From contig JAIQFE010000038.1 in the NCBI GenBank assembly GCA_020073445.1, positions 1 to 64,000 on the forward strand: DNA of 64,000 nt, written 5' to 3'. The notes beneath the pieces are model-generated. The model had not been told where the DNA came from, did no database searches, and saw only the letters and a list, made by a program, of their open reading frames with translations. The position numbers and the translations under genes were made by a program. Origin of the DNA: Terriglobia bacterium (GTDB lineage: Bacteria > Acidobacteriota > Terriglobia > Bryobacterales > Bryobacteraceae). How positions within the stretch are numbered: the first letter of the stretch is position 1; every line of letters starts with the position of its first letter. This document shows positions 1 through 64,000 of this stretch, piece after piece.

Positions 1-898
1 CGTTCTCCAACAGAAAGAAAAGCGAGGTGCTCTCTTCGACGTTGACTTGCGCATGATACCCGGCCGCCGTCAATTCCTTGTTGCGATTCAGCAGTCCCTT
101 TTTTAGTTCGGGCGCGGCAGCCAGCGCATCCGCCATAAACGGCGCGCCAACGTTCCGTAGCTGCGAATCCAACGGATCCACCACCAGCATCCCGACCTTG
201 CCCAGCAGTTTGAGCAGCATCGCGCGGAATCCCGCGCCCATGGTGAGGCCAGGGGCGTACGATTCTGCGACCAGCGCGGCGACTTCTTCGCCATGCTCGA
301 ATCCGGCTAGCGCGTTGCGAAGCTCCGCAATCGGGGGATGCTCCACCGGAAACCCGCCCGCGGGCCGCTGCTTACCCTGCCACGCCGCGGGAGCCTCGGT
401 GCGCAATGCAACCGGATGGTGTGCGGCATCAAAAATCCACACATGATCGACTTCGGCAAAATCGTGATCCTCGGTCGCCAGCCAGAAGATCGGCACGGCC
501 GGGATGCCGCTCGAGTTCAGATCCTCGGCCAGCCGCGCGGCCGTGAGGGCCTTGTATATGGTGTAAGCGGGTCCCGAAAACAGGCCGACCTGCTGCCCCG
601 TGAGGACCGCGACCGTACCGGCCTGCGCGAACCGCCCAACCAACGCGTTCCCCGGATTCTGGGACTCTAAAACACGCGATACCGCCGCTCGCCGGTCATC
701 GGGGTATTGAATCTCGCGCGCCGCCGAGGCGTACGACTCCCGCTGGTGAGGATTGTGCCGGTAAAAGCGCGCAACCCTATCGAAATGATAGGTCAGATCG
801 GCGAAAAGCTTCGAGGTGCCGGGGATCTCAGTGTGACGTAGACAGGCAGGGTCCATCACGCGCTCATGCTCAAACGTACCAAAAGAGCTGGGGGACAT
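1..898 (-). CDS. bshC: Bacillithiol biosynthesis cysteine-adding enzyme BshC (partial)
   Basis: The reading frame is open from an ATG at 898 to the left edge, so only the N-terminal 299 or so residues are present; the family is usually a little over 500 aa. The frame contains the BshC hallmark TGQQVGLFSGPAYTIYKALT (about residue 100 onward) and further on IFWLATEDHDFAEVDHVW. BshC is proposed to add cysteine to GlcN-malate in the last step of making bacillithiol, a cytoplasmic low-molecular-weight thiol. The start is 14 bp from the divergent kdsD start, so both promoters must lie within or very close to the coding regions. Product identification rests on motif recognition and is quite secure. 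Confidence 0.9.
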   Translation of the reverse strand, partial: MSPSSFGTFEHERVMDPACLRHTEIPGTSKLFADLTYHFDRVARFYRHNPHQRESYASAAREIQYPDDRRAAVSRVLESQNPGNALVGRFAQAGTVAVLTGQQVGLFSGPAYTIYKALTAARLAEDLNSSGIPAVPIFWLATEDHDFAEVDHVWIFDAAHHPVALRTEAPAAWQGKQRPAGGFPVEHPPIAELRNALAGFEHGEEVAALVAESYAPGLTMGAGFRAMLLKLLGKVGMLVVDPLDSQLRNVGAPFMADALAAAPELKKGLLNRNKELTAAGYHAQVNVEESTSLFFLLEN

Positions 899-912
899 GC
901 TACATTCAGCCT

Positions 913-1935
913 GTGAAGGCTTCCGCTAGCACATCAGTGAGCCCAGTCGACCAGCGCGCCGAGTGGCTCGCAGCCGCGCGTAAGGTCATGGAAACAGAGG
1001 CGCAGGCGATTCTCTCCGCGTCGGCGCGACTTGTGGATGGGAGTGATACGAGTCTCATCGCCGCGGTGGAGACGATCCTGGGCCATTCCGGCAAACTGAT
1101 CGTCACCGGCATCGGCAAATCCGGGCACGTCGCCCGCAAAATCGCCGCTACTCTCCAAAGCACCGGCACCCCCGCCGTTTTTCTGCATCCCACGGAAGCC
1201 GCTCACGGCGATCTGGGCGTGTGCCAGCCCGGCGACTCCGTCCTGATGATTTCGAAAAGCGGTTCGACCGCCGAACTGCTCGACTTGGTCCCCGCGCTCC
1301 GCGAATTCCGGCCGGCGTTCGTCGGCATCCTGGGAAATCCGTCGTCGCCTTTGGCGCGCGAGATGGATGTCGTGCTCGACGCCAGCGTCCAGCGCGAGGC
1401 AGACCCGGAGGGTTTCACGCCCACCGCTAGTTCGGCCGTGGCGATGGCCATTGGCCACGCGCTGGCGATCGCTCTGATGCAAGCCCGCGGCTTCACGGCC
1501 GAGCACTTTTCGCGGCTCCACGCAGGCGGACAATTGGGACGAAATCTGCGCCTCCGCGTCGGCGATGTGATGCACCGCGGCGAAGAGGTCGCCTGGGTCG
1601 CGCCGGAGGATTCGCTGAAGCACGTGGTCATCGCGATGTCGCAGCGTCCCCTGGGCGCGGCATGTGTGATGTCCCCTTCGGGAACACTCCTCGGGCTGAT
1701 CACCGATGGCGACGTGCGCCGCGCCCTGCAAGCTCACGACGATATCCGGACTCTGCGCGCAGCCGACGTGATGACCCCGCGTCCCTCTACGCTGGCTCCC
1801 GAGGCCCTGCTGCATGAGGCTCTCGCGTTCATGGAGGATCGCCCGTCTCAGATCTCGGTTGTGCCTGTAGTCGACGCCGAACATCGCTGCCTCGGCCTCC
1901 TGCGGCTGCACGACATCTACCAGGGCAGGGAATGA
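913..1935 (+). CDS. kdsD: Arabinose-5-phosphate isomerase (SIS plus two CBS domains)
   Basis: This 340-aa protein interconverts ribulose-5-phosphate and arabinose-5-phosphate, the first step towards Kdo for lipopolysaccharide. The sugar-isomerase (SIS) domain occupies about residues 40-180, with GIGKSGHVARKIAATLQSTG and HPTEAAHGDLG typical of KdsD. Two CBS repeats follow (about 215-275 and 285-340; VMHRGEEV and VMTPRPSTL). The start is GTG at 913. No Shine-Dalgarno is visible, but TACATT at 901-906 ends 6 nt before it, which would fit a leaderless message. A later ATG at 988 would cut into the first helix and is less likely. Length and domain order are normal. Confidence 0.93.
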   Translation: MKASASTSVSPVDQRAEWLAAARKVMETEAQAILSASARLVDGSDTSLIAAVETILGHSGKLIVTGIGKSGHVARKIAATLQSTGTPAVFLHPTEAAHGDLGVCQPGDSVLMISKSGSTAELLDLVPALREFRPAFVGILGNPSSPLAREMDVVLDASVQREADPEGFTPTASSAVAMAIGHALAIALMQARGFTAEHFSRLHAGGQLGRNLRLRVGDVMHRGEEVAWVAPEDSLKHVVIAMSQRPLGAACVMSPSGTLLGLITDGDVRRALQAHDDIRTLRAADVMTPRPSTLAPEALLHEALAFMEDRPSQISVVPVVDAEHRCLGLLRLHDIYQGRE

Positions 1936-1945
1936 CTCGCGAACA

Positions 1946-2355
1946 ATGAAGAGAGGGCGGTCAATCCTCGCGACCGCCATATTCCTGTGCCTGGCTCCCG
2001 GAACCGTCGCTGGTCTAATTCCTTTCTGGATCTCAGGATGGTGGTTCGAGCCTCCTTTTTTCGGACTTGAGCCGGTACGCTGGTTCGGTGTACTCCTGAT
2101 CGCACTGGCCGCTCCGGTCCTGCTCGAATCCTTCGCCCGGTTTGCCCTCGAAGGCTTGGGCACTCCCGCACCGGTCTTACCGACCCAACACCTGGTCGTC
2201 AAACGCCAAACGCCAAACGCTTCTACCGTTACGTGCGGAATCCTATGTATGTTGCTGTCGTGTCGATCATTATCGGTCAAGGCTTGTTGCTCGGAAACGC
2301 CTCGCTACTCTATGCCGCCCTAGTCTTGGGCGCCTTCTTTGGGTTCGTTTGGTAA
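1946..2355 (+). pseudogene. Isoprenylcysteine carboxyl methyltransferase-like membrane protein, frameshifted
   Basis: The first frame (from ATG 1946) encodes membrane segments and the GTPAPV...HLVV stretch usual before the methyltransferase core. The core continues in another frame: from 2221 it reads FYRYVRNPMYVAVVSIIIGQ, the hallmark of ICMT/PEMT-like enzymes, and ends at TAA 2353-2355. The break falls exactly at three tandem copies of CAAACGC (2200-2220). With a single copy the frame reads LVVKRFYRYVRNPMY without interruption. The C-terminal part normally carrying the EEP motif is also missing. It is read here as a pseudogene or a phase-off allele of a small integral membrane methyltransferase. 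It lies 10 bp after kdsD. Confidence 0.75.
2200..2220 (+). repeat. Heptanucleotide tandem repeat (CAAACGC)x3
   Basis: Three perfect head-to-tail copies of CAAACGC lie inside the methyltransferase-like gene. Two extra copies add 14 bp and shift the frame. One copy, or four, would keep it open. Confidence 0.95.
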
Positions 2356-2363
2356 CAACTACC

Positions 2364-2393
2364 TTGACGCACCTATAGGGTGCTTGTTATTGT
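2364..2393 (+). promoter_or_regulatory. Candidate sigma-70 promoter for the 2399 gene
   Basis: TTGACG (2364-2369) and TATTGT (2388-2393) are spaced by 18 bp. The -10 box ends 5 nt before the GTG at 2399, so the message would have almost no leader. Predicted from sequence only. Confidence 0.4.
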
Positions 2394-2398
2394 AAAGC

Positions 2399-3178
2399 GT
2401 GATTGGACCGGAGTTTGCTAGCTGCTGGCTACGTATTGGCAGGGCGCAAGAGCACCTGAATACTTTCAAGCGTGAATGGCACGAATGGAATGACGGTGGA
2501 CCCTACAGCACCCGCAGAGAGCACAGCGCTGACGGTGGCCAGCACAGTATGTTCTTGGACATCATCAAAGAACCCAACTTGGATAGATGGTCGCTTCTCG
2601 CCGCCGATTGTATTACTAGTCTCAGGTCTGCCCTCGACAACTTTGTCTATGCTCTTGCGGTCCGGGATAGCGGGAAGACAAGTCCCCCCGATCACCGGGC
2701 CTTGCAGTTCCCTATCACAGACACCCCGGCCTTGTTCACTGAGAGCGTCAAGAGAAAGCGGCTTGGGCAGATCTTGGCTGCCACACAGGCTAGGATTGAG
2801 AAGTTCCAGCCGTACAATAGACCGCACCACCATTTGCCTCCCTTGCTCGGGATGATCCGGGATCTCGACGATACGAACAAGCACAGGCTTCTCACTGTGG
2901 CCTTTCAGCAAATCGCAAACGGTAAGTTTAGCTTCGCTAGACCACACGGGAGAGTCTATAATTTGCTCTACACGCTGTTGCCGTTGAAAAGTGGCGAGAA
3001 AATAGCATCCTTCTGTATCGATCCTCCCCAATTGAAACTTGACTACAAGCACGAGATTTCCATGGCAATATCCATAACCCACGCCGTCGGGCCATCCGGG
3101 GTCGGATGGAGTTCGTTGGCTGATCTTCTGGACTATTTCATTGCCGAGGTTTCGCTCGTCATCAACACGGTCGTGTAA
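2399..3178 (+). CDS. Hypothetical protein, 259 aa
   Basis: No function is recognised. The protein is soluble with no signal peptide or membrane segment. It contains a SLRSALDNFVYALAV helix (about residues 78-92), FPITDTPALF, and LLGMIRDLDDTNKHRLL (about 148-164). This arrangement recurs in uncharacterised proteins scattered through soil bacteria, from memory and not checked. Base composition is visibly more AT-rich than the flanking housekeeping genes. The gene sits between a broken gene and an IS element, so it is probably recently acquired cargo. The start is GTG 2399 behind a plausible promoter; no Shine-Dalgarno is seen. Confidence 0.7.
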   Translation: MIGPEFASCWLRIGRAQEHLNTFKREWHEWNDGGPYSTRREHSADGGQHSMFLDIIKEPNLDRWSLLAADCITSLRSALDNFVYALAVRDSGKTSPPDHRALQFPITDTPALFTESVKRKRLGQILAATQARIEKFQPYNRPHHHLPPLLGMIRDLDDTNKHRLLTVAFQQIANGKFSFARPHGRVYNLLYTLLPLKSGEKIASFCIDPPQLKLDYKHEISMAISITHAVGPSGVGWSSLADLLDYFIAEVSLVINTVV

Positions 3179-3253
3179 TCGCACTTGCGCCTTTCCGCCA
3201 CGTTAGATAAACTTGTGGCTAGGAAAGCGTGAGAGCGCTAACCGAGTGTCGAT

Positions 3254-3418
3254 ATGTCACGTGCCGCAAAGAGCGAACCCCCTGGTAGCCAGCCGTCGGA
3301 GTTCGAGCGCTTTACAGGCGCATTGAGAAAGATCCTGTCGGTTAAGAAGTCCGATCTGGACCTACACAAGCCCATTCGCCCGCGCACAAACGCGAAGCGA
3401 AAGAGAACTACGAACTAG
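3254..3418 (+). CDS. Small basic hypothetical protein, 54 aa
   Basis: The ORF runs from ATG 3254 to TAG 3416-3418. It contains FERFTGALRKILSVKKSDL followed by an Arg/Lys-rich tail. Small proteins with an F(x)n-LRKILSV-K-L core are common orphan genes in bacterial genomes and often sit by mobile or toxin-antitoxin genes. That is recalled family knowledge, not a database result. It is convergent with the transposase, and its stop codon lies inside the inverted repeat that also holds the transposase stop. No clear ribosome-binding site is seen. Confidence 0.5.
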   Translation: MSRAAKSEPPGSQPSEFERFTGALRKILSVKKSDLDLHKPIRPRTNAKRKRTTN

Positions 3419-3459
3419 GGTTCCGGCGTTTCCCGCGCCGTTGTTTCGGCCCTAGTTCG
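3411..3459. repeat. Inverted repeat between convergent genes (possible bidirectional terminator)
   Basis: The arms are CGAACTAGGG (3411-3420) and CCCTAGTTCG (3450-3459), a perfect 10-bp stem. An inner 5-bp stem CGGCG/CGCCG lies at 3424-3428 and 3436-3440. Both the 54-aa gene and the transposase end with their TAG inside an arm, so the structure marks both 3' ends. It could act as a two-way terminator or be part of the left IS end. Confidence 0.55.
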
Positions 3460-4414
3460 CATGACTGTCCAATTCCTTACCTGTCAATTCCGCAAAGGTC
3501 AGACGGCGTCCCGCGATCTGCGATAGCACCTGCACGAAACGGTCAGCGTCCTGGAACTCGCGGTTGTTAAAACGAAAGCATTGCTCGTCGGCGTAAGCCT
3601 GCAAGTGAAATGGTTCGACCGAAACATACGTACCCTTCAGCGACCGCTTGAACAGGGACCAGAAGTTTTCGAGACCGTTCGTGTGGACGTTATCACGAAC
3701 GTAGGACTCGGCGTGGTCGATAAATTCGTGAACGTAGCCATCCTTCGGCAGGCTCTTGTATGACTGAAGCGAGTCGCTGTAGATTGTCGATCCCTTCTCC
3801 ACGTTGGCATCAACGTTCCCGCGAATATGGTGCGAGCGAGTATTCGGAAGGACTTTCACGCGGGCTTGCTTCGTATGGCGTTCAAGCAGGCCCATGACAA
3901 CAGCCTTGCCCTCGAATCCGCCTGTCCGCTTTTTCCCCATCCGAAGGCGCGTCTGTTTGTCCAGATGCATATTGAAGAGCTTGCCGCCGATGAACGTCTC
4001 ATCAGCTTCGACGTGACCGGAGAGTTTTTTTTCGAGCGAACCACTCTGCATCGCAAGCCGAATACGATGCAGCATGAACCATGCGGACTTCTGGCTGATA
4101 CCTAGGTCCCGCGAAATCTCGTAAGAGCTAACGCCGTTCTTGCATCCACAAAGCATCCAGATCGCCGGAAGCCACTTGTCGAGTCCGATAGGGGAATCTT
4201 CCATGATCGTCCCGGACTTGGCGGAGTATTGCTTCTTGCAGGCTTTGCACTTCCAAATCGACCGCGTGCTTACGAAGGAATTCTCCTGCGATCCACACCA
4301 CGGGCAAGTAGGCTTGCCATCGGACCAACGGAACTTGGTGAGGAATTCCAGTGCCTTGACCTTGTCCGAAAAGTACAAGATCGCCATCTGTAAAGTCTCT
4401 GGAAGTCCGTCCAT
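3452..4414 (-). CDS. IS1595 family transposase
   Basis: This 320-aa protein has the IS1595/ISXO2 layout. An N-terminal zinc ribbon (CPWCG...CKACKKQYS, about residues 38-63) is followed by a helix-turn-helix-like region (SYEISRDLGISQKSAWFMLHRIRLAM). The DDE-type catalytic domain begins at VEADETFIGG, with the second acidic residue near TIYSDSLQSY and the HTNGLENFWSLFKRSLKGTY block. It looks intact. Its start ATG 4414 lies only 6 nt behind the -10 box of a near-consensus promoter, implying a leaderless message. It is convergent with the 54-aa gene, and base composition is lower in GC than the surroundings. Confidence 0.92.
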   Translation of the reverse strand: MDGLPETLQMAILYFSDKVKALEFLTKFRWSDGKPTCPWCGSQENSFVSTRSIWKCKACKKQYSAKSGTIMEDSPIGLDKWLPAIWMLCGCKNGVSSYEISRDLGISQKSAWFMLHRIRLAMQSGSLEKKLSGHVEADETFIGGKLFNMHLDKQTRLRMGKKRTGGFEGKAVVMGLLERHTKQARVKVLPNTRSHHIRGNVDANVEKGSTIYSDSLQSYKSLPKDGYVHEFIDHAESYVRDNVHTNGLENFWSLFKRSLKGTYVSVEPFHLQAYADEQCFRFNNREFQDADRFVQVLSQIAGRRLTFAELTGKELDSHAN

Positions 4415-4420
4415 GAATTA

Positions 4421-4448
4421 ATTATAAACTACTTTGCGGGTGTGTCAA
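4421..4448 (-). promoter_or_regulatory. Near-consensus promoter of the transposase
   Basis: On the minus strand TTGACA (4448-4443), a 16-bp spacer and TATAAT (4426-4421) match sigma-70 consensus exactly. TATAAT ends 6 nt before the ATG, placing the transcription start at or next to the start codon. Confidence 0.8.
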
Positions 4449-4635
4449 GGTATTTGTTGCCGTTCGTTTTGTCGTACGAGGAACCGGCGCTTCGCCGGAC
4501 CTATGGTGCCGAATACGAGGCTTATTGCTGGCGGGTCCCGCGCTGGATTCCTCGTATCACCAAGTGACTCTGCGTGTTACAATGGTGTTCTCCGATAGCT
4601 TCCTCGTCGAAGGCGATTCGATTCGAGGAGGCCCC

Positions 4636-6111
4636 ATGGCAGGGATTGCCACCAAGCATACGCTTCCTGCTCCGTTCCACGAATACGAGCTTGATGACGC
4701 TTTCGACGAAATGGTCGATGGCGGCGGTGCCGTTCGTCCACACTATCGCCACATCTACGAAGCGCTGCGCGAACTGACGGGCGAGGAACTCCGCCGCCGC
4801 CAGCAGATCGCCGATTTGTCCTTCCTCCATCAGGGCATCACCTTCACCGTCTACGGCCGCGACGAAGGTACCGAACGTATCTTCCCTAACGATCTTCTCC
4901 CCCGCGTCCTGACGCGCGAGGAATGGACTCGCATCGAGAACGGCCTAACGCAGCGCATCACCGCGCTGAACCTGTTCCTCAAGGACATCTACCACGAAGG
5001 CAGAATCCTGAATGACGGCGTGGTGCCTCGCGAGATCATTTACAGCTGCAAACACTTCCGCAGGCAGATGCGCGGATTGAACGTTCGCAACGACGCCTAT
5101 GTCACGGTCGCCGGCACCGATCTGATCCGAATGCCGTCGGGCGAATTCGTGGTGCTGGAAGACAATCTGCGCGTGCCTAGCGGCGCCTCCTACATGCTGG
5201 TCAGCCGCGAGGTGATGAAGCGCCTGTTCCCGGATCTGTTCCGCAAGTGCGGCGTACAGCCCATCGAGCACTATAGCCAGGCGCTTCTGTCCACTCTGCG
5301 CGCGCTAACCCCACAGGGGTCTCCGCGTGGCACCAGTGAACCGACCATCGTTCTGCTGACGCCCGGCGTCTTCAATTCGGCCTACTTCGAGCACGCCTTT
5401 CTCGCCCGCCAGATGGGCATCGAGCTGGTGGAGGGCCGCGATCTCGTGGTCCATGACAATTTCGTCTACATGCGCACGACTGCCGGGTTGCGGCGCGTCG
5501 ATGTCATTTACCGAAGAATAGACGATGACTTCATCGATCCGCTGGCGTTCCGCCCGGATTCCAGCCTGGGCGTCCCCGGCTTGTTTAACGCATATCGCGC
5601 GGGCAACGTCAGCATGGCGAACGCGCTCGGCACCGGCGTGGCCGACGATAAAGCCGTTTATGCCTACGTCCCCGCGATCATTAAGTACTACTTGAAAGAG
5701 GATCCGATACTCGACAACGTCGAGACGTATCTCATGTCGGATCCTTCGCAGCGCAAGCACGTGCTCGGCCGGCTCCAGGATTATGTGGTGAAGGCGGTCG
5801 GCGAATCCGGCGGCTACGGGATGCTGATCGGTCCGCACAGCACGGCCGAGCAGCGCGACGAATTCCGCCGCCGCGTGGAGGAAGACCCGCGCAATTACAT
5901 TGCTCAGCCCACTATCCGGCTTTCGCGCGCGCCTTGCTTCCTGGACGGGAATGTCCAGCCGCGACACGTCGATCTTCGTCCGTACATTCTTTTCGGCGAC
6001 AAAGTTACCGTGGTGCCCGGCGGCCTCACGCGCGTCGCCCTGCGGAAAGGATCTCTGGTAGTGAACTCGTCGCAAGGCGGCGGCAGTAAAGATACGTGGG
6101 TTTTGGATTAG
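4636..6111 (+). CDS. Circularly permuted ATP-grasp type 2 protein (DUF404/DUF407)
   Basis: This 491-aa cytoplasmic enzyme belongs to the circularly permuted ATP-grasp family, thought to form peptide-like amide bonds on an unknown substrate. The start region reads [20 protein letters not shown], followed by [21 protein letters not shown], the [15 protein letters not shown] block (metal/ATP site) and [11 protein letters not shown]. The start at ATG 4636 is set by GAGGAGG 4-5 nt upstream. An upstream in-frame ATG at 4582 lies inside a likely -10 box (TACAAT, 4578-4583) and is rejected. It is followed after 3 bp by the alpha-E gene and then a transglutaminase, the usual three-gene operon. Confidence 0.93.
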
Positions 6112-6114
6112 AGC

Positions 6115-7071
6115 ATGCTTTCTAGAGTTGCAGACAGCCTTTACTGGATGAGCCGCTACCTGGAACGCGCGGAGCATACCGCGCGCGTCATCAACATCCA
6201 GTTGAACCTGATGCTAGAGCGCGGGTCGCAATCGGAAGATCTGGATTGGGCGCGAGTCGGACGCTCTCTCGGCATGGAACAGTCCGGTGAAGATGATGAA
6301 GACTGGAGCGCGGAAGACCTGGCTCAATCGCTGTTGCACGACGCGTCCAATCGTTCTTCGATCGTCGCCAGCATCGTGAATGCCCGGGAGAACGCTCGCC
6401 AGGTGCGCGAGCAGATCAGCTCGGAAATGTGGGAGCAGTTGAATCGCTTGTTCCACGCGGTGCGCCGCAGCTCGCCGGAAGTGTGGGACTCCCGCGATTT
6501 CCTCCAGTCCATCAAGGAAGGCGCGCATCTGTTTCAGGGCATCACCGATTCCACCATGACCCACAGCGAGGGCTGGCAGTTCATTCAGGCCGGTCGCTAT
6601 CTGGAGCGCGCTGTGGCGGTTTCTACTTTGGTGGGCGCGCACTTTCGCGAGTTTCATCAGCCCGCCCAGGCTGGATCTGAACGCGTGTATCTGGAATGGA
6701 TCGGGCTGCTGCGTTCCTGTACCGCCTTCGAGGCTTATTGCAAGGCGTATACCGCGGACGTGAAGCCCGAGCGCATCGCCGAATTCCTGGTTCTGCATCC
6801 GAGCTTTCCGCATTCCATTCGCTTCTCCGCGGAGGCGTTAGAGACCGCCATCAAAGAAATAGGCCGGGAAGCCGGAAGCCGCCGGGCCGCGCGCGTGGAG
6901 CGTATCGCCGGACGCTTGCGCGCCACGCTTGGCTTCAGCCAGATTGACGAGATCATGTCCGGCGGGTTGCACGCCTATCTGCACGAACTCCTGCGCCAGT
7001 GCGGGCAGGTGCACAGCGCACTGTATCAGACCTATATTTCGTATCCGATCGAGGCCGCGCTTGAGGCATAA
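6115..7071 (+). CDS. Alpha-E domain protein (DUF403)
   Basis: This 318-aa, largely helical cytoplasmic protein begins MLSRVADSLYWMSRYLERAE, the signature of the alpha-E family. It always travels with the permuted ATP-grasp protein and a transglutaminase and is believed to be part of the same peptide-forming and peptide-processing pathway. Its own biochemical role is unknown. Helical repeats with HPSFPHSIRFS (about residues 227-237) are family-typical. It starts 3 bp after the ATP-grasp stop and ends 9 bp before the transglutaminase start, so the three are almost certainly cotranscribed. Confidence 0.92.
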   Translation: MLSRVADSLYWMSRYLERAEHTARVINIQLNLMLERGSQSEDLDWARVGRSLGMEQSGEDDEDWSAEDLAQSLLHDASNRSSIVASIVNARENARQVREQISSEMWEQLNRLFHAVRRSSPEVWDSRDFLQSIKEGAHLFQGITDSTMTHSEGWQFIQAGRYLERAVAVSTLVGAHFREFHQPAQAGSERVYLEWIGLLRSCTAFEAYCKAYTADVKPERIAEFLVLHPSFPHSIRFSAEALETAIKEIGREAGSRRAARVERIAGRLRATLGFSQIDEIMSGGLHAYLHELLRQCGQVHSALYQTYISYPIEAALEA

Positions 7072-7080
7072 AGACGCATA

Positions 7081-8043
7081 ATGTTTTACTCTATCCGCCA
7101 CCTCACTCGTTTCCGCTACAAGACTCCCGTAAGCGAAAGCCTCATGGAATTGCGCATGCACCCGCGCACCGAAGGCGGGCAGCGGTGCCTCTCTTTCCAG
7201 CTTTCCGTGGACCCGCGCACGCGCGTTTACGATTATCGCGATTACCTCGGCAACATGGTGCATCACTTCGACGTGCCTGGGCAGCATCGCGAGTTGAAGA
7301 TCGTCGCCGAGGCGCTGGTGGAGATCGAGCCTGCGCTCGAGCTTCCCGATAGTCTGGAGCCTTCGGACTGGGATGATCTCGATCAGCAGGCGGCCGCCGG
7401 CGACTACTGGGAAATGCTGATGCCCAGCCAGTTCGCTCAGCCCACCGCAGCGCTTTTGAGTTTGATCGAGCCGCTCGGTGTCCGGCGCCGCGATGACCCG
7501 CTAAGTTTTCTTCGTGAGTTGAACTCGGCCATCTACAAGTGGTTCGAGTACGTGCCTAAAGCGACCCGCGTCGATTCGCCCATCGACCATGCCATCGAAG
7601 CCCGTAAGGGAGTCTGCCAGGATTTCGCGCACATCATGACTGCGCTGGTGCGGCATGTCAAGATTCCCTGCCGCTACGTGAGCGGCTATGTCCACCGGCT
7701 TTCCGAGAGTCACGACCGGTCACCGGAAGGGGCATCGCATGCCTGGGTGGAGGCGCTTCTGCCGGGGCTCGGCTGGGTGGGATTCGACCCGACCAACAAT
7801 CTGATCGCAGGCGAGCGTCACATCCGCACGGCAATCGGCCGCGATTACGCAGACGTGCCGCCCACCAAGGGCATCTTCAAGGGCAAATCCGAAAGCGAGT
7901 TGACCGTATCGGTGCGCGTGGCGCTGTCGGATGCCCCGCCGCCTCCCGAGGAAGTCTTGGCCGCGCCGGCAGAATGGCAAGCCGAGACCGCCGCAGCGGA
8001 AGCCGAACAGCTCTTGCAGCAGCAACAACAGCAGCAACAGTAG
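7081..8043 (+). CDS. Transglutaminase-like cysteine peptidase with poly-Gln tail
   Basis: This 320-aa protein has a bacterial transglutaminase N-terminal beta domain (MFYSIRHLTRFRYKTPVSES...LRMHPR) and a transglutaminase-like core. The catalytic Cys is in RKGVCQDFAHIM, the His in GASHAWVEALLPG and the Asp in WVGFDPTNN. There is no signal peptide. It is the third gene of the ATP-grasp, alpha-E, transglutaminase operon, where it probably cleaves or trims the peptide product. The C-terminus is unusual: an Ala/Glu-rich linker ends in eight glutamines coded by a CAG/CAA repeat immediately before the stop. Confidence 0.93.
   Translation: MFYSIRHLTRFRYKTPVSESLMELRMHPRTEGGQRCLSFQLSVDPRTRVYDYRDYLGNMVHHFDVPGQHRELKIVAEALVEIEPALELPDSLEPSDWDDLDQQAAAGDYWEMLMPSQFAQPTAALLSLIEPLGVRRRDDPLSFLRELNSAIYKWFEYVPKATRVDSPIDHAIEARKGVCQDFAHIMTALVRHVKIPCRYVSGYVHRLSESHDRSPEGASHAWVEALLPGLGWVGFDPTNNLIAGERHIRTAIGRDYADVPPTKGIFKGKSESELTVSVRVALSDAPPPPEEVLAAPAEWQAETAAAEAEQLLQQQQQQQQ
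8017..8040 (+). repeat. CAG/CAA trinucleotide run encoding C-terminal poly-Gln
   Basis: Eight consecutive Gln codons (mixed CAG and CAA) directly precede the TAG at 8041. It is an in-frame microsatellite, so its length can vary without harming the frame. Confidence 0.9.
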
Positions 8044-8053
8044 TGGCGCTCGC

Positions 8054-8059
8054 TATAAT
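8054..8059 (+). promoter_or_regulatory. -10 box upstream of the P450 gene
   Basis: A perfect TATAAT ends 6 nt before a GTG at 8066. No good -35 box is visible at the expected distance. It suggests transcription starting near 8066. Confidence 0.5.
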
Positions 8060-8065
8060 CGCCGA

Positions 8066-8089
8066 GTGAAGCCGCTTTTGCAATGGTAA
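8066..8089 (+). CDS. Possible 7-aa leader ORF overlapping the P450 start
   Basis: From GTG 8066, 6 nt behind TATAAT, a seven-codon ORF (MKPLLQW) ends at TAA 8087-8089, overlapping the P450 ATG at 8083. If the message is leaderless, this mini-ORF would be its first translated element and could couple translation to the P450 gene, which lacks a Shine-Dalgarno of its own. It is very short and could be chance. Confidence 0.25.
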   Translation: MKPLLQW

Positions 8090-9420
8090 AGGCTCCGGGT
8101 CCTAAAGGCCATCTCCTTGTCGGCGTGCTACCCGAGTTCCGCAAGGACCCGGCCGGGTTTCTCGAAACGATGGCCCGCGAGTATGGCGACGTCGTGTACA
8201 TTCCTCTGGGCCGCCAGCACATCTACTACCTGGGCCATCCCGATGCGATTCGCGACGTTCTGGTCACCCATCAGAACAAGTTTAAGAAGAGCCGCATGCT
8301 GGAGCGCGCTCGCGTGCTTCTAGGTGACGGGCTCCTCACCAGCGAAGGCGAGCATCATCGCCGTCAGCGCCGCCTGGTCCAGCCTGCATTCCATCGCGAC
8401 CGCTTAGCCGGATATGGAGCCGTGATGGTGGAGCGCACGGCCGTGGTTCGCGATCAATGGCAACCCGGCCAGCCGTTCGACGTGTTGCAGGAGATGATGC
8501 GGCTGACGCTCGCGATCGTGGCGAAGACGCTGTTCAGCACCGACGTCGATTCCGAAGCCGACGACATCCACGCGGCGCTCACCGAAGTGTTCGGCCTGTT
8601 CGAAATCATCCTGATGCCGTTCTCCGAGATTCTGGAGAAGCTGCCTCTGCCGTCCGTCCGCCGTTTCAAACGCGCCCGCCAGCGGCTCGACGAGACCATC
8701 TATCGGCTCATTGCCGAGCGACGCGCGCAGGGCGGGGATGCGGGCGACTTGTTGTCCATGCTGCTGCTGGCACAAGACGAAGAAGGATCCGGCGGTATGA
8801 CCGACAAACAAGTCCGGGACGAAGCTCTCACCTTGTTTCTGGCAGGCCACGAGACCACGGCCAATGCGCTGACCTGGGCCTGGTATTTGCTCTCGCAGAA
8901 TCCCGAGGCGGAAGCCACCTTTCACGCCGAGCTGGATCGCGTGCTGGGTGGCCGGCTTCCTTCCTTCGAGGACTTGCCGCAGTTGCGTTACACCGAAAGC
9001 ATCTTCGCCGAAACGCTGCGGACGTTCCCTCCGGCGTGGGGAATCGGCCGTCGGGCGCTCGAAGACTTCCCGGTCGGCGAGTTCGTGATCCCGGCGCGTT
9101 CGGTTGTTTTAATGAGCCCGTATGTCGTGCATCGCGATCCGCGCTGGTTTCCGGATCCGACTTCGTTCCGACCCGAGCGTTGGCTGGAGGAACATCCCAC
9201 GCGCCCGAAGTTCGCCTATTTCCCATTTGGCGGCGGCGCGCGGGTGTGCATCGGGGAGCGCTTCGCCTGGATGGAAGGCACGCTGCTTCTCGCTGCGATC
9301 GGACAGCGCTGGCGCCTGCGGCTGGAACGCGGCCATCGCGTGGAGACGCACGCGCGGATCACGCTGCGTCCGAAGTACGGGATGCGGATGATCGCGGATC
9401 GCCGCGAACTGTCTCGTTAA
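8083..9420 (+). CDS. Cytochrome P450
   Basis: This 445-aa soluble P450 has all landmarks: I-helix AGHETT (residues 254-259), K-helix ExxR as ETLR (310-313), the PERW segment (about 364) and the heme loop FGGGARVCIGERFA with Cys389 as thiolate ligand. It resembles CYP102-like or fatty-acid/terpene-type P450s, but the substrate cannot be told. No ferredoxin or reductase gene is adjacent. It follows the transglutaminase operon with its own probable promoter. Its stop overlaps the convergent hpt stop region by 4 bp. Confidence 0.95.
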   Translation: MVKAPGPKGHLLVGVLPEFRKDPAGFLETMAREYGDVVYIPLGRQHIYYLGHPDAIRDVLVTHQNKFKKSRMLERARVLLGDGLLTSEGEHHRRQRRLVQPAFHRDRLAGYGAVMVERTAVVRDQWQPGQPFDVLQEMMRLTLAIVAKTLFSTDVDSEADDIHAALTEVFGLFEIILMPFSEILEKLPLPSVRRFKRARQRLDETIYRLIAERRAQGGDAGDLLSMLLLAQDEEGSGGMTDKQVRDEALTLFLAGHETTANALTWAWYLLSQNPEAEATFHAELDRVLGGRLPSFEDLPQLRYTESIFAETLRTFPPAWGIGRRALEDFPVGEFVIPARSVVLMSPYVVHRDPRWFPDPTSFRPERWLEEHPTRPKFAYFPFGGGARVCIGERFAWMEGTLLLAAIGQRWRLRLERGHRVETHARITLRPKYGMRMIADRRELSR

Positions 9421-9950
9421 GTCTTCTCCGGATCCATCACCGCGATGTACCCGAGGTTCCGGTACCGCTGCTGGAAGTCCAGACCGCAGCCGACCACGAA
9501 ACGGTCCGGGATCTCGAAACAGCGATAATCCACTGGCACCTGCACGATCCTCCGCGCGGTCCGGTCGAGTAAGGTGCAGATTCCCAGCGATCTCGGCTCT
9601 CGTCCAGCCAAAGTCTGGAGCAAATAGCGCGTGGTGAAACCGGTGTCCACGATGTCTTCCACCAGCAGGATGTCTTCGCCCTGAATCGGATGGTCCAGAT
9701 CCTTGGCGATCCGCACCATGCCGGGTCCGCTGTTGCCGAAACTCGAGATGGCCAAAAAGTCCACCTTGAGAGGAATCTCGATGGCGCGCGCCAGAGCGGT
9801 CATAAAGAATACCGCCCCCTTCAGCACCGCGATCAGTTTCAAGTCGCGGCCCTGATACTTGGCGCTGATCTCCGCCGCGACTTCCCGGATGCGCTGGTTC
9901 ACCTGCTCTTCGGTGAACAGCACGCGCTCGACACCAGGCGGAGCCGTCAC
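9417..9950 (-). CDS. hpt: Hypoxanthine phosphoribosyltransferase
   Basis: This 177-aa purine-salvage enzyme transfers phosphoribose from PRPP to hypoxanthine or guanine. The PRPP-binding motif LLVEDIVDTGFT is at about residues 96-107. The upstream VLKGAVFFMTALAR segment and the late PDRFVVGCGLDFQQRYRNL block are typical of bacterial Hpt. The start overlaps the stop of the upstream gene by 4 bp (ATGA type), so the two are probably translationally coupled. The 3' end overlaps the convergent P450 gene by 4 bp. Confidence 0.95.
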   Translation of the reverse strand: MTAPPGVERVLFTEEQVNQRIREVAAEISAKYQGRDLKLIAVLKGAVFFMTALARAIEIPLKVDFLAISSFGNSGPGMVRIAKDLDHPIQGEDILLVEDIVDTGFTTRYLLQTLAGREPRSLGICTLLDRTARRIVQVPVDYRCFEIPDRFVVGCGLDFQQRYRNLGYIAVMDPEKT

Positions 9951-10903
9951 CGCGCGGCTACCTTCAAGCCGTGCTTGAACACCAGGTCCTGAAAATCCTT
10001 TTGATAAAACACCTGGATGTTGATGTGCGGATACACTGCGCGCAGCAGCTTAACCTTGCGATTCTTGCGAGTCACCAGAGCCTGCTTCATCGTGGTGAGT
10101 TCCACATACAGGTCGAATTCGGGCAAGTAAAAATCGGGGGTAAACGCCTCCGTGATCCGGCCATCCTTGTCCCACTGTAACGGGAAACTGCGCGGTTCGT
10201 ATTCCCAAGGAATGCGGTAAAAGTCGAGCAGGTTCGCGAAAACCTCCTCGCTGGGATGATTGAACGCGGCGCGTTTCAAACGCGCATGACCCGCGGGGAT
10301 GATGCCGTGCCGCGCCAGCTTCATGCGGGTTTCAAACTGGATCTGCGCTTCCGCATCGGCGGCCAGCAGTCCTTGTTCGTTCAGACGGCGCGCCGCGGCA
10401 GCCGCTTGCAATACCTCCGCCATCTGCGATGCGTCCATGTGCTCGCTGTTCAGCATCAGGTCGAAGGAATCGGGCTGTGGACGGGTGCGGCCCAAGCGCA
10501 CTTTGTGCAGATGTTTCGCCTCGCGATCCATTCGCGCGAGCGCCGCCTGGGCTTCGGGCCGCTGCATTCTTTGGTCGAGCCGCTGATCCAGCATGACGTT
10601 TCCGATGCGGCGTGATTCCGGCGCCAGGATCCCGACCCGCAGCGTGAACGGCGACGACGGAAACAGCGACTCCGCTCCCCAAATACAGATCACCAGGTGA
10701 TGCTCCACGGCGAGGCGAGCGAGGATCGAGATCGCCGCCGGCCGCCAAGCGCGATCCGGGACCGGTGTCTCGCCGAACTCCTCGGTCATCCATTGGGAAA
10801 GGCGAGACTCCGTGACGAGCTCAAATCCCAACAATCGACTACAACCGTGAGCGACATCTTCGAAGCGCGAAGCCGGAGCGCCCGAGATCGTCAGAATTGC
10901 CAT
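9947..10903 (-). CDS. Cytidylate-kinase-like domain fused to a PD-(D/E)XK-like nuclease domain
   Basis: This 318-aa protein has two parts. The N-terminal 180 residues resemble cytidylate-kinase-like proteins (MAILTISG..., CSRLLGFELV, VRLGRTRPQPDSFDLMLNSE). The P-loop, however, is replaced by SGAPASRFED, so ATP binding is doubtful. The C-terminal 100 residues look like a restriction-nuclease fold: an early Glu in HPSEEVFANLLDFY, then FTPDFYLP (Asp257) and DLYVELTT (Glu268). The usual catalytic Lys after the Glu is Thr, and a KNRK stretch follows. It overlaps hpt by 4 bp. The start at 10903 is chosen because homologues begin at MAxxTIS; an upstream ATG at 10939 is possible. Its function is unknown. 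Confidence 0.75.
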   Translation of the reverse strand: MAILTISGAPASRFEDVAHGCSRLLGFELVTESRLSQWMTEEFGETPVPDRAWRPAAISILARLAVEHHLVICIWGAESLFPSSPFTLRVGILAPESRRIGNVMLDQRLDQRMQRPEAQAALARMDREAKHLHKVRLGRTRPQPDSFDLMLNSEHMDASQMAEVLQAAAAARRLNEQGLLAADAEAQIQFETRMKLARHGIIPAGHARLKRAAFNHPSEEVFANLLDFYRIPWEYEPRSFPLQWDKDGRITEAFTPDFYLPEFDLYVELTTMKQALVTRKNRKVKLLRAVYPHINIQVFYQKDFQDLVFKHGLKVAAR

Positions 10904-10956
10904 CGAAGCCACTAGTGTAACGCCGCATAGGCGAGTCATGAGGGAGAATGAAAGCT

Positions 10957-12153
10957 ATGCATGTCGTGGTGGTAGGAGGCGGAATCGTGGGACTGGCCAC
11001 CGCGTTTCGTTTGCAGCAGCGGATTCCTGGCGCCCGTGTCACGATTCTCGAAAAGGAGCGCGCGATCGCGCTTCATCAGAGCAGCCACAACAGCGGCGTG
11101 CTGCACTGTGGCCTCTATTACAAGCCCGGATCGCGGCGGGCTCGCCTGGCTGTGCGCGGCATCGGCCAGATGGTCGAATTCTGCCAGGTGCACGGGATCC
11201 AGCACGAGGTGTGCGGCAAGGTGGTGGTCGCCGCGATTCCCGATGAAGTGCCACGCCTGCACGACCTGTTCGAGCGCGGATGCCAGAACGGTTTGGCGGG
11301 TTTGCGGATGCTCAGTCGCGAAGAGCTGCGCGAGATCGAGCCCCATGCGGGCGGTGTTCAGGCGATTCACGTCCCGCAGGAAGGTATCGCCGACTATCCG
11401 GCCGTGTGTGAGACGCTGGCGGATCTGGTCCGCAAGGAGGGCGGGGAAATCGTCACTGGCGCGCGTGTGACGGCTCTTCATCGTGAATCGAGCGGCTGGC
11501 GCGTGAGCCACACTCGCGGTGAGACGTCCTGCGATTTCCTGGTGACATGCGCCGGGCTGTACTCGGATCGCGTGGCCGAGTTCGCCGGACAAAAGCGCGC
11601 GGTGCGGATCGTGCCCTTTCGAGGCGAGTACTACCTGATCCGGCCGGAACGTCAGTTCCTGGTTCGCAATCTGATTTACCCCGTAGCGGACCCGCGGTTC
11701 CCGTTTCTCGGCGTCCACTTTACGCGCCGGATTACGGGGGGCATTGAAGCTGGACCGAACGCGGTGCTGGCGTTCGCGCGCGAGGGTTACACCAAGCACA
11801 ATGTCGATCTCACCGATTTGGCCGACGCGCTGGCATTTCCGGGGCTCTGGCGATTTCTCGGAAAATACGGTCGTACGTGTTGGGATGAGATCCGCCGCAG
11901 CTTCAGCCGCGAGCTCTTCTGCCGATCCTTGCAGCGTCTGGTTCCCGAGATCCAGCCGGATGACCTGATTCCCGGCGGATCTGGCGTGCGTGCGCAAGCC
12001 ATGTCGCCGGAGGGTTCACTGGTTGACGATTTCCATTTCGTGCGGGGCGAACGCGAGCTGCACGTGGTGAATGCCCCCAGTCCCGCGGCGACATCTTCAC
12101 TGGCGATCGGCGAGGAAATCGCGGAAATGGTAGCGACGAATGTCGCGGAATAG
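10957..12153 (+). CDS. lhgO: L-2-hydroxyglutarate oxidase family FAD protein
   Basis: This enzyme of about 398 aa oxidises L-2-hydroxyglutarate to 2-oxoglutarate with FAD, usually handing electrons to the membrane quinone pool. The N-terminal dinucleotide fold HVVVVGGGIVGLATAFRLQQ is clear. HQSSHNSGVLHCGLYYKPGS is the diagnostic LhgO segment, and SPAATSSLAIGEEIA near the end closes the FAD site. The start at ATG 10957 is preferred because AGGGAG (10941-10946) is correctly spaced to it. ATG 10948 is too close to that site. It is divergent from the kinase/nuclease gene, with about 50 bp between starts. Confidence 0.9.
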   Translation: MHVVVVGGGIVGLATAFRLQQRIPGARVTILEKERAIALHQSSHNSGVLHCGLYYKPGSRRARLAVRGIGQMVEFCQVHGIQHEVCGKVVVAAIPDEVPRLHDLFERGCQNGLAGLRMLSREELREIEPHAGGVQAIHVPQEGIADYPAVCETLADLVRKEGGEIVTGARVTALHRESSGWRVSHTRGETSCDFLVTCAGLYSDRVAEFAGQKRAVRIVPFRGEYYLIRPERQFLVRNLIYPVADPRFPFLGVHFTRRITGGIEAGPNAVLAFAREGYTKHNVDLTDLADALAFPGLWRFLGKYGRTCWDEIRRSFSRELFCRSLQRLVPEIQPDDLIPGGSGVRAQAMSPEGSLVDDFHFVRGERELHVVNAPSPAATSSLAIGEEIAEMVATNVAE

Positions 12154-12161
12154 GGCCTCGA

Positions 12162-12167
12162 TACAAT
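12162..12167 (+). promoter_or_regulatory. -10 box of the TgpA-like gene, leaderless type
   Basis: TACAAT ends 7 nt before ATG 12175, and no Shine-Dalgarno lies between. The spacing fits a transcript starting at the start codon. Confidence 0.5.
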
Positions 12168-12174
12168 AGAAGCC

Positions 12175-14286
12175 ATGACCTCGCCGACTGCATGGGCACC
12201 CCAGCAAGTGGTCGAGAGGTTCTTCCAGTTTTCTCTGCTGGGAATGCTCGCGTCGGGATACTTCGCGGTGCTGGGTTCCGGCTACCTGGACTGGCCCACG
12301 ACCATTCTGACGCTGGCGGCCCTGTGTCTGCGTGCACTGATGATCCCGGGAATCTTGACGCTGGACATTCCAGGGCGAGTGGTCGCGGCGCTTACACTGC
12401 TGTACATCGGTTTCTATCCGATCGACTACTACTACATTTCGGACGGATTTCTGCCGGCGGCGGTCCACCTGATCTTCTTCCTGGGCTGTGTGAAAATCCT
12501 GACGGCCAAGACGCTGCGCGATTTCACTTTCGTCAAAGTGATCGCCGCGATGGCGCTGCTGGCGGCCGCGGTGCTGTCGGTCTCGCTGACCTTCTTCGCC
12601 TTTCTGGCGGTGTTCCTGTTGTTCACCATCGCCACGTTTTCGAGCGGCGAAGTGGTGCGCGCCACGCGCCTGTTTGTTTCGTCCGGTGAAACCCGGCGGA
12701 CGCTTTCCCGCAGCGGACTGCGGGCCTTTCCAAGGCGCCTTGGGATGCTCTCCCTCGGATTGTTCGGAGGAATTCTGGTGCTGACCGGAGGAGTGTTCTT
12801 CGTGCTTCCGCGCACCGCCCGGGCGGCGTTCCAGCGGTTCGTTCCGGAGCGCTATCACTTGCCTGGATTCTCCAACGAAGTCACCTTGGGCGAGATAGGA
12901 GAGATCAAGCAGAGCAGCACGCCGGTGATGCACGTCTTGTCGCAAGGCGACGGATTCCTAGCCGTCCGCTGGAGAGGCGCGGCGCTGACTCACTTCGACG
13001 GGAAACGCTGGTTTAATCTTCCGGCCGTCGAAGAGCGTCTCCGCACCGAGGGCCGCCGCGTGGTGTTGCACGATGGGCCGCCGCAGCCGGGCCGCAGAAT
13101 CGAATACGAGATCCGCCTCAGCGACATCGCCTCCAATGTTCTCTTTGTCGCCGGAACGCCCGAGAGCATGATCATCGATGTCCCGGTGGTCTCGCGCTCG
13201 TCCTCTGGAACGTTGAGCGTTCCCCGGATCAATGGCGCGGGGCTGCGCTATGCCGTCTCCAGTCTCCTGACCGAGGAAGCGTCGTCTGCGCAGCTATCGC
13301 CCGACGCGCGCGTGGAGGCGCTGGCGCTGCCGCCGGTCGACGATCGAATTCGCCGCCTGGCGCTGGATATGACGGCGGGTCTGGCGACGGGCGATGAAAA
13401 AGCCCGGGCGCTGGAACGCCGCCTGCGGCATGACTACGGATACACCCTGGAGCTGCTTCCCGCGCCAGTGGCCGATCCACTGGCGACATTTCTGTTCGCG
13501 CGAAAGAAAGGACACTGCGAGTACTTCGCATCCGCCATGGCTGTCATGCTCCGCACGCTGGGCATTCCTTCGCGCGTGGTAACCGGGTTTCTGGGCGGCG
13601 TCTACAATCCGATGACCGGATGGCAGGTGGTGCGGGCTTCCGATGCGCATAGCTGGGTGGAGGCCTGGTTGCCGCGGCGCGGCTGGGTGACGTTCGATCC
13701 CACGCCTCCCGATCCTTCACCTTCTTCCGTGAGCTTGTGGACCCGCGCCGGGCTGGTGGTCGACGCGGCTGACCAGTTCTGGCAGGACTGGGTGGTGGGC
13801 TACGATTTCGAACGTCAAATCATGCTCGCGGCGCGGATGCAGGAGTCCGGCCGCAACTTCCGTTTCCCATGGTTTGGAGACGCCGCCGCGCAGATGGAGA
13901 CGGGCGTGCGCGCAGCCCGCACCTATGTGGTGGAAATCCTTGCCGCGTTCACTATGGCTGCTCTGGCGATTCTCTACGGTCCCACCTTGTGGCGCAAACT
14001 GCGCGCCGATCTCCGGGTTCGCCGTGCGCAGCGCGGGGATGCGCAAGCCTCCGACGCGACGCTGCTGTATGAACGAATGCTGCGCGTGCTGGAGCGCCGC
14101 GGTTTGCAGAAGCCGCCATGGCTCACGCCCGCCGAATTCGCACGCGTCCTGCCTACGTCCGAGCTATCCATGCTGGTGGAAGATCTGACCGGCGCCTACA
14201 ACCAATTTCGTTTCGGTGGACGGCGCGACGCCGCGCCGCGCATGGTGCACCTGCTCAGGCGGATCGAGACGCTCGAATCCCGGTGA
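12175..14286 (+). CDS. TgpA-like membrane transglutaminase (DUF3488/transglutaminase/DUF4129)
   Basis: This 703-aa inner-membrane protein has five or six N-terminal membrane spans (about 20-220), a large periplasmic region, a transglutaminase-like core, another span near residue 580 and a C-terminal DUF4129-like tail. The catalytic triad is visible: Cys in KKGHCEYFASAM, His in SDAHSWVEAWLP, Asp in WVTFDPTPPDPS. In Pseudomonas, TgpA is an essential protein of this architecture with an envelope role. It is followed by a GTGA overlap with the first GT39 gene. The usual partners (MoxR ATPase, DUF58) are not next to it. Confidence 0.92.
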   Translation: MTSPTAWAPQQVVERFFQFSLLGMLASGYFAVLGSGYLDWPTTILTLAALCLRALMIPGILTLDIPGRVVAALTLLYIGFYPIDYYYISDGFLPAAVHLIFFLGCVKILTAKTLRDFTFVKVIAAMALLAAAVLSVSLTFFAFLAVFLLFTIATFSSGEVVRATRLFVSSGETRRTLSRSGLRAFPRRLGMLSLGLFGGILVLTGGVFFVLPRTARAAFQRFVPERYHLPGFSNEVTLGEIGEIKQSSTPVMHVLSQGDGFLAVRWRGAALTHFDGKRWFNLPAVEERLRTEGRRVVLHDGPPQPGRRIEYEIRLSDIASNVLFVAGTPESMIIDVPVVSRSSSGTLSVPRINGAGLRYAVSSLLTEEASSAQLSPDARVEALALPPVDDRIRRLALDMTAGLATGDEKARALERRLRHDYGYTLELLPAPVADPLATFLFARKKGHCEYFASAMAVMLRTLGIPSRVVTGFLGGVYNPMTGWQVVRASDAHSWVEAWLPRRGWVTFDPTPPDPSPSSVSLWTRAGLVVDAADQFWQDWVVGYDFERQIMLAARMQESGRNFRFPWFGDAAAQMETGVRAARTYVVEILAAFTMAALAILYGPTLWRKLRADLRVRRAQRGDAQASDATLLYERMLRVLERRGLQKPPWLTPAEFARVLPTSELSMLVEDLTGAYNQFRFGGRRDAAPRMVHLLRRIETLESR

Positions 14287-15932
14287 ATAAGTACATAGCT
14301 GGCGTGGTCGTAGTTATCGGCCTGGCGATGGTCCGAGTCGTCTCCACATACCCGGTGCTGAACGGCACCTACGATGAACCCGCTCACATCGGCTGCGGCA
14401 TGGAGTGGCTCCGGGGGGGCACCTATACCTGTGATCTCCAGCATCCTCCGCTGGCCCGCATCGCCGTTGCGCTGGGGCCGTATCTCAAAGGTCTCCGCCT
14501 CGCGGCGGGATCGAACGCGCCCGACCATTCGTCGGGATCCTTCTACGAAGAGGGCACCGAGATCCTTTATTCGGACGGGCATTACTGGTCCAACTTGACT
14601 TGGGCGCGTATCGGTACGCTTCCGTTTCTTGTGTTGCTCTGCATCGTCACATTTTTGTGGGCGCGGCGATGCTTCGGCGACGCCCCCGGATTCTGGGCTG
14701 CACTGCTGTTGGCGTGCACCTCGCCGATCTTGGGGCACGCCGGATTGGCTACGAATGACGTCGCTTGTGCGGCCGGCGCCGCGCTCGCGTTGTATCAGTT
14801 CCTGCGGTGGCTGGAGCAGCCGTCGGCGGTGCGATGCGTATGGTGGGGTTTGGCGACCGCATTCGCGGTGTTATGTAAGTTTTCGAACATCCCATTCCTG
14901 GCCACGTGTTATGCGGCGGGTCTCATCATCATTACCTCACCGCTAACGCGAGGAGACTTTCGACGCCGGCTCCCGCAGATCGGCCTTGCGGCGTGCGTCG
15001 CGTTTGCGCTGGTGTGGGCCACGTATCGATTCAGCCTCATTCCGCCGGTGGTGTTTTACGGACCACACCATCCGGTTATCGACAGTATGCTGAGCAGCCA
15101 TCCGCTGTTGGACAGTGTTTGGAATTCCGTGATGAGCACTCCGCTGCCGCTGTCTCAAGCGACGATGGGCGTGCTGGACCTTTCGGTCCACAACGCTCTT
15201 GGCCATGATTCGTATCTGCTGGGCCAATGGAGTCCATCCGGATGGTGGCATTTCTTCCCGGTGGTTCTGGCCGTCAAGTCTCCTATCGGACTTCTTGCGC
15301 TGTCGATGTGCGGATGGTGGCTGGTTCTTCGCCGCTGGCGCGACACAGACTGGAAGCAAAGCTGGCCGCAGCTTCTGACAATCGTATTCCCGTTGGCGAT
15401 CCTCCTGGTATGCATGCTCGCTCGCATCGATCTCGGCGTCCGCCATATTCTTCCTGTGTATCCGTTGCTCGCGATCGCCGGAGGCCACGCGGTCACGGGG
15501 CTGTTCCAGCAATCCCGCTATGCCGCCATTGTGGCCGCCTTCCTGGTCGCTTGGGTCATCGGCGACTCGGTGCGAGCTCATCCGGACTATCTGGCGCACT
15601 TCAACGAGTTCGCCGGCTCGCATCCGGAGGCGATCCTGAGCGAGTCCGATCTGGATTGGGGGCAGGATCTGCATCGACTCAGCCAGCGCTTGAAGGAACG
15701 CGGCGTCCAGGAGTTTTCCATCGCCTATTTCGGCACAGCGTTGCTTGAGAAAGCCGAACTTCCCCGGTACGCGCTGCTGTCACCCACGCAACCGTCGCGC
15801 GGATACATTGCCGTGAGCCTTCGTAACCTGAATATCGAATACAAGAAGAACGGCTCCTACGCCTGGCTGAAATCGTATACTCCGGTAGAGCGGATCGGCA
15901 AGTCGATCGATCTCTTCTACATCGCGCCGTGA
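14283..15932 (+). CDS. Membrane glycosyltransferase, GT39/ArnT-like (copy 1)
   Basis: This polytopic protein of about 549 aa belongs to the dolichyl-phosphate-mannose mannosyltransferase-like superfamily. It opens with one membrane span followed by the catalytic loop TYDEPAHIGCGMEWL (conserved DE). About nine further hydrophobic segments follow, and a periplasmic C-terminal domain with SESDLDWGQDLHRLSQRLKE. It probably moves a sugar from a polyprenyl-phosphate donor onto a periplasmic acceptor. The start GTG 14283 overlaps the tgpA stop by 4 bp. A longer frame back to 14118 lies entirely within tgpA and is rejected. A close paralogue follows 6 bp downstream. Confidence 0.88.
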   Translation: MNKYIAGVVVVIGLAMVRVVSTYPVLNGTYDEPAHIGCGMEWLRGGTYTCDLQHPPLARIAVALGPYLKGLRLAAGSNAPDHSSGSFYEEGTEILYSDGHYWSNLTWARIGTLPFLVLLCIVTFLWARRCFGDAPGFWAALLLACTSPILGHAGLATNDVACAAGAALALYQFLRWLEQPSAVRCVWWGLATAFAVLCKFSNIPFLATCYAAGLIIITSPLTRGDFRRRLPQIGLAACVAFALVWATYRFSLIPPVVFYGPHHPVIDSMLSSHPLLDSVWNSVMSTPLPLSQATMGVLDLSVHNALGHDSYLLGQWSPSGWWHFFPVVLAVKSPIGLLALSMCGWWLVLRRWRDTDWKQSWPQLLTIVFPLAILLVCMLARIDLGVRHILPVYPLLAIAGGHAVTGLFQQSRYAAIVAAFLVAWVIGDSVRAHPDYLAHFNEFAGSHPEAILSESDLDWGQDLHRLSQRLKERGVQEFSIAYFGTALLEKAELPRYALLSPTQPSRGYIAVSLRNLNIEYKKNGSYAWLKSYTPVERIGKSIDLFYIAP

Positions 15933-15938
15933 AAACTA

Positions 15939-17570
15939 GTGAATAGATACGTCATCGGTGTGATCCTTCTGATCGGGATCGGCGTGGCGAGGATTGCGGC
16001 AACCTACCCGGTCCTTAACAGCACCTCGGATGAGCCGGCCCACATCGCCTGCGGCATGGAATGGCTTCAGTGGGGAACCTATACTTATGAGCCTCAGCAT
16101 CCCCCACTGGCGCGCGTGGCTGTTGCTCTCGGACCTTTCCTCGACGGTTTGCGGCTCGAGAAGAAGTTGAACCCGGCGGAGCGACGCCCAGATTTCATTT
16201 ATGGAGAAGGCAACGGCATTCTGTATTCGGGAGACCGTTACTGGTCCAACCTGACGCGGGCGCGAATCGGAACGCTTCCGTTTTTTATCCTCCTTTGCCT
16301 CGTGACGTTCCTTTGGGCGCGACGCTGGTTTAGCGAAGCTGCTGGTTTCTGGGCCGTATTACTGCTGGTCTGTACCTCGCCGATTCTCGGGCACGCCGGC
16401 TTGGCGACCAATGACGTCGCCTGCGCGGCCGGAGCTGGCTTCGCGCTGTATCGGTTCATGCGCTGGCTGGAGCAACCGGACCTCGCGCGATGGCTATGGT
16501 GGGGATTCGCCACCGCATTCGCGATCCTGTGCAAGTTTTCGAACATTCCGTTTTTAGGCGCCTGTTATGTGGTGGGATTCGCGGTCGCATCGCGTGGCGC
16601 ACTTCGTCGGCGAGCCGTGCAGGCAATCTTCGCGGCGTGTGTGGCGCTCTTCCTGATGTGGGCCGGATATCGGTTCACCCTGACTTCTCTGGGGACCGTT
16701 TACGGCCCGCATCCCCGCATAGAAGGCTTATTGGCCAAAGGGCCCGTCATACGCAGCGTGTGGGATGCCATCATGTCGACGCGGTTACCCTTGACGGAAG
16801 CCATGATGGGCATACGCGATCTTTATCGCCACAACGCCATTGGGCACGACTCCTATTTGCTGGGCCAATGGAGCCAGTTCGGATGGTGGTACTTCTTCCC
16901 CGTGGTTCTCGCCGTGAAGACGCCTATCGGCTTGCTGCTCCTGGCGATCGCGGGGAGCGGGTTCGTTCTCCGCCGCTGGCGCACCGAACATTTTGAACAG
17001 AGCTGGCAGCAAGTGCTGACCGCGGCGTTCCCGATCGTCATCCTGCTGGTGTGTATGCTCGCCCGTATCGATCTCGGCGTGCGCCATATTCTTCCTGTTT
17101 ATCCTATGCTGGGGATCGTCGGGGGCTACGCCGCGACGGAGTTGTTCCGGCATTCCCGCACCGCCGCCGTGGTGGCAGCAATCCTGGTCGCGTGGGTGGC
17201 GGTCGATTCGTGGCGCGCCCATCCGGATTACCTGGCGCACTTCAACGAGTTCGCCGGCTCGCATCCCGAGAGGATCCTGAGCGAATCCGATCTCGATTGG
17301 GGCCAGGACCTGTATCGCCTCAGCCTGCGCTTGAAGGAGCGAGGCATCCAGGAATTCTCTATCGCGTACTTCGGATCGGCGCTGATGCACAAAGCCGATC
17401 TTCCCCACTATGAGCTGCTTTCGCCCACGCAGCCCTCGCACGGATATGTTGCCGTGAGCCTGCATTGTCTGAACATCGACTACAAGAAGAACGGCTCCTT
17501 CGCGTGGCTGAAATCGTATACTCCAGTGGAGCGGATCGGGAAGTCGATCGATCTCTTCTATATTCCATGA
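15939..17570 (+). CDS. Membrane glycosyltransferase, GT39/ArnT-like (copy 2)
   Basis: This 543-aa protein is collinear with the preceding gene and shares long identical stretches, for example SPILGHAGLATNDVACAAGA, AHPDYLAHFNEFAGSHPE and WLKSYTPVERIGKSIDLFYI. The catalytic DEPAHI loop is kept. The pair is a tandem duplication, with divergence concentrated in the middle loop near residue 245. GTG 15939 is the start, 6 bp after copy 1. The stop overlaps the next gene as ATGA. Two active paralogues may use different donors or acceptors. Confidence 0.88.
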   Translation: MNRYVIGVILLIGIGVARIAATYPVLNSTSDEPAHIACGMEWLQWGTYTYEPQHPPLARVAVALGPFLDGLRLEKKLNPAERRPDFIYGEGNGILYSGDRYWSNLTRARIGTLPFFILLCLVTFLWARRWFSEAAGFWAVLLLVCTSPILGHAGLATNDVACAAGAGFALYRFMRWLEQPDLARWLWWGFATAFAILCKFSNIPFLGACYVVGFAVASRGALRRRAVQAIFAACVALFLMWAGYRFTLTSLGTVYGPHPRIEGLLAKGPVIRSVWDAIMSTRLPLTEAMMGIRDLYRHNAIGHDSYLLGQWSQFGWWYFFPVVLAVKTPIGLLLLAIAGSGFVLRRWRTEHFEQSWQQVLTAAFPIVILLVCMLARIDLGVRHILPVYPMLGIVGGYAATELFRHSRTAAVVAAILVAWVAVDSWRAHPDYLAHFNEFAGSHPERILSESDLDWGQDLYRLSLRLKERGIQEFSIAYFGSALMHKADLPHYELLSPTQPSHGYVAVSLHCLNIDYKKNGSFAWLKSYTPVERIGKSIDLFYIP

Positions 17571-18889
17571 CCTTTCCGTCATCCGGATACAGCGTACGCG
17601 AACAGCGCGGCTGGTATCTCTACGACTGGGCGAATTCGCCGTACTTCACTTCCGTGCTGGCGGTGTTCCTGGGGCCGTATCTCACCGCGCTCGCCAAGTC
17701 CGCCGCCGATGCCAGCGGATTCATTCACCCTTTCGGCATTCCCGTGGATGCGCGCAGCCTTTATCCCTACTTGATCAGTATTTCGGTGGCCGGGCAGGTG
17801 ATCTTTCTTCCAGTGGTCGGCGCGATTGCGGATTATGGACATCGCAAAAAAGAATTGCTGGGGCTGACGGCGTTTCTCGGAGCCGCCGCGACTGTCGCGA
17901 TGTTCTTCGTCCAAGGCACGAACTACATGCTGGGGGCCGCGCTGCTGATCGTTTCTAACATCAGTTTCGGCGCGTCGATCGTGGTGTACAACTCGTTCCT
18001 GCCGGAGATTGCTCCGCCGGAACAGCGCGATGCCGTTTCCTCCCGCGGGTGGGCGCTGGGATACGCGGGCGGCGGCGTATTGCTCGCCCTGAATCTTCTG
18101 CTTCTTTTCCAGACCGACAAGCTGGGTATCTCCCAGGCATTCGCGGTCCGCATCAGTCTCGCGTCGGCGGGAGTCTGGTGCGTGCTGTTTACGATTCCGG
18201 TGTTGATCGCTTTGCGGAATCGCGCCCCCGCACGGGTGCCTCCTCCGGATCAGAACCGGATCGCGGTGGCTTTTCGACAATTGGCGCACACCCTGCGGGA
18301 CACGCGCCGCTATCCGCAGACGCTGCTGTTTCTGGTGGCTTACCTGATCTACAACGACGCCATCCAGACCGTTCTCGCGGTGGCCGGCCAATTCGGCAGC
18401 GATGGTCTGGGAATGCCGATTTTTCAAGTGACATCGGCCTTCCTGATGGCGCAGTTCGTTGGAATCTTCGGCGCGATCGGGTTTGGCCGCCTGGCCGCAA
18501 GGATCGGAACTAAGTTTGCCATCGCCACTACGCTGGCCATCTGGGCCGCGATTCTGTTCTACATTTACGGCTTCGTTTATTCCGCCACTCAATTCTTCTT
18601 TGTTACGGCGGGAGTCGCGATCGTGATGGGAGGCAGCCAGGCTTTGAGCCGGTCGCTCTTTGCTCAGCTCGTACCCAAAGGCAAGGAAGCCGAGTACTTC
18701 AGCATCTACGAAATCAGCGACAAGGGCACCAGCTGGCTGGGGCCCGCATTCTATGGCCTGGCGCTCCAGTGGACCGGGAGTTATCGCGCCGCGATCCTGT
18801 CGCTGATCGTCTTTTTCGTCGCTGGCCTGGCGATCCTCACCCGCGTGAACGTGGAAAGAGGCGAACGGGACGTTTCTTACTTGACGTAG
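17567..18889 (+). CDS. MFS transporter, UMF1 (Atg22-like) family
   Basis: This 440-aa protein has about 11-12 membrane segments. The N-terminus REQRGWYLYDWANSPYFTSV is diagnostic of the UMF1 family, named after yeast vacuolar amino-acid effluxers. MGGSQALSRSLFAQLVPKGK and EISDKGTSWLGPAFYG are further family blocks. The substrate in bacteria is unknown. The ATG at 17567 overlaps the preceding stop by 4 bp. Its cotranscription with two GT39 enzymes may mean it exports a precursor or product, which is inference. Confidence 0.9.
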   Translation: MTFPSSGYSVREQRGWYLYDWANSPYFTSVLAVFLGPYLTALAKSAADASGFIHPFGIPVDARSLYPYLISISVAGQVIFLPVVGAIADYGHRKKELLGLTAFLGAAATVAMFFVQGTNYMLGAALLIVSNISFGASIVVYNSFLPEIAPPEQRDAVSSRGWALGYAGGGVLLALNLLLLFQTDKLGISQAFAVRISLASAGVWCVLFTIPVLIALRNRAPARVPPPDQNRIAVAFRQLAHTLRDTRRYPQTLLFLVAYLIYNDAIQTVLAVAGQFGSDGLGMPIFQVTSAFLMAQFVGIFGAIGFGRLAARIGTKFAIATTLAIWAAILFYIYGFVYSATQFFFVTAGVAIVMGGSQALSRSLFAQLVPKGKEAEYFSIYEISDKGTSWLGPAFYGLALQWTGSYRAAILSLIVFFVAGLAILTRVNVERGERDVSYLT

Positions 18890-18895
18890 AGCGCG

Positions 18896-19675
18896 CTAAT
18901 GAATTACCGGCGCGGAATACAGCTCATTCGAGAGACCGGCGTCCACCGAATGGATAATCTCGCCGTTGCGGTTGAGCGTGCCGGCATAGCGGGCGTTGTT
19001 GCGGCTTGCACCGGTCAGGATGAGGGCCACGCCTCTGCGTGGATACCATAACCGCCGGTAACCGCCCGGTCCGTTCTGCGAGTCAATCCACCGGTCGCTC
19101 GCGGGACTCCCCAGCTTTTTGAATATGGAGTCGTAATCGTCGCCGGCGTTTAGATTCGGCAAGCGCGACGACGCCGAGGTCCAGCCGAAGCCCGTTCCGA
19201 GATGCGCGTCGCGGACCACGAACATCACCGCCAGGCACACCAGGAATCCTGCGGCAACCGATCCGCGCAGCACCCGCCGGAAACGGGATTCGCTGTCTGG
19301 CTCAGCCCGGATCGCGACGACGCCCGCCGGCCGCGGATAAAGCCTGGGGCGCAGACTGGACTGGCTGAAGTCACCCACCGCGCGCGGCATTTCGAGTACG
19401 ACGCGGCGATGCGGAAGCACCACGCCCTCGCGATACTCGAGCTCCTTCACCAGCCCCACAATGCGATACGGCGCTTCGATGGAGGAGACCTCGCCGACGA
19501 AACGGCGCGGAATGCAGATTTCTTCCGAAGTTTTGGCGTTCGCGACCACGATGTCGGTCCAACTGGCTCGCCGCAGGATCCATTCGTTGTGGTGCACGCC
19601 CACAATGGCCGGGTAGAACGAAAAACGGCCGTGGCGAAGTTCGGCCAGGCCGGCGGCGATGATCGGCATCGACAC
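18896..19675 (-). CDS. Hypothetical single-pass membrane protein, 259 aa
   Basis: No family is recognised. A soluble N-terminal half of about 130 residues carries WILRRASWTDIVVANAKTSE and EAPYRIVGLVKELEYREG. One membrane span (about 135-155, VAAGFLVCLAVMFVV) follows, then an extracytoplasmic tail with GDDYDSIFKKLGSPASDRW, resembling an SmpA/lipoprotein-type small repeat. The start is GTG 19675, only 7 nt behind TACAAT on its own strand. It is divergent from the BNR-protein gene and convergent with the transporter. Confidence 0.7.
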   Translation of the reverse strand: MSMPIIAAGLAELRHGRFSFYPAIVGVHHNEWILRRASWTDIVVANAKTSEEICIPRRFVGEVSSIEAPYRIVGLVKELEYREGVVLPHRRVVLEMPRAVGDFSQSSLRPRLYPRPAGVVAIRAEPDSESRFRRVLRGSVAAGFLVCLAVMFVVRDAHLGTGFGWTSASSRLPNLNAGDDYDSIFKKLGSPASDRWIDSQNGPGGYRRLWYPRRGVALILTGASRNNARYAGTLNRNGEIIHSVDAGLSNELYSAPVIH

Positions 19676-19682
19676 TAGATTT

Positions 19683-19713
19683 ATTGTAGGCCTCCTGCCG
19701 TCGTGGCTACAAT
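19683..19713. promoter_or_regulatory. Divergent pair of -10 boxes
   Basis: TACAAT on the minus strand (19688-19683) ends 7 nt before GTG 19675. TACAAT on the plus strand (19708-19713) ends 7 nt before GTG 19721. Both geometries predict leaderless messages from a shared short intergenic stretch. Confidence 0.45.
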
Positions 19714-19720
19714 AGTGGCG

Positions 19721-20470
19721 GTGCGCCCTCCGCTGTTGCTGCTGTTGTTGCTAGCATTACCGATCCTGCTCGCCGCGGAGGACCCGGTCCGCGTCGATTA
19801 TGCATGTCCCGCGGCAGATGTCGACAAGTTCGGATTGACGTGTTCGGAAGACGAGCCGTGCGACGTGTTTCTGGAGTTGGCGGGTGCGGAAGGCGTCGGA
19901 TCCACCATCTTCGCCGTGGGGAACCTGCATACGGTCACCACCACGCTCTATGGCGTCCTGTTGATGAGCGGCGACGGCGGCAAGACGTGGACCGAGCCGA
20001 GCCCGCGCATCGAAGGCGCCGCGCTGGACCAGATCCAGTTCCCCGATTTCCAGCACGGATGGGCCAGCGGCGTCATGGAGGAGCCGCTGGCGCGCGATCC
20101 GTTTTTCCTGGTCACTGCCGATGGCGGCAAGACTTGGCGCCGCCGCCCGTTATTCAATGAGACGCACTACGGCTCTATTCAGCAGTTCTGGTTCGATTCG
20201 TCGAAATCGGGTGAGCTGATTATCGAGCGCTCTCAAGGTCCCGGATCCGTGTACGAGATTTACGAAACGGCGAACGGCGGCGACACCTGGACGATCAAGG
20301 GAAGTGGAACCAAGAATCCGGTTCTGGCTAGAGCTCCGGCCAAGGACAGCATGGCCTGGCGGGTTCGAGCGGACGCTCCAAGTAAGACCAATCGCATCGA
20401 ACGGCGCACCGCGCGAGGGGCCTGGGAGACGGTGGCGAGCTTCGCTGTACGCGCGGGAGTCTGCAAGTGA
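19721..20470 (+). CDS. Secreted BNR/YCF48-type repeat protein
   Basis: A signal peptide (MRPP followed by a Leu-rich core, cleavage near LLAAEDP) leads a protein of about 249 aa with three BNR-type turns: GDGGKTWTEPSP, ADGGKTWRRRPL and ANGGDTWTIKGS. Such Asp-box propellers occur in sialidase-like and photosystem-assembly-like proteins; here only part of a propeller is present. The enzymatic role is unknown. GTG 19721 is chosen because a -10 box (19708-19713) overlaps the region needed for the upstream GTG at 19703. The stop overlaps the HyuB start by 4 bp, so the two are coupled. Confidence 0.7.
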   Translation: MRPPLLLLLLLALPILLAAEDPVRVDYACPAADVDKFGLTCSEDEPCDVFLELAGAEGVGSTIFAVGNLHTVTTTLYGVLLMSGDGGKTWTEPSPRIEGAALDQIQFPDFQHGWASGVMEEPLARDPFFLVTADGGKTWRRRPLFNETHYGSIQQFWFDSSKSGELIIERSQGPGSVYEIYETANGGDTWTIKGSGTKNPVLARAPAKDSMAWRVRADAPSKTNRIERRTARGAWETVASFAVRAGVCK

Positions 20471-22044
20471 GCGCTCAAGGCATAGAGCTGGAGCTGTTCC
20501 GGCACCTGCTGGTTTCGATCGCCGAGGAGATGGGCGTGGTGCTGCGCAAGACGTCCTATTCGGCCAATATCAAGGAACGCCGCGACTATTCCTGCGCGGT
20601 CTACGATGCGCGCGGCGAGGCTGTCGCCATGGGCGATCACATGCCCGTGCACTTGGGCGCGATGCCGTTGTCGGTGCGCGCCGCGACGGACACGTTCGAT
20701 CTGCAAGAGGGCGACGTCGCGCTGGTCAACGATCCGTTTCGCGGCGGAACACACTTGCCCGATATCACCGCGGTTGCGCCGGTATTTGTACGCGGCCGAC
20801 GTCTGTTCTATGTCGCCAATCGCGCGCATCACGCGGATGTAGGCGGGATGAGTCCCGGGTCGATGCCTCTGGCGCGCGAAATCTTTCAGGAAGGTATCCG
20901 CATTCCTCCGGTGCTGATCCGGCGGCGGGGAAAGATCGATCGCGAATTGCTGGACCTGCTGCTGGCGAACGTCCGCACGCCGGTGGAGCGTGAGGGTGAT
21001 CTGATGGCGCAGCTCGCGGCGATCCATCGGGGCGAAACACGGCTGCGGGAATTGGTGGCGAAGCAGGGCGAATCGCGCGTGGTCCGCAATATGCGCGAGA
21101 TCCAGGACTATAGCGCCCGCATGATGCAGGCCGCGATCCGCAAACTGCCGCGCGGCGTGTATCGTTTCGAAGACTTTCTGGACAACGACGGTATTACGGC
21201 CGAGCCGGTGCGAATCCGGGTCGCGGTTACGATCGCGAATGGACGCGCTGTCGTCGATTTCACCGGTTCCGCGCCGCAGGTCCAAGGATCCGTGAACGCG
21301 AACTATGCCGTCACGCTGGCGGCGACCATGTATGTGTTCCGCTGCCTGATCCGGGACGATGTTCCGTTCACGGCTGGAATCTTGCGGCCGATTCGCGTGA
21401 TCGCGCCTGAAGGGTCGGTGGTCAACGCGCTGCCTCCGGCCGCGATGGCTGCGGGCAATGTCGAGACGTCGCAGCGCATTACCGACGTGTTGCTGGGCGC
21501 GCTGGCGAAGGCGGCTCCGGATCGGATTCCCGCGGCAAGCAGCGGAACTATGAATAACCTAAGCTTCGGCGGCCGCGGCTTTGCATACTACGAAACAATT
21601 GCCGGAGGCATGGGGGCTTCGGCGCATGCCGATGGCGCCAGCGCGATCCACACGCACATGACCAACAGCTGGAATACTCCCATCGAGGCGTTCGAGCACC
21701 AGTTCCCGCTGCGCATCGCCGGTTATCGCGTGCGGCGAGGATCGGGTGGATCGGGCGCGCATCGCGGTGGTGACGGCATCGTCCGCGAATTCGAATTCCT
21801 GGTTCCCGCGGAGGTTACGCTGCTTTCCGATCGCCGTGAGCGCGGTCCCTGGGGACTCGCGGGTGGCGGCTCCGGCAAACCCGGCCGCAACACGTTGGCT
21901 CGCGCGGGGCGTTCGCAGAAACTGCCCGCGAAGACGCGCTTCGAAACGCGGCCCGGCGATGTCTTAAAGATTGAAACCCCCGGCGGCGGCGGTTGGGGAC
22001 CGTTCAAAAACCCGTTCAAAAAAAGCCGCGTTAATTCCCGCTGA
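20467..22044 (+). CDS. Hydantoinase B/oxoprolinase family protein
   Basis: This 525-aa protein matches HyuB, the B subunit of ATP-dependent hydantoinases, oxoprolinases and acetone carboxylases. Landmarks are LRKTSYSANIKERRDYSCAV, VNDPFRGGTHLPDITAVAPV, NRAHHADVGGMSPGSMP and SGGSGAHRGGDGIVREFEF. HyuA, its usual ATP-binding partner, is not beside it. The upstream gene is instead a secreted BNR protein overlapping by 4 bp. The last 14 bp overlap the convergent amidohydrolase gene. The substrate is undetermined. Confidence 0.92.
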   Translation: MSAQGIELELFRHLLVSIAEEMGVVLRKTSYSANIKERRDYSCAVYDARGEAVAMGDHMPVHLGAMPLSVRAATDTFDLQEGDVALVNDPFRGGTHLPDITAVAPVFVRGRRLFYVANRAHHADVGGMSPGSMPLAREIFQEGIRIPPVLIRRRGKIDRELLDLLLANVRTPVEREGDLMAQLAAIHRGETRLRELVAKQGESRVVRNMREIQDYSARMMQAAIRKLPRGVYRFEDFLDNDGITAEPVRIRVAVTIANGRAVVDFTGSAPQVQGSVNANYAVTLAATMYVFRCLIRDDVPFTAGILRPIRVIAPEGSVVNALPPAAMAAGNVETSQRITDVLLGALAKAAPDRIPAASSGTMNNLSFGGRGFAYYETIAGGMGASAHADGASAIHTHMTNSWNTPIEAFEHQFPLRIAGYRVRRGSGGSGAHRGGDGIVREFEFLVPAEVTLLSDRRERGPWGLAGGGSGKPGRNTLARAGRSQKLPAKTRFETRPGDVLKIETPGGGGWGPFKNPFKKSRVNSR

Positions 22045-23449
22045 GCGACTTCGCAACCTTGGCCCGATACTCTTCCGCCTTCGCCATCACCGCCTTGTCG
22101 TCGATGGTCAGCATCTTCCGGTTCCGCACGATGATGCGTCCGTTCACCATCACCTCGCCGACATCCGACGCCTTCAGCGAGTAGACCAGTTGGGAGTAGA
22201 CGTTGTACAGCGGCGCGGCGTTAGGCGCGTCCAGACGAATGCTGATGATGTCCGCGCGCTTCCCGGCTTCGAGCGATCCGATCTCCTTGCTCATGCCGAG
22301 TGCCTGCGCGCCCATGATGGTCGCCATCGCGAAGGCCTGGTCTGCCGGAAGGGCCGTCGGGTCGCCTAAGGTGACCTTCTGCAGCTTGGCGGCAAGATCC
22401 ATCTCTTCGAACATGTCGACGTCATTGTTGGACCCCGCCACTCCATCCGTTCCCAATCCCACCGGAATCCCGGCTTGCAACATCTTCAGCACCGGAGCAA
22501 CGCCGCTGGCGAGTTTCATGTTGCTCGACGGGCAGTGCGAGATCCCGGTTCCCGCCGCCCGCAGGAGACCGAAGTCGGCTGGATCGAGCCATACAGCGTG
22601 CGCGGCCAGCGTCCAACCTTGGAGCACGCCCAGATCGCTAAGCGCCCTGGTCGGTGATTTCTTGCGCTTCTGGACGGCTTCGTCGAACTCCGCTTTGGTC
22701 TCCGCCAGATGGATGATCAACGGCTTTCCGTACCGGTCGGCGAGAGTGCGCGCGGCTTGCAGCGTCTCGTCCGACGTCGTGTAGATCGCATGGGGCGCGA
22801 CGGCTGGAACGATCAACGGATCGTCGGCGTAGGCCCTGATGAACTTCTCGGCGCCGGCCAGCGCCGCTTCGGGAGTCTTGTAATCCGGGGCGGGGAAGCC
22901 GATCACGGTCTGTCCCAGCACTCCGCGCATGCCAGCGTTCTTTGTCTCTTCGGCGACGGTCTCCTCGAAGTAATACATGTCGGCGAAGGCGGTGGTGCCG
23001 GAAAGCGCCATTTCGAGCAGCCCCAGCCGCGTGCCCCAGCGCACGAATTCGCGATCCACGTTCTTCGCCTCGGCTGGGAAGATGTACTTTTCGAGCCAAT
23101 CCTGGAGTTTCAGATCGTCCGCCACGCCGCGGAACAACGACATGGCCGCATGCGTGTGGGTGTTGATCAAACCCGGCGCAAGGATCGCCGTGGGCTGATC
23201 CAGCCGATTGATCGCGCGATTCGTGGCCCCGTACTTCGCGTCGATGGTGGCGCGTGGTCCGACCTCGATAATGCGATCGCCTTGGATCGCGACGGCGCCG
23301 TTTTCGATCACGTGACGCTGCGCGTCCTCGGTGACCACGTAACGCGCGCTCCAGATAAAATCGACCGCCGGTTGCTGCGGCCGTTGCTGGGAGGGTAGCG
23401 CAACGCAGAACAGCAATATCGCGACGGTAAGGCGTGTGATTCGACCCAC
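22031..23449 (-). CDS. Exported amidohydrolase, MtaD/SAH-deaminase type
   Basis: This 472-aa metal-dependent hydrolase has an N-terminal signal peptide (about residues 1-22), unusual for a family that is normally cytoplasmic. Metal ligands appear in NTHTHAAMSLFRG, HLAETKAEFDEA and LGTDGVAGSNNDVDMFEEM, with HAVWLDPADFGLL and SHCPSSNMKLASG also typical. Relatives deaminate methylthioadenosine, S-adenosylhomocysteine, guanine or triazines. The substrate here is unknown. It lies 3 bp downstream of the NfrB-like gene and is probably cotranscribed with it. Confidence 0.88.
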   Translation of the reverse strand: MGRITRLTVAILLFCVALPSQQRPQQPAVDFIWSARYVVTEDAQRHVIENGAVAIQGDRIIEVGPRATIDAKYGATNRAINRLDQPTAILAPGLINTHTHAAMSLFRGVADDLKLQDWLEKYIFPAEAKNVDREFVRWGTRLGLLEMALSGTTAFADMYYFEETVAEETKNAGMRGVLGQTVIGFPAPDYKTPEAALAGAEKFIRAYADDPLIVPAVAPHAIYTTSDETLQAARTLADRYGKPLIIHLAETKAEFDEAVQKRKKSPTRALSDLGVLQGWTLAAHAVWLDPADFGLLRAAGTGISHCPSSNMKLASGVAPVLKMLQAGIPVGLGTDGVAGSNNDVDMFEEMDLAAKLQKVTLGDPTALPADQAFAMATIMGAQALGMSKEIGSLEAGKRADIISIRLDAPNAAPLYNVYSQLVYSLKASDVGEVMVNGRIIVRNRKMLTIDDKAVMAKAEEYRAKVAKSLSGN

Positions 23450-23452
23450 AAT

Positions 23453-25234
23453 TCAGAGTAACGCGTTCGACAACCGTTCAAACTCGGCGGGCGTCACCAG
23501 GTGAAAGCGGATTTCGAGCGAAGTAAATGCTCGCAGGGCCTGCGCTGTTTCGGGTCCCGGCGCTTCGGGTGAAGCCACAAACAGATTTTGCTCGGCGATG
23601 CGGAACGGTAGCACTTGCCACTGCCGGATCGCGTGTTCGGGCAACGCGTGAGCCACCGGCCAAGGCACGGTCTCCGGTTCGATCTGTGCGAGCGGAAGGC
23701 CCTGTTGAAAGCTCAGGGCGCGATACAGCGCTTCCATTTCCAGCTTGCGCGAGCGAACCAGATACTCGCCCAGACGCATTGCCGGCGTCCGTTCGGCGAG
23801 GGCCACTGCAAGCTCCGCCGCCGGCACCGACCCGGAGCTTACCAGGATCTCGCCCAGCTTGCGTTTTTGCGCGAGGAGTGCCGCGCGCGCCGGATAAGCG
23901 TGCTCGGTTTTTAGCCATTTGAGCGGCTTGCCGTGTATCCGCGCCCAGGTGTATCGCGCGACGGCTTGTACGGTAGCGGCGGTATTCAGCGCGTTGGCAT
24001 ACACGGCACGCACCGGAACGCCGAGCGCAAAAACGAACCCGTAGATGCGGCCGGTGCAGAGCATCCGGACGCCGATGCGGACAATCTGCAGAGACAAAGT
24101 AGCCGCTGCCAGGCGGGCTTGCCCGGGCGATACGCGCATCCACAGCGCGGTCGCCAGCCCGTAGGCGAACACCAGATTGGCGATCACGCTCAGCGGATTC
24201 GCGATCAGCCCCTTGCGGTCGCGCCACAGCCAATAGAGTTCCCCGGGTTTGCCAGACCATCCAAATCGCTGCCAGCCTTGCAGCGCGATGCCCGTCACCC
24301 AGCGCGTCCGCTGCCGCAGCGCCGAGTTCCAACTCGCCGGGAAAAACTCGCGCGTGACGACGAAATCGCGTCCGCCCTTCAAACTCTTGGAAATGGGCAC
24401 GAACGCCTGGGAGCATCCCAAGCGGAACAGCCGCAGACCGTTTTCGTAGTCTTCGGTAAGCGCCTCCGGCTCGAACAGACGATTGGACGACGCGCGCGCC
24501 AGCCGCTCCAGCGCATCGCGGCGATACCCCGTCCCGACGCCGCAGCTCGGTACGAAACCGCCCAACACCGCACGGACCGTCATGTCCCGCGAATGATTCT
24601 CCGCGAACTCGTCGCAATAGACGCCGTGCGTCAGCTTGCGCAAAGGAGTCGCCAGCGCCAGCACCGGCGTCTGAACGAAGTCGTAGCGGGCGGCGTAGTA
24701 GTTGATCCAGCGCAGCTCTTCGGGATGGATCAGGTCCTCGGCATCGTGGAGCATCACAATGTCGAAAATCTGGCCGCTGTTTTCTTCGTGCAGCAGCAGG
24801 TGCTGATAGATCCAGTTCAGGCAGTCGGCCTTGGAGGTCGGACCGGGATGCGGGCACAGCGCCAGATGGACCTGGGGAAAGCGATCGGCCACCGACCGCA
24901 CCGCCTCCTGGGTTTCGACGTCATTGGGGTAGCAGCCGGCGAAGAAATGATAGTCGGGATAGCGGATCGCGGCCAAGTTGTGTTCGAGCATCCGCCCGAT
25001 CACCTGGTGTTCATGCCACAACGGCACAAAGATCGCGATCCTTTGGCGCGGAGCATTTTCGAGCTGCCGCAGACCGGGCGGGAACAGGCTCGCGGCCGGG
25101 CGCAGCGCGGATTTGAGCCAGGTCCAGGCCCACGCGAGATCCACCACCAGATCGTCCAGGCCGCTGATCAGAATTGCCGCCGCCAGCGGCGCCAGGATCG
25201 CCAGCACCAAGTGGTCGACGCCCGAATACACCAT
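23453..25234 (-). CDS. NfrB-like membrane glycosyltransferase (GT2) with MshEN domain
   Basis: This 593-aa protein has an N-terminal membrane segment and a GT2 catalytic domain: IFVPLWHEHQVIGRMLEHNL, DAEDLIHPEELRW (DxD-like), TEDYENGLRL and QRTRWVTG. Further membrane segments follow, then a C-terminal MshEN domain (from about residue 440, KLGEILVSSGSVPAAEL and RLGEYLVRSRKLEMEAL). This matches NfrB, the phage N4 adsorption factor, whose C-terminal domain binds c-di-GMP and switches on synthesis of an exopolysaccharide. Regulation by c-di-GMP is therefore likely. No NfrA gene is adjacent. Confidence 0.88.
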   Translation of the reverse strand: MVYSGVDHLVLAILAPLAAAILISGLDDLVVDLAWAWTWLKSALRPAASLFPPGLRQLENAPRQRIAIFVPLWHEHQVIGRMLEHNLAAIRYPDYHFFAGCYPNDVETQEAVRSVADRFPQVHLALCPHPGPTSKADCLNWIYQHLLLHEENSGQIFDIVMLHDAEDLIHPEELRWINYYAARYDFVQTPVLALATPLRKLTHGVYCDEFAENHSRDMTVRAVLGGFVPSCGVGTGYRRDALERLARASSNRLFEPEALTEDYENGLRLFRLGCSQAFVPISKSLKGGRDFVVTREFFPASWNSALRQRTRWVTGIALQGWQRFGWSGKPGELYWLWRDRKGLIANPLSVIANLVFAYGLATALWMRVSPGQARLAAATLSLQIVRIGVRMLCTGRIYGFVFALGVPVRAVYANALNTAATVQAVARYTWARIHGKPLKWLKTEHAYPARAALLAQKRKLGEILVSSGSVPAAELAVALAERTPAMRLGEYLVRSRKLEMEALYRALSFQQGLPLAQIEPETVPWPVAHALPEHAIRQWQVLPFRIAEQNLFVASPEAPGPETAQALRAFTSLEIRFHLVTPAEFERLSNALL

Positions 25235-25284
25235 GCCTTAAGTAGAGTGTCCTGAGCGTCGCACTACTCTCACGCCGGTTCAAA

Positions 25285-26079
25285 TCACGCGTGATGATTC
25301 AGCGGTCCTCTTCCGGAGCCCAGCCGTGGCGCCGTGCGGATCGCTTCCGTGATGAATTCCTTGGCCTTGCCGACTGCGTCGCGCAGCGCGGATCCCTTTG
25401 CCAATTCGGCGGTGATTGCGGCCGAATAGGTGCAACCCGTTCCGTGGGTATGCTGCGTCGCGATACGAGGAGCCGAGAACAGATGGAAGCCGTGTTCCGG
25501 CTCGAAGAGAACATCCACGGCCTCGTCGGCATCCAAGTGCCCGCCCTTAATCAGGACGTTCTTCGCGCCCAGCGATGCCAGTTTCTCGGCGGCTTTCCGC
25601 ATGGACGCGATGTTCGTCACGGGAAATCCTGCCAGCACCGTCGCTTCCTCCAGGTTCGGCGTCAGCAGAAATGCCCGCGGGATCAGACACGCGGACGCGA
25701 CACGCTGCGCCTCCTCGTTCATGAGCGGTGCGCCATGCTTGCTGATCATCACCGGATCAATCACCAGCGGGAACGTGAAGCTTTGCGCCGCGGCAGCTAC
25801 AGCCTCCACCACCGTGCGATTTCCGAGTGCCCCGATCTTGGCGGCGTGCGGCGGGATATCGCAGCAGACTGCGTGAATCTGCTCCAGAATCAGATCGTGC
25901 GCCATGACGTCCACGCGCGTCACCCCGACCGTATTTTGCACCGTGATCAACGTGACTACGGCCTCGCCATACACTCCCAGCCGGTGAAATGTCTTGAGGT
26001 CGGCCTGAATGCCGGCTCCCCCGCTTGGATCCGAGCCGGCAATCGAGAGCGCGATGCGCGTCGTTGACCTTGGTGTCAC
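25285..26079 (-). CDS. thiD: Hydroxymethylpyrimidine/phosphomethylpyrimidine kinase
   Basis: This 264-aa thiamine-pathway kinase carries out two phosphorylations of the pyrimidine moiety. The start block SIAGSDPSGGAGIQADLKTF and the late anion-hole block QHTHGTGCTYSAAITAELAKG are clear. The start is GTG 26079, with TACACT ending 6 nt before it and no Shine-Dalgarno, which fits a leaderless message. No other thiamine gene is nearby and no TPP riboswitch is visible upstream. It stands alone in a minus-strand run of genes for secreted proteins. Confidence 0.94.
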   Translation of the reverse strand: MTPRSTTRIALSIAGSDPSGGAGIQADLKTFHRLGVYGEAVVTLITVQNTVGVTRVDVMAHDLILEQIHAVCCDIPPHAAKIGALGNRTVVEAVAAAAQSFTFPLVIDPVMISKHGAPLMNEEAQRVASACLIPRAFLLTPNLEEATVLAGFPVTNIASMRKAAEKLASLGAKNVLIKGGHLDADEAVDVLFEPEHGFHLFSAPRIATQHTHGTGCTYSAAITAELAKGSALRDAVGKAKEFITEAIRTAPRLGSGRGPLNHHA

Positions 26080-26095
26080 CCCTTGAGTGTAGCGG

Positions 26096-27478
26096 TCACT
26101 GAAAAACCAGGTGCTGCAATTTCGTCCTCGTGGCGTTAGTCAACTGCACGTCCACGCTGCCGATTCCGGATGTATCGCCGGTAACCGGAAAGCTCACCCG
26201 CACCTGGAACGCGCTGCCCGCTTGAGCCTTCGTGAAGAACGCCCGAAAGTCCTGGGTGAAGTCGGCGCGGATCGCACCCGGCGGAATCGCTTGGCCGAAA
26301 ATGTCCGAAAAGGTAAACGTCATAACGCCGGCCGAGTAGGTGTTGTCAAATCCGGTCACCTGAATGTCCAGGTCTCCGGTGCGGCGCGTCGCAGTCGCGG
26401 TGTCGATCGAAATCGGCGCGGCTGGAATGGTGAGCGTGGTGGTGGCGTCGCCGGCGGTCGAAATTCCCGAAAGCGTGAAGCGGATCCGCCCGGAAGTCGT
26501 GCCCGTCTGGAACAGCGCCGACGTTTGGCCGCCGATCGAAATGAGTGTGCTGCCCTGCGTGACCGAAAACGGCAGGGAGCGCGTTCCCGTGGCCAGGAAC
26601 ACAACCGCCGGATCATCGGTCACCAGCGCGCTGTCCGGCACGAACGCCAGGTTGACGTTTCCCGATGCCGAGGAGGAAGCCGCGGTGGGAAGGCGCATGG
26701 TCAGTCGCCGTTGTTGCGCGCTTTGAATCGATCCCGCGTCGAATTCGAGCAGGGGCGTCGGCAGCGGCGTGTTGAACGCTGTACCTGTCAGCACGTACGT
26801 GCGGGTTTCGATGGCCAGGGAACCCGTATACGAGGCCGCCGTCGTCGGCGTGAAAGTGACCACGAACGTGATCGCGCCGCCGGCCGGGACTGTGAACGGC
26901 GCCGACGGTCCCGTGGATATTTGGAAGGCCGCACCGGTTACTTTGAAGGTCGAGATCGTCATGTCCTGCGTACCCGGATTTTGCAGGGAGAAGTTGCACA
27001 AACGGAGCTGGCCCGCCTGCGCCAGGCCGAAGTCGATGGAAGCCGGCGGACCGTTGGAGCCCGTGCATGCCGGAAAGACCGTCAGCACCGGACCCACCAC
27101 CACCGCGGCAATCACAATCGCGCTGACGCTGTTGACGTCGCTATCCACCCGCAGGTTGGCGGGATAAAGCGGCCCCGGAGTCGCGTTACTGAAATTCACT
27201 TGGGCGTCCTGAACGTTTCCAGGCGCGATGGCGAACGGCAGCGCCGGCCTGTCGATCGAATATCCGACTCCGTCGGCGAAGAAGTAACGGATGGCGGCCG
27301 ATGTAGTTCCTTTATTTCGCAAGCGGAGGTGGACGCTGGCGGTGTCCCCGGCGGCGACTTTGCCCAGGTCGAGCACCGCGCCGATGGGAGTCTCGACGCC
27401 GTTGTTGACAGTGTACAGGGTGATCTGCGCGCGCATCGCAATTGGGAGCAGAAGCGCCAGGAGAAGAGTTCGGGTCAC
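26096..27478 (-). CDS. Secreted choice-of-anchor D/ASH-like beta-sandwich protein
   Basis: A signal peptide (MTRTLLLALLLPIAMRAQ) leads 460 aa of repeated Ig-like beta domains of the ASH/choice-of-anchor D kind: DLGKVAAGDTASVHLRLRNKG and then DFGLAQAGQLRLCNFSLQNPG with FTVPAGGAITFVVTFTPTTA. A distinct C-terminal region shows YSAGVMTFTFSDIFGQ. No catalytic motif is seen. It is probably an exported adhesive or structural protein. It overlaps the upstream gene by 4 bp (ATGA) and is the last of a three-gene coupled set. Confidence 0.82.
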   Translation of the reverse strand: MTRTLLLALLLPIAMRAQITLYTVNNGVETPIGAVLDLGKVAAGDTASVHLRLRNKGTTSAAIRYFFADGVGYSIDRPALPFAIAPGNVQDAQVNFSNATPGPLYPANLRVDSDVNSVSAIVIAAVVVGPVLTVFPACTGSNGPPASIDFGLAQAGQLRLCNFSLQNPGTQDMTISTFKVTGAAFQISTGPSAPFTVPAGGAITFVVTFTPTTAASYTGSLAIETRTYVLTGTAFNTPLPTPLLEFDAGSIQSAQQRRLTMRLPTAASSSASGNVNLAFVPDSALVTDDPAVVFLATGTRSLPFSVTQGSTLISIGGQTSALFQTGTTSGRIRFTLSGISTAGDATTTLTIPAAPISIDTATATRRTGDLDIQVTGFDNTYSAGVMTFTFSDIFGQAIPPGAIRADFTQDFRAFFTKAQAGSAFQVRVSFPVTGDTSGIGSVDVQLTNATRTKLQHLVFQ

Positions 27479-28167
27479 GGGGCACTTCCTGGCAGTCGAT
27501 ATAGCGCCTCGCGACCGGATTCGGTGCGGAGAGCGTAGACCGCATCGCCTGTATGGATCTCGGCGTAATGGGGGCCCATCGCGGTGATGCTTCGTGCGTC
27601 CGACAATTCGAATCGAACTTCGCCGTCGTCTTGCCGGAGTACGATTTCATCCTTGGTCGCGAAGACCACGCAATTCGGCAGAAGCAGCACCGGACCGCGA
27701 GCTTCGGGGAGGGAATCGGCCACGGAACCATCGGAGTGAACGATCGATGCCTCGACGCCGTTCCGCACTGCTACTTCGTCTAAACGCACGGAAAGAACCT
27801 CGCTGTCGACCACCCAGTCGAGCGGCTCCAGAACGTTGTCGTGCCAGCGCGCGAACATTCGCGGCTCCGGAAAGAACACGATTGCGTTATCGCCGGAGAA
27901 GCCGAAAATCGCTGGACCCGGCGGAGCACTCGTTTCCCCCGTTGCCGATACGATCGTCGAATCGGTCTTCACCAGACACAATTGCTTGGAGCACGCCGCG
28001 GAAAGAACTCCTGACATACTCACCGGACCGAGCACGAAGCTGCCCGCGACGCCTTGTACTTGCCTGAGTGCGCCCGACGAATCGACGATCATGCCGATGG
28101 CGGGAATTTCGATCCCCTGGGCGCATGCCACGGCGCAAACAGCGAACCAGATCCGAAACAGTCTCAT
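27475..28167 (-). CDS. Secreted hypothetical protein, 230 aa
   Basis: The start is placed at ATG 28167 because it gives a signal peptide (MRLFRIWFAVCAVACAQG) and a 4-bp ATGA overlap with the upstream stop. A longer frame to 28326 has no signal and lies within the neighbour. The mature part is beta-rich (IGMIVDSSGALRQVQGVAGS, HTGDAVYALRTESGREALYRL) and looks like a small propeller of acidobacterial secreted proteins. No enzyme motif is seen. It is coupled to genes on both sides. Confidence 0.75.
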   Translation of the reverse strand: MRLFRIWFAVCAVACAQGIEIPAIGMIVDSSGALRQVQGVAGSFVLGPVSMSGVLSAACSKQLCLVKTDSTIVSATGETSAPPGPAIFGFSGDNAIVFFPEPRMFARWHDNVLEPLDWVVDSEVLSVRLDEVAVRNGVEASIVHSDGSVADSLPEARGPVLLLPNCVVFATKDEIVLRQDDGEVRFELSDARSITAMGPHYAEIHTGDAVYALRTESGREALYRLPGSAP

Positions 28168-28769
28168 GGTTTCCCAATAATGATGCTGGGCGTCCCGATG
28201 TGCGGCGCGTTTACGCCTGCGGCAGCAGCTGGCGACGGCGTACCGCGGCTCGAGACCGCCGCCACGCCCACGAACGCCGCCGCGGCGATCCCGACTCCGA
28301 TCCAGATCTTCTTGTGACCCCGCCACCCGCCGGCTTTGGACGGCCGCGGCTCAGACGAGGACAGAGCGTTCGTCAGAGCATTGGAAAGATACAACGCGCA
28401 AACGGTGCCCGCGCGCGCCTGGCCCTTCGCCGCCGTGATGCGGACTTCCAGCGGCCCTGTCACGCGATTCCACTGCATGCCCCACACGTTGGCGCGCCCG
28501 TCCGCGCCGGTCGGAACGACCTCGGTCGGCATTCCCGAGGAAAACGTCCCTGTGGGCCCGTCTTCCGGGAGGCGAAAGACCACGGCGGCGTTGTCCACCG
28601 GTTTTCCGGTTTCGTCCGTCACCTGAACCGTGACTCCGCGCGTCGCGCGCGAGCCGATCGGATAAACCGCGCCCTCTCCTTCCACAATGCGGATCAGCAA
28701 AATCGCGGGGTCACTTTGTCCTTCAAGTAACCCCGCCAACAAGAGGAGGACTACGGAAATCCGAACCAC
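28164..28769 (-). CDS. Secreted Ig-like (Big_1-type) protein with C-terminal membrane anchor
   Basis: This 201-aa protein has a signal peptide (MVRISVVLLLLAGLLEGQ), one Big_1-like bacterial Ig domain (VTVQVTDETGKPVDNAAVVFR ... about residues 45-125) and a C-terminal membrane span (IWIGVGIAAAAFVGVAAV, about 153-170). A Pro/Ala tail follows. It is the first gene of the ATGA-linked trio and probably forms a surface complex with the next two products, which is inference. The gap to the upstream GT39 gene is 32 bp. Confidence 0.75.
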   Translation of the reverse strand: MVRISVVLLLLAGLLEGQSDPAILLIRIVEGEGAVYPIGSRATRGVTVQVTDETGKPVDNAAVVFRLPEDGPTGTFSSGMPTEVVPTGADGRANVWGMQWNRVTGPLEVRITAAKGQARAGTVCALYLSNALTNALSSSEPRPSKAGGWRGHKKIWIGVGIAAAAFVGVAAVSSRGTPSPAAAAGVNAPHIGTPSIIIGKP

Positions 28770-28801
28770 GGTGAGTAAGTGGCCGGATTACGGAAATACT
28801 C

Positions 28802-30289
28802 TCAGGGCGACTTGTGCATTGAAGAAGCGGCGCAGGTCATCGGCGTTAACCCGAGGTTGGCGAAGCGGATATACAGTTCTGGGCGGCAATCGCGGCTCCA
28901 GAAATAGTTTTGCCAGAGCTTGGGATCTTCGACGCGAACGTATTCCCAGTGCAAGGGGCGGTTGGTATAGAACAACCAGATCCGGCCGTGAAAATCGCGC
29001 GGGATCTTGGCGTCCAGATCGCGGCGAATCTTCTCGGGCGTCGAGATATCCACACCCGCGGGTCTGCCCCGAGGGCAGCAGGGCCATCCTGTGTCGCCAT
29101 AGATAACGGGCTTCGCGGTCCAGCCTTGGATCGCGGTATATAACAAGAAGCCTTCCTGAAGCGATGGGTGTACCAGCACCAGATCGGAAGGACCTACGTT
29201 CTTACGGAGATAGCGAACCGCTCCCGACATATCCTCTTCCGGCTGGAAGCGGCCTTCGTGGAACTGTTTGCGCACGCCCAGGAACATCACGATTGCCGCC
29301 GCCAGAATTACGACCGCATCCACAGGTCCGCGTTGCCATTTCGTGAATGTGACCAGATCCTCCGTGTTCACGGCAAGCAGCAGCAAAAAGCACGGCCGTA
29401 CGAATAGTTGGGTTCGTGGACTCGCCGGATACCAGCCCAGCAGTTCGCTGCCGAACAGCAGGACGCAAGGTGTCAGAAGCAGGATGGACACTCGATCGTG
29501 GTTAAACGCGATGCGTGCGGCCGCGACCGCGCAAAACGCGACGGCTGCAAGCATGCCGGGCGTCAGCCAGTTTCCCGAATCGCTCCGCCAGTAAGCGCGC
29601 AGTGCGGCCGTGTAGTTCGGCTGAACGAAAAACCAATACAAGACAGCCAGCACAACGCCCGAGACTCCCGCGAGCGTGATTGCTCTTAGGCGATCGCCAA
29701 GAGCCACCACCAAGATCAAACCCGGCAGCAGAAACACCGTCGGATACGACAATGTCATCGCCCCGACCGTCACACCCAGCAACACGTAGAACTGCATGCT
29801 TCGCGGCTGTTTCAAATACGTGACGGCAGCCCACAGAACCAGGCCCGTTGCGCCTACCTCTCCGCCGTATTGCTTGAACGAGCGGAAGTATTCCACCACG
29901 GTCGGATGAAACGCCAGGACCGCCGTCGCGAGCACGGCGAACGGCGGCGAAACTACTTTCCTGGCTGCGGCAAGCATCGCGGCTATCGCCACCAGCGAGA
30001 TCAAAAGTGGGACACTGCGCAACACCACCGTCGACAATCCGAATAGACTCACGGCGGCCCGCGCAAGGAGAAGGAAAAGCGGCGGACTGGTCTGTAACCA
30101 ATTGGGATAGTAAAACATCCCGCCCAGCGTGGGCGCGTGGACCGAATTCGCGACCCAGGCCTCATCCAGCCACAGGCTACGCTCGATGCCGTACAGCCCC
30201 AGCACCAGCGCGAGGGCGAGCAAGGTTACGGTTGCGAACCTGGCCCGCACAGGGCCGGCGCGGCCCTTCGATAGATCGGCAACCCTCAT
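28802..30289 (-). CDS. Membrane glycosyltransferase, GT39/ArnT-like
   Basis: This protein of about 495 aa has about 10-11 membrane spans. The first periplasmic loop reads YGIERSLWLDEAWVANSV, with the DE pair expected of GT39/GT83 enzymes. The C-terminal soluble domain contains SDLVLVHPSLQEGFLLYTA. ATG 30289 (MRVADLSKGRAG) is chosen because it directly precedes the first span; the longer frame to 30607 has no such logic and would overlap the divergent radical SAM gene. It is not a close relative of the tandem pair at 14-17 kb. Confidence 0.85.
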   Translation of the reverse strand: MRVADLSKGRAGPVRARFATVTLLALALVLGLYGIERSLWLDEAWVANSVHAPTLGGMFYYPNWLQTSPPLFLLLARAAVSLFGLSTVVLRSVPLLISLVAIAAMLAAARKVVSPPFAVLATAVLAFHPTVVEYFRSFKQYGGEVGATGLVLWAAVTYLKQPRSMQFYVLLGVTVGAMTLSYPTVFLLPGLILVVALGDRLRAITLAGVSGVVLAVLYWFFVQPNYTAALRAYWRSDSGNWLTPGMLAAVAFCAVAAARIAFNHDRVSILLLTPCVLLFGSELLGWYPASPRTQLFVRPCFLLLLAVNTEDLVTFTKWQRGPVDAVVILAAAIVMFLGVRKQFHEGRFQPEEDMSGAVRYLRKNVGPSDLVLVHPSLQEGFLLYTAIQGWTAKPVIYGDTGWPCCPRGRPAGVDISTPEKIRRDLDAKIPRDFHGRIWLFYTNRPLHWEYVRVEDPKLWQNYFWSRDCRPELYIRFANLGLTPMTCAASSMHKSP

Positions 30290-30356
30290 GGTCTCGGCCG
30301 CGCCAGGCTCCGTTGTGCGGGCGCGGTCAAAAGGATGGTCAGCACTGCTAGCAAGT

Positions 30357-31427
30357 ATGCCGCAGAGCGTGTTTAAATGGTTAAAGTCCATGCCAGACTT
30401 GGGGTTTAGGTTACGGCGGAGCGCCCGATCATTCACGCTCCGGTTACGGGAATTGCGCATGATCGCCTGGGGCGCGATGTCCACGCGCCACCCCATCATG
30501 GCGCACATCATTCCGATCCGCCGCTGCAATCTATCTTGCACATACTGCAACGAATACGACGATTTCTCGAAGCCCGTCCCCACGGAAACCGTCATTGCCC
30601 GGATCAATCATCTGGCCGACCTTGGTACCGTGATCGTCACACTATCGGGTGGCGAGCCACTTCTCCATCCCGACCTCGACGACGTCATTCGCGCTATGCG
30701 GCGCCGCGGGCTGATCGCCGGGATGATCACCAATGGCTACCTGCTCACGCCGGATCGCGTTCAGCGCCTGAACCGGGCAGGTCTCGATTGGATGCAGATC
30801 TCCATCGACAACGTCATGCCCGACGACGTCTCGAAGAAAAGCCTCAAGGTGCTCGACAAGAAGCTGCAAGTGCTGGCCGAGCATGCTTTGTTCCGGGTCA
30901 ACATCAACTCAGTAGTCGGCGGCGGGATTCATAACCCGGAAGATGCCCTGGTAGTAGGCCGCCGCGCCGTGGAACTCGGATTCCAGGCCACGGTGGGGAT
31001 CATCCACGATGGCGACGGCCAGCTTCGCCCGCTGAGCGATCGCGAGCGCGGCGTGTATCACGAGATGAAAGCCATGGAGAACCGCGGTTTCGCCCGGTTC
31101 AGCTATTTCCAGGACGCCATCGCGCAGGGCAAGCCCAATAACTGGAAGTGCCGCGCCGGATCGCGCTACATGTACATCTGCGAGGACGGGCTGGTGCATT
31201 ACTGCTCGCAGCAGCGCGGCTATCCTGGAAAGCCGCTAGATCAGTACAACCAGGATGATCTGGACCGCGAATATCTCACCGAGAAATCCTGCGCGCCTTA
31301 CTGCACGGTAAGCTGCGTGCATTACGTCTCGTACTTCGACTTCTGGCGCGGCAAGCAGACGATAAAGTCGCAGGTGTCCGCCGAAACCAACCAGCCGCTG
31401 GTAAAGATCCAGGGCGCCTCAGAGTAA
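30357..31427 (+). CDS. Radical SAM protein with C-terminal SPASM-like cysteines
   Basis: This protein of about 356 aa has the cluster motif CNLSCTYC (Cys57, 61, 64) in IIPIRRCNLSCTYCNEYDDF, and VTLSGGEPLLHPDLDDV for SAM binding. Extra cysteines near the end (CRAGSRYMYICEDG, HYCSQQRG, CAPYCTVSCVHY) suggest one or two auxiliary iron-sulfur clusters as in SPASM enzymes. The basic N-terminal helix may be peripheral to the membrane. The substrate is unknown. It is divergent from the GT39 gene, with 67 bp between starts. A start at 30390 is also possible. Confidence 0.85.
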   Translation: MPQSVFKWLKSMPDLGFRLRRSARSFTLRLRELRMIAWGAMSTRHPIMAHIIPIRRCNLSCTYCNEYDDFSKPVPTETVIARINHLADLGTVIVTLSGGEPLLHPDLDDVIRAMRRRGLIAGMITNGYLLTPDRVQRLNRAGLDWMQISIDNVMPDDVSKKSLKVLDKKLQVLAEHALFRVNINSVVGGGIHNPEDALVVGRRAVELGFQATVGIIHDGDGQLRPLSDRERGVYHEMKAMENRGFARFSYFQDAIAQGKPNNWKCRAGSRYMYICEDGLVHYCSQQRGYPGKPLDQYNQDDLDREYLTEKSCAPYCTVSCVHYVSYFDFWRGKQTIKSQVSAETNQPLVKIQGASE

Positions 31428-31491
31428 TCCCCTACAACGGCCTAAAGCTATTGTTCCGTAACACTTTGGCCTGCTCCTGCATCCTCTCAGC

Positions 31492-32160
31492 ATGAACAGA
31501 TTCAGAAGCGTTGGGGTCGCGATGGCTATCGCCGTATCGCTGGTAGGGTGCAGCAAGACTTCGGAACAATCCACCGTGACGGGTTTGACGCCGGCTTCAG
31601 ACGCCGCGCCCGCGAAGGTGGAAGCCCCCGCGCCACCCAAGACGGAAGCGGTCACCATTAGTGCGGGCACGCCGATCAAGGTTCGAACCCTGACCACACT
31701 TTCGACCAAGGACACCCAGACGGGTGAGAGGTTCACCGCCACACTGGCCGAGCCCCTGATGGTCGAGGGCAAGGTCGTCGCGCCGCGCGGTACTCAGGTG
31801 GAGGGCCGCGTAGTGGATTCCGATCCCGGCGGGCGCGTGAAGGGCGTCGCGATCATTTCCGTCCGGCTGACCCAGCTTCGCGTCGGCGACCATAACGTCG
31901 CGATTGAGACGCGCGCCATCGCTCGCCAGGCTCACGCGACCAAGCGCAAGGATGCGGCCAAGGTCGGAATAGGGGCCGGGATCGGTGCCGCCATCGGGGC
32001 GATTGCCGGAGGCGGAGAAGGTGCGGCCATTGGAGCAGCGAGCGGAGGCGCGGCTGGGACTGGATTGGTCCTGGCGACGCACGGCGACCCCGCCGTAATC
32101 TCAGCCGAGAGTGTGCTGACCTTCAAGCTGACCGCGCCGGTAACCGTAGAGACGAGCTAG
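31492..32160 (+). CDS. Lipoprotein with glycine-zipper segment
   Basis: The lipobox is SLVGC (Cys20) at the end of a hydrophobic signal. A Pro/Ala linker follows (about 35-55), then a beta domain with TTLSTKDTQTGERFTATLAE and APRGTQVEGRV. A Gly/Ala-rich zipper (about 158-192) has a GxGxGAAIGAIAGG rhythm. Similar acidobacterial lipoproteins sit in the outer membrane or periplasm, and their role is unknown. The start is ATG 31492. It is followed by a 153-bp gap before the sensor kinase. Confidence 0.78.
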   Translation: MNRFRSVGVAMAIAVSLVGCSKTSEQSTVTGLTPASDAAPAKVEAPAPPKTEAVTISAGTPIKVRTLTTLSTKDTQTGERFTATLAEPLMVEGKVVAPRGTQVEGRVVDSDPGGRVKGVAIISVRLTQLRVGDHNVAIETRAIARQAHATKRKDAAKVGIGAGIGAAIGAIAGGGEGAAIGAASGGAAGTGLVLATHGDPAVISAESVLTFKLTAPVTVETS

Positions 32161-32313
32161 AGTCGCTACCGTTTCCCGTAGGATTATCTTCCAAAACCCA
32201 TATAGTTTAGGGATTTGCACGCGATAGCCCTAGTCGCCTCAGCACGATACGCGCTATTCTTAGATTGGAAGGCGGCGTGCACTCCACTCCGCCGGAGAAG
32301 TGTTCCTCGGGTC

Positions 32314-35300
32314 ATGCGGGAGCTGCGGCAACAGTTAACGAACGCTCTGCTGATGATCGTCACCGTGGCGGTGGTGGTCGCTGCGGCGATTAATTTCCAG
32401 CAGCAGAGCAAGTACCACCTGCCCGATGACGGTGTCACCTGGGTTGACCGAATGATGCCGGACCGGATGTCGTCGGACCGGCAGGCGTCGGACGAATCGG
32501 TTCCCGTCGCAACCTACATCGCTCCGGGAAGTCCGGCGGAAAAGGCCGGCATTCACGAAGGCGACAGCCTGATCTCCATCGACGGCTTGCGGATCGGCCG
32601 GGCCGAGGAAATCGCCCAAGTTCTGCAGCGTTTAGGCACCTGGCACAAGGCCGAGTACAAGATCATGCGCGGCAGCGCGGAACTGCCTGCCCCCGTGATT
32701 GTCGGCGAGGTCACCCGCGATTCCACGCTCTACTATCAGTACGCCGTGGGCGTGCTGTATCTGGGCATCGGCCTGTTCGTCTATTTCCGCCGCGGCAGCG
32801 CGCCGCGTGCACTGCACTTTTTCCTGCTGTGCCTGGCCTCGTTCGTTTTATCGACCTTCCATTACACCGGCAAGCTGAACAACTTCGACAAGGCGATTTA
32901 TCTGGGCAATGTGATGGCGTGGTTCCTGGCGCCCACCTTGTTCCTGCATTTCTGCTTCTGCTTCCCCGACCGGCAATCCTGGATCCGGCGCAGGGGAGCG
33001 GCCGCGCTGGTGTACCTACCGGGTTTGGCGCTGCTGACGGTCCAATCGGGATTCATCTTCGGATGGCTGCGGACCGCGGCTCCTCTGATCGAAATGCGCT
33101 GGCTGCTCGACCGGGTGTGGCTGGGATTCTTGTGCACCATGTATCTGGCGGGCGGCGCTGTACTCGCGTTCCAGATGCGCCGCGCAACCGATCCGATCAT
33201 CCGCCGGCAACTGACCTGGCTGCGCAATGGCGCGCTGCTGGGCATCATCCCCTTCGCGCTGATTTACGCCGTGCCTTACATGTTCGGCGTGGCTCCGAAC
33301 CAGGCCATGAACCTGGCGGTGCTTTCGTTGCCGCTGATTCCGCTGACCTGGGCCTATGCGATCCTCCGCTACCGCCTGATGGACGTGGACGTCATCTTCC
33401 AACAGGGCTACGCCTACACCCTGGCCACCTTCTGCGTGCTGGCGATCTTCTACGGCATGATCTTCTCGGTGAGCGGAGCCGGAGAACTGAACGGCCCCGC
33501 CATGGTGGCGATGATCCTGATCGCCGCGTTCGTCTTCCAGCCGATTCGCAAATGGTCCCAGGAGCAGCTGGATCGCTATTTCTACAAGGACCGTTACGAT
33601 TACCGCCGCACGCTGATCGAGTTCGCGCGCGAGTTGGGGTCGCCCACCGATCTGCGCCAGATGCTCGAAACCGTCTCCGACCGCCTGATCCGCACGCTGG
33701 GGATTCGCTACGTCGCGTTTTTCATCTGGGATGACGCGGAGGGGCGCTTCGAGCTGGAACTGGCCTTCAATCGCAACGGCAAGCAGACAGATCACGTTCC
33801 CTACGGACTGGACCTGAGCTTCCTGAGCCCGAATCCCAAGAAGCCCTATCTGTTCTTCGAGCGCACGCGCAACTTGCTGGACGTGGTCTCGCACGAATGG
33901 GCTCCGGGAGTGCGCCGGTCCATCGCCGAACTGGAGTTGACCTACTATCTCCCGTGCTCGGCGCGCGGCCGGACCATTGCGTATCTGGGAGTCAGCCGCA
34001 CCGATTCGCACGATTTCCTGTCGAGCGAAGACGTCGAATTGCTGATGACGCTCTCGGGTTATGTCGGCATCGCCATCGACAATGCCAAGCTGTATCAGTC
34101 TTTGCAGCGCAAGGCGGACGAGTACGAACGGCTCAAGGAGTTTTCGGAAAACATCGTCGAGTCCATCCATGTCGGCATTCTGGCCGCCGATCTGGAAGAT
34201 CGCGTCGAGAGCTGGAATTCGCAGGTGGAGAAGCTAACCGGAGTTCTGCGCCAGGACGCCGTGGGCCGGAAACTTCGTGAGCTTCTGCCCGAGGATTTAT
34301 GCGATCAGCTGGAAATGTCGCGCGACGACGCGGGCGTCCAGAACATTTACCAGTACATGATGAGAGACCGCCAAGCCACGCTCAATATCGCCGCTGCGCC
34401 CCTGATTTCGCGCGAAGGCGAGCGCATCGGCCGCCTGATCATCCTCGACGACGTGACCGACCGCGCCGAGCTCGAGCGCAGGCTGATGCAGGCCGATAAG
34501 CTCAGCTCCATCGGGTTGCTCGCCGCGGGTGTCGCCCACGAAGTCAACACGCCCCTGGCTGTGATTTCGACCTACGCCCAGATGCTGGCGAAACAGATTT
34601 CGGGCGATGAGCAGAAAGCTCCGCTGCTCGAGAAGATCGCCCGCCAGACCTTCCGGGCAAGCGAAATCGTCAACTCGCTGCTCAACTTCTCGCGCACTTC
34701 GCCAACCGAGTTTGTTCCAGTGGACTTGAACAAGGTGCTGCGGGAGACACTGACTCTGGTGGAACACCAGTTCACGAAAAGCTCCATCAAGGTTGATCTG
34801 AAGCTGGACGAGAGTATCACCGTTATCAAGGGCAGCCCCGGAAAGCTGCAGCAGGTATTTCTGAACCTGTTCTTGAACGCGCGCGACGCGATGGAATCTG
34901 GCGGGGCATCCGGCCGCTCGCTGACCATCGAAACCCACCGGTGGAATGGTGCGGTTCGCGTCAAAGTGAGCGATACGGGAGCGGGCATCGCGCCGGAAAA
35001 TCTTGCGCGCATCTTCGATCCGTTCTTCACCACTAAGGGAGCGCTCAAGGGCACCGGCCTCGGACTCTCGGTAAGTTACGGAATCGTGCGCGAGCATGGC
35101 GGCGATATCGAAGTCCAGAGCCAGCCAGGCAAGGGAACACAGTTTCTGCTGACGTTCCCGATCAGCTCCGCGGGGAAATTCGTCCCGCCGCAGACCAAGC
35201 GGGAAGCGCCCGGTGTGACAGCCCCTGCTATTTCCGCCCCGGCCGCGGCGATGTCGGCCACACCCATGGCGCGGAGCGATATCGGCACATCTGTTCCGTC

Positions 35301-35337
35301 CCCCATTGTCGGCAAGTCTGATAGGTTCATCGTTTAA
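32314..35337 (+). CDS. Membrane sensor histidine kinase with PDZ, GAF and PAS domains
   Basis: This protein of about 1007 aa has one N-terminal span, a PDZ domain (about 65-125, IAPGSPAEKAGIHEGDSLISI) and roughly seven more spans (about 135-400). A GAF domain (about 440-590), a PAS domain (about 605-715) and the kinase core follow. The H-box is GVAHEVNTPLAVISTYAQML (His742), the N-box NLFLNARDAM, and G-boxes DTGAGI and GTGLGL. The core is NtrB/ZraS-like. The stop TAA shares one base with the regulator ATG, so kinase and regulator form a coupled two-component pair. Start ATG 32314 is favoured over a non-homologous upstream extension. Confidence 0.88.
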   Translation: MRELRQQLTNALLMIVTVAVVVAAAINFQQQSKYHLPDDGVTWVDRMMPDRMSSDRQASDESVPVATYIAPGSPAEKAGIHEGDSLISIDGLRIGRAEEIAQVLQRLGTWHKAEYKIMRGSAELPAPVIVGEVTRDSTLYYQYAVGVLYLGIGLFVYFRRGSAPRALHFFLLCLASFVLSTFHYTGKLNNFDKAIYLGNVMAWFLAPTLFLHFCFCFPDRQSWIRRRGAAALVYLPGLALLTVQSGFIFGWLRTAAPLIEMRWLLDRVWLGFLCTMYLAGGAVLAFQMRRATDPIIRRQLTWLRNGALLGIIPFALIYAVPYMFGVAPNQAMNLAVLSLPLIPLTWAYAILRYRLMDVDVIFQQGYAYTLATFCVLAIFYGMIFSVSGAGELNGPAMVAMILIAAFVFQPIRKWSQEQLDRYFYKDRYDYRRTLIEFARELGSPTDLRQMLETVSDRLIRTLGIRYVAFFIWDDAEGRFELELAFNRNGKQTDHVPYGLDLSFLSPNPKKPYLFFERTRNLLDVVSHEWAPGVRRSIAELELTYYLPCSARGRTIAYLGVSRTDSHDFLSSEDVELLMTLSGYVGIAIDNAKLYQSLQRKADEYERLKEFSENIVESIHVGILAADLEDRVESWNSQVEKLTGVLRQDAVGRKLRELLPEDLCDQLEMSRDDAGVQNIYQYMMRDRQATLNIAAAPLISREGERIGRLIILDDVTDRAELERRLMQADKLSSIGLLAAGVAHEVNTPLAVISTYAQMLAKQISGDEQKAPLLEKIARQTFRASEIVNSLLNFSRTSPTEFVPVDLNKVLRETLTLVEHQFTKSSIKVDLKLDESITVIKGSPGKLQQVFLNLFLNARDAMESGGASGRSLTIETHRWNGAVRVKVSDTGAGIAPENLARIFDPFFTTKGALKGTGLGLSVSYGIVREHGGDIEVQSQPGKGTQFLLTFPISSAGKFVPPQTKREAPGVTAPAISAPAAAMSATPMARSDIGTSVPSPIVGKSDRFIV

Positions 35338-36803
35338 TGGCCGATACGGTCGCAAACTTTCCTCCTGATGTGCCAACCCCAGACGCCGCTCGCGGGCGGA
35401 TCCTGGTCATCGACGACGAACCCGATATTCGCGACAGCCTCGAAGCTTTGCTTTCGAGCGAGAACTATCGCGTCGAGCTGGCGGCCAACGCCACCGAAGG
35501 ACTGAAGCGCCTGGAAGGCTCGGCCTACGATCTGGTCCTGCTGGACCTCATGATGCCCGACAAGAGCGGGATGCAGGTGCTCGAAGAAGTCCGGACCCGC
35601 GATCGTGAGACGCCCATTTTCATGATCACGGCCTACGGCTCCGTGGAAGTAGCGGTGGACGCCCTGAAGCGCGGCGCCAACGACTATTTCCCCAAGCCCT
35701 GGGACAACGAGAAGCTGCTGATCGAGATCGATCACATGATCGCCAAGCGGCGGCTGGAGCGCGAAAACACCGAGCTCAAGCGCGCGCTCAAGCAACGCTA
35801 CAGCTTTCCCAACATTGTCGGCAAGAGCGAGCGGATGCTGAAGATTCTCGACCTGGTCGGCCAAGTGGCCGCCAGCCGCGCGACCATCCTGATCACCGGC
35901 GAAACCGGAACCGGCAAGGAATTGATCGCCAACGCGATCCACGCGCACTCAGCCCGCGCCGAGCATCCCTTTGTGCCCGTACACTCGGGATCCGTTCCGC
36001 CGGATCTGCTCGAATCCGCGCTATTCGGTCATGTCCGCGGCGCATTCACCGGTGCGCTGGCGGCGCGCAAGGGATACTTCGAGGTTGCGGACCACGGGAC
36101 CATCTTTTTCGACGAGATCGGCACCATTTCGCTCGAGACGCAGACCAAGCTGCTGCGCGTGATCCAGGAACGCGAGTTCATGCCGCTGGGGTCGGCGGAA
36201 ACCATCCGGGTGGATGTGCGGATCGTGGCCGCCACCAACGCCGATCTGAAGAAGTTCGTGGAGGAAGGGAAGTTCCGCGAGGACCTGTACTACCGCCTGA
36301 ACGTGATCAACCTGGCGCTGCCGCCGCTGCGCGACCGCAAGGAAGATATTCCCGCGCTGGTGGAGCACTTCTTCAACAAGTATTGCCGCGAGAATGAAAA
36401 GTTTCTGGACGAGCACAACCGGTCGACCCTCTATTTCGAACCGGACGCCATGCAGATCCTGATGGACCACGCCTGGCCGGGTAACGTCCGCGAACTGGAG
36501 AATGTGGTGGAGCGCGCCGTAGTGCTGGCGGCGCAACCCAACGTTTCGGCGGATGTTCTTCCTGAACATCTTCTGGAAGCCCGCGGCCTGCGCATCCGCC
36601 GCGACGAAAGCGGGAGCTTGCCGGCCGACGCGTCCCTGTTCGAGATCGTCGCGGATTACGAGCGCCGCAAGATCATGGAACAACTGGAAGCTTCCGACTG
36701 GAGCCAGACCTCGGCGGCCGAAGCGCTGCGGATTCCTCTTTCGACGCTGAATCAAAAGATCAAACGTCTGAATATCGAGATCCGGAAGCGCACCGCAGGC
36801 TAG
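35337..36803 (+). CDS. Sigma-54-dependent response regulator, NtrC family
   Basis: This 488-aa regulator has a receiver domain (RILVIDDEPDIRDS, phospho-acceptor Asp70 in LLDLMMPD), a sigma-54 AAA+ domain (Walker A GETGTGKELIANAIH, sigma-54 loop GAFTGA, Walker B GTIFFDEIG, arginine region FREDLYYRLNV) and a Fis-type helix-turn-helix (SAAEALRIPLSTLNQKIKRL). All residues needed to activate sigma-54 promoters are present. The partner kinase is immediately upstream. Targets are not evident in the window. Confidence 0.95.
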   Translation: MADTVANFPPDVPTPDAARGRILVIDDEPDIRDSLEALLSSENYRVELAANATEGLKRLEGSAYDLVLLDLMMPDKSGMQVLEEVRTRDRETPIFMITAYGSVEVAVDALKRGANDYFPKPWDNEKLLIEIDHMIAKRRLERENTELKRALKQRYSFPNIVGKSERMLKILDLVGQVAASRATILITGETGTGKELIANAIHAHSARAEHPFVPVHSGSVPPDLLESALFGHVRGAFTGALAARKGYFEVADHGTIFFDEIGTISLETQTKLLRVIQEREFMPLGSAETIRVDVRIVAATNADLKKFVEEGKFREDLYYRLNVINLALPPLRDRKEDIPALVEHFFNKYCRENEKFLDEHNRSTLYFEPDAMQILMDHAWPGNVRELENVVERAVVLAAQPNVSADVLPEHLLEARGLRIRRDESGSLPADASLFEIVADYERRKIMEQLEASDWSQTSAAEALRIPLSTLNQKIKRLNIEIRKRTAG

Positions 36804-36811
36804 TCGGTGAC

Positions 36812-36915
36812 GTGGGGTCAGGCTTTCGAGCCTGCCGCCGGCTTTCCAGCCGGCGATCTAGATAACGATGAAGCCGGGCAGAAGCCCGGCTGCGGCCTCA
36901 AAAGGCCGACCCCAC
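36812..36915. repeat. Multi-hairpin repeat (outer stem enclosing four hairpins)
   Basis: The outer stem GTGGGGTC/GACCCCAC (36812-36819, 36908-36915) encloses four perfect hairpins: CAGGCT-TTCG-AGCCTG (36819-36834), GCCGGCT-TTCC-AGCCGGC (36837-36854), AGCCGGGC-AGAA-GCCCGGCT (36872-36891) and CGGCC-TCAAAA-GGCCG (36893-36908). It lies between two convergent genes. Its right part codes the last residues and stop of the GGCT gene. The first hairpin recurs almost unchanged at 60175. Confidence 0.85.
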
Positions 36916-37293
36916 TTTTTGCTGCCACTCCCCCGACGCCACACGGCAGTCCTCGGGACGAGGCTGCCGATACATGTAGACCCAGGCCTGGAGCACTTCC
37001 CCGTTTTCGAGTGTTGCGCGGTGCAGCTCACGGCGATAATGGTGCTCGCCTTCATAGCCATCCAGAGCTCCCAGCGTCTTCGAGGGCTGAAGGAGCCGGA
37101 ACAATTCACCGGTGACGAGGTCCTTTGGATCTAGAGGCTTACGCATCCCGGGGTACCAGTGGATACGATATAGCCGCCCTGGCATATGCGCACGGCCCAG
37201 CAGTCTCGCTTCGCGCCGCAGCCGCCGAGCGTAGCGATTCTGAAAGCTACTTTTCAGAGTGCCGTACACGAACAGATAAGGCCGACTTGACAC
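36898..37293 (-). CDS. Gamma-glutamylcyclotransferase-like (AIG2/GGCT) protein
   Basis: This 131-aa protein has the family opening LFVYGTLKSSFQNRYARRL, then GRLYRIHWYPGM, TGELFRLLQPSKTLGALDGYEG and a late AWVYMYRQP. Members convert gamma-glutamyl compounds to 5-oxoproline. The Glu near DGYEG is the likely catalytic acid. The final residues (KVGSAF, stop 36898-36900) are coded by the adjacent multi-hairpin repeat, so the natural C-terminus may have been replaced. The start is GTG 37293, 7 nt behind TAGGGT. Confidence 0.85.
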   Translation of the reverse strand: MSSRPYLFVYGTLKSSFQNRYARRLRREARLLGRAHMPGRLYRIHWYPGMRKPLDPKDLVTGELFRLLQPSKTLGALDGYEGEHHYRRELHRATLENGEVLQAWVYMYRQPRPEDCRVASGEWQQKVGSAF

Positions 37294-37367
37294 TGGAATA
37301 ACCCTAATCCTATCATGGAGTTTGCTGGGCCAACGGATCGTAAACGGGTGAATCGGGGAGGGCGGCT

Positions 37368-37637
37368 TTGATTAAACTGGACATCATCAACGAAGTGGTT
37401 AACCGGACCGGAATCACCAAAACCAAGGCCGAGATGGCCGTGGAAACCGTGTTCGAGAGCATGAAGCGTGCTCTGGGCCGCGGCGAGCGCATCGAACTGC
37501 GCGGCTTTGGAATCTTCAACGTGCGTCCGCGCAAAACCGGAATTGGCCGCAACCCGCGCACTGGCGCCGAAGTCGCGATTCCGCCGGGGAAAGCCGTTCG
37601 GTTCAAGCCGGGCAAGGAGCTGCAGACGCTCCAGTAG
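37368..37637 (+). CDS. HU/IHF-family DNA-binding protein
   Basis: This 89-aa nucleoid protein has the HU fold and signature: LDIINEVVNRTGITKTKAEM, then ELRGFGIFNVRPRKTGIGRN and the proline-tipped DNA arm RNPRTGAEVAIPPGKAVRFK. It bends and compacts DNA as a dimer. TTG at 37368 is the start, supported by the GGGGAGGG ribosome-binding site just upstream. It precedes a membrane protease gene. Confidence 0.94.
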   Translation: MIKLDIINEVVNRTGITKTKAEMAVETVFESMKRALGRGERIELRGFGIFNVRPRKTGIGRNPRTGAEVAIPPGKAVRFKPGKELQTLQ

Positions 37638-37691
37638 TCGTCTGCGGGCTCTGTGTCGACTAACGGCCCTCCGTTTCTGCCACCTTTCCGG

Positions 37692-38633
37692 ATGACGGAG
37701 TCTTCTCCGGAAGCCGGCTTGTACGCATTCGCCGAGGAGTTTCATCCGCGGCCTCGTCACCGTTACTGGTTGCATGCCCTGCTGTTGCTGGCGACCCTGC
37801 TCAGCACCACCATCGTGGGCGCCGGGATGGCCCGAAGCTTTGCCCAGAGTCAGCCCATCGATTTCGGGGAGAACCTCACGGGCTATCTCCAGATGTGGCA
37901 TGAGCCCTCTTACTTGTTGCCGGGCCTGCCCTTCTCGTTGACACTGCTGACGATCCTTCTGGCGCACGAATTTGGCCACTTTCTCACTGCCCGGTACTAC
38001 CTGGTGGACGTCACCCTGCCGTTCTTCATTCCGTTTCCCAGTTTGATTGGCACCATGGGCGCCTTCATTCGCATCCGCTCGGCGATCCTCTCTAAGCGCG
38101 TGCTCTTCGATATCGGAATAGCCGGTCCGCTGGCGGGCTTTGTCGCGCTGGTATCGCCGTTGATCGCCGGAGTGGCGCTTTCGAAGGTCGTGCCGGGAAT
38201 CGGCCAGAGCGGGGAACTGGTCTTCGGCACGCCGCTCATCATCCGCATGATGGAGTGGGTGAGATTTCCGGGCGTGCCGATGCAGGATATCTACCTTCAT
38301 CCGGTGGCGCGCGCGGCGTGGGTGGGTCTGCTGGCGACGGCGCTGAACCTGCTGCCGATCGGGCAGTTGGACGGCGGGCACATCCTCTACGCGTTCCTGG
38401 GCGAACGGACCAAGTACCTTTCGCGCTTATTCATCTTCATCCTGGTGCTGATGGGCACTTTTATCACTTACAGCTGGCTGGTATGGGCAGCGCTGCTGTT
38501 CTTCTTCGGGATGCGGCATCCCGCCATTGTCGATCCCAATCCGCTGGGCCGTATACGAACTCGCCTGGCCGTGGCCGCGCTGGCGATTTTCATTCTTTCC
38601 TTCACCGCAGCGCCGGTTCACGCGTTGCCCTAA
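37692..38633 (+). CDS. Site-2 protease family membrane metallopeptidase (M50)
   Basis: This protein of about 313 aa has six or seven membrane spans. The zinc site HEFGHFLTARYY and the distal NLLPIGQLDGGH (Asp ligand) are intact. It is an intramembrane protease of the M50 type, with no PDZ domain. The ATG at 37692 is chosen; an in-frame GTG at 37653 would add 13 residues. The substrate is unknown. It could be regulated proteolysis of an anti-sigma factor, though none is adjacent. Confidence 0.9.
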   Translation: MTESSPEAGLYAFAEEFHPRPRHRYWLHALLLLATLLSTTIVGAGMARSFAQSQPIDFGENLTGYLQMWHEPSYLLPGLPFSLTLLTILLAHEFGHFLTARYYLVDVTLPFFIPFPSLIGTMGAFIRIRSAILSKRVLFDIGIAGPLAGFVALVSPLIAGVALSKVVPGIGQSGELVFGTPLIIRMMEWVRFPGVPMQDIYLHPVARAAWVGLLATALNLLPIGQLDGGHILYAFLGERTKYLSRLFIFILVLMGTFITYSWLVWAALLFFFGMRHPAIVDPNPLGRIRTRLAVAALAIFILSFTAAPVHALP

Positions 38634-38642
38634 GCCGCCGCC

Positions 38643-39395
38643 GTGAAGATTTCTGCCACCATCATCACGTATAACGAAGAGCGCAACCTGCCGCGCGCGA
38701 TCGAGAGCCTGCGCTGCGCCGACGAGATTTTAGTGGTGGATAGCGGATCCACGGACCGGACGGTCGAGATCGCCGAAAAGCTGGGAGCCCGCGTGATGGA
38801 TAGCCCTTGGCCGGGCTACGCCAAGCAGAAGAATCTCGCCGCGGAGAACGCATCGCATGACTGGATTCTCTCGCTCGACGCCGACGAATCGCTGAGCGAA
38901 GCCCTGGAGGGCGAGATCTGGCGGCTCAAGAAAAAAGGCCCCGAGTTCGATGCCTATACGATGCCGCGCATGGCGCAGTATCTGGGCCGGTGGATTCATC
39001 ACTCGGGATGGTATCCGGATCGCAAGGTCCGGCTGTATAACCGTAAAAAGGCCCGCTGGCAGGGCGAATTCGTACACGAATCGGTGAAGGTGGACGGGCG
39101 TATCGGGCACTTCGAATCGAATTTGCTGCACTTCACCTGCGATTCGCTTTCCGAGCACTTGAAAGTGATGGATCGCTACACCACGCTGGCGGCCGAACAA
39201 CTCCTGGCCACCGGCCAAAAAGTCACCTGGGGACGTCTTATCTTGGAACCGCCCTGGACGTTCTTCCGGACGTACGTTCTGAAGGCGGGATTTCTGGACG
39301 GCGTCGAAGGGCTGGCGATCGCCAACATGGCTGCGCTCTACAATTTCATCAAGTACGCGAAGGCCCGGTTCATGTCGCCTGGAAGGGACCTCTAG
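38643..39395 (+). CDS. Glycosyltransferase family 2, WaaE/KdtX-like
   Basis: This 250-aa cytoplasmic GT2 has the fold start ISATIITYNEERNLPRAIES, the DSGSTDRTVEIAEKLGARV nucleotide-sugar block and LSLDADESLSEAL (DxD). The second half (RWIHHSGWYPDRKVRLYNRKK, VHESVKVDG) matches the lipopolysaccharide core beta-glucosyltransferase group. GTG 38643 is 9 bp after the upstream stop and the gene ends 2 bp before the prepilin peptidase start, so an operon is likely. Confidence 0.9.
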   Translation: MKISATIITYNEERNLPRAIESLRCADEILVVDSGSTDRTVEIAEKLGARVMDSPWPGYAKQKNLAAENASHDWILSLDADESLSEALEGEIWRLKKKGPEFDAYTMPRMAQYLGRWIHHSGWYPDRKVRLYNRKKARWQGEFVHESVKVDGRIGHFESNLLHFTCDSLSEHLKVMDRYTTLAAEQLLATGQKVTWGRLILEPPWTFFRTYVLKAGFLDGVEGLAIANMAALYNFIKYAKARFMSPGRDL

Positions 39396-39397
39396 GC

Positions 39398-40198
39398 ATG
39401 CTCGAAGCTGTTCTGGCGTTCCTCGCGGGGTTGCTGATCGGAAGCTTCCTCAACGTGTGCATTTACCGCCTGCCGCTCGACCTCTCGGTGGTGCGGCCGC
39501 GGTCGCATTGTCCGGGGTGCGAGAAACAAATCGACTGGTACGATAACATTCCGCTTCTGAGCTACCTGATCCTTGGCGGCCGGTGCCGGCATTGCCGCGA
39601 ACGGATCCCGCTGCGTTATCCAGTGGTAGAACTGTCGACCGCCGCGGCGTTCGCGCTGTGCGTAGCGATGCTGGGACTAACCTGGCCAGCCGCAAAATTC
39701 TCGATCCTGAGCGCGATCCTGATCACCCTGATCGCCACGGACTTGGAGGAGAGAATCCTCCCCGACGAATTCACGCTGGGCGGAACGATGCTGGGAATCG
39801 CGCTGTCGGGCCTGGTGCCGCTCGATCCCGGGATCGCGAGCTTCCTGCTATTTGGCATCATCGGCCAACGTTGGTTGTCGGTGGTGGAATCGCTCTCGGG
39901 AGCATTGGTTGCTTCAGGACTGATCTGGGGATTCGCTGCTCTCTATGGGAAGCTTCGCAAGCGCGAAGTCCTGGGACTGGGCGATGTCAAAATGATCGCC
40001 ATGCTCGGGGCGTTTCTCGGGCTCGAGGAAGCCTTGCTGATTCTGTGCGTGGCGGGCTTTGCGGGTTCCCTGATCGGCGTGATTTACATTGTCGCCGCGA
40101 AAAAAGACTGGTCGACTTACGAACTGCCCTACGGAAGTTTCATCGGAGGCGCGGGCCTGGCGATCGCGCTGTGGGCCCACGTGCTGAGAGCACACTAG
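39398..40198 (+). CDS. Prepilin peptidase (type 4, A24)
   Basis: This 266-aa membrane aspartyl protease cleaves and methylates type IV prepilins or pseudopilins. The cytoplasmic zinc-binding tetracysteine domain (CPGCEKQ...CRHCRERI) is complete. The two catalytic Asp residues are in LIATDLEERILPDE and GLGDVKMIAMLG. About seven membrane spans are present. No pilin genes occur in the window, so its substrates lie elsewhere. Confidence 0.94.
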   Translation: MLEAVLAFLAGLLIGSFLNVCIYRLPLDLSVVRPRSHCPGCEKQIDWYDNIPLLSYLILGGRCRHCRERIPLRYPVVELSTAAAFALCVAMLGLTWPAAKFSILSAILITLIATDLEERILPDEFTLGGTMLGIALSGLVPLDPGIASFLLFGIIGQRWLSVVESLSGALVASGLIWGFAALYGKLRKREVLGLGDVKMIAMLGAFLGLEEALLILCVAGFAGSLIGVIYIVAAKKDWSTYELPYGSFIGGAGLAIALWAHVLRAH

Positions 40199-40277
40199 CC
40201 CGCTAGCGAAATCCTTGTAAGAAAGTTCGCGCACGAGCGACTATCTATACATAGAACCGAATCCCAGCCAAGACGAC

Positions 40278-40772
40278 TTGTACCAAGAGGCAGCCGCCGG
40301 CTATGGCGCGGCGCTGGACCGCTTGGCGAGCGCTTATGAAGCCAATCCCGAAGAGCGCCGCGATTTATTGCAGGATATCCACCTGGGTTTGTGGCGGAGC
40401 TTCAGCGCTTTCGACGGGCGGTGTGCCCTTCGAACGTGGGTGTATCGAGTTGCTCACAACATAGCGACCTCACACGTGATCCGGCAAAAACGAAAGAACA
40501 GCGCTCTGGTGACGCTGGAAGTGATCGAGGCGATGCCGGACGTTCAGGATCATGCTTATGAACAGCGCGCGAACCTGGAGCGGCTGATGGCGCTGATCCA
40601 TCAGTTGAAGCCCCTGGATCGGCAAATGACGCTGCTGTATCTGGAAGGCATGGACGCAGCCTCGATCGGAGAGGTGATGGGAGTCTCGCCGGGAAGCGTG
40701 GCGACCAAGATTCACCGGATCAAGAATATTCTGGCTCGCCGCTTTCATGGAGGGGAACGCGATGCCGAATGA
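40278..40772 (+). CDS. ECF-type RNA polymerase sigma factor
   Basis: This protein of about 164 aa has region 2 (LLQDIHLGLWRSFSAFDGRC ... TWVYRVAHNIATSHV) and region 4 (LKPLDRQMTLLYLEGMDAAS and MGVSPGSVATKIHRIKN). Start assignment is uncertain: the frame is open back to 40221 with no ATG or GTG, and TTG 40278 is the only standard start. The next gene overlaps its end and codes a membrane protein, the usual place for an anti-sigma partner. Confidence 0.88.
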   Translation: MYQEAAAGYGAALDRLASAYEANPEERRDLLQDIHLGLWRSFSAFDGRCALRTWVYRVAHNIATSHVIRQKRKNSALVTLEVIEAMPDVQDHAYEQRANLERLMALIHQLKPLDRQMTLLYLEGMDAASIGEVMGVSPGSVATKIHRIKNILARRFHGGERDAE

Positions 40773-41346
40773 TCCTCAGAGTAACCCAATGTCAAATGAC
40801 ATCAGATCCGTGTGGCAAAGCCAGACAAAGGAGCCATCCGACGTGTCGCTAGAACTAATTCGCTACAAAGCTCAAAAGCTTGAGAGTGCGCTGCGCCATC
40901 AGGTTATGTGGTCCTATGTTGCAGCGCTAGGAATTGGCGCGGTTTCCTTGTACATTTCCTGGCGGTTCGACCAGATATTTATCCGCATAGGCGCCGGTGT
41001 ATTATTCCTTTGGGCTGGGACCTTGGCGTATCAGGCGCGCAAAGGAGCCTGGCCCGGACGACTCGCGCCGGGTGCGGCGATGACCGCCAGCCTCGACTTC
41101 TATCGGCAGGAACTTGAGTGTCAGCGCTTCTACGTACGAGCCAGAGGGAAGGCTCTATGGCCGGTCCTCCTGAGCACTGCATTGTTCCTGACGCCAGCCG
41201 CCAGGGCGGGATGGTTGATCAAGTTTTCACCGTTCCTCATAGTGATGGCGGTTTGGGCGGTGGCTCTGATCGTCACGGCGCGGCGGAAGCTGCGCGCAGT
41301 TCAAAAGGAACTTGACGAATTAGATGGCCTTCGCAAGAAGCAATAG
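40762..41346 (+). CDS. Hypothetical membrane protein, probable sigma-factor partner
   Basis: This protein of about 194 aa has four hydrophobic segments in two pairs (about 55-95 and 135-170) and a charged coiled-coil-like tail (VTARRKLRAVQKELDELDGL). ATG 40762 is set by GGAGGGG at 40749-40755; it overlaps the sigma gene by 11 bp. An N-terminal cytoplasmic stretch (IRSVWQSQTKEPSDVSLELI) recurs in acidobacterial proteins downstream of ECF sigma factors. A role as anti-sigma factor is inferred from position only. Confidence 0.75.
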   Translation: MPNDPQSNPMSNDIRSVWQSQTKEPSDVSLELIRYKAQKLESALRHQVMWSYVAALGIGAVSLYISWRFDQIFIRIGAGVLFLWAGTLAYQARKGAWPGRLAPGAAMTASLDFYRQELECQRFYVRARGKALWPVLLSTALFLTPAARAGWLIKFSPFLIVMAVWAVALIVTARRKLRAVQKELDELDGLRKKQ

Positions 41347-41350
41347 TATT

Positions 41351-42304
41351 TCACGGGCGCAGCAGGACCTTGAGGACGCCTTTCTTCGCAGCGGTCGCAA
41401 AGGCTTCGGACGCGCGGTTGAGCGGAAATTCTTCCGAGATCATCGCGCCCACTTGAATCTTGCCCGCGGACAGCAGCGGTAGAGCCGCCTCGAATCGACC
41501 GCAGCGCGAGCCAACTAGCGTGATCTCATTGACGATCGCCGGGGCCGTGTCGATCGAGACTAAGCCGTGGACCGTGGACTTCATGATCACGGTTCCTCGG
41601 GGGATGCACATGGAAATGGCGGCTCGCAGGCCTTCCGATGATCCCGTCGCGTCGACGACATATGGCCATGCCGCGACGGGGAGTTTCCTCGGGACGATTT
41701 CGGTGGTCACGCCAGTCGGCTCGACCAGCCGCATTTTGTCTTTATGCCGGCCAAAAAGATGCACCTGCGCGCCCTTCGCTTGAAGCACCTGCGCGACGAG
41801 AAGGCCGAGTTTGCCATCGCCCAGGACGGCCACGCGCTCGCCTTTAGGAATCTTCACCTGATCCAAGATTTCACACGCCGCCGCAATAGGCTCGATGAAG
41901 ACGGCATGCTCCGTGGGAATCGACGCGGGCACGCGATGCAGGTTGCGGATCGGCAGCGTTAGGTACTCGCGGAACGCCCCCGGATGCTTGACGATGCCGA
42001 GAACGGTCCGTGTCGGGCAGTGGCGGCCCAGGCCGCGCTTGCACCAATCGCAGTGTCCACACGCAAGGTTGATTTCGCCCACGACGCGTTTCCCGACCCA
42101 CGCTTTGTCGGCGGCCTCTGTCACTTCTCCCACGAACTCGTGACCGGGCGTGCCCGAGAATCCGTAATATCCACGCTGAAGTTCCAGGTCGGTTGAACAG
42201 ATCCCGGCGGCCAGCAGGCGAATTCTTGCAAAACCTTCCGGTACACGCGGCAAGGGAAGGCGGCGGAGCCGTACGCGGCCCGATTCCAGATGAACGGCAA
42301 GCAT
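41351..42304 (-). CDS. Zinc-dependent medium-chain alcohol dehydrogenase
   Basis: This 317-aa MDR-family oxidoreductase keeps the catalytic zinc ligands (AGICSTDLEL, GHEFVGEV) and the structural-zinc loop CGHCDWCKRGLGRHC. The NAD(P) Rossmann motif is VAVLGDGKLGLLVAQVL. It most resembles threonine/sorbitol-type dehydrogenases of about 320-350 aa, so it is slightly short. The substrate is undetermined. The start lies 18 bp from the divergent thrC start, so the two share a very compact control region. Confidence 0.92.
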   Translation of the reverse strand: MLAVHLESGRVRLRRLPLPRVPEGFARIRLLAAGICSTDLELQRGYYGFSGTPGHEFVGEVTEAADKAWVGKRVVGEINLACGHCDWCKRGLGRHCPTRTVLGIVKHPGAFREYLTLPIRNLHRVPASIPTEHAVFIEPIAAACEILDQVKIPKGERVAVLGDGKLGLLVAQVLQAKGAQVHLFGRHKDKMRLVEPTGVTTEIVPRKLPVAAWPYVVDATGSSEGLRAAISMCIPRGTVIMKSTVHGLVSIDTAPAIVNEITLVGSRCGRFEAALPLLSAGKIQVGAMISEEFPLNRASEAFATAAKKGVLKVLLRP

Positions 42305-42322
42305 CGTTTAAAGTTAAGAGAT

Positions 42323-43657
42323 ATGGCTTCAGCAACGCAAACCGCCGCGGCGGAGCTGGTGTGTTTCAACGAAGGTTGCCGCGCCCGGTACGCGATCACG
42401 GAGGTTCTGTACAACTGTCCCCAGTGCGGTGGACTCATCGAAGCGGGCTATGCCCGTCTTGATGCGGACCCGGAGATGCTCAAACGCACGTTTCGCGACC
42501 GGCGGACCAGCAATGCTCCGCTCGACCAGAGCGGCGTCTGGCGCTATCGAGAGCTGTTTCCGTTCCTCGACGACTACCGCCACGCAGTCACTCTGCGCGA
42601 AGGGAACACGCCGTTGCTCAACGGGCCGATCGCGGCCAAGTATGGCGGGCTCGACCGGATCACCTTCAAGCACCAGGGATTCAACCCGACAGGATCGTTC
42701 AAAGACAACGGGATGACCTGCGGTACCTCTCAGGCGGTGCGGCTGGGAATGAAGCGCGTGGCGTGTGTATCTACGGGCAATACGTCGGCATCGATGGCGG
42801 CCTACGCGGCCACCGCCGGTCTCGAAGCACTGATCTTCCTGCCCCACGGAAACATTTCGTTCGGCAAGCTCGCGCAGGCACTGGAATACGGCGCCAAGAC
42901 CCTGCAGGTGGAAGCCAACTTCGACCAGATCTTGGCGCTGGTCCGGGTGCTCGCCGAGCGCCTCGGCATCTATCTGCTGAACTCGATGAATCCGTTCCGC
43001 ATCGAAGGGCAGAAGGCCATCATGTTCGAGATGCTCGACCAGCTCGACTGGCGCGTGCCGGATTGGGTGGTCCTGCCCGGCGGGAACCTGGGCAACACTT
43101 CCGCGTTTGGCAAAGGTCTGCGCGAAGCCAAAGCAGCGGGTCTGATCGACAAGCTGCCGCGGCTCGCCGTGATCCAGGCGGAAGGCTCGGCTCCCTTTCA
43201 CGAACTCTGGACGCGTGAGGTAAGCGGGAAGGGCGGGGGATTGTGCCCCGTGTCGAAACCCGAGACGCTCGCCACCGCGATCCGCATCGGCGATCCGGTC
43301 TCCTGGCCCAAGGCATTGCACGAAGTCCGGACCTCCGGGGGCACGGTCGAAAAGGTCACCGAGCAGGAAATCGCGGATGCCAAGGCGCAGATCGGACTCT
43401 GCGGAATCGGTTGCGAGCCCGCCTCGGCGGCAACGTTGGCGGGAATCCGCAAGCTCACCGCTAACGGCGTTATCGATCGCGGCGCGGATGTGGTCGCCGT
43501 CCTCACGGGCAACCTGTTAAAGGATCCCGATTACATCTATCGCTATCACACCGGCCAGCTCGAAGCGCCCGGCGGAGTGAAGATTCAGCCGACCTTCGGC
43601 AACAAGGCAATCGTTGTGCCCAACGATCCCGACAAGATCGCAGCGTTGCTCGCATAA
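42323..43657 (+). CDS. thrC: Threonine synthase
   Basis: This PLP enzyme of about 444 aa converts O-phosphohomoserine to threonine. The N-terminal zinc-ribbon-like motif (CFNEGCRARYAITEVLYNCPQC) is typical of archaeal and acidobacterial ThrC. The PLP lysine is in NPTGSFKDNGMTCG, the phosphate loop in STGNTSASMAAYAA, and GIGCEPASAATLAG is a late family block. ATG 42323 is chosen because the zinc ribbon starts soon after. The upstream in-frame extension to 42290 overlaps the divergent gene. Confidence 0.94.
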   Translation: MASATQTAAAELVCFNEGCRARYAITEVLYNCPQCGGLIEAGYARLDADPEMLKRTFRDRRTSNAPLDQSGVWRYRELFPFLDDYRHAVTLREGNTPLLNGPIAAKYGGLDRITFKHQGFNPTGSFKDNGMTCGTSQAVRLGMKRVACVSTGNTSASMAAYAATAGLEALIFLPHGNISFGKLAQALEYGAKTLQVEANFDQILALVRVLAERLGIYLLNSMNPFRIEGQKAIMFEMLDQLDWRVPDWVVLPGGNLGNTSAFGKGLREAKAAGLIDKLPRLAVIQAEGSAPFHELWTREVSGKGGGLCPVSKPETLATAIRIGDPVSWPKALHEVRTSGGTVEKVTEQEIADAKAQIGLCGIGCEPASAATLAGIRKLTANGVIDRGADVVAVLTGNLLKDPDYIYRYHTGQLEAPGGVKIQPTFGNKAIVVPNDPDKIAALLA

Positions 43658-43660
43658 AGC

Positions 43661-43845
43661 AAACCAGGGACTGTCTCCGATTTCGAATAACGATCCTCGA
43701 TCGGTCCGAGGCAGTTGGCCGAAATCGGCTGGCTGTCCCAGGTTTGCGTTGCACGATTCCGGCAAAAGGGGACAGGCTACTCTGTCCCCTCCTGCAAATT
43801 CCTGAATTTGCCTGCAAGCGTGGGAGTGGACAGAGCTGCCTGTCC
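43661..43845. repeat. Composite multi-hairpin intergenic element
   Basis: Four foldable units lie in a row. The first is an imperfect long stem with arms 43661-43685 and 43720-43745 (AAACC.GGGAC...CCGATTTCG), enclosing CCTCG...CGAGG (43694-43710). Next come GGGGACAG-GCTACT-CTGTCCCC (43768-43789), GCAAATTC-CT-GAATTTGC (43794-43811) and GGACAG-AGCTGC-CTGTCC (43828-43845). No credible ORF crosses it. It fills the gap between the convergent thrC and dienelactone hydrolase genes. Confidence 0.75.
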
Positions 43846-43857
43846 CTTCATCGTTAA

Positions 43858-44565
43858 CTACAGAATCCCGACTTTGTTGTGCCCGATGATCGTTTCCACC
43901 AGGAACGACAGGGTGCGCATGTCGGCCAGATCGGCGGCCTTCGGATCGAAGTGGCTTCCGCCCGGACGTGCGAACGCGTGCCCGACCTTCGGATACTCGT
44001 AGACCGTAACGCGAGGATCGCCCTTGTACGTTTCCCGCACCTGCGCGGCGACTTCCGGCGAAGCATACTGATCGAGCTCCGCATAGTGCAGCATCAGCGG
44101 ACACGACAGGTTCTTCGCCAGATCCAGCTTCTTGTCGATTCCGACTCCGTAATATCCCACCGCGGCGTCGGGCTTGTGGCGGACAGCGGTCAGGTACGCC
44201 AGATAGCCTCCCCAGCAATAACCCACCACGCCGACCGTGCCGTTGCTGCAGGCCGGATGCTTGCGCAGAAAGTCGATGGCGGAGGCGATGTCGTCGGTGA
44301 CCTGGTTGTCGTCCATCTTGCCGCGCAGGGCGCGTCCGCGTTCGAACTCGGATTCCTTCAGCTCCACGCCAGGCTCGGCGCGCCAGAAAAGATCGGGGCA
44401 GATCGCGGTGAACTGGCGATTGGCCAGGAAGTCGCAGACCTTGCGCATGCTCTCATTGACGCCGAAAATTTCCTGGAGCACGACGACTCCGGGGCCCTTG
44501 CCCTTTTTGGGCAGAGCCATGTAGGCGGACATCTCTCCGCCCTTTACGGGGACTCGAATGGTCAT
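43858..44565 (-). CDS. Dienelactone hydrolase family protein
   Basis: This 235-aa cytoplasmic alpha/beta hydrolase has the catalytic Cys nucleophile in VGVVGYCWGGYLAYL, Asp in LHYAELDQYAS and His in KVGHAFARPG. The opening VVVLQEIFGVNESMRKVCDFLA is standard for carboxymethylenebutenolidase-type enzymes. The natural substrate is unknown. TATGAT (44579-44574) ends 8 nt before ATG 44565 with no Shine-Dalgarno. It is divergent from the lipoprotein gene. Confidence 0.92.
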   Translation of the reverse strand: MTIRVPVKGGEMSAYMALPKKGKGPGVVVLQEIFGVNESMRKVCDFLANRQFTAICPDLFWRAEPGVELKESEFERGRALRGKMDDNQVTDDIASAIDFLRKHPACSNGTVGVVGYCWGGYLAYLTAVRHKPDAAVGYYGVGIDKKLDLAKNLSCPLMLHYAELDQYASPEVAAQVRETYKGDPRVTVYEYPKVGHAFARPGGSHFDPKAADLADMRTLSFLVETIIGHNKVGIL

Positions 44566-44573
44566 AAGGCACC

Positions 44574-44617
44574 ATCATACGGCAAAGTTACGGCAAACCG
44601 AAACAGGCATGTATAAT
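44574..44617. promoter_or_regulatory. Divergent promoter region with two -10 boxes
   Basis: TATGAT on the minus strand (44579-44574) serves the hydrolase gene. TATAAT on the plus strand (44612-44617) ends 7 nt before GTG 44625. The -35 boxes are weak. Both fit leaderless starts. Confidence 0.5.
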
Positions 44618-44624
44618 CGATGAA

Positions 44625-45077
44625 GTGAAACGAAACGCGTTGATGGCGTCCGCGCTGATCTTTACCCTGCTGTTGGCGGCATGCGCGCGCAAAAACATCG
44701 AGAACAAAGACGCCATCCGCCAGGCCGTGGTCGAATACCTCAGCGCGCGCCAGGCGCAGACCGGGCTGGATATGTCGACCATGGACGTCAACGTCCTGGC
44801 CATGACCTTCGAGCGCGATACCGCCCGCGCCACCGTCGAGTTCCGCGTTAAAAATAGCGAAGCCGGGATGCAGTTGAACTACACGCTCGACCGCAAGGGC
44901 GACAAGTGGGTGGTGCAGGCCCGTCAGGATACCGGCCAAGGGCACGGAGTGGTACAGCCCCCCAGCGGCACCGGCGACGCGCCAACTGGAACCGGCCAGC
45001 TTCCTCCGGGTCATCCGTCTGTCCCCGCAACGCCACCTCAGATTCCGATACCTTTACCGTCGAGCCCCAAACAATGA
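44625..45077 (+). CDS. Small lipoprotein, 150 aa
   Basis: A lipobox LLAAC (Cys20) follows a hydrophobic signal. The mature domain (about 25-105) contains AIRQAVVEYLSARQAQTGLD and ARATVEFRVKNSEAGMQLNYTL, resembling small NTF2-like or immunity-type folds, and ends in a Pro/Gly-rich tail. The function is unknown. The start is GTG 44625 behind TATAAT. Its stop overlaps the FAD-protein ATG by 4 bp, so the two are cotranscribed. Confidence 0.78.
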   Translation: MKRNALMASALIFTLLLAACARKNIENKDAIRQAVVEYLSARQAQTGLDMSTMDVNVLAMTFERDTARATVEFRVKNSEAGMQLNYTLDRKGDKWVVQARQDTGQGHGVVQPPSGTGDAPTGTGQLPPGHPSVPATPPQIPIPLPSSPKQ

Positions 45078-46261
45078 AGACCGTTGCTGTACTGGGAGGC
45101 GGCCCGGCGGGGGCATCGGCGGCGGAGCGCTTAGCGCGCGCCGGCCTGAACACCATCGTGTTCGATGAGAAGCTCGCGTGGGAAAAGCCCTGCGGCGGCG
45201 GGCTCACCTACAAAGCCTACGAGCAGTATCCGTATCTGATCGATAACGATACTCCCAAGAAGTTCATCCATGAGACGGTAGTCAACTCCCAGGGCGCGGG
45301 CGAAGCCAAGATGAACCTGACCCAGCCGCTGCTCATCTATTCGCGCCTGGAGCTGAACCGGATGCTGCTGCAACGCGCCGAGCGTGCAGGCGCGGCCCTG
45401 GAACAGACTCGCGTGCTCGGAATCGAGCAGCAGGAAAAAGGCTGGCGGCTGCGCACCCGCAACGGCACAGCGGAAGCCGATTTTCTGATCGTGGCGACGG
45501 GCGCGCGGAATCCCCTGCGTGAGGTCGGCACGCAGTGGGGCACCGGAGACACCATCACCGCGCTGGGCTATTTCGTGCCGGGTGCGCGCGAGCGTATCGA
45601 CATTCAGTTTCTGCCCAAGTTTGAAGGCTACATCTGGGTGTTTCCACGTTGCGGACATCTTTCCGTGGGTATCGCCGGAAGAGGCGAATCGGCGCAAGCG
45701 ATGCGTGCGCGGCTGGAAACTTATATGGCTCAGCAAGGCATTTCGCGCCAGGATGCGACCTTCTATAGCCACATGCTGCCCTCGCTCGAGACTCCGAGCT
45801 GGAGCCGGAACCGCGTGTCGGGCCGCGGCTGGATGGCGGTAGGCGATGCGGGCGGCTTGGTGGATCCCATCACCGGCGAGGGTTTGTATTACGCGATTCG
45901 CTCCGGCGATCTGGCCAGTCAGGTGGTCCTGAATGACGCGCACGATCTCGTGGCTAAAGCCGCAGCTTACCGGGATGCGATCACCCGTGAGTTCGCGCGC
46001 GACCTGGAATACGCCGCGACTCTGGCCAGGCGCGTATATCTGGGCCGGTATCTGTTCCGCAGTGTTCCGCACATGATGGTGGAATTCATGCGGCGCAGCC
46101 CGTGCTTTCGCGACTTGATGCAGGATCTGTTTGCTGGCACGCAACCGTACTTGAGCCTGCGCGACCGCCTGAAGAAAAATATCAATGTGACGTTGCAGGA
46201 AGTCTTCATGCAATTTTTCTTGGAGCACGTAATTCCGGGCCGCTCGCGCGTCTCGTCCTGA
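45074..46261 (+). CDS. Geranylgeranyl reductase family FAD-dependent oxidoreductase
   Basis: This protein of about 395 aa has VAVLGGGPAGASAAERLARA (FAD fold), EKPCGGGLTYKAYEQYP (the PCGGG motif of the family), DFLIVATGARNPLR and WMAVGDAGGLVDPITGEGLYYAI. Members saturate isoprenoid chains of chlorophyll, quinones or lipids, or act as related flavoprotein hydroxylases. ATG 45074 overlaps the lipoprotein stop (ATGA); a longer frame inside that gene is rejected. hemL follows 12 bp downstream. Confidence 0.9.
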   Translation: MKTVAVLGGGPAGASAAERLARAGLNTIVFDEKLAWEKPCGGGLTYKAYEQYPYLIDNDTPKKFIHETVVNSQGAGEAKMNLTQPLLIYSRLELNRMLLQRAERAGAALEQTRVLGIEQQEKGWRLRTRNGTAEADFLIVATGARNPLREVGTQWGTGDTITALGYFVPGARERIDIQFLPKFEGYIWVFPRCGHLSVGIAGRGESAQAMRARLETYMAQQGISRQDATFYSHMLPSLETPSWSRNRVSGRGWMAVGDAGGLVDPITGEGLYYAIRSGDLASQVVLNDAHDLVAKAAAYRDAITREFARDLEYAATLARRVYLGRYLFRSVPHMMVEFMRRSPCFRDLMQDLFAGTQPYLSLRDRLKKNINVTLQEVFMQFFLEHVIPGRSRVSS

Positions 46262-46273
46262 GTTAGAGCGCTG

Positions 46274-47542
46274 ATGAAATCCGAACGGTCGGAAGCTTGG
46301 TTCGCGCGCGCCCAAAAGGTTATTCCGGGCGGCGTGAATTCTCCCGTCCGGGCCTTTCGTGGCGTGGGCGGAACACCGCGATTCATCGACCGCGGCCAAG
46401 GCTCGCGCATTTTCGACACCGACGGCAACTCCTACATCGACTACGTGTGCTCCTGGGGGCCGCTCCTGCTGGGGCATCGCCCGCCCGCCGTCATCGATGC
46501 GTTGCGCGAGGTGCTGGAGGTCGGAACCAGCTTCGGTGCACCCACCGAGCGCGAAGTGGAACTCGCCGAGCTGATCGCCCAGGCCGTGCCCTCCATGGAA
46601 ATGGTGCGGCTGGTGAACTCGGGCACCGAAGCGACCATGAGCGCGCTACGCCTCGCTCGCGGTTTCACCGGACGCGACCTCGTCATCAAGTTCGAGGGCT
46701 GCTATCACGGGCACGTCGATTCTCTGCTTGTGAAGGGCGGCTCGGGAATGGCGACGCTCGGAATCGCCGATTCCGCGGGAGTCCCGAAGGCATTCGCGGA
46801 GACCACCATTTCACTCCCGTTCAACTCCATCGCCGCCGTGGAGAAAGCGTTCGCGGACCGCGCTGGTCAGATTGCCGCGGTAATCGTCGAGCCCGTAGTC
46901 GGCAACATGGGATGCGTTCCGCCCGCGCACGGATTCCTAGAGGCGTTGCGGGACCAGACGGCTCGCCACGGGTCGCTGCTGATTTTCGATGAGGTCATGA
47001 CCGGGTTCCGCGTCGCGCTCGGCGGCGCGCAGCAGCGCTTCGGGATTCAGCCCGATCTGACCACGCTCGGTAAGATTATCGGCGGCGGTTTGCCGATGGC
47101 AGCTTACGGCGGCCGCGCGGACATCATGAAAAAGATCGCGCCTCTGGGGCCCGTCTACCAGGCGGGGACGTTATCCGGAAACCCGCTGGCGGTCGCCGCG
47201 GGTCTCGCGATGCTGCGATATCTGATCGCGCATCCCGAAGTCTACAGCACGCTGGAGTCTCGCGCGGCGGAGCTGACGGCCTGGACGCCTCCGGGCGTTA
47301 CGGTGAATCGCGTTGGCTCGATGTTCACCTTTTTCTTCTCCCCGAACCCCGTGACGGACTGGGACTCGGCCAAGAAGTGCGACACTGCTCGGTTTGGGAA
47401 GTTCTTCCACTTCCTGCTGGAGCGCGGCGTGTACATCGCACCCTCGCAGTTCGAGGCTGGATTCGTATCCGCGGCGCACAGCGAAGAAGATATTCGTGCC
47501 ACGGTGGCCGCGGCGCGTGAGTTCTTCGAAGCCGCTTCCTAA
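46274..47542 (+). CDS. hemL: Glutamate-1-semialdehyde 2,1-aminomutase
   Basis: This 422-aa PLP enzyme forms 5-aminolevulinate for heme by the C5 pathway. [17 protein letters not shown] and [20 protein letters not shown] are unmistakable. The PLP lysine is in [18 protein letters not shown], and [18 protein letters not shown] follows. It is full length. It follows a flavoprotein of the geranylgeranyl-reductase family, a pairing that may link tetrapyrrole and isoprenoid modification, though this is only suggestive. The last 4 bp overlap the convergent STAS gene. Confidence 0.96.
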
Positions 47543-47940
47543 CTGTCGCCCTGTTGCTGCACGAAGCTCAGGATGTCGAAGTGCTTGATCTGGCGATCGG
47601 GGAAGAAGCTGTTCACCGCATCCTGAACCTCGGTGAATACCTCGAAGACAGTATGCAGCTTGGTCAGCAGCAGCAATTCGACATTGCGCTTGTTCGGATT
47701 CACCAGCTTCAGCGCGCCGCCCTGCTTCTTGAGCGATGTGAAGCAGATGACCAGGATGCCCAGCCCGGTAGAATCGATGTATTCCACCCCGCCGAGATCC
47801 ACCACCACATTGTGCTTCCCGGCCGCGGATAGCTGCGCGATCCGTTCCCGCACAATGTTTGACTCGCCTAACGTCAGCCGTCCCTTCAGCGTCAGGATGA
47901 CGACGTCCTCTCGCACGCTTTCAGCGATATCCAGGGGCAT
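47539..47940 (-). CDS. STAS-domain anti-sigma factor antagonist
   Basis: This 133-aa protein has the SpoIIAA-like fold with [20 protein letters not shown]; the Ser of DSTGLG is the expected phosphorylation site. A non-typical C-terminal extension of about 25 residues ends in SFVQQQGDS. Partner switching would require a kinase/anti-sigma factor, which is not nearby. TACACT ends 8 nt before ATG 47940. An HDOD signalling gene lies immediately upstream on the same strand. Confidence 0.9.
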
Positions 47941-48014
47941 GGAACCCTAGTGTAGCAATTGAGCGCGGTGCGGGTCCCAGGTCTGCCGCGGGTTCTTCAG
48001 CCTGCGGTGCCGGA

Positions 48015-48809
48015 TTACGCGAGAGAACATTCGATGCTGTTCACTTCCGTCGCGAACACATCCAGCATCGGCTTGTTCTCGATAATTTCGGCCACGGGTC
48101 CCGAGAATTCCCCTGCCGCCAGTTGCCGGTGACAGCCGCACGCGCCAAACCCGATGTGCTCCGCCACGACGCATCCGAGCTGGACTGCGTCCGCCAGTTT
48201 GCCGCCCACGTTCGGCCAGTGATGCAGCGCCGCCGCGTCCTGCAGGACTTCTGGCAGGCCCCACGCTTCCAGGATCAGTCCCGCCAACTCGGCATGATCG
48301 GTCCCATACGCCTCGCGTTCGTTCCCCATCAGGTCCAGCCCGTCTGTAACCGAATCGTTCACCAGCTGGACGTAGTCCTGTCCGCCGTGCTCGAACAGCG
48401 CCAGTTGCCCGATTCCGTGGAGCAGGCCGGCCGTGTATGCCTGGTCGACCGGTAACACGGCCGTCTGGTCGCCGATGAGCGCGGTCGCCACGCTATGCCG
48501 CCACCAGGCCTTCATAAACGGGGAGGTCCGGTTGGGGATGCCACGCCAGAGTGCCGCGGTAACCACGATCTGCGTCAGGCGCTGGAGTCCCACGATGGCG
48601 ATCGCATGCAGCACCGACACAATCTCCTGCCGCCGCGCATACAGCCCGGAATTGGCCATGCGCAGGGTCTCGCCGGAGAGTGCCGGGTCGAGCGAAATCA
48701 GTTTCGCAACTTCTTTAAAGGAAACGTCTTCGTTGGCGACCAGAGCCATCAGTTTGACGGCGACCGGCGAAAACGAAGGAAGACGCCTCAGGAACTGGCT
48801 GACGACCAT
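48015..48809 (-). CDS. HDOD-domain signalling protein
   Basis: This protein of about 264 aa has the HDOD domain from about residue 8 (LRRLPSFSPVAVKLMALVAN) through SLDPALSGETLRMANSGLY, TAGLLHGIGQLAL and DHAELAGLILEAWGLPE. HDOD proteins are regulatory relatives of HD hydrolases, and most catalytic residues are absent. ATG 48809 is chosen. The frame extends to a TTG at 48917, but that would overlap the upstream PEP-CTERM gene by 40 bp. C-terminal cysteines (FGACGCHRQ) are unusual. Confidence 0.85.
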   Translation of the reverse strand: MVVSQFLRRLPSFSPVAVKLMALVANEDVSFKEVAKLISLDPALSGETLRMANSGLYARRQEIVSVLHAIAIVGLQRLTQIVVTAALWRGIPNRTSPFMKAWWRHSVATALIGDQTAVLPVDQAYTAGLLHGIGQLALFEHGGQDYVQLVNDSVTDGLDLMGNEREAYGTDHAELAGLILEAWGLPEVLQDAAALHHWPNVGGKLADAVQLGCVVAEHIGFGACGCHRQLAAGEFSGPVAEIIENKPMLDVFATEVNSIECSLA

Positions 48810-48876
48810 CCCGCCGGGCGTACCCACAGTAGACACGGATCCCACCACAGCCTTATCGCCAAAGCCGCTCGGGATT

Positions 48877-49470
48877 CTAGGGATTTCTACCCTCCCGGAT
48901 TCGGCGTCGGGCAGCAAGTAGCGCTAACCCCCCTGCGCAGAGAAGCGTGGTCGGAGGCTCCGGCACGGCGGGTGGATCGTAAATCGTCACCGCCTCGCCT
49001 GGATAGGCTCCATAACCTGGGATGGGCGTGACGCTTTCGGCGACAGAGAATGAAAACAGAATATCGCCGCTGCCCCATCCGATTGAGGAAGCGCCGGCGC
49101 TCACGCTAATCTGAAACGGAACGCCCAACGTAAATGGCAGCCAGGTTTTGGTCCCGTTGAAGTCATTGGCAGGAGAACATCCAAAGTCGGTGCATCCGAA
49201 GGTATAGGAGCCCACAGTTCCATGGCTAGCGCCTCCGGAGTTCGCACCGCCCTGTGCAGTTATTGCGATGAACCCATCTCTCACCGGGCCAAGTGTCAAA
49301 CCAATAGCATTCGCACTTGCCGAGATAAATGGATCCCCGCTTGGGTCAGTGTAAAAGACGGTAGCGGTCCCCGTCACGACGGCCGTGTCCAATCCGCTGA
49401 TCGCGGCACTTGTAATCGCGGAAGCGAACGCTGGCAGCGCCGCTAAGGCCAATAGAATGAGTCTCCTCAT
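48877..49470 (-). CDS. PEP-CTERM sorted exported protein
   Basis: This 197-aa protein has a signal peptide (MRRLILLALAALPAFASA) and a beta-rich mature part (GYGAYPGEAVTIYDPP). The C-terminal sorting signal is VPEPPTTLLCAGGLALLAARRR: PEP motif, hydrophobic span, Arg cluster. An exosortase elsewhere in the genome should process it. ATG 49470 is set by GGAGGA 7 nt upstream. The function of the passenger is unknown. Confidence 0.88.
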   Translation of the reverse strand: MRRLILLALAALPAFASAITSAAISGLDTAVVTGTATVFYTDPSGDPFISASANAIGLTLGPVRDGFIAITAQGGANSGGASHGTVGSYTFGCTDFGCSPANDFNGTKTWLPFTLGVPFQISVSAGASSIGWGSGDILFSFSVAESVTPIPGYGAYPGEAVTIYDPPAVPEPPTTLLCAGGLALLAARRRIREGRNP

Positions 49471-49574
49471 GGCGTGTCCTCCAAATCCGGACACAAAGTA
49501 TAGCAATAATGTTTGACGGCATATATCCACTAAACCAAGGGGCATATGCCATTCCAAGCACAAGGTATACCCCG

Positions 49575-50501
49575 TCAGCGAACATGGGCCGAAGATTCAG
49601 GGAATACGAAGCGAATGAGTGGCGCCGCTTGGCGACAGATCGCGCGCCGGCGGCGGCCAGCGCCCAGACACGCTAAACCAGCCCCGAACAGCTCCAAGGT
49701 TCCGGGTTCCGGAACGGTCGAATCGGTTCCCGGGTCGCCGGGTCCGGCGTGGAGATTGGAAATGAATACCGCGCTATCCAGGATATGATCGTTCACGTCC
49801 CCGACCTCAAAAAGGATGGTGTGGCTGCCCGCGGAGAGCGTATTCGTGAAAGTTCGCAGCTGCAGCAGGCCATGCGGATCTTCGAATGCGGAGTTCGTAT
49901 CCGCCGTCGTGAGAGCGCTGCTGAAAGTGCTGCCGACCTGAACCGCGTGATTGGACCCGTCGAAGACACTCTGATCCCCCACTGCCGTGCCGTCCAGAAA
50001 CGCCAGAAATGAGTCGGTGAAGCTGCCGATAAACGTGGGATATTCCACCGAGCCGAAAATAAAATCGAAACCCACCTGGCTGTCCGAGCTCAGGGTGAAG
50101 GTGACCATCAGGGCAGCCACGTCGTTGGAATCGCCGAAACTGGCGATGTGGCCTGGTCCGTAGGCGTCAAACTCCGGCGTGCCGCTTGCTCCCGTATTCG
50201 TGCTCGGAAAGTTGAGGAAGCTGTAGGAGTCCGCCGTCGTATCGATGGCTCTGCCGGTAGACAGCACCACTCCGTCGCCAATCGTCACCGGAGGGCTGGT
50301 GAAGCCAGTGTAGGTTCCAATCTGAGACGCAGCGCCGTTGGTAACCGACGCTGAATTGATCGTCAGTCCGCCTCCGCCTCCCAGCGCCGTCGCCAGAGTG
50401 GTCCCGTCCGTTGTCGGAGTGACGACTAAAGTCGTTGCCGAAGCCGCAGTGGCCAGCAGGAACGCACACGCCGAACTTAGAGATGCAAAGGGTCTGCACA
50501 T
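49575..50501 (-). CDS. Choice-of-anchor L domain PEP-CTERM protein
   Basis: This 308-aa protein has a signal peptide and the choice-of-anchor L domain: TTLATALGGGGGLTINSASV, VTIGDGVVLSTG, FDFIFGSVEYPTFIGSFTDSF and FLDGTAVGDQSV. The PEP-CTERM signal VPEPGTLELFGAGLACLG is followed by an Arg-rich stretch. About 20 extra residues beyond the Arg cluster are atypical. ATG 50501 follows a strong GGAGGAGG site. It is probably surface-attached or part of extracellular matrix. Confidence 0.85.
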   Translation of the reverse strand: MCRPFASLSSACAFLLATAASATTLVVTPTTDGTTLATALGGGGGLTINSASVTNGAASQIGTYTGFTSPPVTIGDGVVLSTGRAIDTTADSYSFLNFPSTNTGASGTPEFDAYGPGHIASFGDSNDVAALMVTFTLSSDSQVGFDFIFGSVEYPTFIGSFTDSFLAFLDGTAVGDQSVFDGSNHAVQVGSTFSSALTTADTNSAFEDPHGLLQLRTFTNTLSAGSHTILFEVGDVNDHILDSAVFISNLHAGPGDPGTDSTVPEPGTLELFGAGLACLGAGRRRRAICRQAAPLIRFVFPESSAHVR

Positions 50502-50641
50502 CGAAACTGGATCCTCCTCCAAGGCAAGCTGTGAAGGGAGTGCGGGCGTGGAGAAAAAATCTCCCCTCGAGGGCCGAGATAGTTTGCGTAGTCCCTGGGA
50601 GTAGCGCCGCGTCGTGGAAATCGCGTCTTAGGGCGCTGGTT

Positions 50642-51879
50642 CTACGGAATGGGTTCGATTCTAAGCAGCGCGCCCGCGTCTTCGTCCGTCAAAAGATACA
50701 GCAAACCGTCCGGGCCCTGGCGAACTTCGCGAATTCTCTGGTGCAGTTCGGTGAGCATCGTTTCGCGGCGAAGCTCTTCGGTCTTGTCATTGAACACGAT
50801 CCGCTCCAGATGTCCCGTTCCGGGGATTTCGCCCGTGCGCATGCTGCCGACGAAAACGTTGTTCTTCCACGCAGGGAAGCGATCGCCCGTGTAGACCGCC
50901 ATGCCGGCCACCGCGATCGACGGCACCCAGAACACGAGTGGCTGTTCGATGCCTTCGCGCCACGGCACTTCCGAAACCCGTGGACCCTCGTACGTGCGGC
51001 CATAGCTCGCCACCGGCCAGCCGTAGTTCTTGCCCGGCAGGATGATGTTGATTTCATCGCCGCCATTCGGACCGTTTTCGTTATTCCACAGGGCTCCCGT
51101 CACCGGATGCACCATCAGCCCCAGCGTATTGCGATGCCCCATGGAATAGATCTCAGGTCTATATCCGGCGCGCCCCCCATGGAATAGATCTCAGGTCTAT
51201 ATCCGGCGCGCCCCACGAAGGGATTGTCCTGGGGAACTGTGCCGTCGTCGCGCAGCCGCATGATCTTTCCGCGATGACTCTTGGGATCTTGCGAAGAGTC
51301 GCTATTCGAAGCGCCGTTCGACACATAGATCATGCCATCGCGCCCGAATGCCATGCGCGAGTTGTACCCGTTTGCGTCCTCCGGCAGCCAATCGGCCACG
51401 AAGATATCCCGAACCTCCGTCAGCGCGCCGTTCTCCAGGCGTCCCCGCGCCAGCGCCGTCGCGATCGTCTTATTCGGCCCCGGCTTGTTGTAAGTAAGAT
51501 AGACCAGCTTGTTCTCGGCGAACTTGGGATGCAGCGCCACATCCATCAGTCCCGAGTTCCCGATCAGCCGCACCGCGGGCACTCCCGTGACCGGCTTCGG
51601 GTCGAGCTTGGCGTCCCGCGTCACATCATGGATAACTCGCAGCCGCCCCGGACGCTCCGTCACCAGCATGCTGCCGTCCGGCAGAAACACCAGGCTCCAC
51701 GGATGTTCCAGACCCTTGGCGACCACCGACACCCGGATCTTGTGCTGCTCGGCCGTGTCGAAGACAAATGGTCCGTTTCCCAGCGGAGCCACCGGCACGC
51801 CTATCGGCTGCTGAGCAACGGCCCCTGCCATCGCGGCCACCAAACCAAGGAAACAGTTTCTTAGCACGACGTCACGCAT
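50642..51879 (-). pseudogene. PQQ-type aldose sugar dehydrogenase, broken by a 38-bp tandem duplication
   Basis: The N-terminal part (from ATG 51879) has a signal peptide, then VVAKGLEHPWSLVFLPDGSM, ERPGRLRVI, NSGLMDVALHPKFAENKLVY and GRAGYRPEIYSMG. The C-terminal part continues in another frame with HRNTLGLMVHPVTGALWNNE, GPNGGDEINIILPGKNYGWP and GIEQPLVFWVPSIA. Together they make a complete YliI/Asd-like beta-propeller. The break is a duplicated 38-bp block (51137-51214); removing one copy joins YSMG directly to HRNTLGL. It is annotated as one broken gene spanning both frames. TACTTT ends 6 nt before the ATG. Confidence 0.85.
51137..51214. repeat. 38-bp tandem duplication
   Basis: Positions 51137-51176 match 51175-51214 exactly at an offset of 38 bp. 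Each unit contains the small inverted repeat ATAGA/TCTAT, which could promote slippage. The duplication is not a multiple of three and disrupts the sugar dehydrogenase frame. Confidence 0.95.
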
Positions 51880-51935
51880 GGCTCGAAAGTATCACCCGCC
51901 AGCGCCGACGTGCAACCTGCGACCTGCGACCCCGA

Positions 51936-54773
51936 TCAAGCGCCGCTCAGAGCCGGGCTTTTCGAACTCTCCAGCGTCTGTTCGATCGCCGTTAGCAAGG
52001 CGTCGGCGGCGATCGGTTTCGACACGTACCCATCCATCCCGGCGGACAGGCAGCGCTCCCGATCGCCTTCCATCGCGTGGGCCGTCATCGCGATGATCGG
52101 TACGTGGGCCCCGGTCCGCCTTTCGTGTTCGCGGATCTCCTGAGTTGCCTCGAATCCATCCATGTCCGGCATTTGCACGTCCATCAGCACCACGTCGAAG
52201 CTCTGTTTCTCCAGCGCCTCGATCGCCCCGCGGCCCGACACGGCAGTGACCACCGAGTGTCCCTGTTTCTCCAGTAAGCGAGTAGCCAGCCGCCGATTCA
52301 CTTCGTTATCGTCCACCACCAGGATGTGCAAACCGGCTTGAGCTTCGCGCACTGGGTGGGAATGGGCCAGAAACGGTATGGTTTCGCGATCAGGTTGCCC
52401 GCGGAATGCTCGCAGGAGCGCGTCCAGCAGGTCCGCGTCGCCAACGGGCTTCGTCAAGTATCCGGAAACGCCCAATCCCCGGCATCGCGCGGCGTCCCCT
52501 GGAAAGCCTCCCGACGTCAAAACGATCACGGCGCACGAAGCGAGCCGGGGATCCTGTTTGATGCTCTCGACCAAAGTGAAACCGTCCATTTCCGGCATGT
52601 GAGCGTCGGCCACCACCAGTGGATAAGGATCGCCGTCCCGCGCGGCTTGTCGCAGCGAAGTCAGCGCCTGCGAGCCGGAGGCCGCCAAGGTCGCGCGCAC
52701 CCCATAAGATCGCAAAGTCTGTCCGAGGATACGGCGATTCGTGGCATTGTCGTCTACCGCCAGAACCCGCAGATTCCGCAGCGTGGCGAGGTCACCTTTA
52801 GTCGGTTCGCGGCGAAGTTCTTCGCCCGGCTTCAAGTACGCCGTAAACGAAAACTCACTGCCTTTCCCTGGCTGACTCTTCAGCTCCAGCGTTCCTCCCA
52901 TCAGAGCGATCAGGCGCGAGGAGATCGTGAGCCCCAGCCCCGTGCCGCCGAATCGTCTCGAGATCGAGGTGTCGGCCTGCGTAAAAGCCTCGAAGATCAA
53001 CTTTTGTTTTTCAGGCGCAATGCCGATTCCGGTATCCCGAACTTTGAAATTCAGACCCACCAGCTCTTTTGACGCGGACTGTGCGTCTACTTGCACCATG
53101 ACCTCGCCATGCTCGGTGAACTTAAGAGCATTGCCGACAAGATTGACCAGTACCTGGCGAAGACGTCCAGGGTCGCCTATGACGTTGTCAGGCACCCCGG
53201 ACGCCACGGCGTAGATCAGTTCCAGGTTCCTTTCGGCCGCGCGCGTTTCCATGGCCTTCATGGTTGCGGCGATAGTCGCCCTCAAGCTGAAAGGGACACT
53301 CTCCAGTTTCAGCTTGCGAGCCTCGATCTTGGAAAAGTCCAGGATGTCGTTAAGGATGCCCAAGAGGGACTGGGCGGAAGACTGCACAATGGTGAGCGAT
53401 TCCCTTTGGTCGGGAGTCAGCTCGGTGTCGAGCACCACATCCGTCATCCCGATCACGCCATTCATGGGCGTCCGGATCTCATGGCTCATGTTCGCCAGAA
53501 ATTCGCTTTTCGCCTGACTGGCTGCCTCCGCTGCTTCCTTCGCCTTTTTCCACTCTTCCTCGGCGCGCTTCCTGTCCGAGATGTTGACCAGAATACCTTC
53601 CACCATCGGCCTGCCGCCATTCTCGTTTTCGTCTTCAATCAAACAGACGTTCGCAAGGACCCATATCGGGTGGCCATCCCTGTGACGTAGCCTCAGCTCA
53701 TGATTGGAACCGGCAGTCTTGGACTTCAGGCCTTGCAGGAAGGCTTGCCGCTCTTCGGCATCGAAATAGAAATCCGAAGCCCGCAGACCCAGCGCGCGAA
53801 CTTCGTCTATGGACGTATAGCCCATGAATTGAGCCAGGGCTCGGTTGCAATCGAGGATCTCGCCATCCCAGGAAGTTCGCAGAACTCCCGCCAAGTTCTG
53901 ATCGAACAGGCGGCGGTATCGTTTCTCGGAATCCCGCAGAGCTTCTTCGGCCTGTTTGCGCGCCGTGATATCGGAAGCCGTGCCGACGATATAGCGCTTG
54001 CCGTCTTTCTCATAGCTGCTCATCGCCCTAGCATCGAACCAAACCCACGCGCCATCCTTGCGCTGGATCCGGTATTCGGTACTGAAGAATTTCCCTTCGG
54101 TGAGCGCGGCGGTGAACTGTGCCCGTACTCTTGGCGCGTCTTCCGGGTGAATCCGGCTATACCAGACGCCCGATTCATAGATTTCTTGCGGCGTATATCC
54201 GTAGAATGTCTCGATGTTGGGAGTGATGAATACGCATTGCCCGTTCGGATCCGCCGTCCAGACGACATCGGGAATGTGGTCCACCAGCAGGCGATACCGT
54301 TCTTCGCTCTCGCGAATCGCCTGCTCCTGGCGCTTGCGTTCAGTCACGTCCTGCTTGATCGCGATGTAGCGGGAGATCATGCCGGCCGCATCCAGAACCG
54401 GCGTGATCGTCATCTCCTCCGCATAGCAAGTCCCGTCCTTGCGCTGGTTGACCAGCTCTCCGTGCCAATTCTTGCCGGAGGAGATCGTCGCCCACAAATC
54501 CCGGTAGAACTCCGGGTTCTGTTTGCCGGACTTGAGGAGCCGCGGGTTCTGCCCGACGGCTTCTTCGGCGCTATAGCCGGTCATTCGCGTAAACGCCGGG
54601 TTTACGTATTGGATTCGGCCCTCGCTGTCGGCGATGATAACGCCTTCTGCGGCCTGCGCCATCGCGGCATTCAGGCCCGACTGTTCCCCGTCTGCGTCCT
54701 GCGGTGCGGGAGCAGGGACCGGAACGGGAGGCCGGACCTCTGGGCGCGTCTCCGGGTTGACCATGGCTTCCAT
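51936..54773 (-). CDS. Hybrid sensor histidine kinase with three PAS and two receiver domains
   Basis: This 945-aa cytoplasmic protein has no membrane span. Three PAS/PAC units (about 35-150, 165-280 and 290-410; TERKRQEQAIRESEERYRLL and similar linkers) precede the kinase core: H-box EFLANMSHEIRTPMNGVIGM, N-box VNLVGNALKFTEHG, G-boxes DTGIGIAPE and FGGTGLGLTI. Two receivers follow: the first has Asp in VVADAHMPEMDG, the second in VVLMDVQMPDMDG. It resembles BarA-type multi-input kinases without an Hpt domain. AAGGAGG lies only 2 nt before ATG 54773, so ATG 54764 is an alternative start. Confidence 0.92.
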   Translation of the reverse strand: MEAMVNPETRPEVRPPVPVPAPAPQDADGEQSGLNAAMAQAAEGVIIADSEGRIQYVNPAFTRMTGYSAEEAVGQNPRLLKSGKQNPEFYRDLWATISSGKNWHGELVNQRKDGTCYAEEMTITPVLDAAGMISRYIAIKQDVTERKRQEQAIRESEERYRLLVDHIPDVVWTADPNGQCVFITPNIETFYGYTPQEIYESGVWYSRIHPEDAPRVRAQFTAALTEGKFFSTEYRIQRKDGAWVWFDARAMSSYEKDGKRYIVGTASDITARKQAEEALRDSEKRYRRLFDQNLAGVLRTSWDGEILDCNRALAQFMGYTSIDEVRALGLRASDFYFDAEERQAFLQGLKSKTAGSNHELRLRHRDGHPIWVLANVCLIEDENENGGRPMVEGILVNISDRKRAEEEWKKAKEAAEAASQAKSEFLANMSHEIRTPMNGVIGMTDVVLDTELTPDQRESLTIVQSSAQSLLGILNDILDFSKIEARKLKLESVPFSLRATIAATMKAMETRAAERNLELIYAVASGVPDNVIGDPGRLRQVLVNLVGNALKFTEHGEVMVQVDAQSASKELVGLNFKVRDTGIGIAPEKQKLIFEAFTQADTSISRRFGGTGLGLTISSRLIALMGGTLELKSQPGKGSEFSFTAYLKPGEELRREPTKGDLATLRNLRVLAVDDNATNRRILGQTLRSYGVRATLAASGSQALTSLRQAARDGDPYPLVVADAHMPEMDGFTLVESIKQDPRLASCAVIVLTSGGFPGDAARCRGLGVSGYLTKPVGDADLLDALLRAFRGQPDRETIPFLAHSHPVREAQAGLHILVVDDNEVNRRLATRLLEKQGHSVVTAVSGRGAIEALEKQSFDVVLMDVQMPDMDGFEATQEIREHERRTGAHVPIIAMTAHAMEGDRERCLSAGMDGYVSKPIAADALLTAIEQTLESSKSPALSGA

Positions 54774-55000
54774 CGCCTCCTTGACTTCGGCTGCATATGG
54801 GCAATCCAGAAACCATCCCCGCCATTCTGTGGAAATAGCTTAAAGTCCCACTCCTGGTGATATTTCCGCTCGCCCGGCGATCCCACAAGCTGCCGTGGGT
54901 GCGGCATCCGGCCCAGGCATCCGAGCCAACTGCCCTAGGGTCAACCACTTACTCGGGTCTTAAGCGGTGCCGAGGCGGGCTCGGGGAACTTCCGAAGGAC

Positions 55001-57319
55001 CTATTTCTTCTTGGCAGCCTTTTTCGCGGGTGCCTTCTTCTTCGCAGTGGCTTTCTTCTTCGCGGGAGCCTTCTTCTTCACCGTCGAAGCGCCGTTCGTC
55101 GAAGTCCCCTTCAAAACCGGTCCGATCTGGGCCAGGGTGAATGACTCCAGAAAACTCGGCTTGATGTACAGGCTTTTGAGCGCACTCGGCTTGATTGCTC
55201 CCGTTGCTGCCATTTTCGCGGTGCCGCCGCCCTCAGCCCAAGCGCTGTCCCACAGCATCGATAGCGTACGGGCCCCTGCGGCCATTACTTTCACCGTGTC
55301 GTCGCCGAACTCGTCCCAAAGATTCTGGGCGACGTCCTTGGGCTTTAGTTTCCGGATCGGAACGAACGCGTCCACGATCTTCTTGGGTTGGATATCGTCA
55401 AACGTTTGCTGCATCAGCCCGACCACGGCCTTGGCGGCTCCGAATCCGTGACCCTTGTTCAGAGCCAGGCCGTGCGTCTTCCCGTCAAACTCCTTTTGCA
55501 ACCTGGCGAGAATCTCGGGCGTGTGGAAATTGACCAGGCCGTCCTCATACGCGCTGTGAACGCCTTTCGCGACGGGCTGTTCCACGCTCTTCGTCACGCC
55601 CGTTTTCTTGTTGGTCACTTGCACCGTTTCGGTATCCGCGGGATCGCCGTTGAACATGTAGGAAATGTGCAGCGGTTGGCAGGCATCGCCGACATAGTGC
55701 GAAAGGATGCCGGCCGTGCAGACGAAACGTTTGGCGTCGCCTTTTCCGGCCGCATCCACCATCTCGTCGTAGATTTGCCAGCAGCGAAATGGCAACAGCC
55801 CCTTGCTGCCGTCCTTGACCTTGGGATCGTTGTAGTACGTCATCCAAACCGTGGGGTCGATATTCTTGGCCGATTTTTCGCATAGCTCCAACAATGTGGT
55901 GTTGTTGCTGTCTTTCTTGTCCATGTCGGCGAAGTGATTGGAGTGCTCGGGACTCGTCATCCCTCCGCGCTTATTCGGGCCGACCTTCCATACCATGTCC
56001 GGAACATCCGCCAGCGGGACGAAATTCTTGGTGCTCAATCCCTTCATGTTCCCGGCGTTGATCTGGCCTAGGGGAAACGTAATGGAGTTGAGGTTCGCCA
56101 TCATCAGCGACTTGAGCTGGGCGTCCTTAACGATTTCGCAGGCTTTCTCCGCGATCGTGTAGTGGCCGACCGCTCCCCAATACTCCGGATGGCCGATGTT
56201 CCAGTCTTGGACGTAGTCGATGTTCAAGATCCGGCAGACCGTGCTCAGGCTGGTGGCCAGGGCATACGGCTGGCCTTCCTGCGTGCCGCCCCCGGTCATG
56301 AGAACCTGACCGCCCCACTGCACGGCCAGAGGCTTGGGTCCCTCGCCAGGTTTATCCGGCGGCATCAGCCACAGCGTGCCGGAATCGCCACGGTGCGTCT
56401 CGAACGGCTTGTCTCCGTCGGGTGCGATGAGAAAATCGGCGACGTACTCCGAGCCGCTGACCGACTGGTACCGGTAGAACATGCCGAGAATCCGGCCATT
56501 CATAGGACCGCTGGCGCAGCCGTAAGCCTGCAAGGGTGTGTCCAGCAGCCGCAAGGAGATGTTATCCGTACTGAGGTCCACCAGAGAGCCCGTGGTGCCG
56601 ATGCCATAGATCTGCGCGGTCCAGCGCGTGGCGTCGTCCACCTCGATCAGGCCGATATCCATGTGCACGAACACGCCTTTGCCCGGCCAGCCGGGATAGG
56701 CCCGCTCAAAAGGCATTCGAGTGATCTGTTTGGAGGAACTTCTCCCGATGGGTACCTTCTCGCCACCCAGAACCGAATAGACCACTTCGCCGGTTTCGCC
56801 GGTCACGTGGCGGTTCGTCAGTGCGTAGACCAGATGCCCGTCCGTGACCATTCCGCCAATCGAAGCGATATGCTCCTCGCCCTGAACGTCGGCGATCACC
56901 GGATACCCGCCGCCAATCCAGTTGCCGGGGAACTTCGGATTCACCGCCTCCGCCGGTCCACTAAGTTGCGGCGGCGCTTCCACCACGCACAGAGGAATTA
57001 CCCGGCCATCCGACATTTCAATCAGGGGCGGGATGAAGTGGGCGGCGTCGATCCCATGCCCGAATTGTCCCTTGGGCACCCATTGGCTGACGAACACCAG
57101 GATGCAGGGCCACGAATAGGTCTTTACTTCGGAATTGCCGAGCGTCTTTTTCTCGTCTTTCTTGTGCTTCTCCTTGCGCACCAGGTAGCGGCCCAAAGCG
57201 GTGCCGACTACGTTGTCTTTGCGCATGAGCTGGCGATGATAAAAGTCGCGCGCATCCACTAAATCGCGGAACGAAAGCGTGCTGAACTGCTTATAGGGAT
57301 CGCTCTGCTGGATGGGCAT
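55001..57319 (-). CDS. Trypsin-like protease fused to S1/P1 nuclease-phospholipase C domain, Lys-rich tail
   Basis: This 772-aa protein has no signal peptide or membrane span. Residues about 130-370 form a trypsin-like domain with the triad His171 (ALTNRHVTG), Asp221 (HMDIGLIEVDD) and Ser313 (THRGDSGTLW). From Trp381 an S1/P1 nuclease/zinc-PLC domain begins: WGAVGH (Trp381, His386), NHFADMD (His462), SHYVGDACQPLH (His541, Asp545, His551) and HSAYE (His588, Glu592), reproducing the three-zinc ligand spacing. The C-terminal 25 residues are Lys/Ala/Pro repeats like histone H1. In known members the Trp must be N-terminal to bind zinc, so cleavage before Trp381 is predicted. The start is ATG 57319 with AGGAGA upstream. 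It is a stand-alone gene. Confidence 0.82.
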   Translation of the reverse strand: MPIQQSDPYKQFSTLSFRDLVDARDFYHRQLMRKDNVVGTALGRYLVRKEKHKKDEKKTLGNSEVKTYSWPCILVFVSQWVPKGQFGHGIDAAHFIPPLIEMSDGRVIPLCVVEAPPQLSGPAEAVNPKFPGNWIGGGYPVIADVQGEEHIASIGGMVTDGHLVYALTNRHVTGETGEVVYSVLGGEKVPIGRSSSKQITRMPFERAYPGWPGKGVFVHMDIGLIEVDDATRWTAQIYGIGTTGSLVDLSTDNISLRLLDTPLQAYGCASGPMNGRILGMFYRYQSVSGSEYVADFLIAPDGDKPFETHRGDSGTLWLMPPDKPGEGPKPLAVQWGGQVLMTGGGTQEGQPYALATSLSTVCRILNIDYVQDWNIGHPEYWGAVGHYTIAEKACEIVKDAQLKSLMMANLNSITFPLGQINAGNMKGLSTKNFVPLADVPDMVWKVGPNKRGGMTSPEHSNHFADMDKKDSNNTTLLELCEKSAKNIDPTVWMTYYNDPKVKDGSKGLLPFRCWQIYDEMVDAAGKGDAKRFVCTAGILSHYVGDACQPLHISYMFNGDPADTETVQVTNKKTGVTKSVEQPVAKGVHSAYEDGLVNFHTPEILARLQKEFDGKTHGLALNKGHGFGAAKAVVGLMQQTFDDIQPKKIVDAFVPIRKLKPKDVAQNLWDEFGDDTVKVMAAGARTLSMLWDSAWAEGGGTAKMAATGAIKPSALKSLYIKPSFLESFTLAQIGPVLKGTSTNGASTVKKKAPAKKKATAKKKAPAKKAAKKK

Positions 57320-57491
57320 CGTGACTCTCCTGTTTTACAATTCGCGGGGAAGCAGTTAGGAGTATACATCGAATTACTTCTATATACGCAGAATTATTGG
57401 GGACTTAAAATCCGTGTTTGTCATCGTATTGTGACAAGGCTGGCGCCATGCTGGACCGGCTGGCAGGTGGAAGCCGTTCGGCAAGTAAGGT

Positions 57492-57521
57492 TTGACACAC
57501 CAGCCTTCCGTCCTTGAGAAT
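57492..57521 (+). promoter_or_regulatory. Candidate promoter of tRNA-Leu
   Basis: TTGACA (57492-57497) and GAGAAT (57516-57521) are separated by 18 bp, about 20 bp upstream of the tRNA. The rest of 57320-57491 is AT-richer intergenic sequence in which nothing else was recognised. Confidence 0.4.
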
Positions 57522-57541
57522 GGAGGTGCCCACCTATCCGT

Positions 57542-57628
57542 GCGGATATGGCGGAATTGGCAGACGCGCTAGATTCAGGTTCTAGTTCTCGCAAGGGAGT
57601 GGAGGTTCAAGTCCTCTTATCCGCACCA
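57542..57628 (+). tRNA. tRNA-Leu (anticodon CAG)
   Basis: This 87-nt class II tRNA includes CCA (57626-57628). The acceptor stem is GCGGATA/TATCCGC. The anticodon stem CTAGA/TCTAG frames the loop TTCAGGT with anticodon CAG, decoding CUG. The TΨC arm is GAGGTTCAAGTCCTC and a long variable arm is present as expected for leucine. Encoding of CCA in the gene is complete. Confidence 0.96.
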
Positions 57629-57782
57629 TCGTTTTTGTCCTCGATCCGATAGTCATGCCTCCCGGCCCGCTCCTCAATAGAGTGGGAAGTTTCCGTGCGA
57701 TATACTCGTCGTTGATTAGTAGCAGCCGGTTAGTGGCAGCCGCATGCGGTGGCACGCCGTAACTTATTGAGGATTCGAGTAC

Positions 57783-60245
57783 ATGCGCATAAAGTTGGCA
57801 GCCGGTTCCCTGGCCGTTTTGACCCTCTCTCCGGCGATCTTCGGCCAGGTGGTGCCTGCCGAGATTGAACGAGGCTTCTTCACTCGCTACTGCCTCGGTT
57901 GCCACAGCCAGAACGCCAAGAAAGCCGGTATGGAATCCGCCCTGCGTATCACCCTGGGCGAGCTGGATACCGCCCATGTCGAGAAGAATCCACAGGAATG
58001 GGAGCGCGTCGTCCGTAAGCTTCGCGCCGGGATGATGCCTCCTTCGGGAGCCCCTCGGCCCGATGTCGCGACGTACGAACAAAGGATCGCGTGGCTCGAG
58101 ACCGAGCTCGACCGCCATGCCGTGTCGCACGTGCCGCCGCCCGGCCTGCATCGCATGAATCGCACCGAGTATGCCAACGCCATTCGCGACCTGCTCGCCC
58201 TTGAAATCAATCCCGCCAAGTACCTCCCTTCCGACGATTCCACCCGCGGTTTCGACAATATCGCGGGAGCGCTCTCCATCTCGCCCGCGCTGCTCGAGTC
58301 GTACGTTTCGGCCGCCGCCAAAATCAGCCGGATGGCCCTGGGCCGGGTCAACACGCCTAGTGAAACGGTCTATCGCGCGCCCGAGGACACTTCGCAGGAG
58401 CTCCACATCGAAGGCATGCCGTTCCGCACCCGCGGCGGCATGAAGATCGAGCACGAATTTCCCGCCGACGGCGAGTACGGCTTCTCCGTGTATCCCATCA
58501 ACAAGGGCAACATGGATCTGAACACCGCCTTTGGTGATATCAAGGGCGAAAAGCTCGACCTGATCATCGATGGCGAGCGCGTCAAACTCTTCGATTGGGA
58601 TAACGACGTCGCCCACGGCGACGCCGTGCGCAACGGGACGAAGCCCATCAAGGTTGCGCTCAAAGCCGGACGCCACACCGTGATCGTCACCTTCCTCCAG
58701 ACCACCCAGGTGCCCGGTCTCGACCTGAACCAGCACTTCATGCGCAGCACCATCGAAACCGGCGATCTTCCCGGTTACAACTTCTTCCCCCAGCTCGGCA
58801 AGGTGACCATCTCCGGCCCGTTCGATGCCAAACCCGCCACCGATAGCCCCAGCCGCCAGAAAATCTTTGCCTGCAAGCCCGCCAACGCTGCTGCGGAGAC
58901 TGCGTGCGGCAAGCAGATCCTGAACACCCTGGCGCGCCGCGCGTTCCGCCGCACCGTCACCCCCCAGGACACCGAGCTGCTGATGAGTTTCTACCAGCAG
59001 GGCCGCAACACGTCGGACAACAACGGCAGCTTTGACCAAGGTATCGAAATGGCACTCAACCGGATCCTGGCCGATCCGGAATTCGTCTTCCGCAAAGAGG
59101 TCCCGCCCGCCAGCGTGAAGCCCGGCGAGAAATATCGCCTGAACGACACCGAACTCGCCTCGCGTCTGTCGTTCTTCCTGTGGAGCAGCATCCCCGATGA
59201 TCAATTGCTCACGCTCGCCAGCCAGAACAAGCTTCACGACCCCGCCACATTGGAACAGCAGGTCAAGCGCATGCTGGCCGATCCCCGCTCGGATGAGCTG
59301 GTCAGGAACTTCGCCGGCCAGTGGCTGAACCTGCGCGGCTTGCAGAGCCAGAGCCCCACCGTCGCGCTGTTTCCCGATTTCGACGACAGCCTGCGCCAGG
59401 CCCTGCGCACCGAAACCGAGATGTTCGTCGACAGCGTGGTGCATGAAGATCGCAGCGTCATCGACCTGATCGACGCCGACTATACGTTTGTAAATGAGCG
59501 CCTCGCTAAACATTACGGGATGCCCGATATCTATGGCAGCCGGTTCCGGAGAGTCACGCTAGGTCAGGAGGATCGGGAGTATGCCATGCGCCGCGGCCTG
59601 CTGGGCAAGGGGTCGATCCTCGCGGTCTCCTCGCACCCTGAGCGAACCATGCCGCCGATTCGCGGCAAGACTGTCATGCAGATTTTCCTGGGCGTCAGTC
59701 CGCCCGATCCGCCGCCCAACGTCCCCGATCTTCCCAAGGCGGCCAGCACGGTCCACGGCGGCGCGAAGCCCACCATGCGCCAGCAGCTCGAATTGCACCG
59801 CAAGGTCGAGCCATGCGCCAGTTGCCACAAGATCATGGACCCGATCGGATTCTCGCTCGAGAATTTCGACGCGATCGGCCGATGGAGAGTCACGGATGAA
59901 GGCAGCGCCATCGACGCCGCCGGGCAGTTGGTCGATGGCAGCAAGCTCGACGGCGTCGCGAGCCTGCGGCAAGCCCTGCTGAAGTACAAGCCTCAGTTCG
60001 TTCGCGTGGTGACCGAGAAGCTCATGATCTACGCGCTGGGGCGGGGAACCGAATACTACGACATGCCCCTGGTCCGATCCATCGTGCGCGATGCCGAGCG
60101 CAACAACTACAAATTCTCATCCCTGGTCCTCGGCGTGGTCAAAAGCGAACCCTTCCAGACGAATATGAAGACCAGTGGGGCAGGCTTTCAGCCTGTCGCG
60201 GGGCTTTTAGCCCCGCCTACAAAAAGCTCAGAGAGCAGAAACTGA
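57783..60245 (+). CDS. DUF1592/DUF1588 domain cytochrome-like protein (PSD1 type)
   Basis: This 820-aa exported protein has a signal peptide (MRIKLAAGSLAVLTLSPAIFG), a c-type heme motif CLGCH (about residue 38) and the series DUF1587 (LHRMNRTEYANAIRDLLAL), DUF1595, DUF1592 (RLSFFLWSSIPDDQLL), DUF1588 (CASCHKIMDPIGFSLENFD, a second heme-like CxxCH) and DUF1585 (MIYALGRGTEYYDMP). This set is common in Planctomycetes and Solibacter; the function is unknown, possibly periplasmic oxidation. The last 20 or so residues (SGAGFQPVAGLLAPP...) are coded by a hairpin repeat, so the natural C-terminus has been replaced. Its stop overlaps the next ATG. Confidence 0.92.
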   Translation: MRIKLAAGSLAVLTLSPAIFGQVVPAEIERGFFTRYCLGCHSQNAKKAGMESALRITLGELDTAHVEKNPQEWERVVRKLRAGMMPPSGAPRPDVATYEQRIAWLETELDRHAVSHVPPPGLHRMNRTEYANAIRDLLALEINPAKYLPSDDSTRGFDNIAGALSISPALLESYVSAAAKISRMALGRVNTPSETVYRAPEDTSQELHIEGMPFRTRGGMKIEHEFPADGEYGFSVYPINKGNMDLNTAFGDIKGEKLDLIIDGERVKLFDWDNDVAHGDAVRNGTKPIKVALKAGRHTVIVTFLQTTQVPGLDLNQHFMRSTIETGDLPGYNFFPQLGKVTISGPFDAKPATDSPSRQKIFACKPANAAAETACGKQILNTLARRAFRRTVTPQDTELLMSFYQQGRNTSDNNGSFDQGIEMALNRILADPEFVFRKEVPPASVKPGEKYRLNDTELASRLSFFLWSSIPDDQLLTLASQNKLHDPATLEQQVKRMLADPRSDELVRNFAGQWLNLRGLQSQSPTVALFPDFDDSLRQALRTETEMFVDSVVHEDRSVIDLIDADYTFVNERLAKHYGMPDIYGSRFRRVTLGQEDREYAMRRGLLGKGSILAVSSHPERTMPPIRGKTVMQIFLGVSPPDPPPNVPDLPKAASTVHGGAKPTMRQQLELHRKVEPCASCHKIMDPIGFSLENFDAIGRWRVTDEGSAIDAAGQLVDGSKLDGVASLRQALLKYKPQFVRVVTEKLMIYALGRGTEYYDMPLVRSIVRDAERNNYKFSSLVLGVVKSEPFQTNMKTSGAGFQPVAGLLAPPTKSSESRN
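60175..60216. repeat. Hairpin repeat within the 3' end of the DUF1592 gene
   Basis: GTGGGG is followed by the perfect hairpins CAGGCT-TTC-AGCCTG (60181-60195) and GCGGGGCT-TTT-AGCCCCGC (60198-60216). The first hairpin and its GTGGGG flank match the start of the 36812 element. The repeat is translated as part of the DUF1592 protein. Confidence 0.85.
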
Positions 60246-61624
60246 TGTTTGTCACCAAGAAGCACATCTCCCGCCGGACCATTCTTCGCGGAGCGGGCGT
60301 CACCCTCGCCCTTCCCCTGCTCGATTCGATGATCCCGGCCCAAACGCCGCTGGGTAAGACCGCCGCGAACCCCAAGACTCGCTTCACCGGCATCTTCGTC
60401 CCGCACGGCATGGGTCCCGGATGGTGGGTCCCTGAGGGCGGCGGCCCCGGCGAGCCCAAGCGCGCGAATCCCGGCGATCCATTTGCGTACCCCATGATCA
60501 TGAAGCCGCTCGAGCCCCTTCGCGATCAAGTGGTCATCATGAGCGGGCTGTGGTCGAAATCGGCCGAGCCGCCTCCCGGAGTCACCGGAGCCGATCACTG
60601 GGTCGCGGCCGCGTACCTGTGCGGCAACAAGCCCAAGAAAACCACCGGCGCCGATATTTACGATGGCGTCACCATCGATCAGCTCATCGCGCAGAAAGTC
60701 GGCCAGGAGACGCTGCTGCCTTCGCTCGAACTCGGAGTCGAAGACGCCGGCGCCAACTCCAGCAACTGCGGCGAAGGCTATAGCTGCGCCTACACCAACT
60801 CGATCTCCTGGCAGTCTCCTTCACAGCCCAATCCGATGGAGATCAACCCTCAGGTGGTCTTCGAGCGCCTCTTCGGCGATGGCAGCACTCCTGCCGAGCG
60901 CGCCGCGCGCCGCAACAAGGACCGCAGCATTCTCGATTCGGTGACGCAGAGTCTCGCGCGATTCAAGCGCGATATCGATCCCGGCGACCGCAGTCGTCTG
61001 GACCAATATTTGGAGGATGTGAGAGAGATCGAGCGGCGTCTGCAAGTCGCGACGAAAGCGTCGGCCGAAGTCTCGACCGACGGCATCGTGGTCCCCACCG
61101 GCGTTCCGCAGTCGTTTGATGAACACATCAAGCTGCAGTTCGACCTGCAATTGCTGGCGTTCCGCGGCGATATCACGCGCGTAACCACGCTGCTCTACGC
61201 CCGCGATCTAACCTCGCGCAGTTATCCCGAAAGCGGCGTGCGCGGCGCGTTCCACGGGCTCTCGCACCATGCCGAAGATCCCGCCACCATTGCCGATTAC
61301 GCCAAGCTGAACCAGTATCACGTGCAGTGCCTGGCGTACTATCTCGACAAGCTCAAGAAGACTCCCGACGGCGACGGCAGCCTGCTGGATCATTCGCTGG
61401 TCCTGTATGGCAGCAACATGGGCAACTCCAACCAGCATCTGCATTACGACGTGCCGCATCTGCTGGCCGGCGGCGCATCCGGCCAACTCAAGGGCAACCG
61501 GCATCTGGCGTTCCCCACCAAGACGGTCACCACCGGCAACATGCTCCTAAGCATCTTGAATATGTTCGGAGTGCAGCAGGACAGCATCGGCGATAGCACC
61601 GGCTACCTGACAGGATTGGTCTAA
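60245..61624 (+). CDS. DUF1552 domain protein with Tat-like signal
   Basis: This 459-aa protein begins with a twin-arginine-type signal (HISRRTILRGAGVTLALPLL), so it is probably folded in the cytoplasm and exported. The body (FVPHGMGPGWWVPEGG, VIMSGLWSKSAEPPPGVTG, DHWVAAAYL, SLVLYGSNMGNSNQHLHYD) is standard DUF1552. It is the constant partner of DUF1592 proteins and overlaps it as TGATG. The biochemical role is unknown; an alkaline-phosphatase/sulfatase-like fold has been suggested for related DUF1501 and DUF1552 proteins. Its stop overlaps the ankyrin gene start. Confidence 0.92.
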   Translation: MFVTKKHISRRTILRGAGVTLALPLLDSMIPAQTPLGKTAANPKTRFTGIFVPHGMGPGWWVPEGGGPGEPKRANPGDPFAYPMIMKPLEPLRDQVVIMSGLWSKSAEPPPGVTGADHWVAAAYLCGNKPKKTTGADIYDGVTIDQLIAQKVGQETLLPSLELGVEDAGANSSNCGEGYSCAYTNSISWQSPSQPNPMEINPQVVFERLFGDGSTPAERAARRNKDRSILDSVTQSLARFKRDIDPGDRSRLDQYLEDVREIERRLQVATKASAEVSTDGIVVPTGVPQSFDEHIKLQFDLQLLAFRGDITRVTTLLYARDLTSRSYPESGVRGAFHGLSHHAEDPATIADYAKLNQYHVQCLAYYLDKLKKTPDGDGSLLDHSLVLYGSNMGNSNQHLHYDVPHLLAGGASGQLKGNRHLAFPTKTVTTGNMLLSILNMFGVQQDSIGDSTGYLTGLV

Positions 61625-63270
61625 TGAACATGACTGAAACACGCCTCGGTTTCGTTGGGTTCGTTTTGTTCTGCAGCGTTTCCGCCTGGGCGGCTGCTCC
61701 CAGTCCCGTCGCCGATGCGGCCATGAAGCGGGACCAGGCCGCCGTGCGGGCTCTGTTGTCTAAGAAATCCGACGTCAACGCTCCTCAGCCCGATGGCGCA
61801 ACCGCCCTGCAATGGGCCGTTTACAACAATGATCCGGCCATGGCCGACCTCCTGATCGGCGCCGGAGCGAACGTCAAGGCGGCCAACCACGACGGCGCGA
61901 CGCCTCTCTTCCTCGCCTGCGAAAGCGGCAACGCCGTGATGATCGAGAAGTTACTGAAAGCCGGCGCCGACGCGAACGAAGTTGGTCCCGTCGGCGACAC
62001 GCCTCTGATGATGGCATCGCGCACCGGTAAAGTGGACGCCGTGAAGGTACTTCTCGACCACAAAGCCGATGTCAACGCCAAAGAGCAAGTCCGCGGAACC
62101 ACCGCGCTGATGTGGGCTGTGGAGCAGCAGCATCCCGCGGTTGTGAAAATGCTTGTGGAACACGGCGCCGATGTCGCCGCGACCACTACTTCCGCCAAGG
62201 TATCGACGACGGCTTATCTTGCTCCACAAGTCCGGTTGCGAACCACTCCCGCCGGAGCGCCCTCCGCGGGCCGTCCTGCCGGCGGAGGAGGCCGGGCAGG
62301 TGCCGGACGTCCGCCTGGGATCACGGCGGAACAACAAGCTGCGGCCGACGCCGGCACGTTCTTCAGCGGTCCTAACAACGATAAAGGCGGCGCCCTGACG
62401 CCTCTGGTTTTCGCTGCCCGGGAAAACTGTCTGGAGTGCGCGAAGATCCTGCTCGACGCCCACGCCGACATCAATCAGACCACCAAGTACGGCTGGTCTC
62501 CGCTGCTCACCGCGACCCAGAACCGGCACTATCAGCTCGGGTCGTTCCTGCTGGACCACGGGGCCAAACCCAACATCTCGAATAACGGCGGCTGGTCGCC
62601 TCTCTACATCGCGACCGATAATCGCAATATCGAAGGTGGCGATTATCCCGTCCGCACGCCGGACATGGACCACCTCGAGTTCATCAAGCGCCTGATCGAC
62701 CATGGGGCCGACGTCAACATCCGCGTCTGCGGAACTTCATCGACGGCCACGGAGTGCCATGGCGACAGCACCGAGACGCGCACCAACTTCACCATGCAGT
62801 GGCTCTACGAGGAAGGTGCGACGCCGTTCCTGCGCGCCGCGCAATCGGGCGACGTCGAGCTGATGAAGCTGCTGCTGGCGCATGGCGCCGATCCCAAGAT
62901 CGCCACCGCGCACAACGTGACTCCGCTGGCTGTCGCTGCGGGCATCGGCTGGGTGGAGGGCGTAACGTACGAATGGTCTGCGAAGGAAAGCGTTGAAGCT
63001 GTGAAGATGCTGCTCGATCTCGGCCTCGATCCCAACGCCACGAGCGACGAAGGCCGCGCTCCTCTGCATGGCGCGGCGCACAAGGGCCGCGATGAGGTTG
63101 TCCAGATGTTAGTGGACCACGGCGCCAAGCTCGATCAGCTTGATTTCGGCAGCCGCGATACCGGCAATGGCGACATGCTTGGCCACCGCTGGATCCCGCT
63201 CAACTACGCCGAGGGTCTGGTCCGCGTGGGTGTACAGTCGGCATCCCTCATCCCGAAACCGCTGAGCTGA
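61624..63270 (+). CDS. Exported ankyrin-repeat protein, C-terminus frameshifted
   Basis: This 548-aa protein has a signal peptide (about residues 1-22) and about ten ankyrin repeats (DGATALQWAVYNNDPAMADL, DGATPLFLACESGNAVMIEK, GDTPLMMASRTGKVDAVKVL and later EGRAPLHGAAHKGRDEVVQM). A Gly/Pro/Arg-rich insert lies near 205-240. It is the third gene of the DUF1592/DUF1552 operon (ATGA overlap). After VRVGVQS the present frame stops at 63270. One missing G near 63240 would continue it as GIPHPETAELMRRLMREHGL and on to TAA 63360-63362. So either a one-base deletion or a sequencing error has removed about 40 residues. Confidence 0.9.
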   Translation: MNMTETRLGFVGFVLFCSVSAWAAAPSPVADAAMKRDQAAVRALLSKKSDVNAPQPDGATALQWAVYNNDPAMADLLIGAGANVKAANHDGATPLFLACESGNAVMIEKLLKAGADANEVGPVGDTPLMMASRTGKVDAVKVLLDHKADVNAKEQVRGTTALMWAVEQQHPAVVKMLVEHGADVAATTTSAKVSTTAYLAPQVRLRTTPAGAPSAGRPAGGGGRAGAGRPPGITAEQQAAADAGTFFSGPNNDKGGALTPLVFAARENCLECAKILLDAHADINQTTKYGWSPLLTATQNRHYQLGSFLLDHGAKPNISNNGGWSPLYIATDNRNIEGGDYPVRTPDMDHLEFIKRLIDHGADVNIRVCGTSSTATECHGDSTETRTNFTMQWLYEEGATPFLRAAQSGDVELMKLLLAHGADPKIATAHNVTPLAVAAGIGWVEGVTYEWSAKESVEAVKMLLDLGLDPNATSDEGRAPLHGAAHKGRDEVVQMLVDHGAKLDQLDFGSRDTGNGDMLGHRWIPLNYAEGLVRVGVQSASLIPKPLS

Positions 63271-63325
63271 TGCGCAGGCTGATGCGCGAGCACGGTCTCG
63301 AAGTCCCCGCGCCCATCACGTCGTC

Positions 63326-63416
63326 GATCTGCATCACGCAGATCTGCCAGCCCCGCCAGTAATGGCGGGGGCTACAGCCGATCTTTTCCCAAAGAGCGCC
63401 TATAGGCGCTCTTTGG
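63326..63416. repeat. Hairpin cluster with a 28-bp perfect palindrome
   Basis: GATCTGC-ATCAC-GCAGATC (63326-63344) and CCCCGCC-AGTAAT-GGCGGGG (about 63351-63370) are followed by a perfect 28-bp palindrome at 63389-63416 centred on CTATAG. The middle hairpin loop contains the TAA that would end the restored ankyrin frame. It is a likely terminator for the three-gene operon. Confidence 0.75.
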
Positions 63417-63592
63417 TCATGTGCACCGAGTCCTTTTCGGACTAGTGAGCTATGCTGAGAACACGTAAGTTATTGGTTCTGCATAATGCCAGAAATGCTA
63501 GAAATGCAGAAAGCGCATAGCCATGGCACGCTACGGCACAGTAGGCTGTCGCGAGGCTAAGTATGCAGTATGCGCAGCGCCGCGCATCGTGA
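63417..63592. other. Intergenic stretch with short direct repeats
   Basis: No gene is credible here. AGAAATGC occurs twice in tandem (63491-63498, 63500-63507) followed by the related AGAAAGCGC. GTATGCAGTATGCGCAGCGC (about 63571-63590) is also internally repetitive. Together with 63271-63416 it makes a gap of more than 300 bp between the ankyrin gene and the KGG protein. Confidence 0.4.
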
Positions 63593-63606
63593 TACTATCC
63601 TATCTG

Positions 63607-63747
63607 ATGGCAAAGAGAAAGAATCCCGCGGCGGTTGCCCTAGGACGAAAGGGCGGAAAGACTACGGCCAAAAGATTGACGGCCGCAGAACGCTCAGCGT
63701 CGGCCAAGAAGGCAGCCGCGGCGCGGTGGGGGAAGAAGGGGAAGTGA
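63607..63747 (+). CDS. Small basic KGG-motif protein, 46 aa
   Basis: The protein reads MAKRKNPAAVALGRKGGKTT..., then AERSASAKKAAAARWGKKGK. The ALGRKGG and AAAARW blocks recur in small conserved proteins of many soil bacteria, some annotated as stress or KGG-repeat proteins. It is strongly basic, so it may bind nucleic acid. ATG 63607 is chosen: TACTAT (63593-63598) ends 8 nt before it, and the longer frame to 63523 crosses that box. It is followed at 15 bp by the zinc-ribbon gene. Confidence 0.65.
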   Translation: MAKRKNPAAVALGRKGGKTTAKRLTAAERSASAKKAAAARWGKKGK

Positions 63748-63761
63748 GGAGGCGACCATAC

Positions 63762-64000
63762 GTGAAAGGATATGATGTCGCTCAGATTTGCCCGAATGGC
63801 CATGTTACGAATTCATCATCGGGACATTTGCCTGAACATAACGAGAAGTTTTGTTCTAAGTGCGGTGCCGAAACCATTGCCGCATGCCCCTCATGCCAGG
63901 CGCCCATCCGAGGGGCGTACTGGGGCGGCATGGGGCTTTCCTACGAGAAGCCCTCGCATTGCTCAGCATGTGGAAGCCCCTATCCATGGACGAGCGCAGC
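63762..64000 (+). CDS. DUF2321-like zinc-ribbon protein (partial)
   Basis: The frame is open from GTG 63762 to the right edge (79 codons). AGGAGG (in the intergenic stretch, 8-9 nt upstream) sets the start. Cysteine pairs appear in order: ICPNGHVTN, FCSKCGAE, ACPSCQAP and HCSACGSPYPW, the pattern of DUF2321, an uncharacterised protein with multiple zinc ribbons. The closeness to the KGG gene suggests cotranscription. The C-terminal part lies beyond the window. Confidence 0.8.
   Translation, partial: MKGYDVAQICPNGHVTNSSSGHLPEHNEKFCSKCGAETIAACPSCQAPIRGAYWGGMGLSYEKPSHCSACGSPYPWTSA

Follow-up and report, generated by a model that had tools for sequence, protein, structure and literature searches.

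How could an enzyme work whose relatives become active only once their first amino acid has been freed by a protease cut, if that amino acid lies inside a longer chain, behind a protease domain? This question is raised by a gene in the window, the stretch of 64,000 nucleotides analysed here, which covers positions 1-64000 of its contig (C89) in a genome of 6.58 Mb in 102 contigs. The reading frame at 55001..57319 on the minus strand encodes a protein of 772 aa (P0001), and upon translation all residues named in an earlier note on this DNA were found at their numbers. The means of switching it on may lie within the protein itself. We propose that it is a single-chain proenzyme, in which a latent zinc hydrolase would be switched on by a cut before residue Trp381; for this reading as a whole we see about an even chance.

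Results

The reading frame and its homologues identify the window protein as a fusion of a NAL1-type protease with a member of the S1/P1-nuclease/PC-PLC families, an assignment of which we are virtually certain. Homologues with the same fusion, which we looked for as the earlier note had advised, exist: relatives of both halves are encoded at 18 distinct loci of a genome-contig collection, with 38-52% identity in the best segment, so that a chance arrangement or an artefact of gene prediction was ruled out. The loci belong to Planctomycetota, Bacteroidota and Pseudomonadota, 10 of the 18 to Bradyrhizobium; one of them (L016) was matched only to residue 652. We aligned 24 fusion sequences, among them many close relatives, of which 14 were treated as distinct, and left out the broken copies L022 and L024.

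The protease half consists of an N-terminal module (residues 1-130; 56930..57319, minus strand; boundary set by eye) and a trypsin-like domain (residues 131-366; 56222..56929, minus strand). The latter matches the Pfam model Nal1_C with 39.9 bits against a cut-off of 26.1 (E = 3.5e-10), and L003 was the sole fusion below this cut-off (20.3 bits) among six fusion proteins scanned. When PDB sequences were searched with profile A4, built from 12 family members, the nine best were all NARROW LEAF 1 (NAL1; best E = 1.1e-17). NAL1 was matched by profile positions 80-351, with the motifs around His171 (TNRHV) and Ser313 (GDSG) aligned, while two fimbrial entries in the same search (E = 2e-4 and 0.02) were read as chance matches. 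A separate stretch, profile positions 14-49, aligns with the start of NAL1 at just 2.1 bits; judged by sequence, the N-terminal module and the first part of NAL1 are probably related. The proposed catalytic triad of His171 (56807..56809), Asp221 (56657..56659) and Ser313 (56381..56383, all on the minus strand) is in place and invariant in 24/24 fusion sequences, suggesting that the protease of the fusion is probably used for something. Within the window's genome the fusion is the only Nal1_C match. In the window's phylum, 14 of 199 sampled genomes have one; among the 16 matches listed, 14 lie in open frames whose length (231-432 aa) could not accommodate the fusion, indicating that the protease module also occurs alone. 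Four such short proteins from this phylum are L059, L061, L064 and L067; the last (L067:1423-2532, minus strand) is a NAL1-like protease that lacks the hydrolase half, and its N-terminal stretch resembles, by eye, the N-terminal module of the fusion.

The second domain (residues 381-733; 55121..56179, minus strand) belongs to a superfamily, comprising S1/P1 nucleases and PC-PLC, in which the ligands follow in the order W1, H, D, H, H, D, H, H, D/E, each with its assignment to a metal. The motif WGAVGH starting at Trp381, His462, His541-x3-Asp545-x5-His551 and His588-x3-Glu592 had been recognised before; all are present as numbered and invariant in 24/24 fusions. His386, the His of WGxxGH, and Asp441 complete the set of nine, so that W381, H386, D441, H462, H541, D545, H551, H588 and E592 reproduce the required order. 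Trp381 and His386 are, by P1 numbering, what we take to be ligands of one metal. The eight expected zinc-ligand positions that follow Trp381 (55544..56164, minus strand) are likewise invariant in 24/24 fusions, and in an alignment of 12 fused and 6 other domains the nine ligand positions are among 16 columns invariant in 18/18 domains. Asp438 was considered for the first Asp ligand and rejected: it is replaced by Asn in L027, and Asp441 is invariant.

Trp381 (56177..56179, minus strand) is position 1 of the profile, and in the alignments it pairs with residue 1 both in Endonuclease 2 (4cxo, 3w52) and in the S1/P1 nuclease 8qjl. Sequence alignment and fold comparison thus agree with the earlier view that the internal Trp381 stands where mature S1/P1 enzymes and PC-PLC start. 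The predicted structure of the second domain has the helical superfamily fold and matches the fold of 8qjl. As to the expectation that the Trp and the zinc ligands meet in the predicted fold, the fold itself speaks in favour, whereas residues 36-81 of the domain model, Asp441 among them, were poorly predicted.

Does this domain cleave nucleic acid or lipid? Profile comparison with PDB sequences gave E = 5e-9 for S1/P1 nucleases versus 0.28 for PC-PLC. The window protein scores 19.6 bits with the Pfam model PF02265 (S1-P1_nuclease), under the cut-off of 29.5, and 16.7 bits with PF00882 (bacterial PC-PLC), below the cut-off of 26.8. PF02265 passes its cut-off in L027 (32.1 bits) and stays below it in L003, L009, L013 and L026; by these scores the window protein is a distant relative of PF02265, not a curated member. 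In 6/6 fusion proteins scanned, S1-P1_nuclease outranks Zn_dep_PLPC. Both comparisons stand against the idea that the hydrolase, in an otherwise unchanged scheme, is a phospholipase C attacking the cell's own membrane, which we regard as improbable. The Glu at the last ligand position is also present in the six other aligned domains and thus does not decide between nuclease and phospholipase C. On balance, a nuclease is the rather more probable assignment. A NucA/HNH endonuclease domain was not found in the window protein by Pfam up to E = 10.

S1-P1 nucleases (PF02265) are typically secreted with a signal peptide, and by eye none is apparent in the window protein or in relatives. We compared the fusion with nine hydrolase-half relatives from the window's phylum (L028-L036, of which L030 forms the beginning of a longer frame). 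By eye, WGxxxH directly follows a short hydrophobic signal-peptide-like start in 9/9 of them, so that cleavage by signal peptidase would leave the Trp at the N-terminus. The fusion has its protease domain in place of this start, and Trp381, kept in 24/24 fusions, is internal in the translated chain. What such a position may mean has been worked out for a relative, the PC-PLC of Listeria: passages of that study describe an inactive proenzyme that is cut by the protease Mpl, an activity reduced by every W1 substitution except W1F, and an enzyme turned off by a single residue added before W1 (PMC10576769). The notion that residues before this Trp act as an off-switch is thus published for a relative. 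By analogy with these W1 results, the fusion is likely to be latent until Trp381 is freed.

Which protease would free it? The residues preceding Trp381 are EY in 18/24 sequences (window, planctomycete, Sphingobium, Bradyrhizobium, Sphingomonas, Burkholderia, L026 and L027), YT in 4/24 (four Bacteroidota loci), YS in 1/24 (L050) and DT in 1/24 (an Ensifer plasmid). Per-residue conservation in the alignment gave the linker with the putative cut site (residues 367-380; 56180..56221, minus strand) a mean entropy of 1.56 bits versus 1.55 for the whole protein (14 sequences). With variable residues before the Trp and average linker conservation, no strict recognition or cleavage motif is visible, which at the level of sequence counts against a specific self-cut. 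A cut in cis would, we infer, need less recognition, and we give slightly better than even chances to the fused protease itself making the cut before Trp381.

The same variability before Trp381 and the same average linker would also fit a protein that is never cut. In that case it would be a bifunctional enzyme, whose protease degrades proteins of the cell or of phages and whose hydrolase functions although its third metal site is altered, with Trp381 serving for packing. The similar selection on both halves is compatible with this: in Bradyrhizobium both are under purifying selection, with dN of 0.010-0.032 and dS of 0.200-0.381 (10 pairs of 5 sequences). However, Trp381 is invariant together with His386, presumably its partner at the same metal. 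Moreover, the Listeria enzyme is described as inactive once a single residue precedes W1 (PMC10576769), and we consider an uncut, working enzyme quite unlikely.

At the other end of the chain, a Lys/Ala/Pro tail (residues 734-772; 55004..55120, minus strand) has 15 K/R and zero D/E in its last 38 residues. The tail reported earlier is thus real in the window protein, but it is not a family trait, as L005, L009, L012, L013, L015, L019, L023, L026 and L027 have no such tail; it was rejected as a defining part of the family since many members lack it.

The fusion is rare and scattered. In a whole-genome sample, 74 of 297 genomes of the window's phylum had some match, full-length in three and partial and S1/P1-like in the other 71, and two sampled genomes of the window's own genus (G187 and G289) lacked the fusion gene. 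At E up to 1e-20, full-length matches occurred in 2/296 genomes of the phylum of the Chitinophagaceae genome G303 (G303 counted), in 1/289 of the class of the Sphingomonas and in 1/199 of the phylum of the planctomycete, in the latter two groups only in the centre genome. Four plasmids of a plasmid collection carry the fusion gene, two of them as broken copies, and both halves were found in these same four records and in no other record of that collection. The copies at L022:8001-10261 and L024:8001-10315, from plasmids of Neorhizobium and Sinorhizobium, are spread across several frames and look broken. Neither the phage collection (0 matches) nor the viral contigs (0 relatives among 17 candidate stretches) contained the fusion, and a phage origin is not supported. 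A tree of 16 sequences, with two long branches and two open forks, mixes phyla: the closest sequence to the window protein is that of the planctomycete (56% identity), and the members from Alphaproteobacteria are scattered. The fusion has probably spread patchily and horizontally.

To see the gene in its surroundings, we viewed 14 loci by eye, four further genome regions (among them L054, which has no fusion) and four plasmids; Pfam scans covered 19 neighbour proteins of 10 loci, PADLOC scans nine of three loci, and nine proteins around the window gene were scanned with both. A constant partner gene was ruled out, as neighbours differ between genera; the Bradyrhizobium loci share theirs. The window gene has a hybrid sensor kinase beside it (51936-54773), and a tRNA-Leu (cag; 57542-57628, plus strand) lies about 220 bases from its start. 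Pfam recognised HDOD and PEP-CTERM proteins, a split sugar dehydrogenase, the hybrid sensor kinase, a DUF1592/DUF1552 pair and ankyrin proteins. The glucose/sorbosone dehydrogenase-like gene (50642-51879, minus strand) is split over two overlapping frames, of which 51115-51879 matches the GSDH profile at positions 1-179 and 50642-51142 at 178-332. PADLOC matches beside the window gene fell on receiver domains (SduA, PDC-M60B and PD-T4-6, all weak) and on ankyrin repeats (PDC-M72A, Ankyrin with E = 1.5e-27, and MzaA). They were read as shared repeats and domains and rejected as a defence system; the ankyrin-repeat protein at 61624-63270 (plus strand) matches PDC-M72A with E = 6.5e-57, probably through its repeats. 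Among the nine genes scanned around the window gene, Pfam and PADLOC revealed no conflict-system set, no Trypco1 and no recognisable defence set.

A different picture emerged in genome G026 (L055:7948-12047), where the fusion gene is followed on one strand, after 18 bases, by a Trypco1 gene (PF19493, E = 3.7e-15) and, after another 29 bases, by a subtilase gene (E = 6.3e-23; PADLOC 'subtilase', E = 2.5e-9). This run resembles a conflict-system operon; Trypco1, according to passages of the paper that named it, refers to genes co-occurring with trypsin-like peptidases in such systems of bacteria (PMC7159879). At nine loci other than G026, Trypco1 was absent among the 13 neighbour proteins scanned with Pfam. 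Genome G286, which has the full fusion, also encodes an EAD1-trypsin protein (L043:1357-2610, minus strand; EAD1 E = 1.9e-10, Trypsin_2 E = 2e-22), a component type of bacterial conflict systems.

The genes following the fusion in G026 provide a possible second protease and lead to the question of whether a different enzyme, housekeeping or partner, cuts before Trp381, the NAL1-type domain acting as pro-region, oligomerising scaffold or regulator of the latent zinc hydrolase. Precedent comes from Listeria, where the cutter is described as the separate protease Mpl (PMC10576769), and the missing strict motif before Trp381 and in the linker is compatible with a foreign cutter. Yet the subtilase neighbour was seen at this one locus only, and a triad intact in 24/24 fusions is probably used for something; we therefore judge activation by another protease unlikely.

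The PADLOC-DB model 'trypsin-like' (PDLC03017) matches the window protein (E = 2.1e-34) and 16/16 fusion members scanned. The two halves match it separately, with 64.3 and 46.6 bits, and 4/4 hydrolase-half relatives without protease gave no match. Its best match in the search that found it was a trypsin-like frame from a proteobacterium, L051:1420-3528 within L054, whose second part is, by eye, ATPase-like; a frame with a TIR-like start, again by eye, lies nearby (L054 14963-15994, minus strand). Both parts of L051 match PDLC03017, its second part and the S1/P1-type domains of the fusions meeting on the C-terminal part of the model, which indicates that PDLC03017 is a mixed model. Its match as proof of a defence role is weakened accordingly. 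Taken together, the Trypco1 and subtilase neighbours in G026 and the PDLC03017 matches give a modest hint at a conflict role, and a defence or suicide role of the fusion appears possible, if rather doubtful.

Discussion

In our proposal of a single-chain proenzyme, the NAL1-type serine protease (residues 1-366) would act as a large pro-region ahead of a three-zinc hydrolase of the S1/P1-nuclease/PC-PLC type. As long as the chain is whole, the amino group of Trp381 would not be free, the third zinc site would be malformed and the hydrolase latent; a cut before Trp381 would create the canonical N-terminal Trp and turn the hydrolase on. The most economical cutter would be the fused protease, which upon some trigger would cut either its own chain or that of another subunit in an oligomer. 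The product would most likely degrade nucleic acid inside the cell, and the protein would be a self-contained stress or defence effector. Within this zymogen idea, latency is well founded and self-activation moderately supported.

But, why should a nuclease carry a protease in front of it? A bolder version is a one-gene suicide effector with protease and pro-nuclease on one chain, whose self-cleavage would generate the N-terminal amino group needed to complete the metal site of the nuclease; as a defence module it would have spread horizontally over four phyla (Planctomycetota, Bacteroidota, Pseudomonadota and that of the window, which is probably Acidobacteriota judging by gene content). We put this forward tentatively and think it rather unlikely in this full form. 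If true, the cut would build an active site instead of opening a gate. With this family, zymogen logic in bacteria becomes testable on one protein. The family also shows that the plant protease NAL1 has bacterial relatives, in a setting in which the substrate may be evident at the outset.

The layout had been thought to be undescribed. We found no paper on this fusion in a literature search that was thin on subscription papers and bioRxiv preprints, but PDLC03017 of PADLOC-DB already matches both halves and close mechanistic analogues are published. NAL1 is a plant regulatory protein. It shares with the window family a homologous protease half with the triad motifs and probably the N-terminal module, whereas the matched NAL1 chains have no S1/P1 match in the alignment. 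Conversely, 8qjl (SmNuc1) and L028-L036 share WGxxxH at the start, the fold (8qjl) and the nine ligand positions (the six aligned of L028-L036), but have a signal-peptide-like start and no protease domain in front. The PC-PLC/Mpl pair of Listeria monocytogenes is alike in hydrolase superfamily, inactive proenzyme and an N-terminal Trp freed by a protease; in the passages describing it, however, it is a secreted phospholipase with a 26-residue propeptide and a separately encoded protease (PMC10576769).

Two groups of bacterial systems are close analogues in mechanism. Trypsin-NucA systems, some with subtilisin domains, were proposed to act by a proteolytic cascade, as parts of one survey describe (System 3, PMC7159879), and LypC belongs to the CARD-NLR-like LypABC, which has NLR-like partners (PMC13236601). 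Like the window family, both combine a trypsin-like peptidase and an endonuclease in one bacterial protein; in contrast, their endonuclease is described as of the NucA/Dns kind without N-terminal Trp chemistry. LypC is also a warning that a fused nuclease need not be the effector, since its peptidase residues are reported as needed for lysis and its nuclease residues as dispensable (PMC13236601). Protease-gated MBL pro-nucleases are described from Hachiman, AVAST, Lamassu, DRT and canu (PMC12799240). There, too, a cut by a trypsin-like (or caspase) protease is needed before the nuclease can act; but this nuclease is of the MBL type, encoded by a separate gene and gated by two inserted loops, and its trypsin-like protease is joined to a defence enzyme. 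In the window family, an S1/P1-type hydrolase shares one polypeptide with the protease, and the N-terminus itself would be the gate. P1 nuclease, phospholipase and NARROW LEAF are not mentioned in the main text of that paper. The window family is a concrete candidate for such gating with another nuclease, on one polypeptide, by a switch whose chemistry can be named: a newly formed N-terminal Trp would become a metal ligand. With neither an MBL nuclease nor a NucA domain, the family would share the pro-nuclease principle of the known systems and realise it by a new chemistry.
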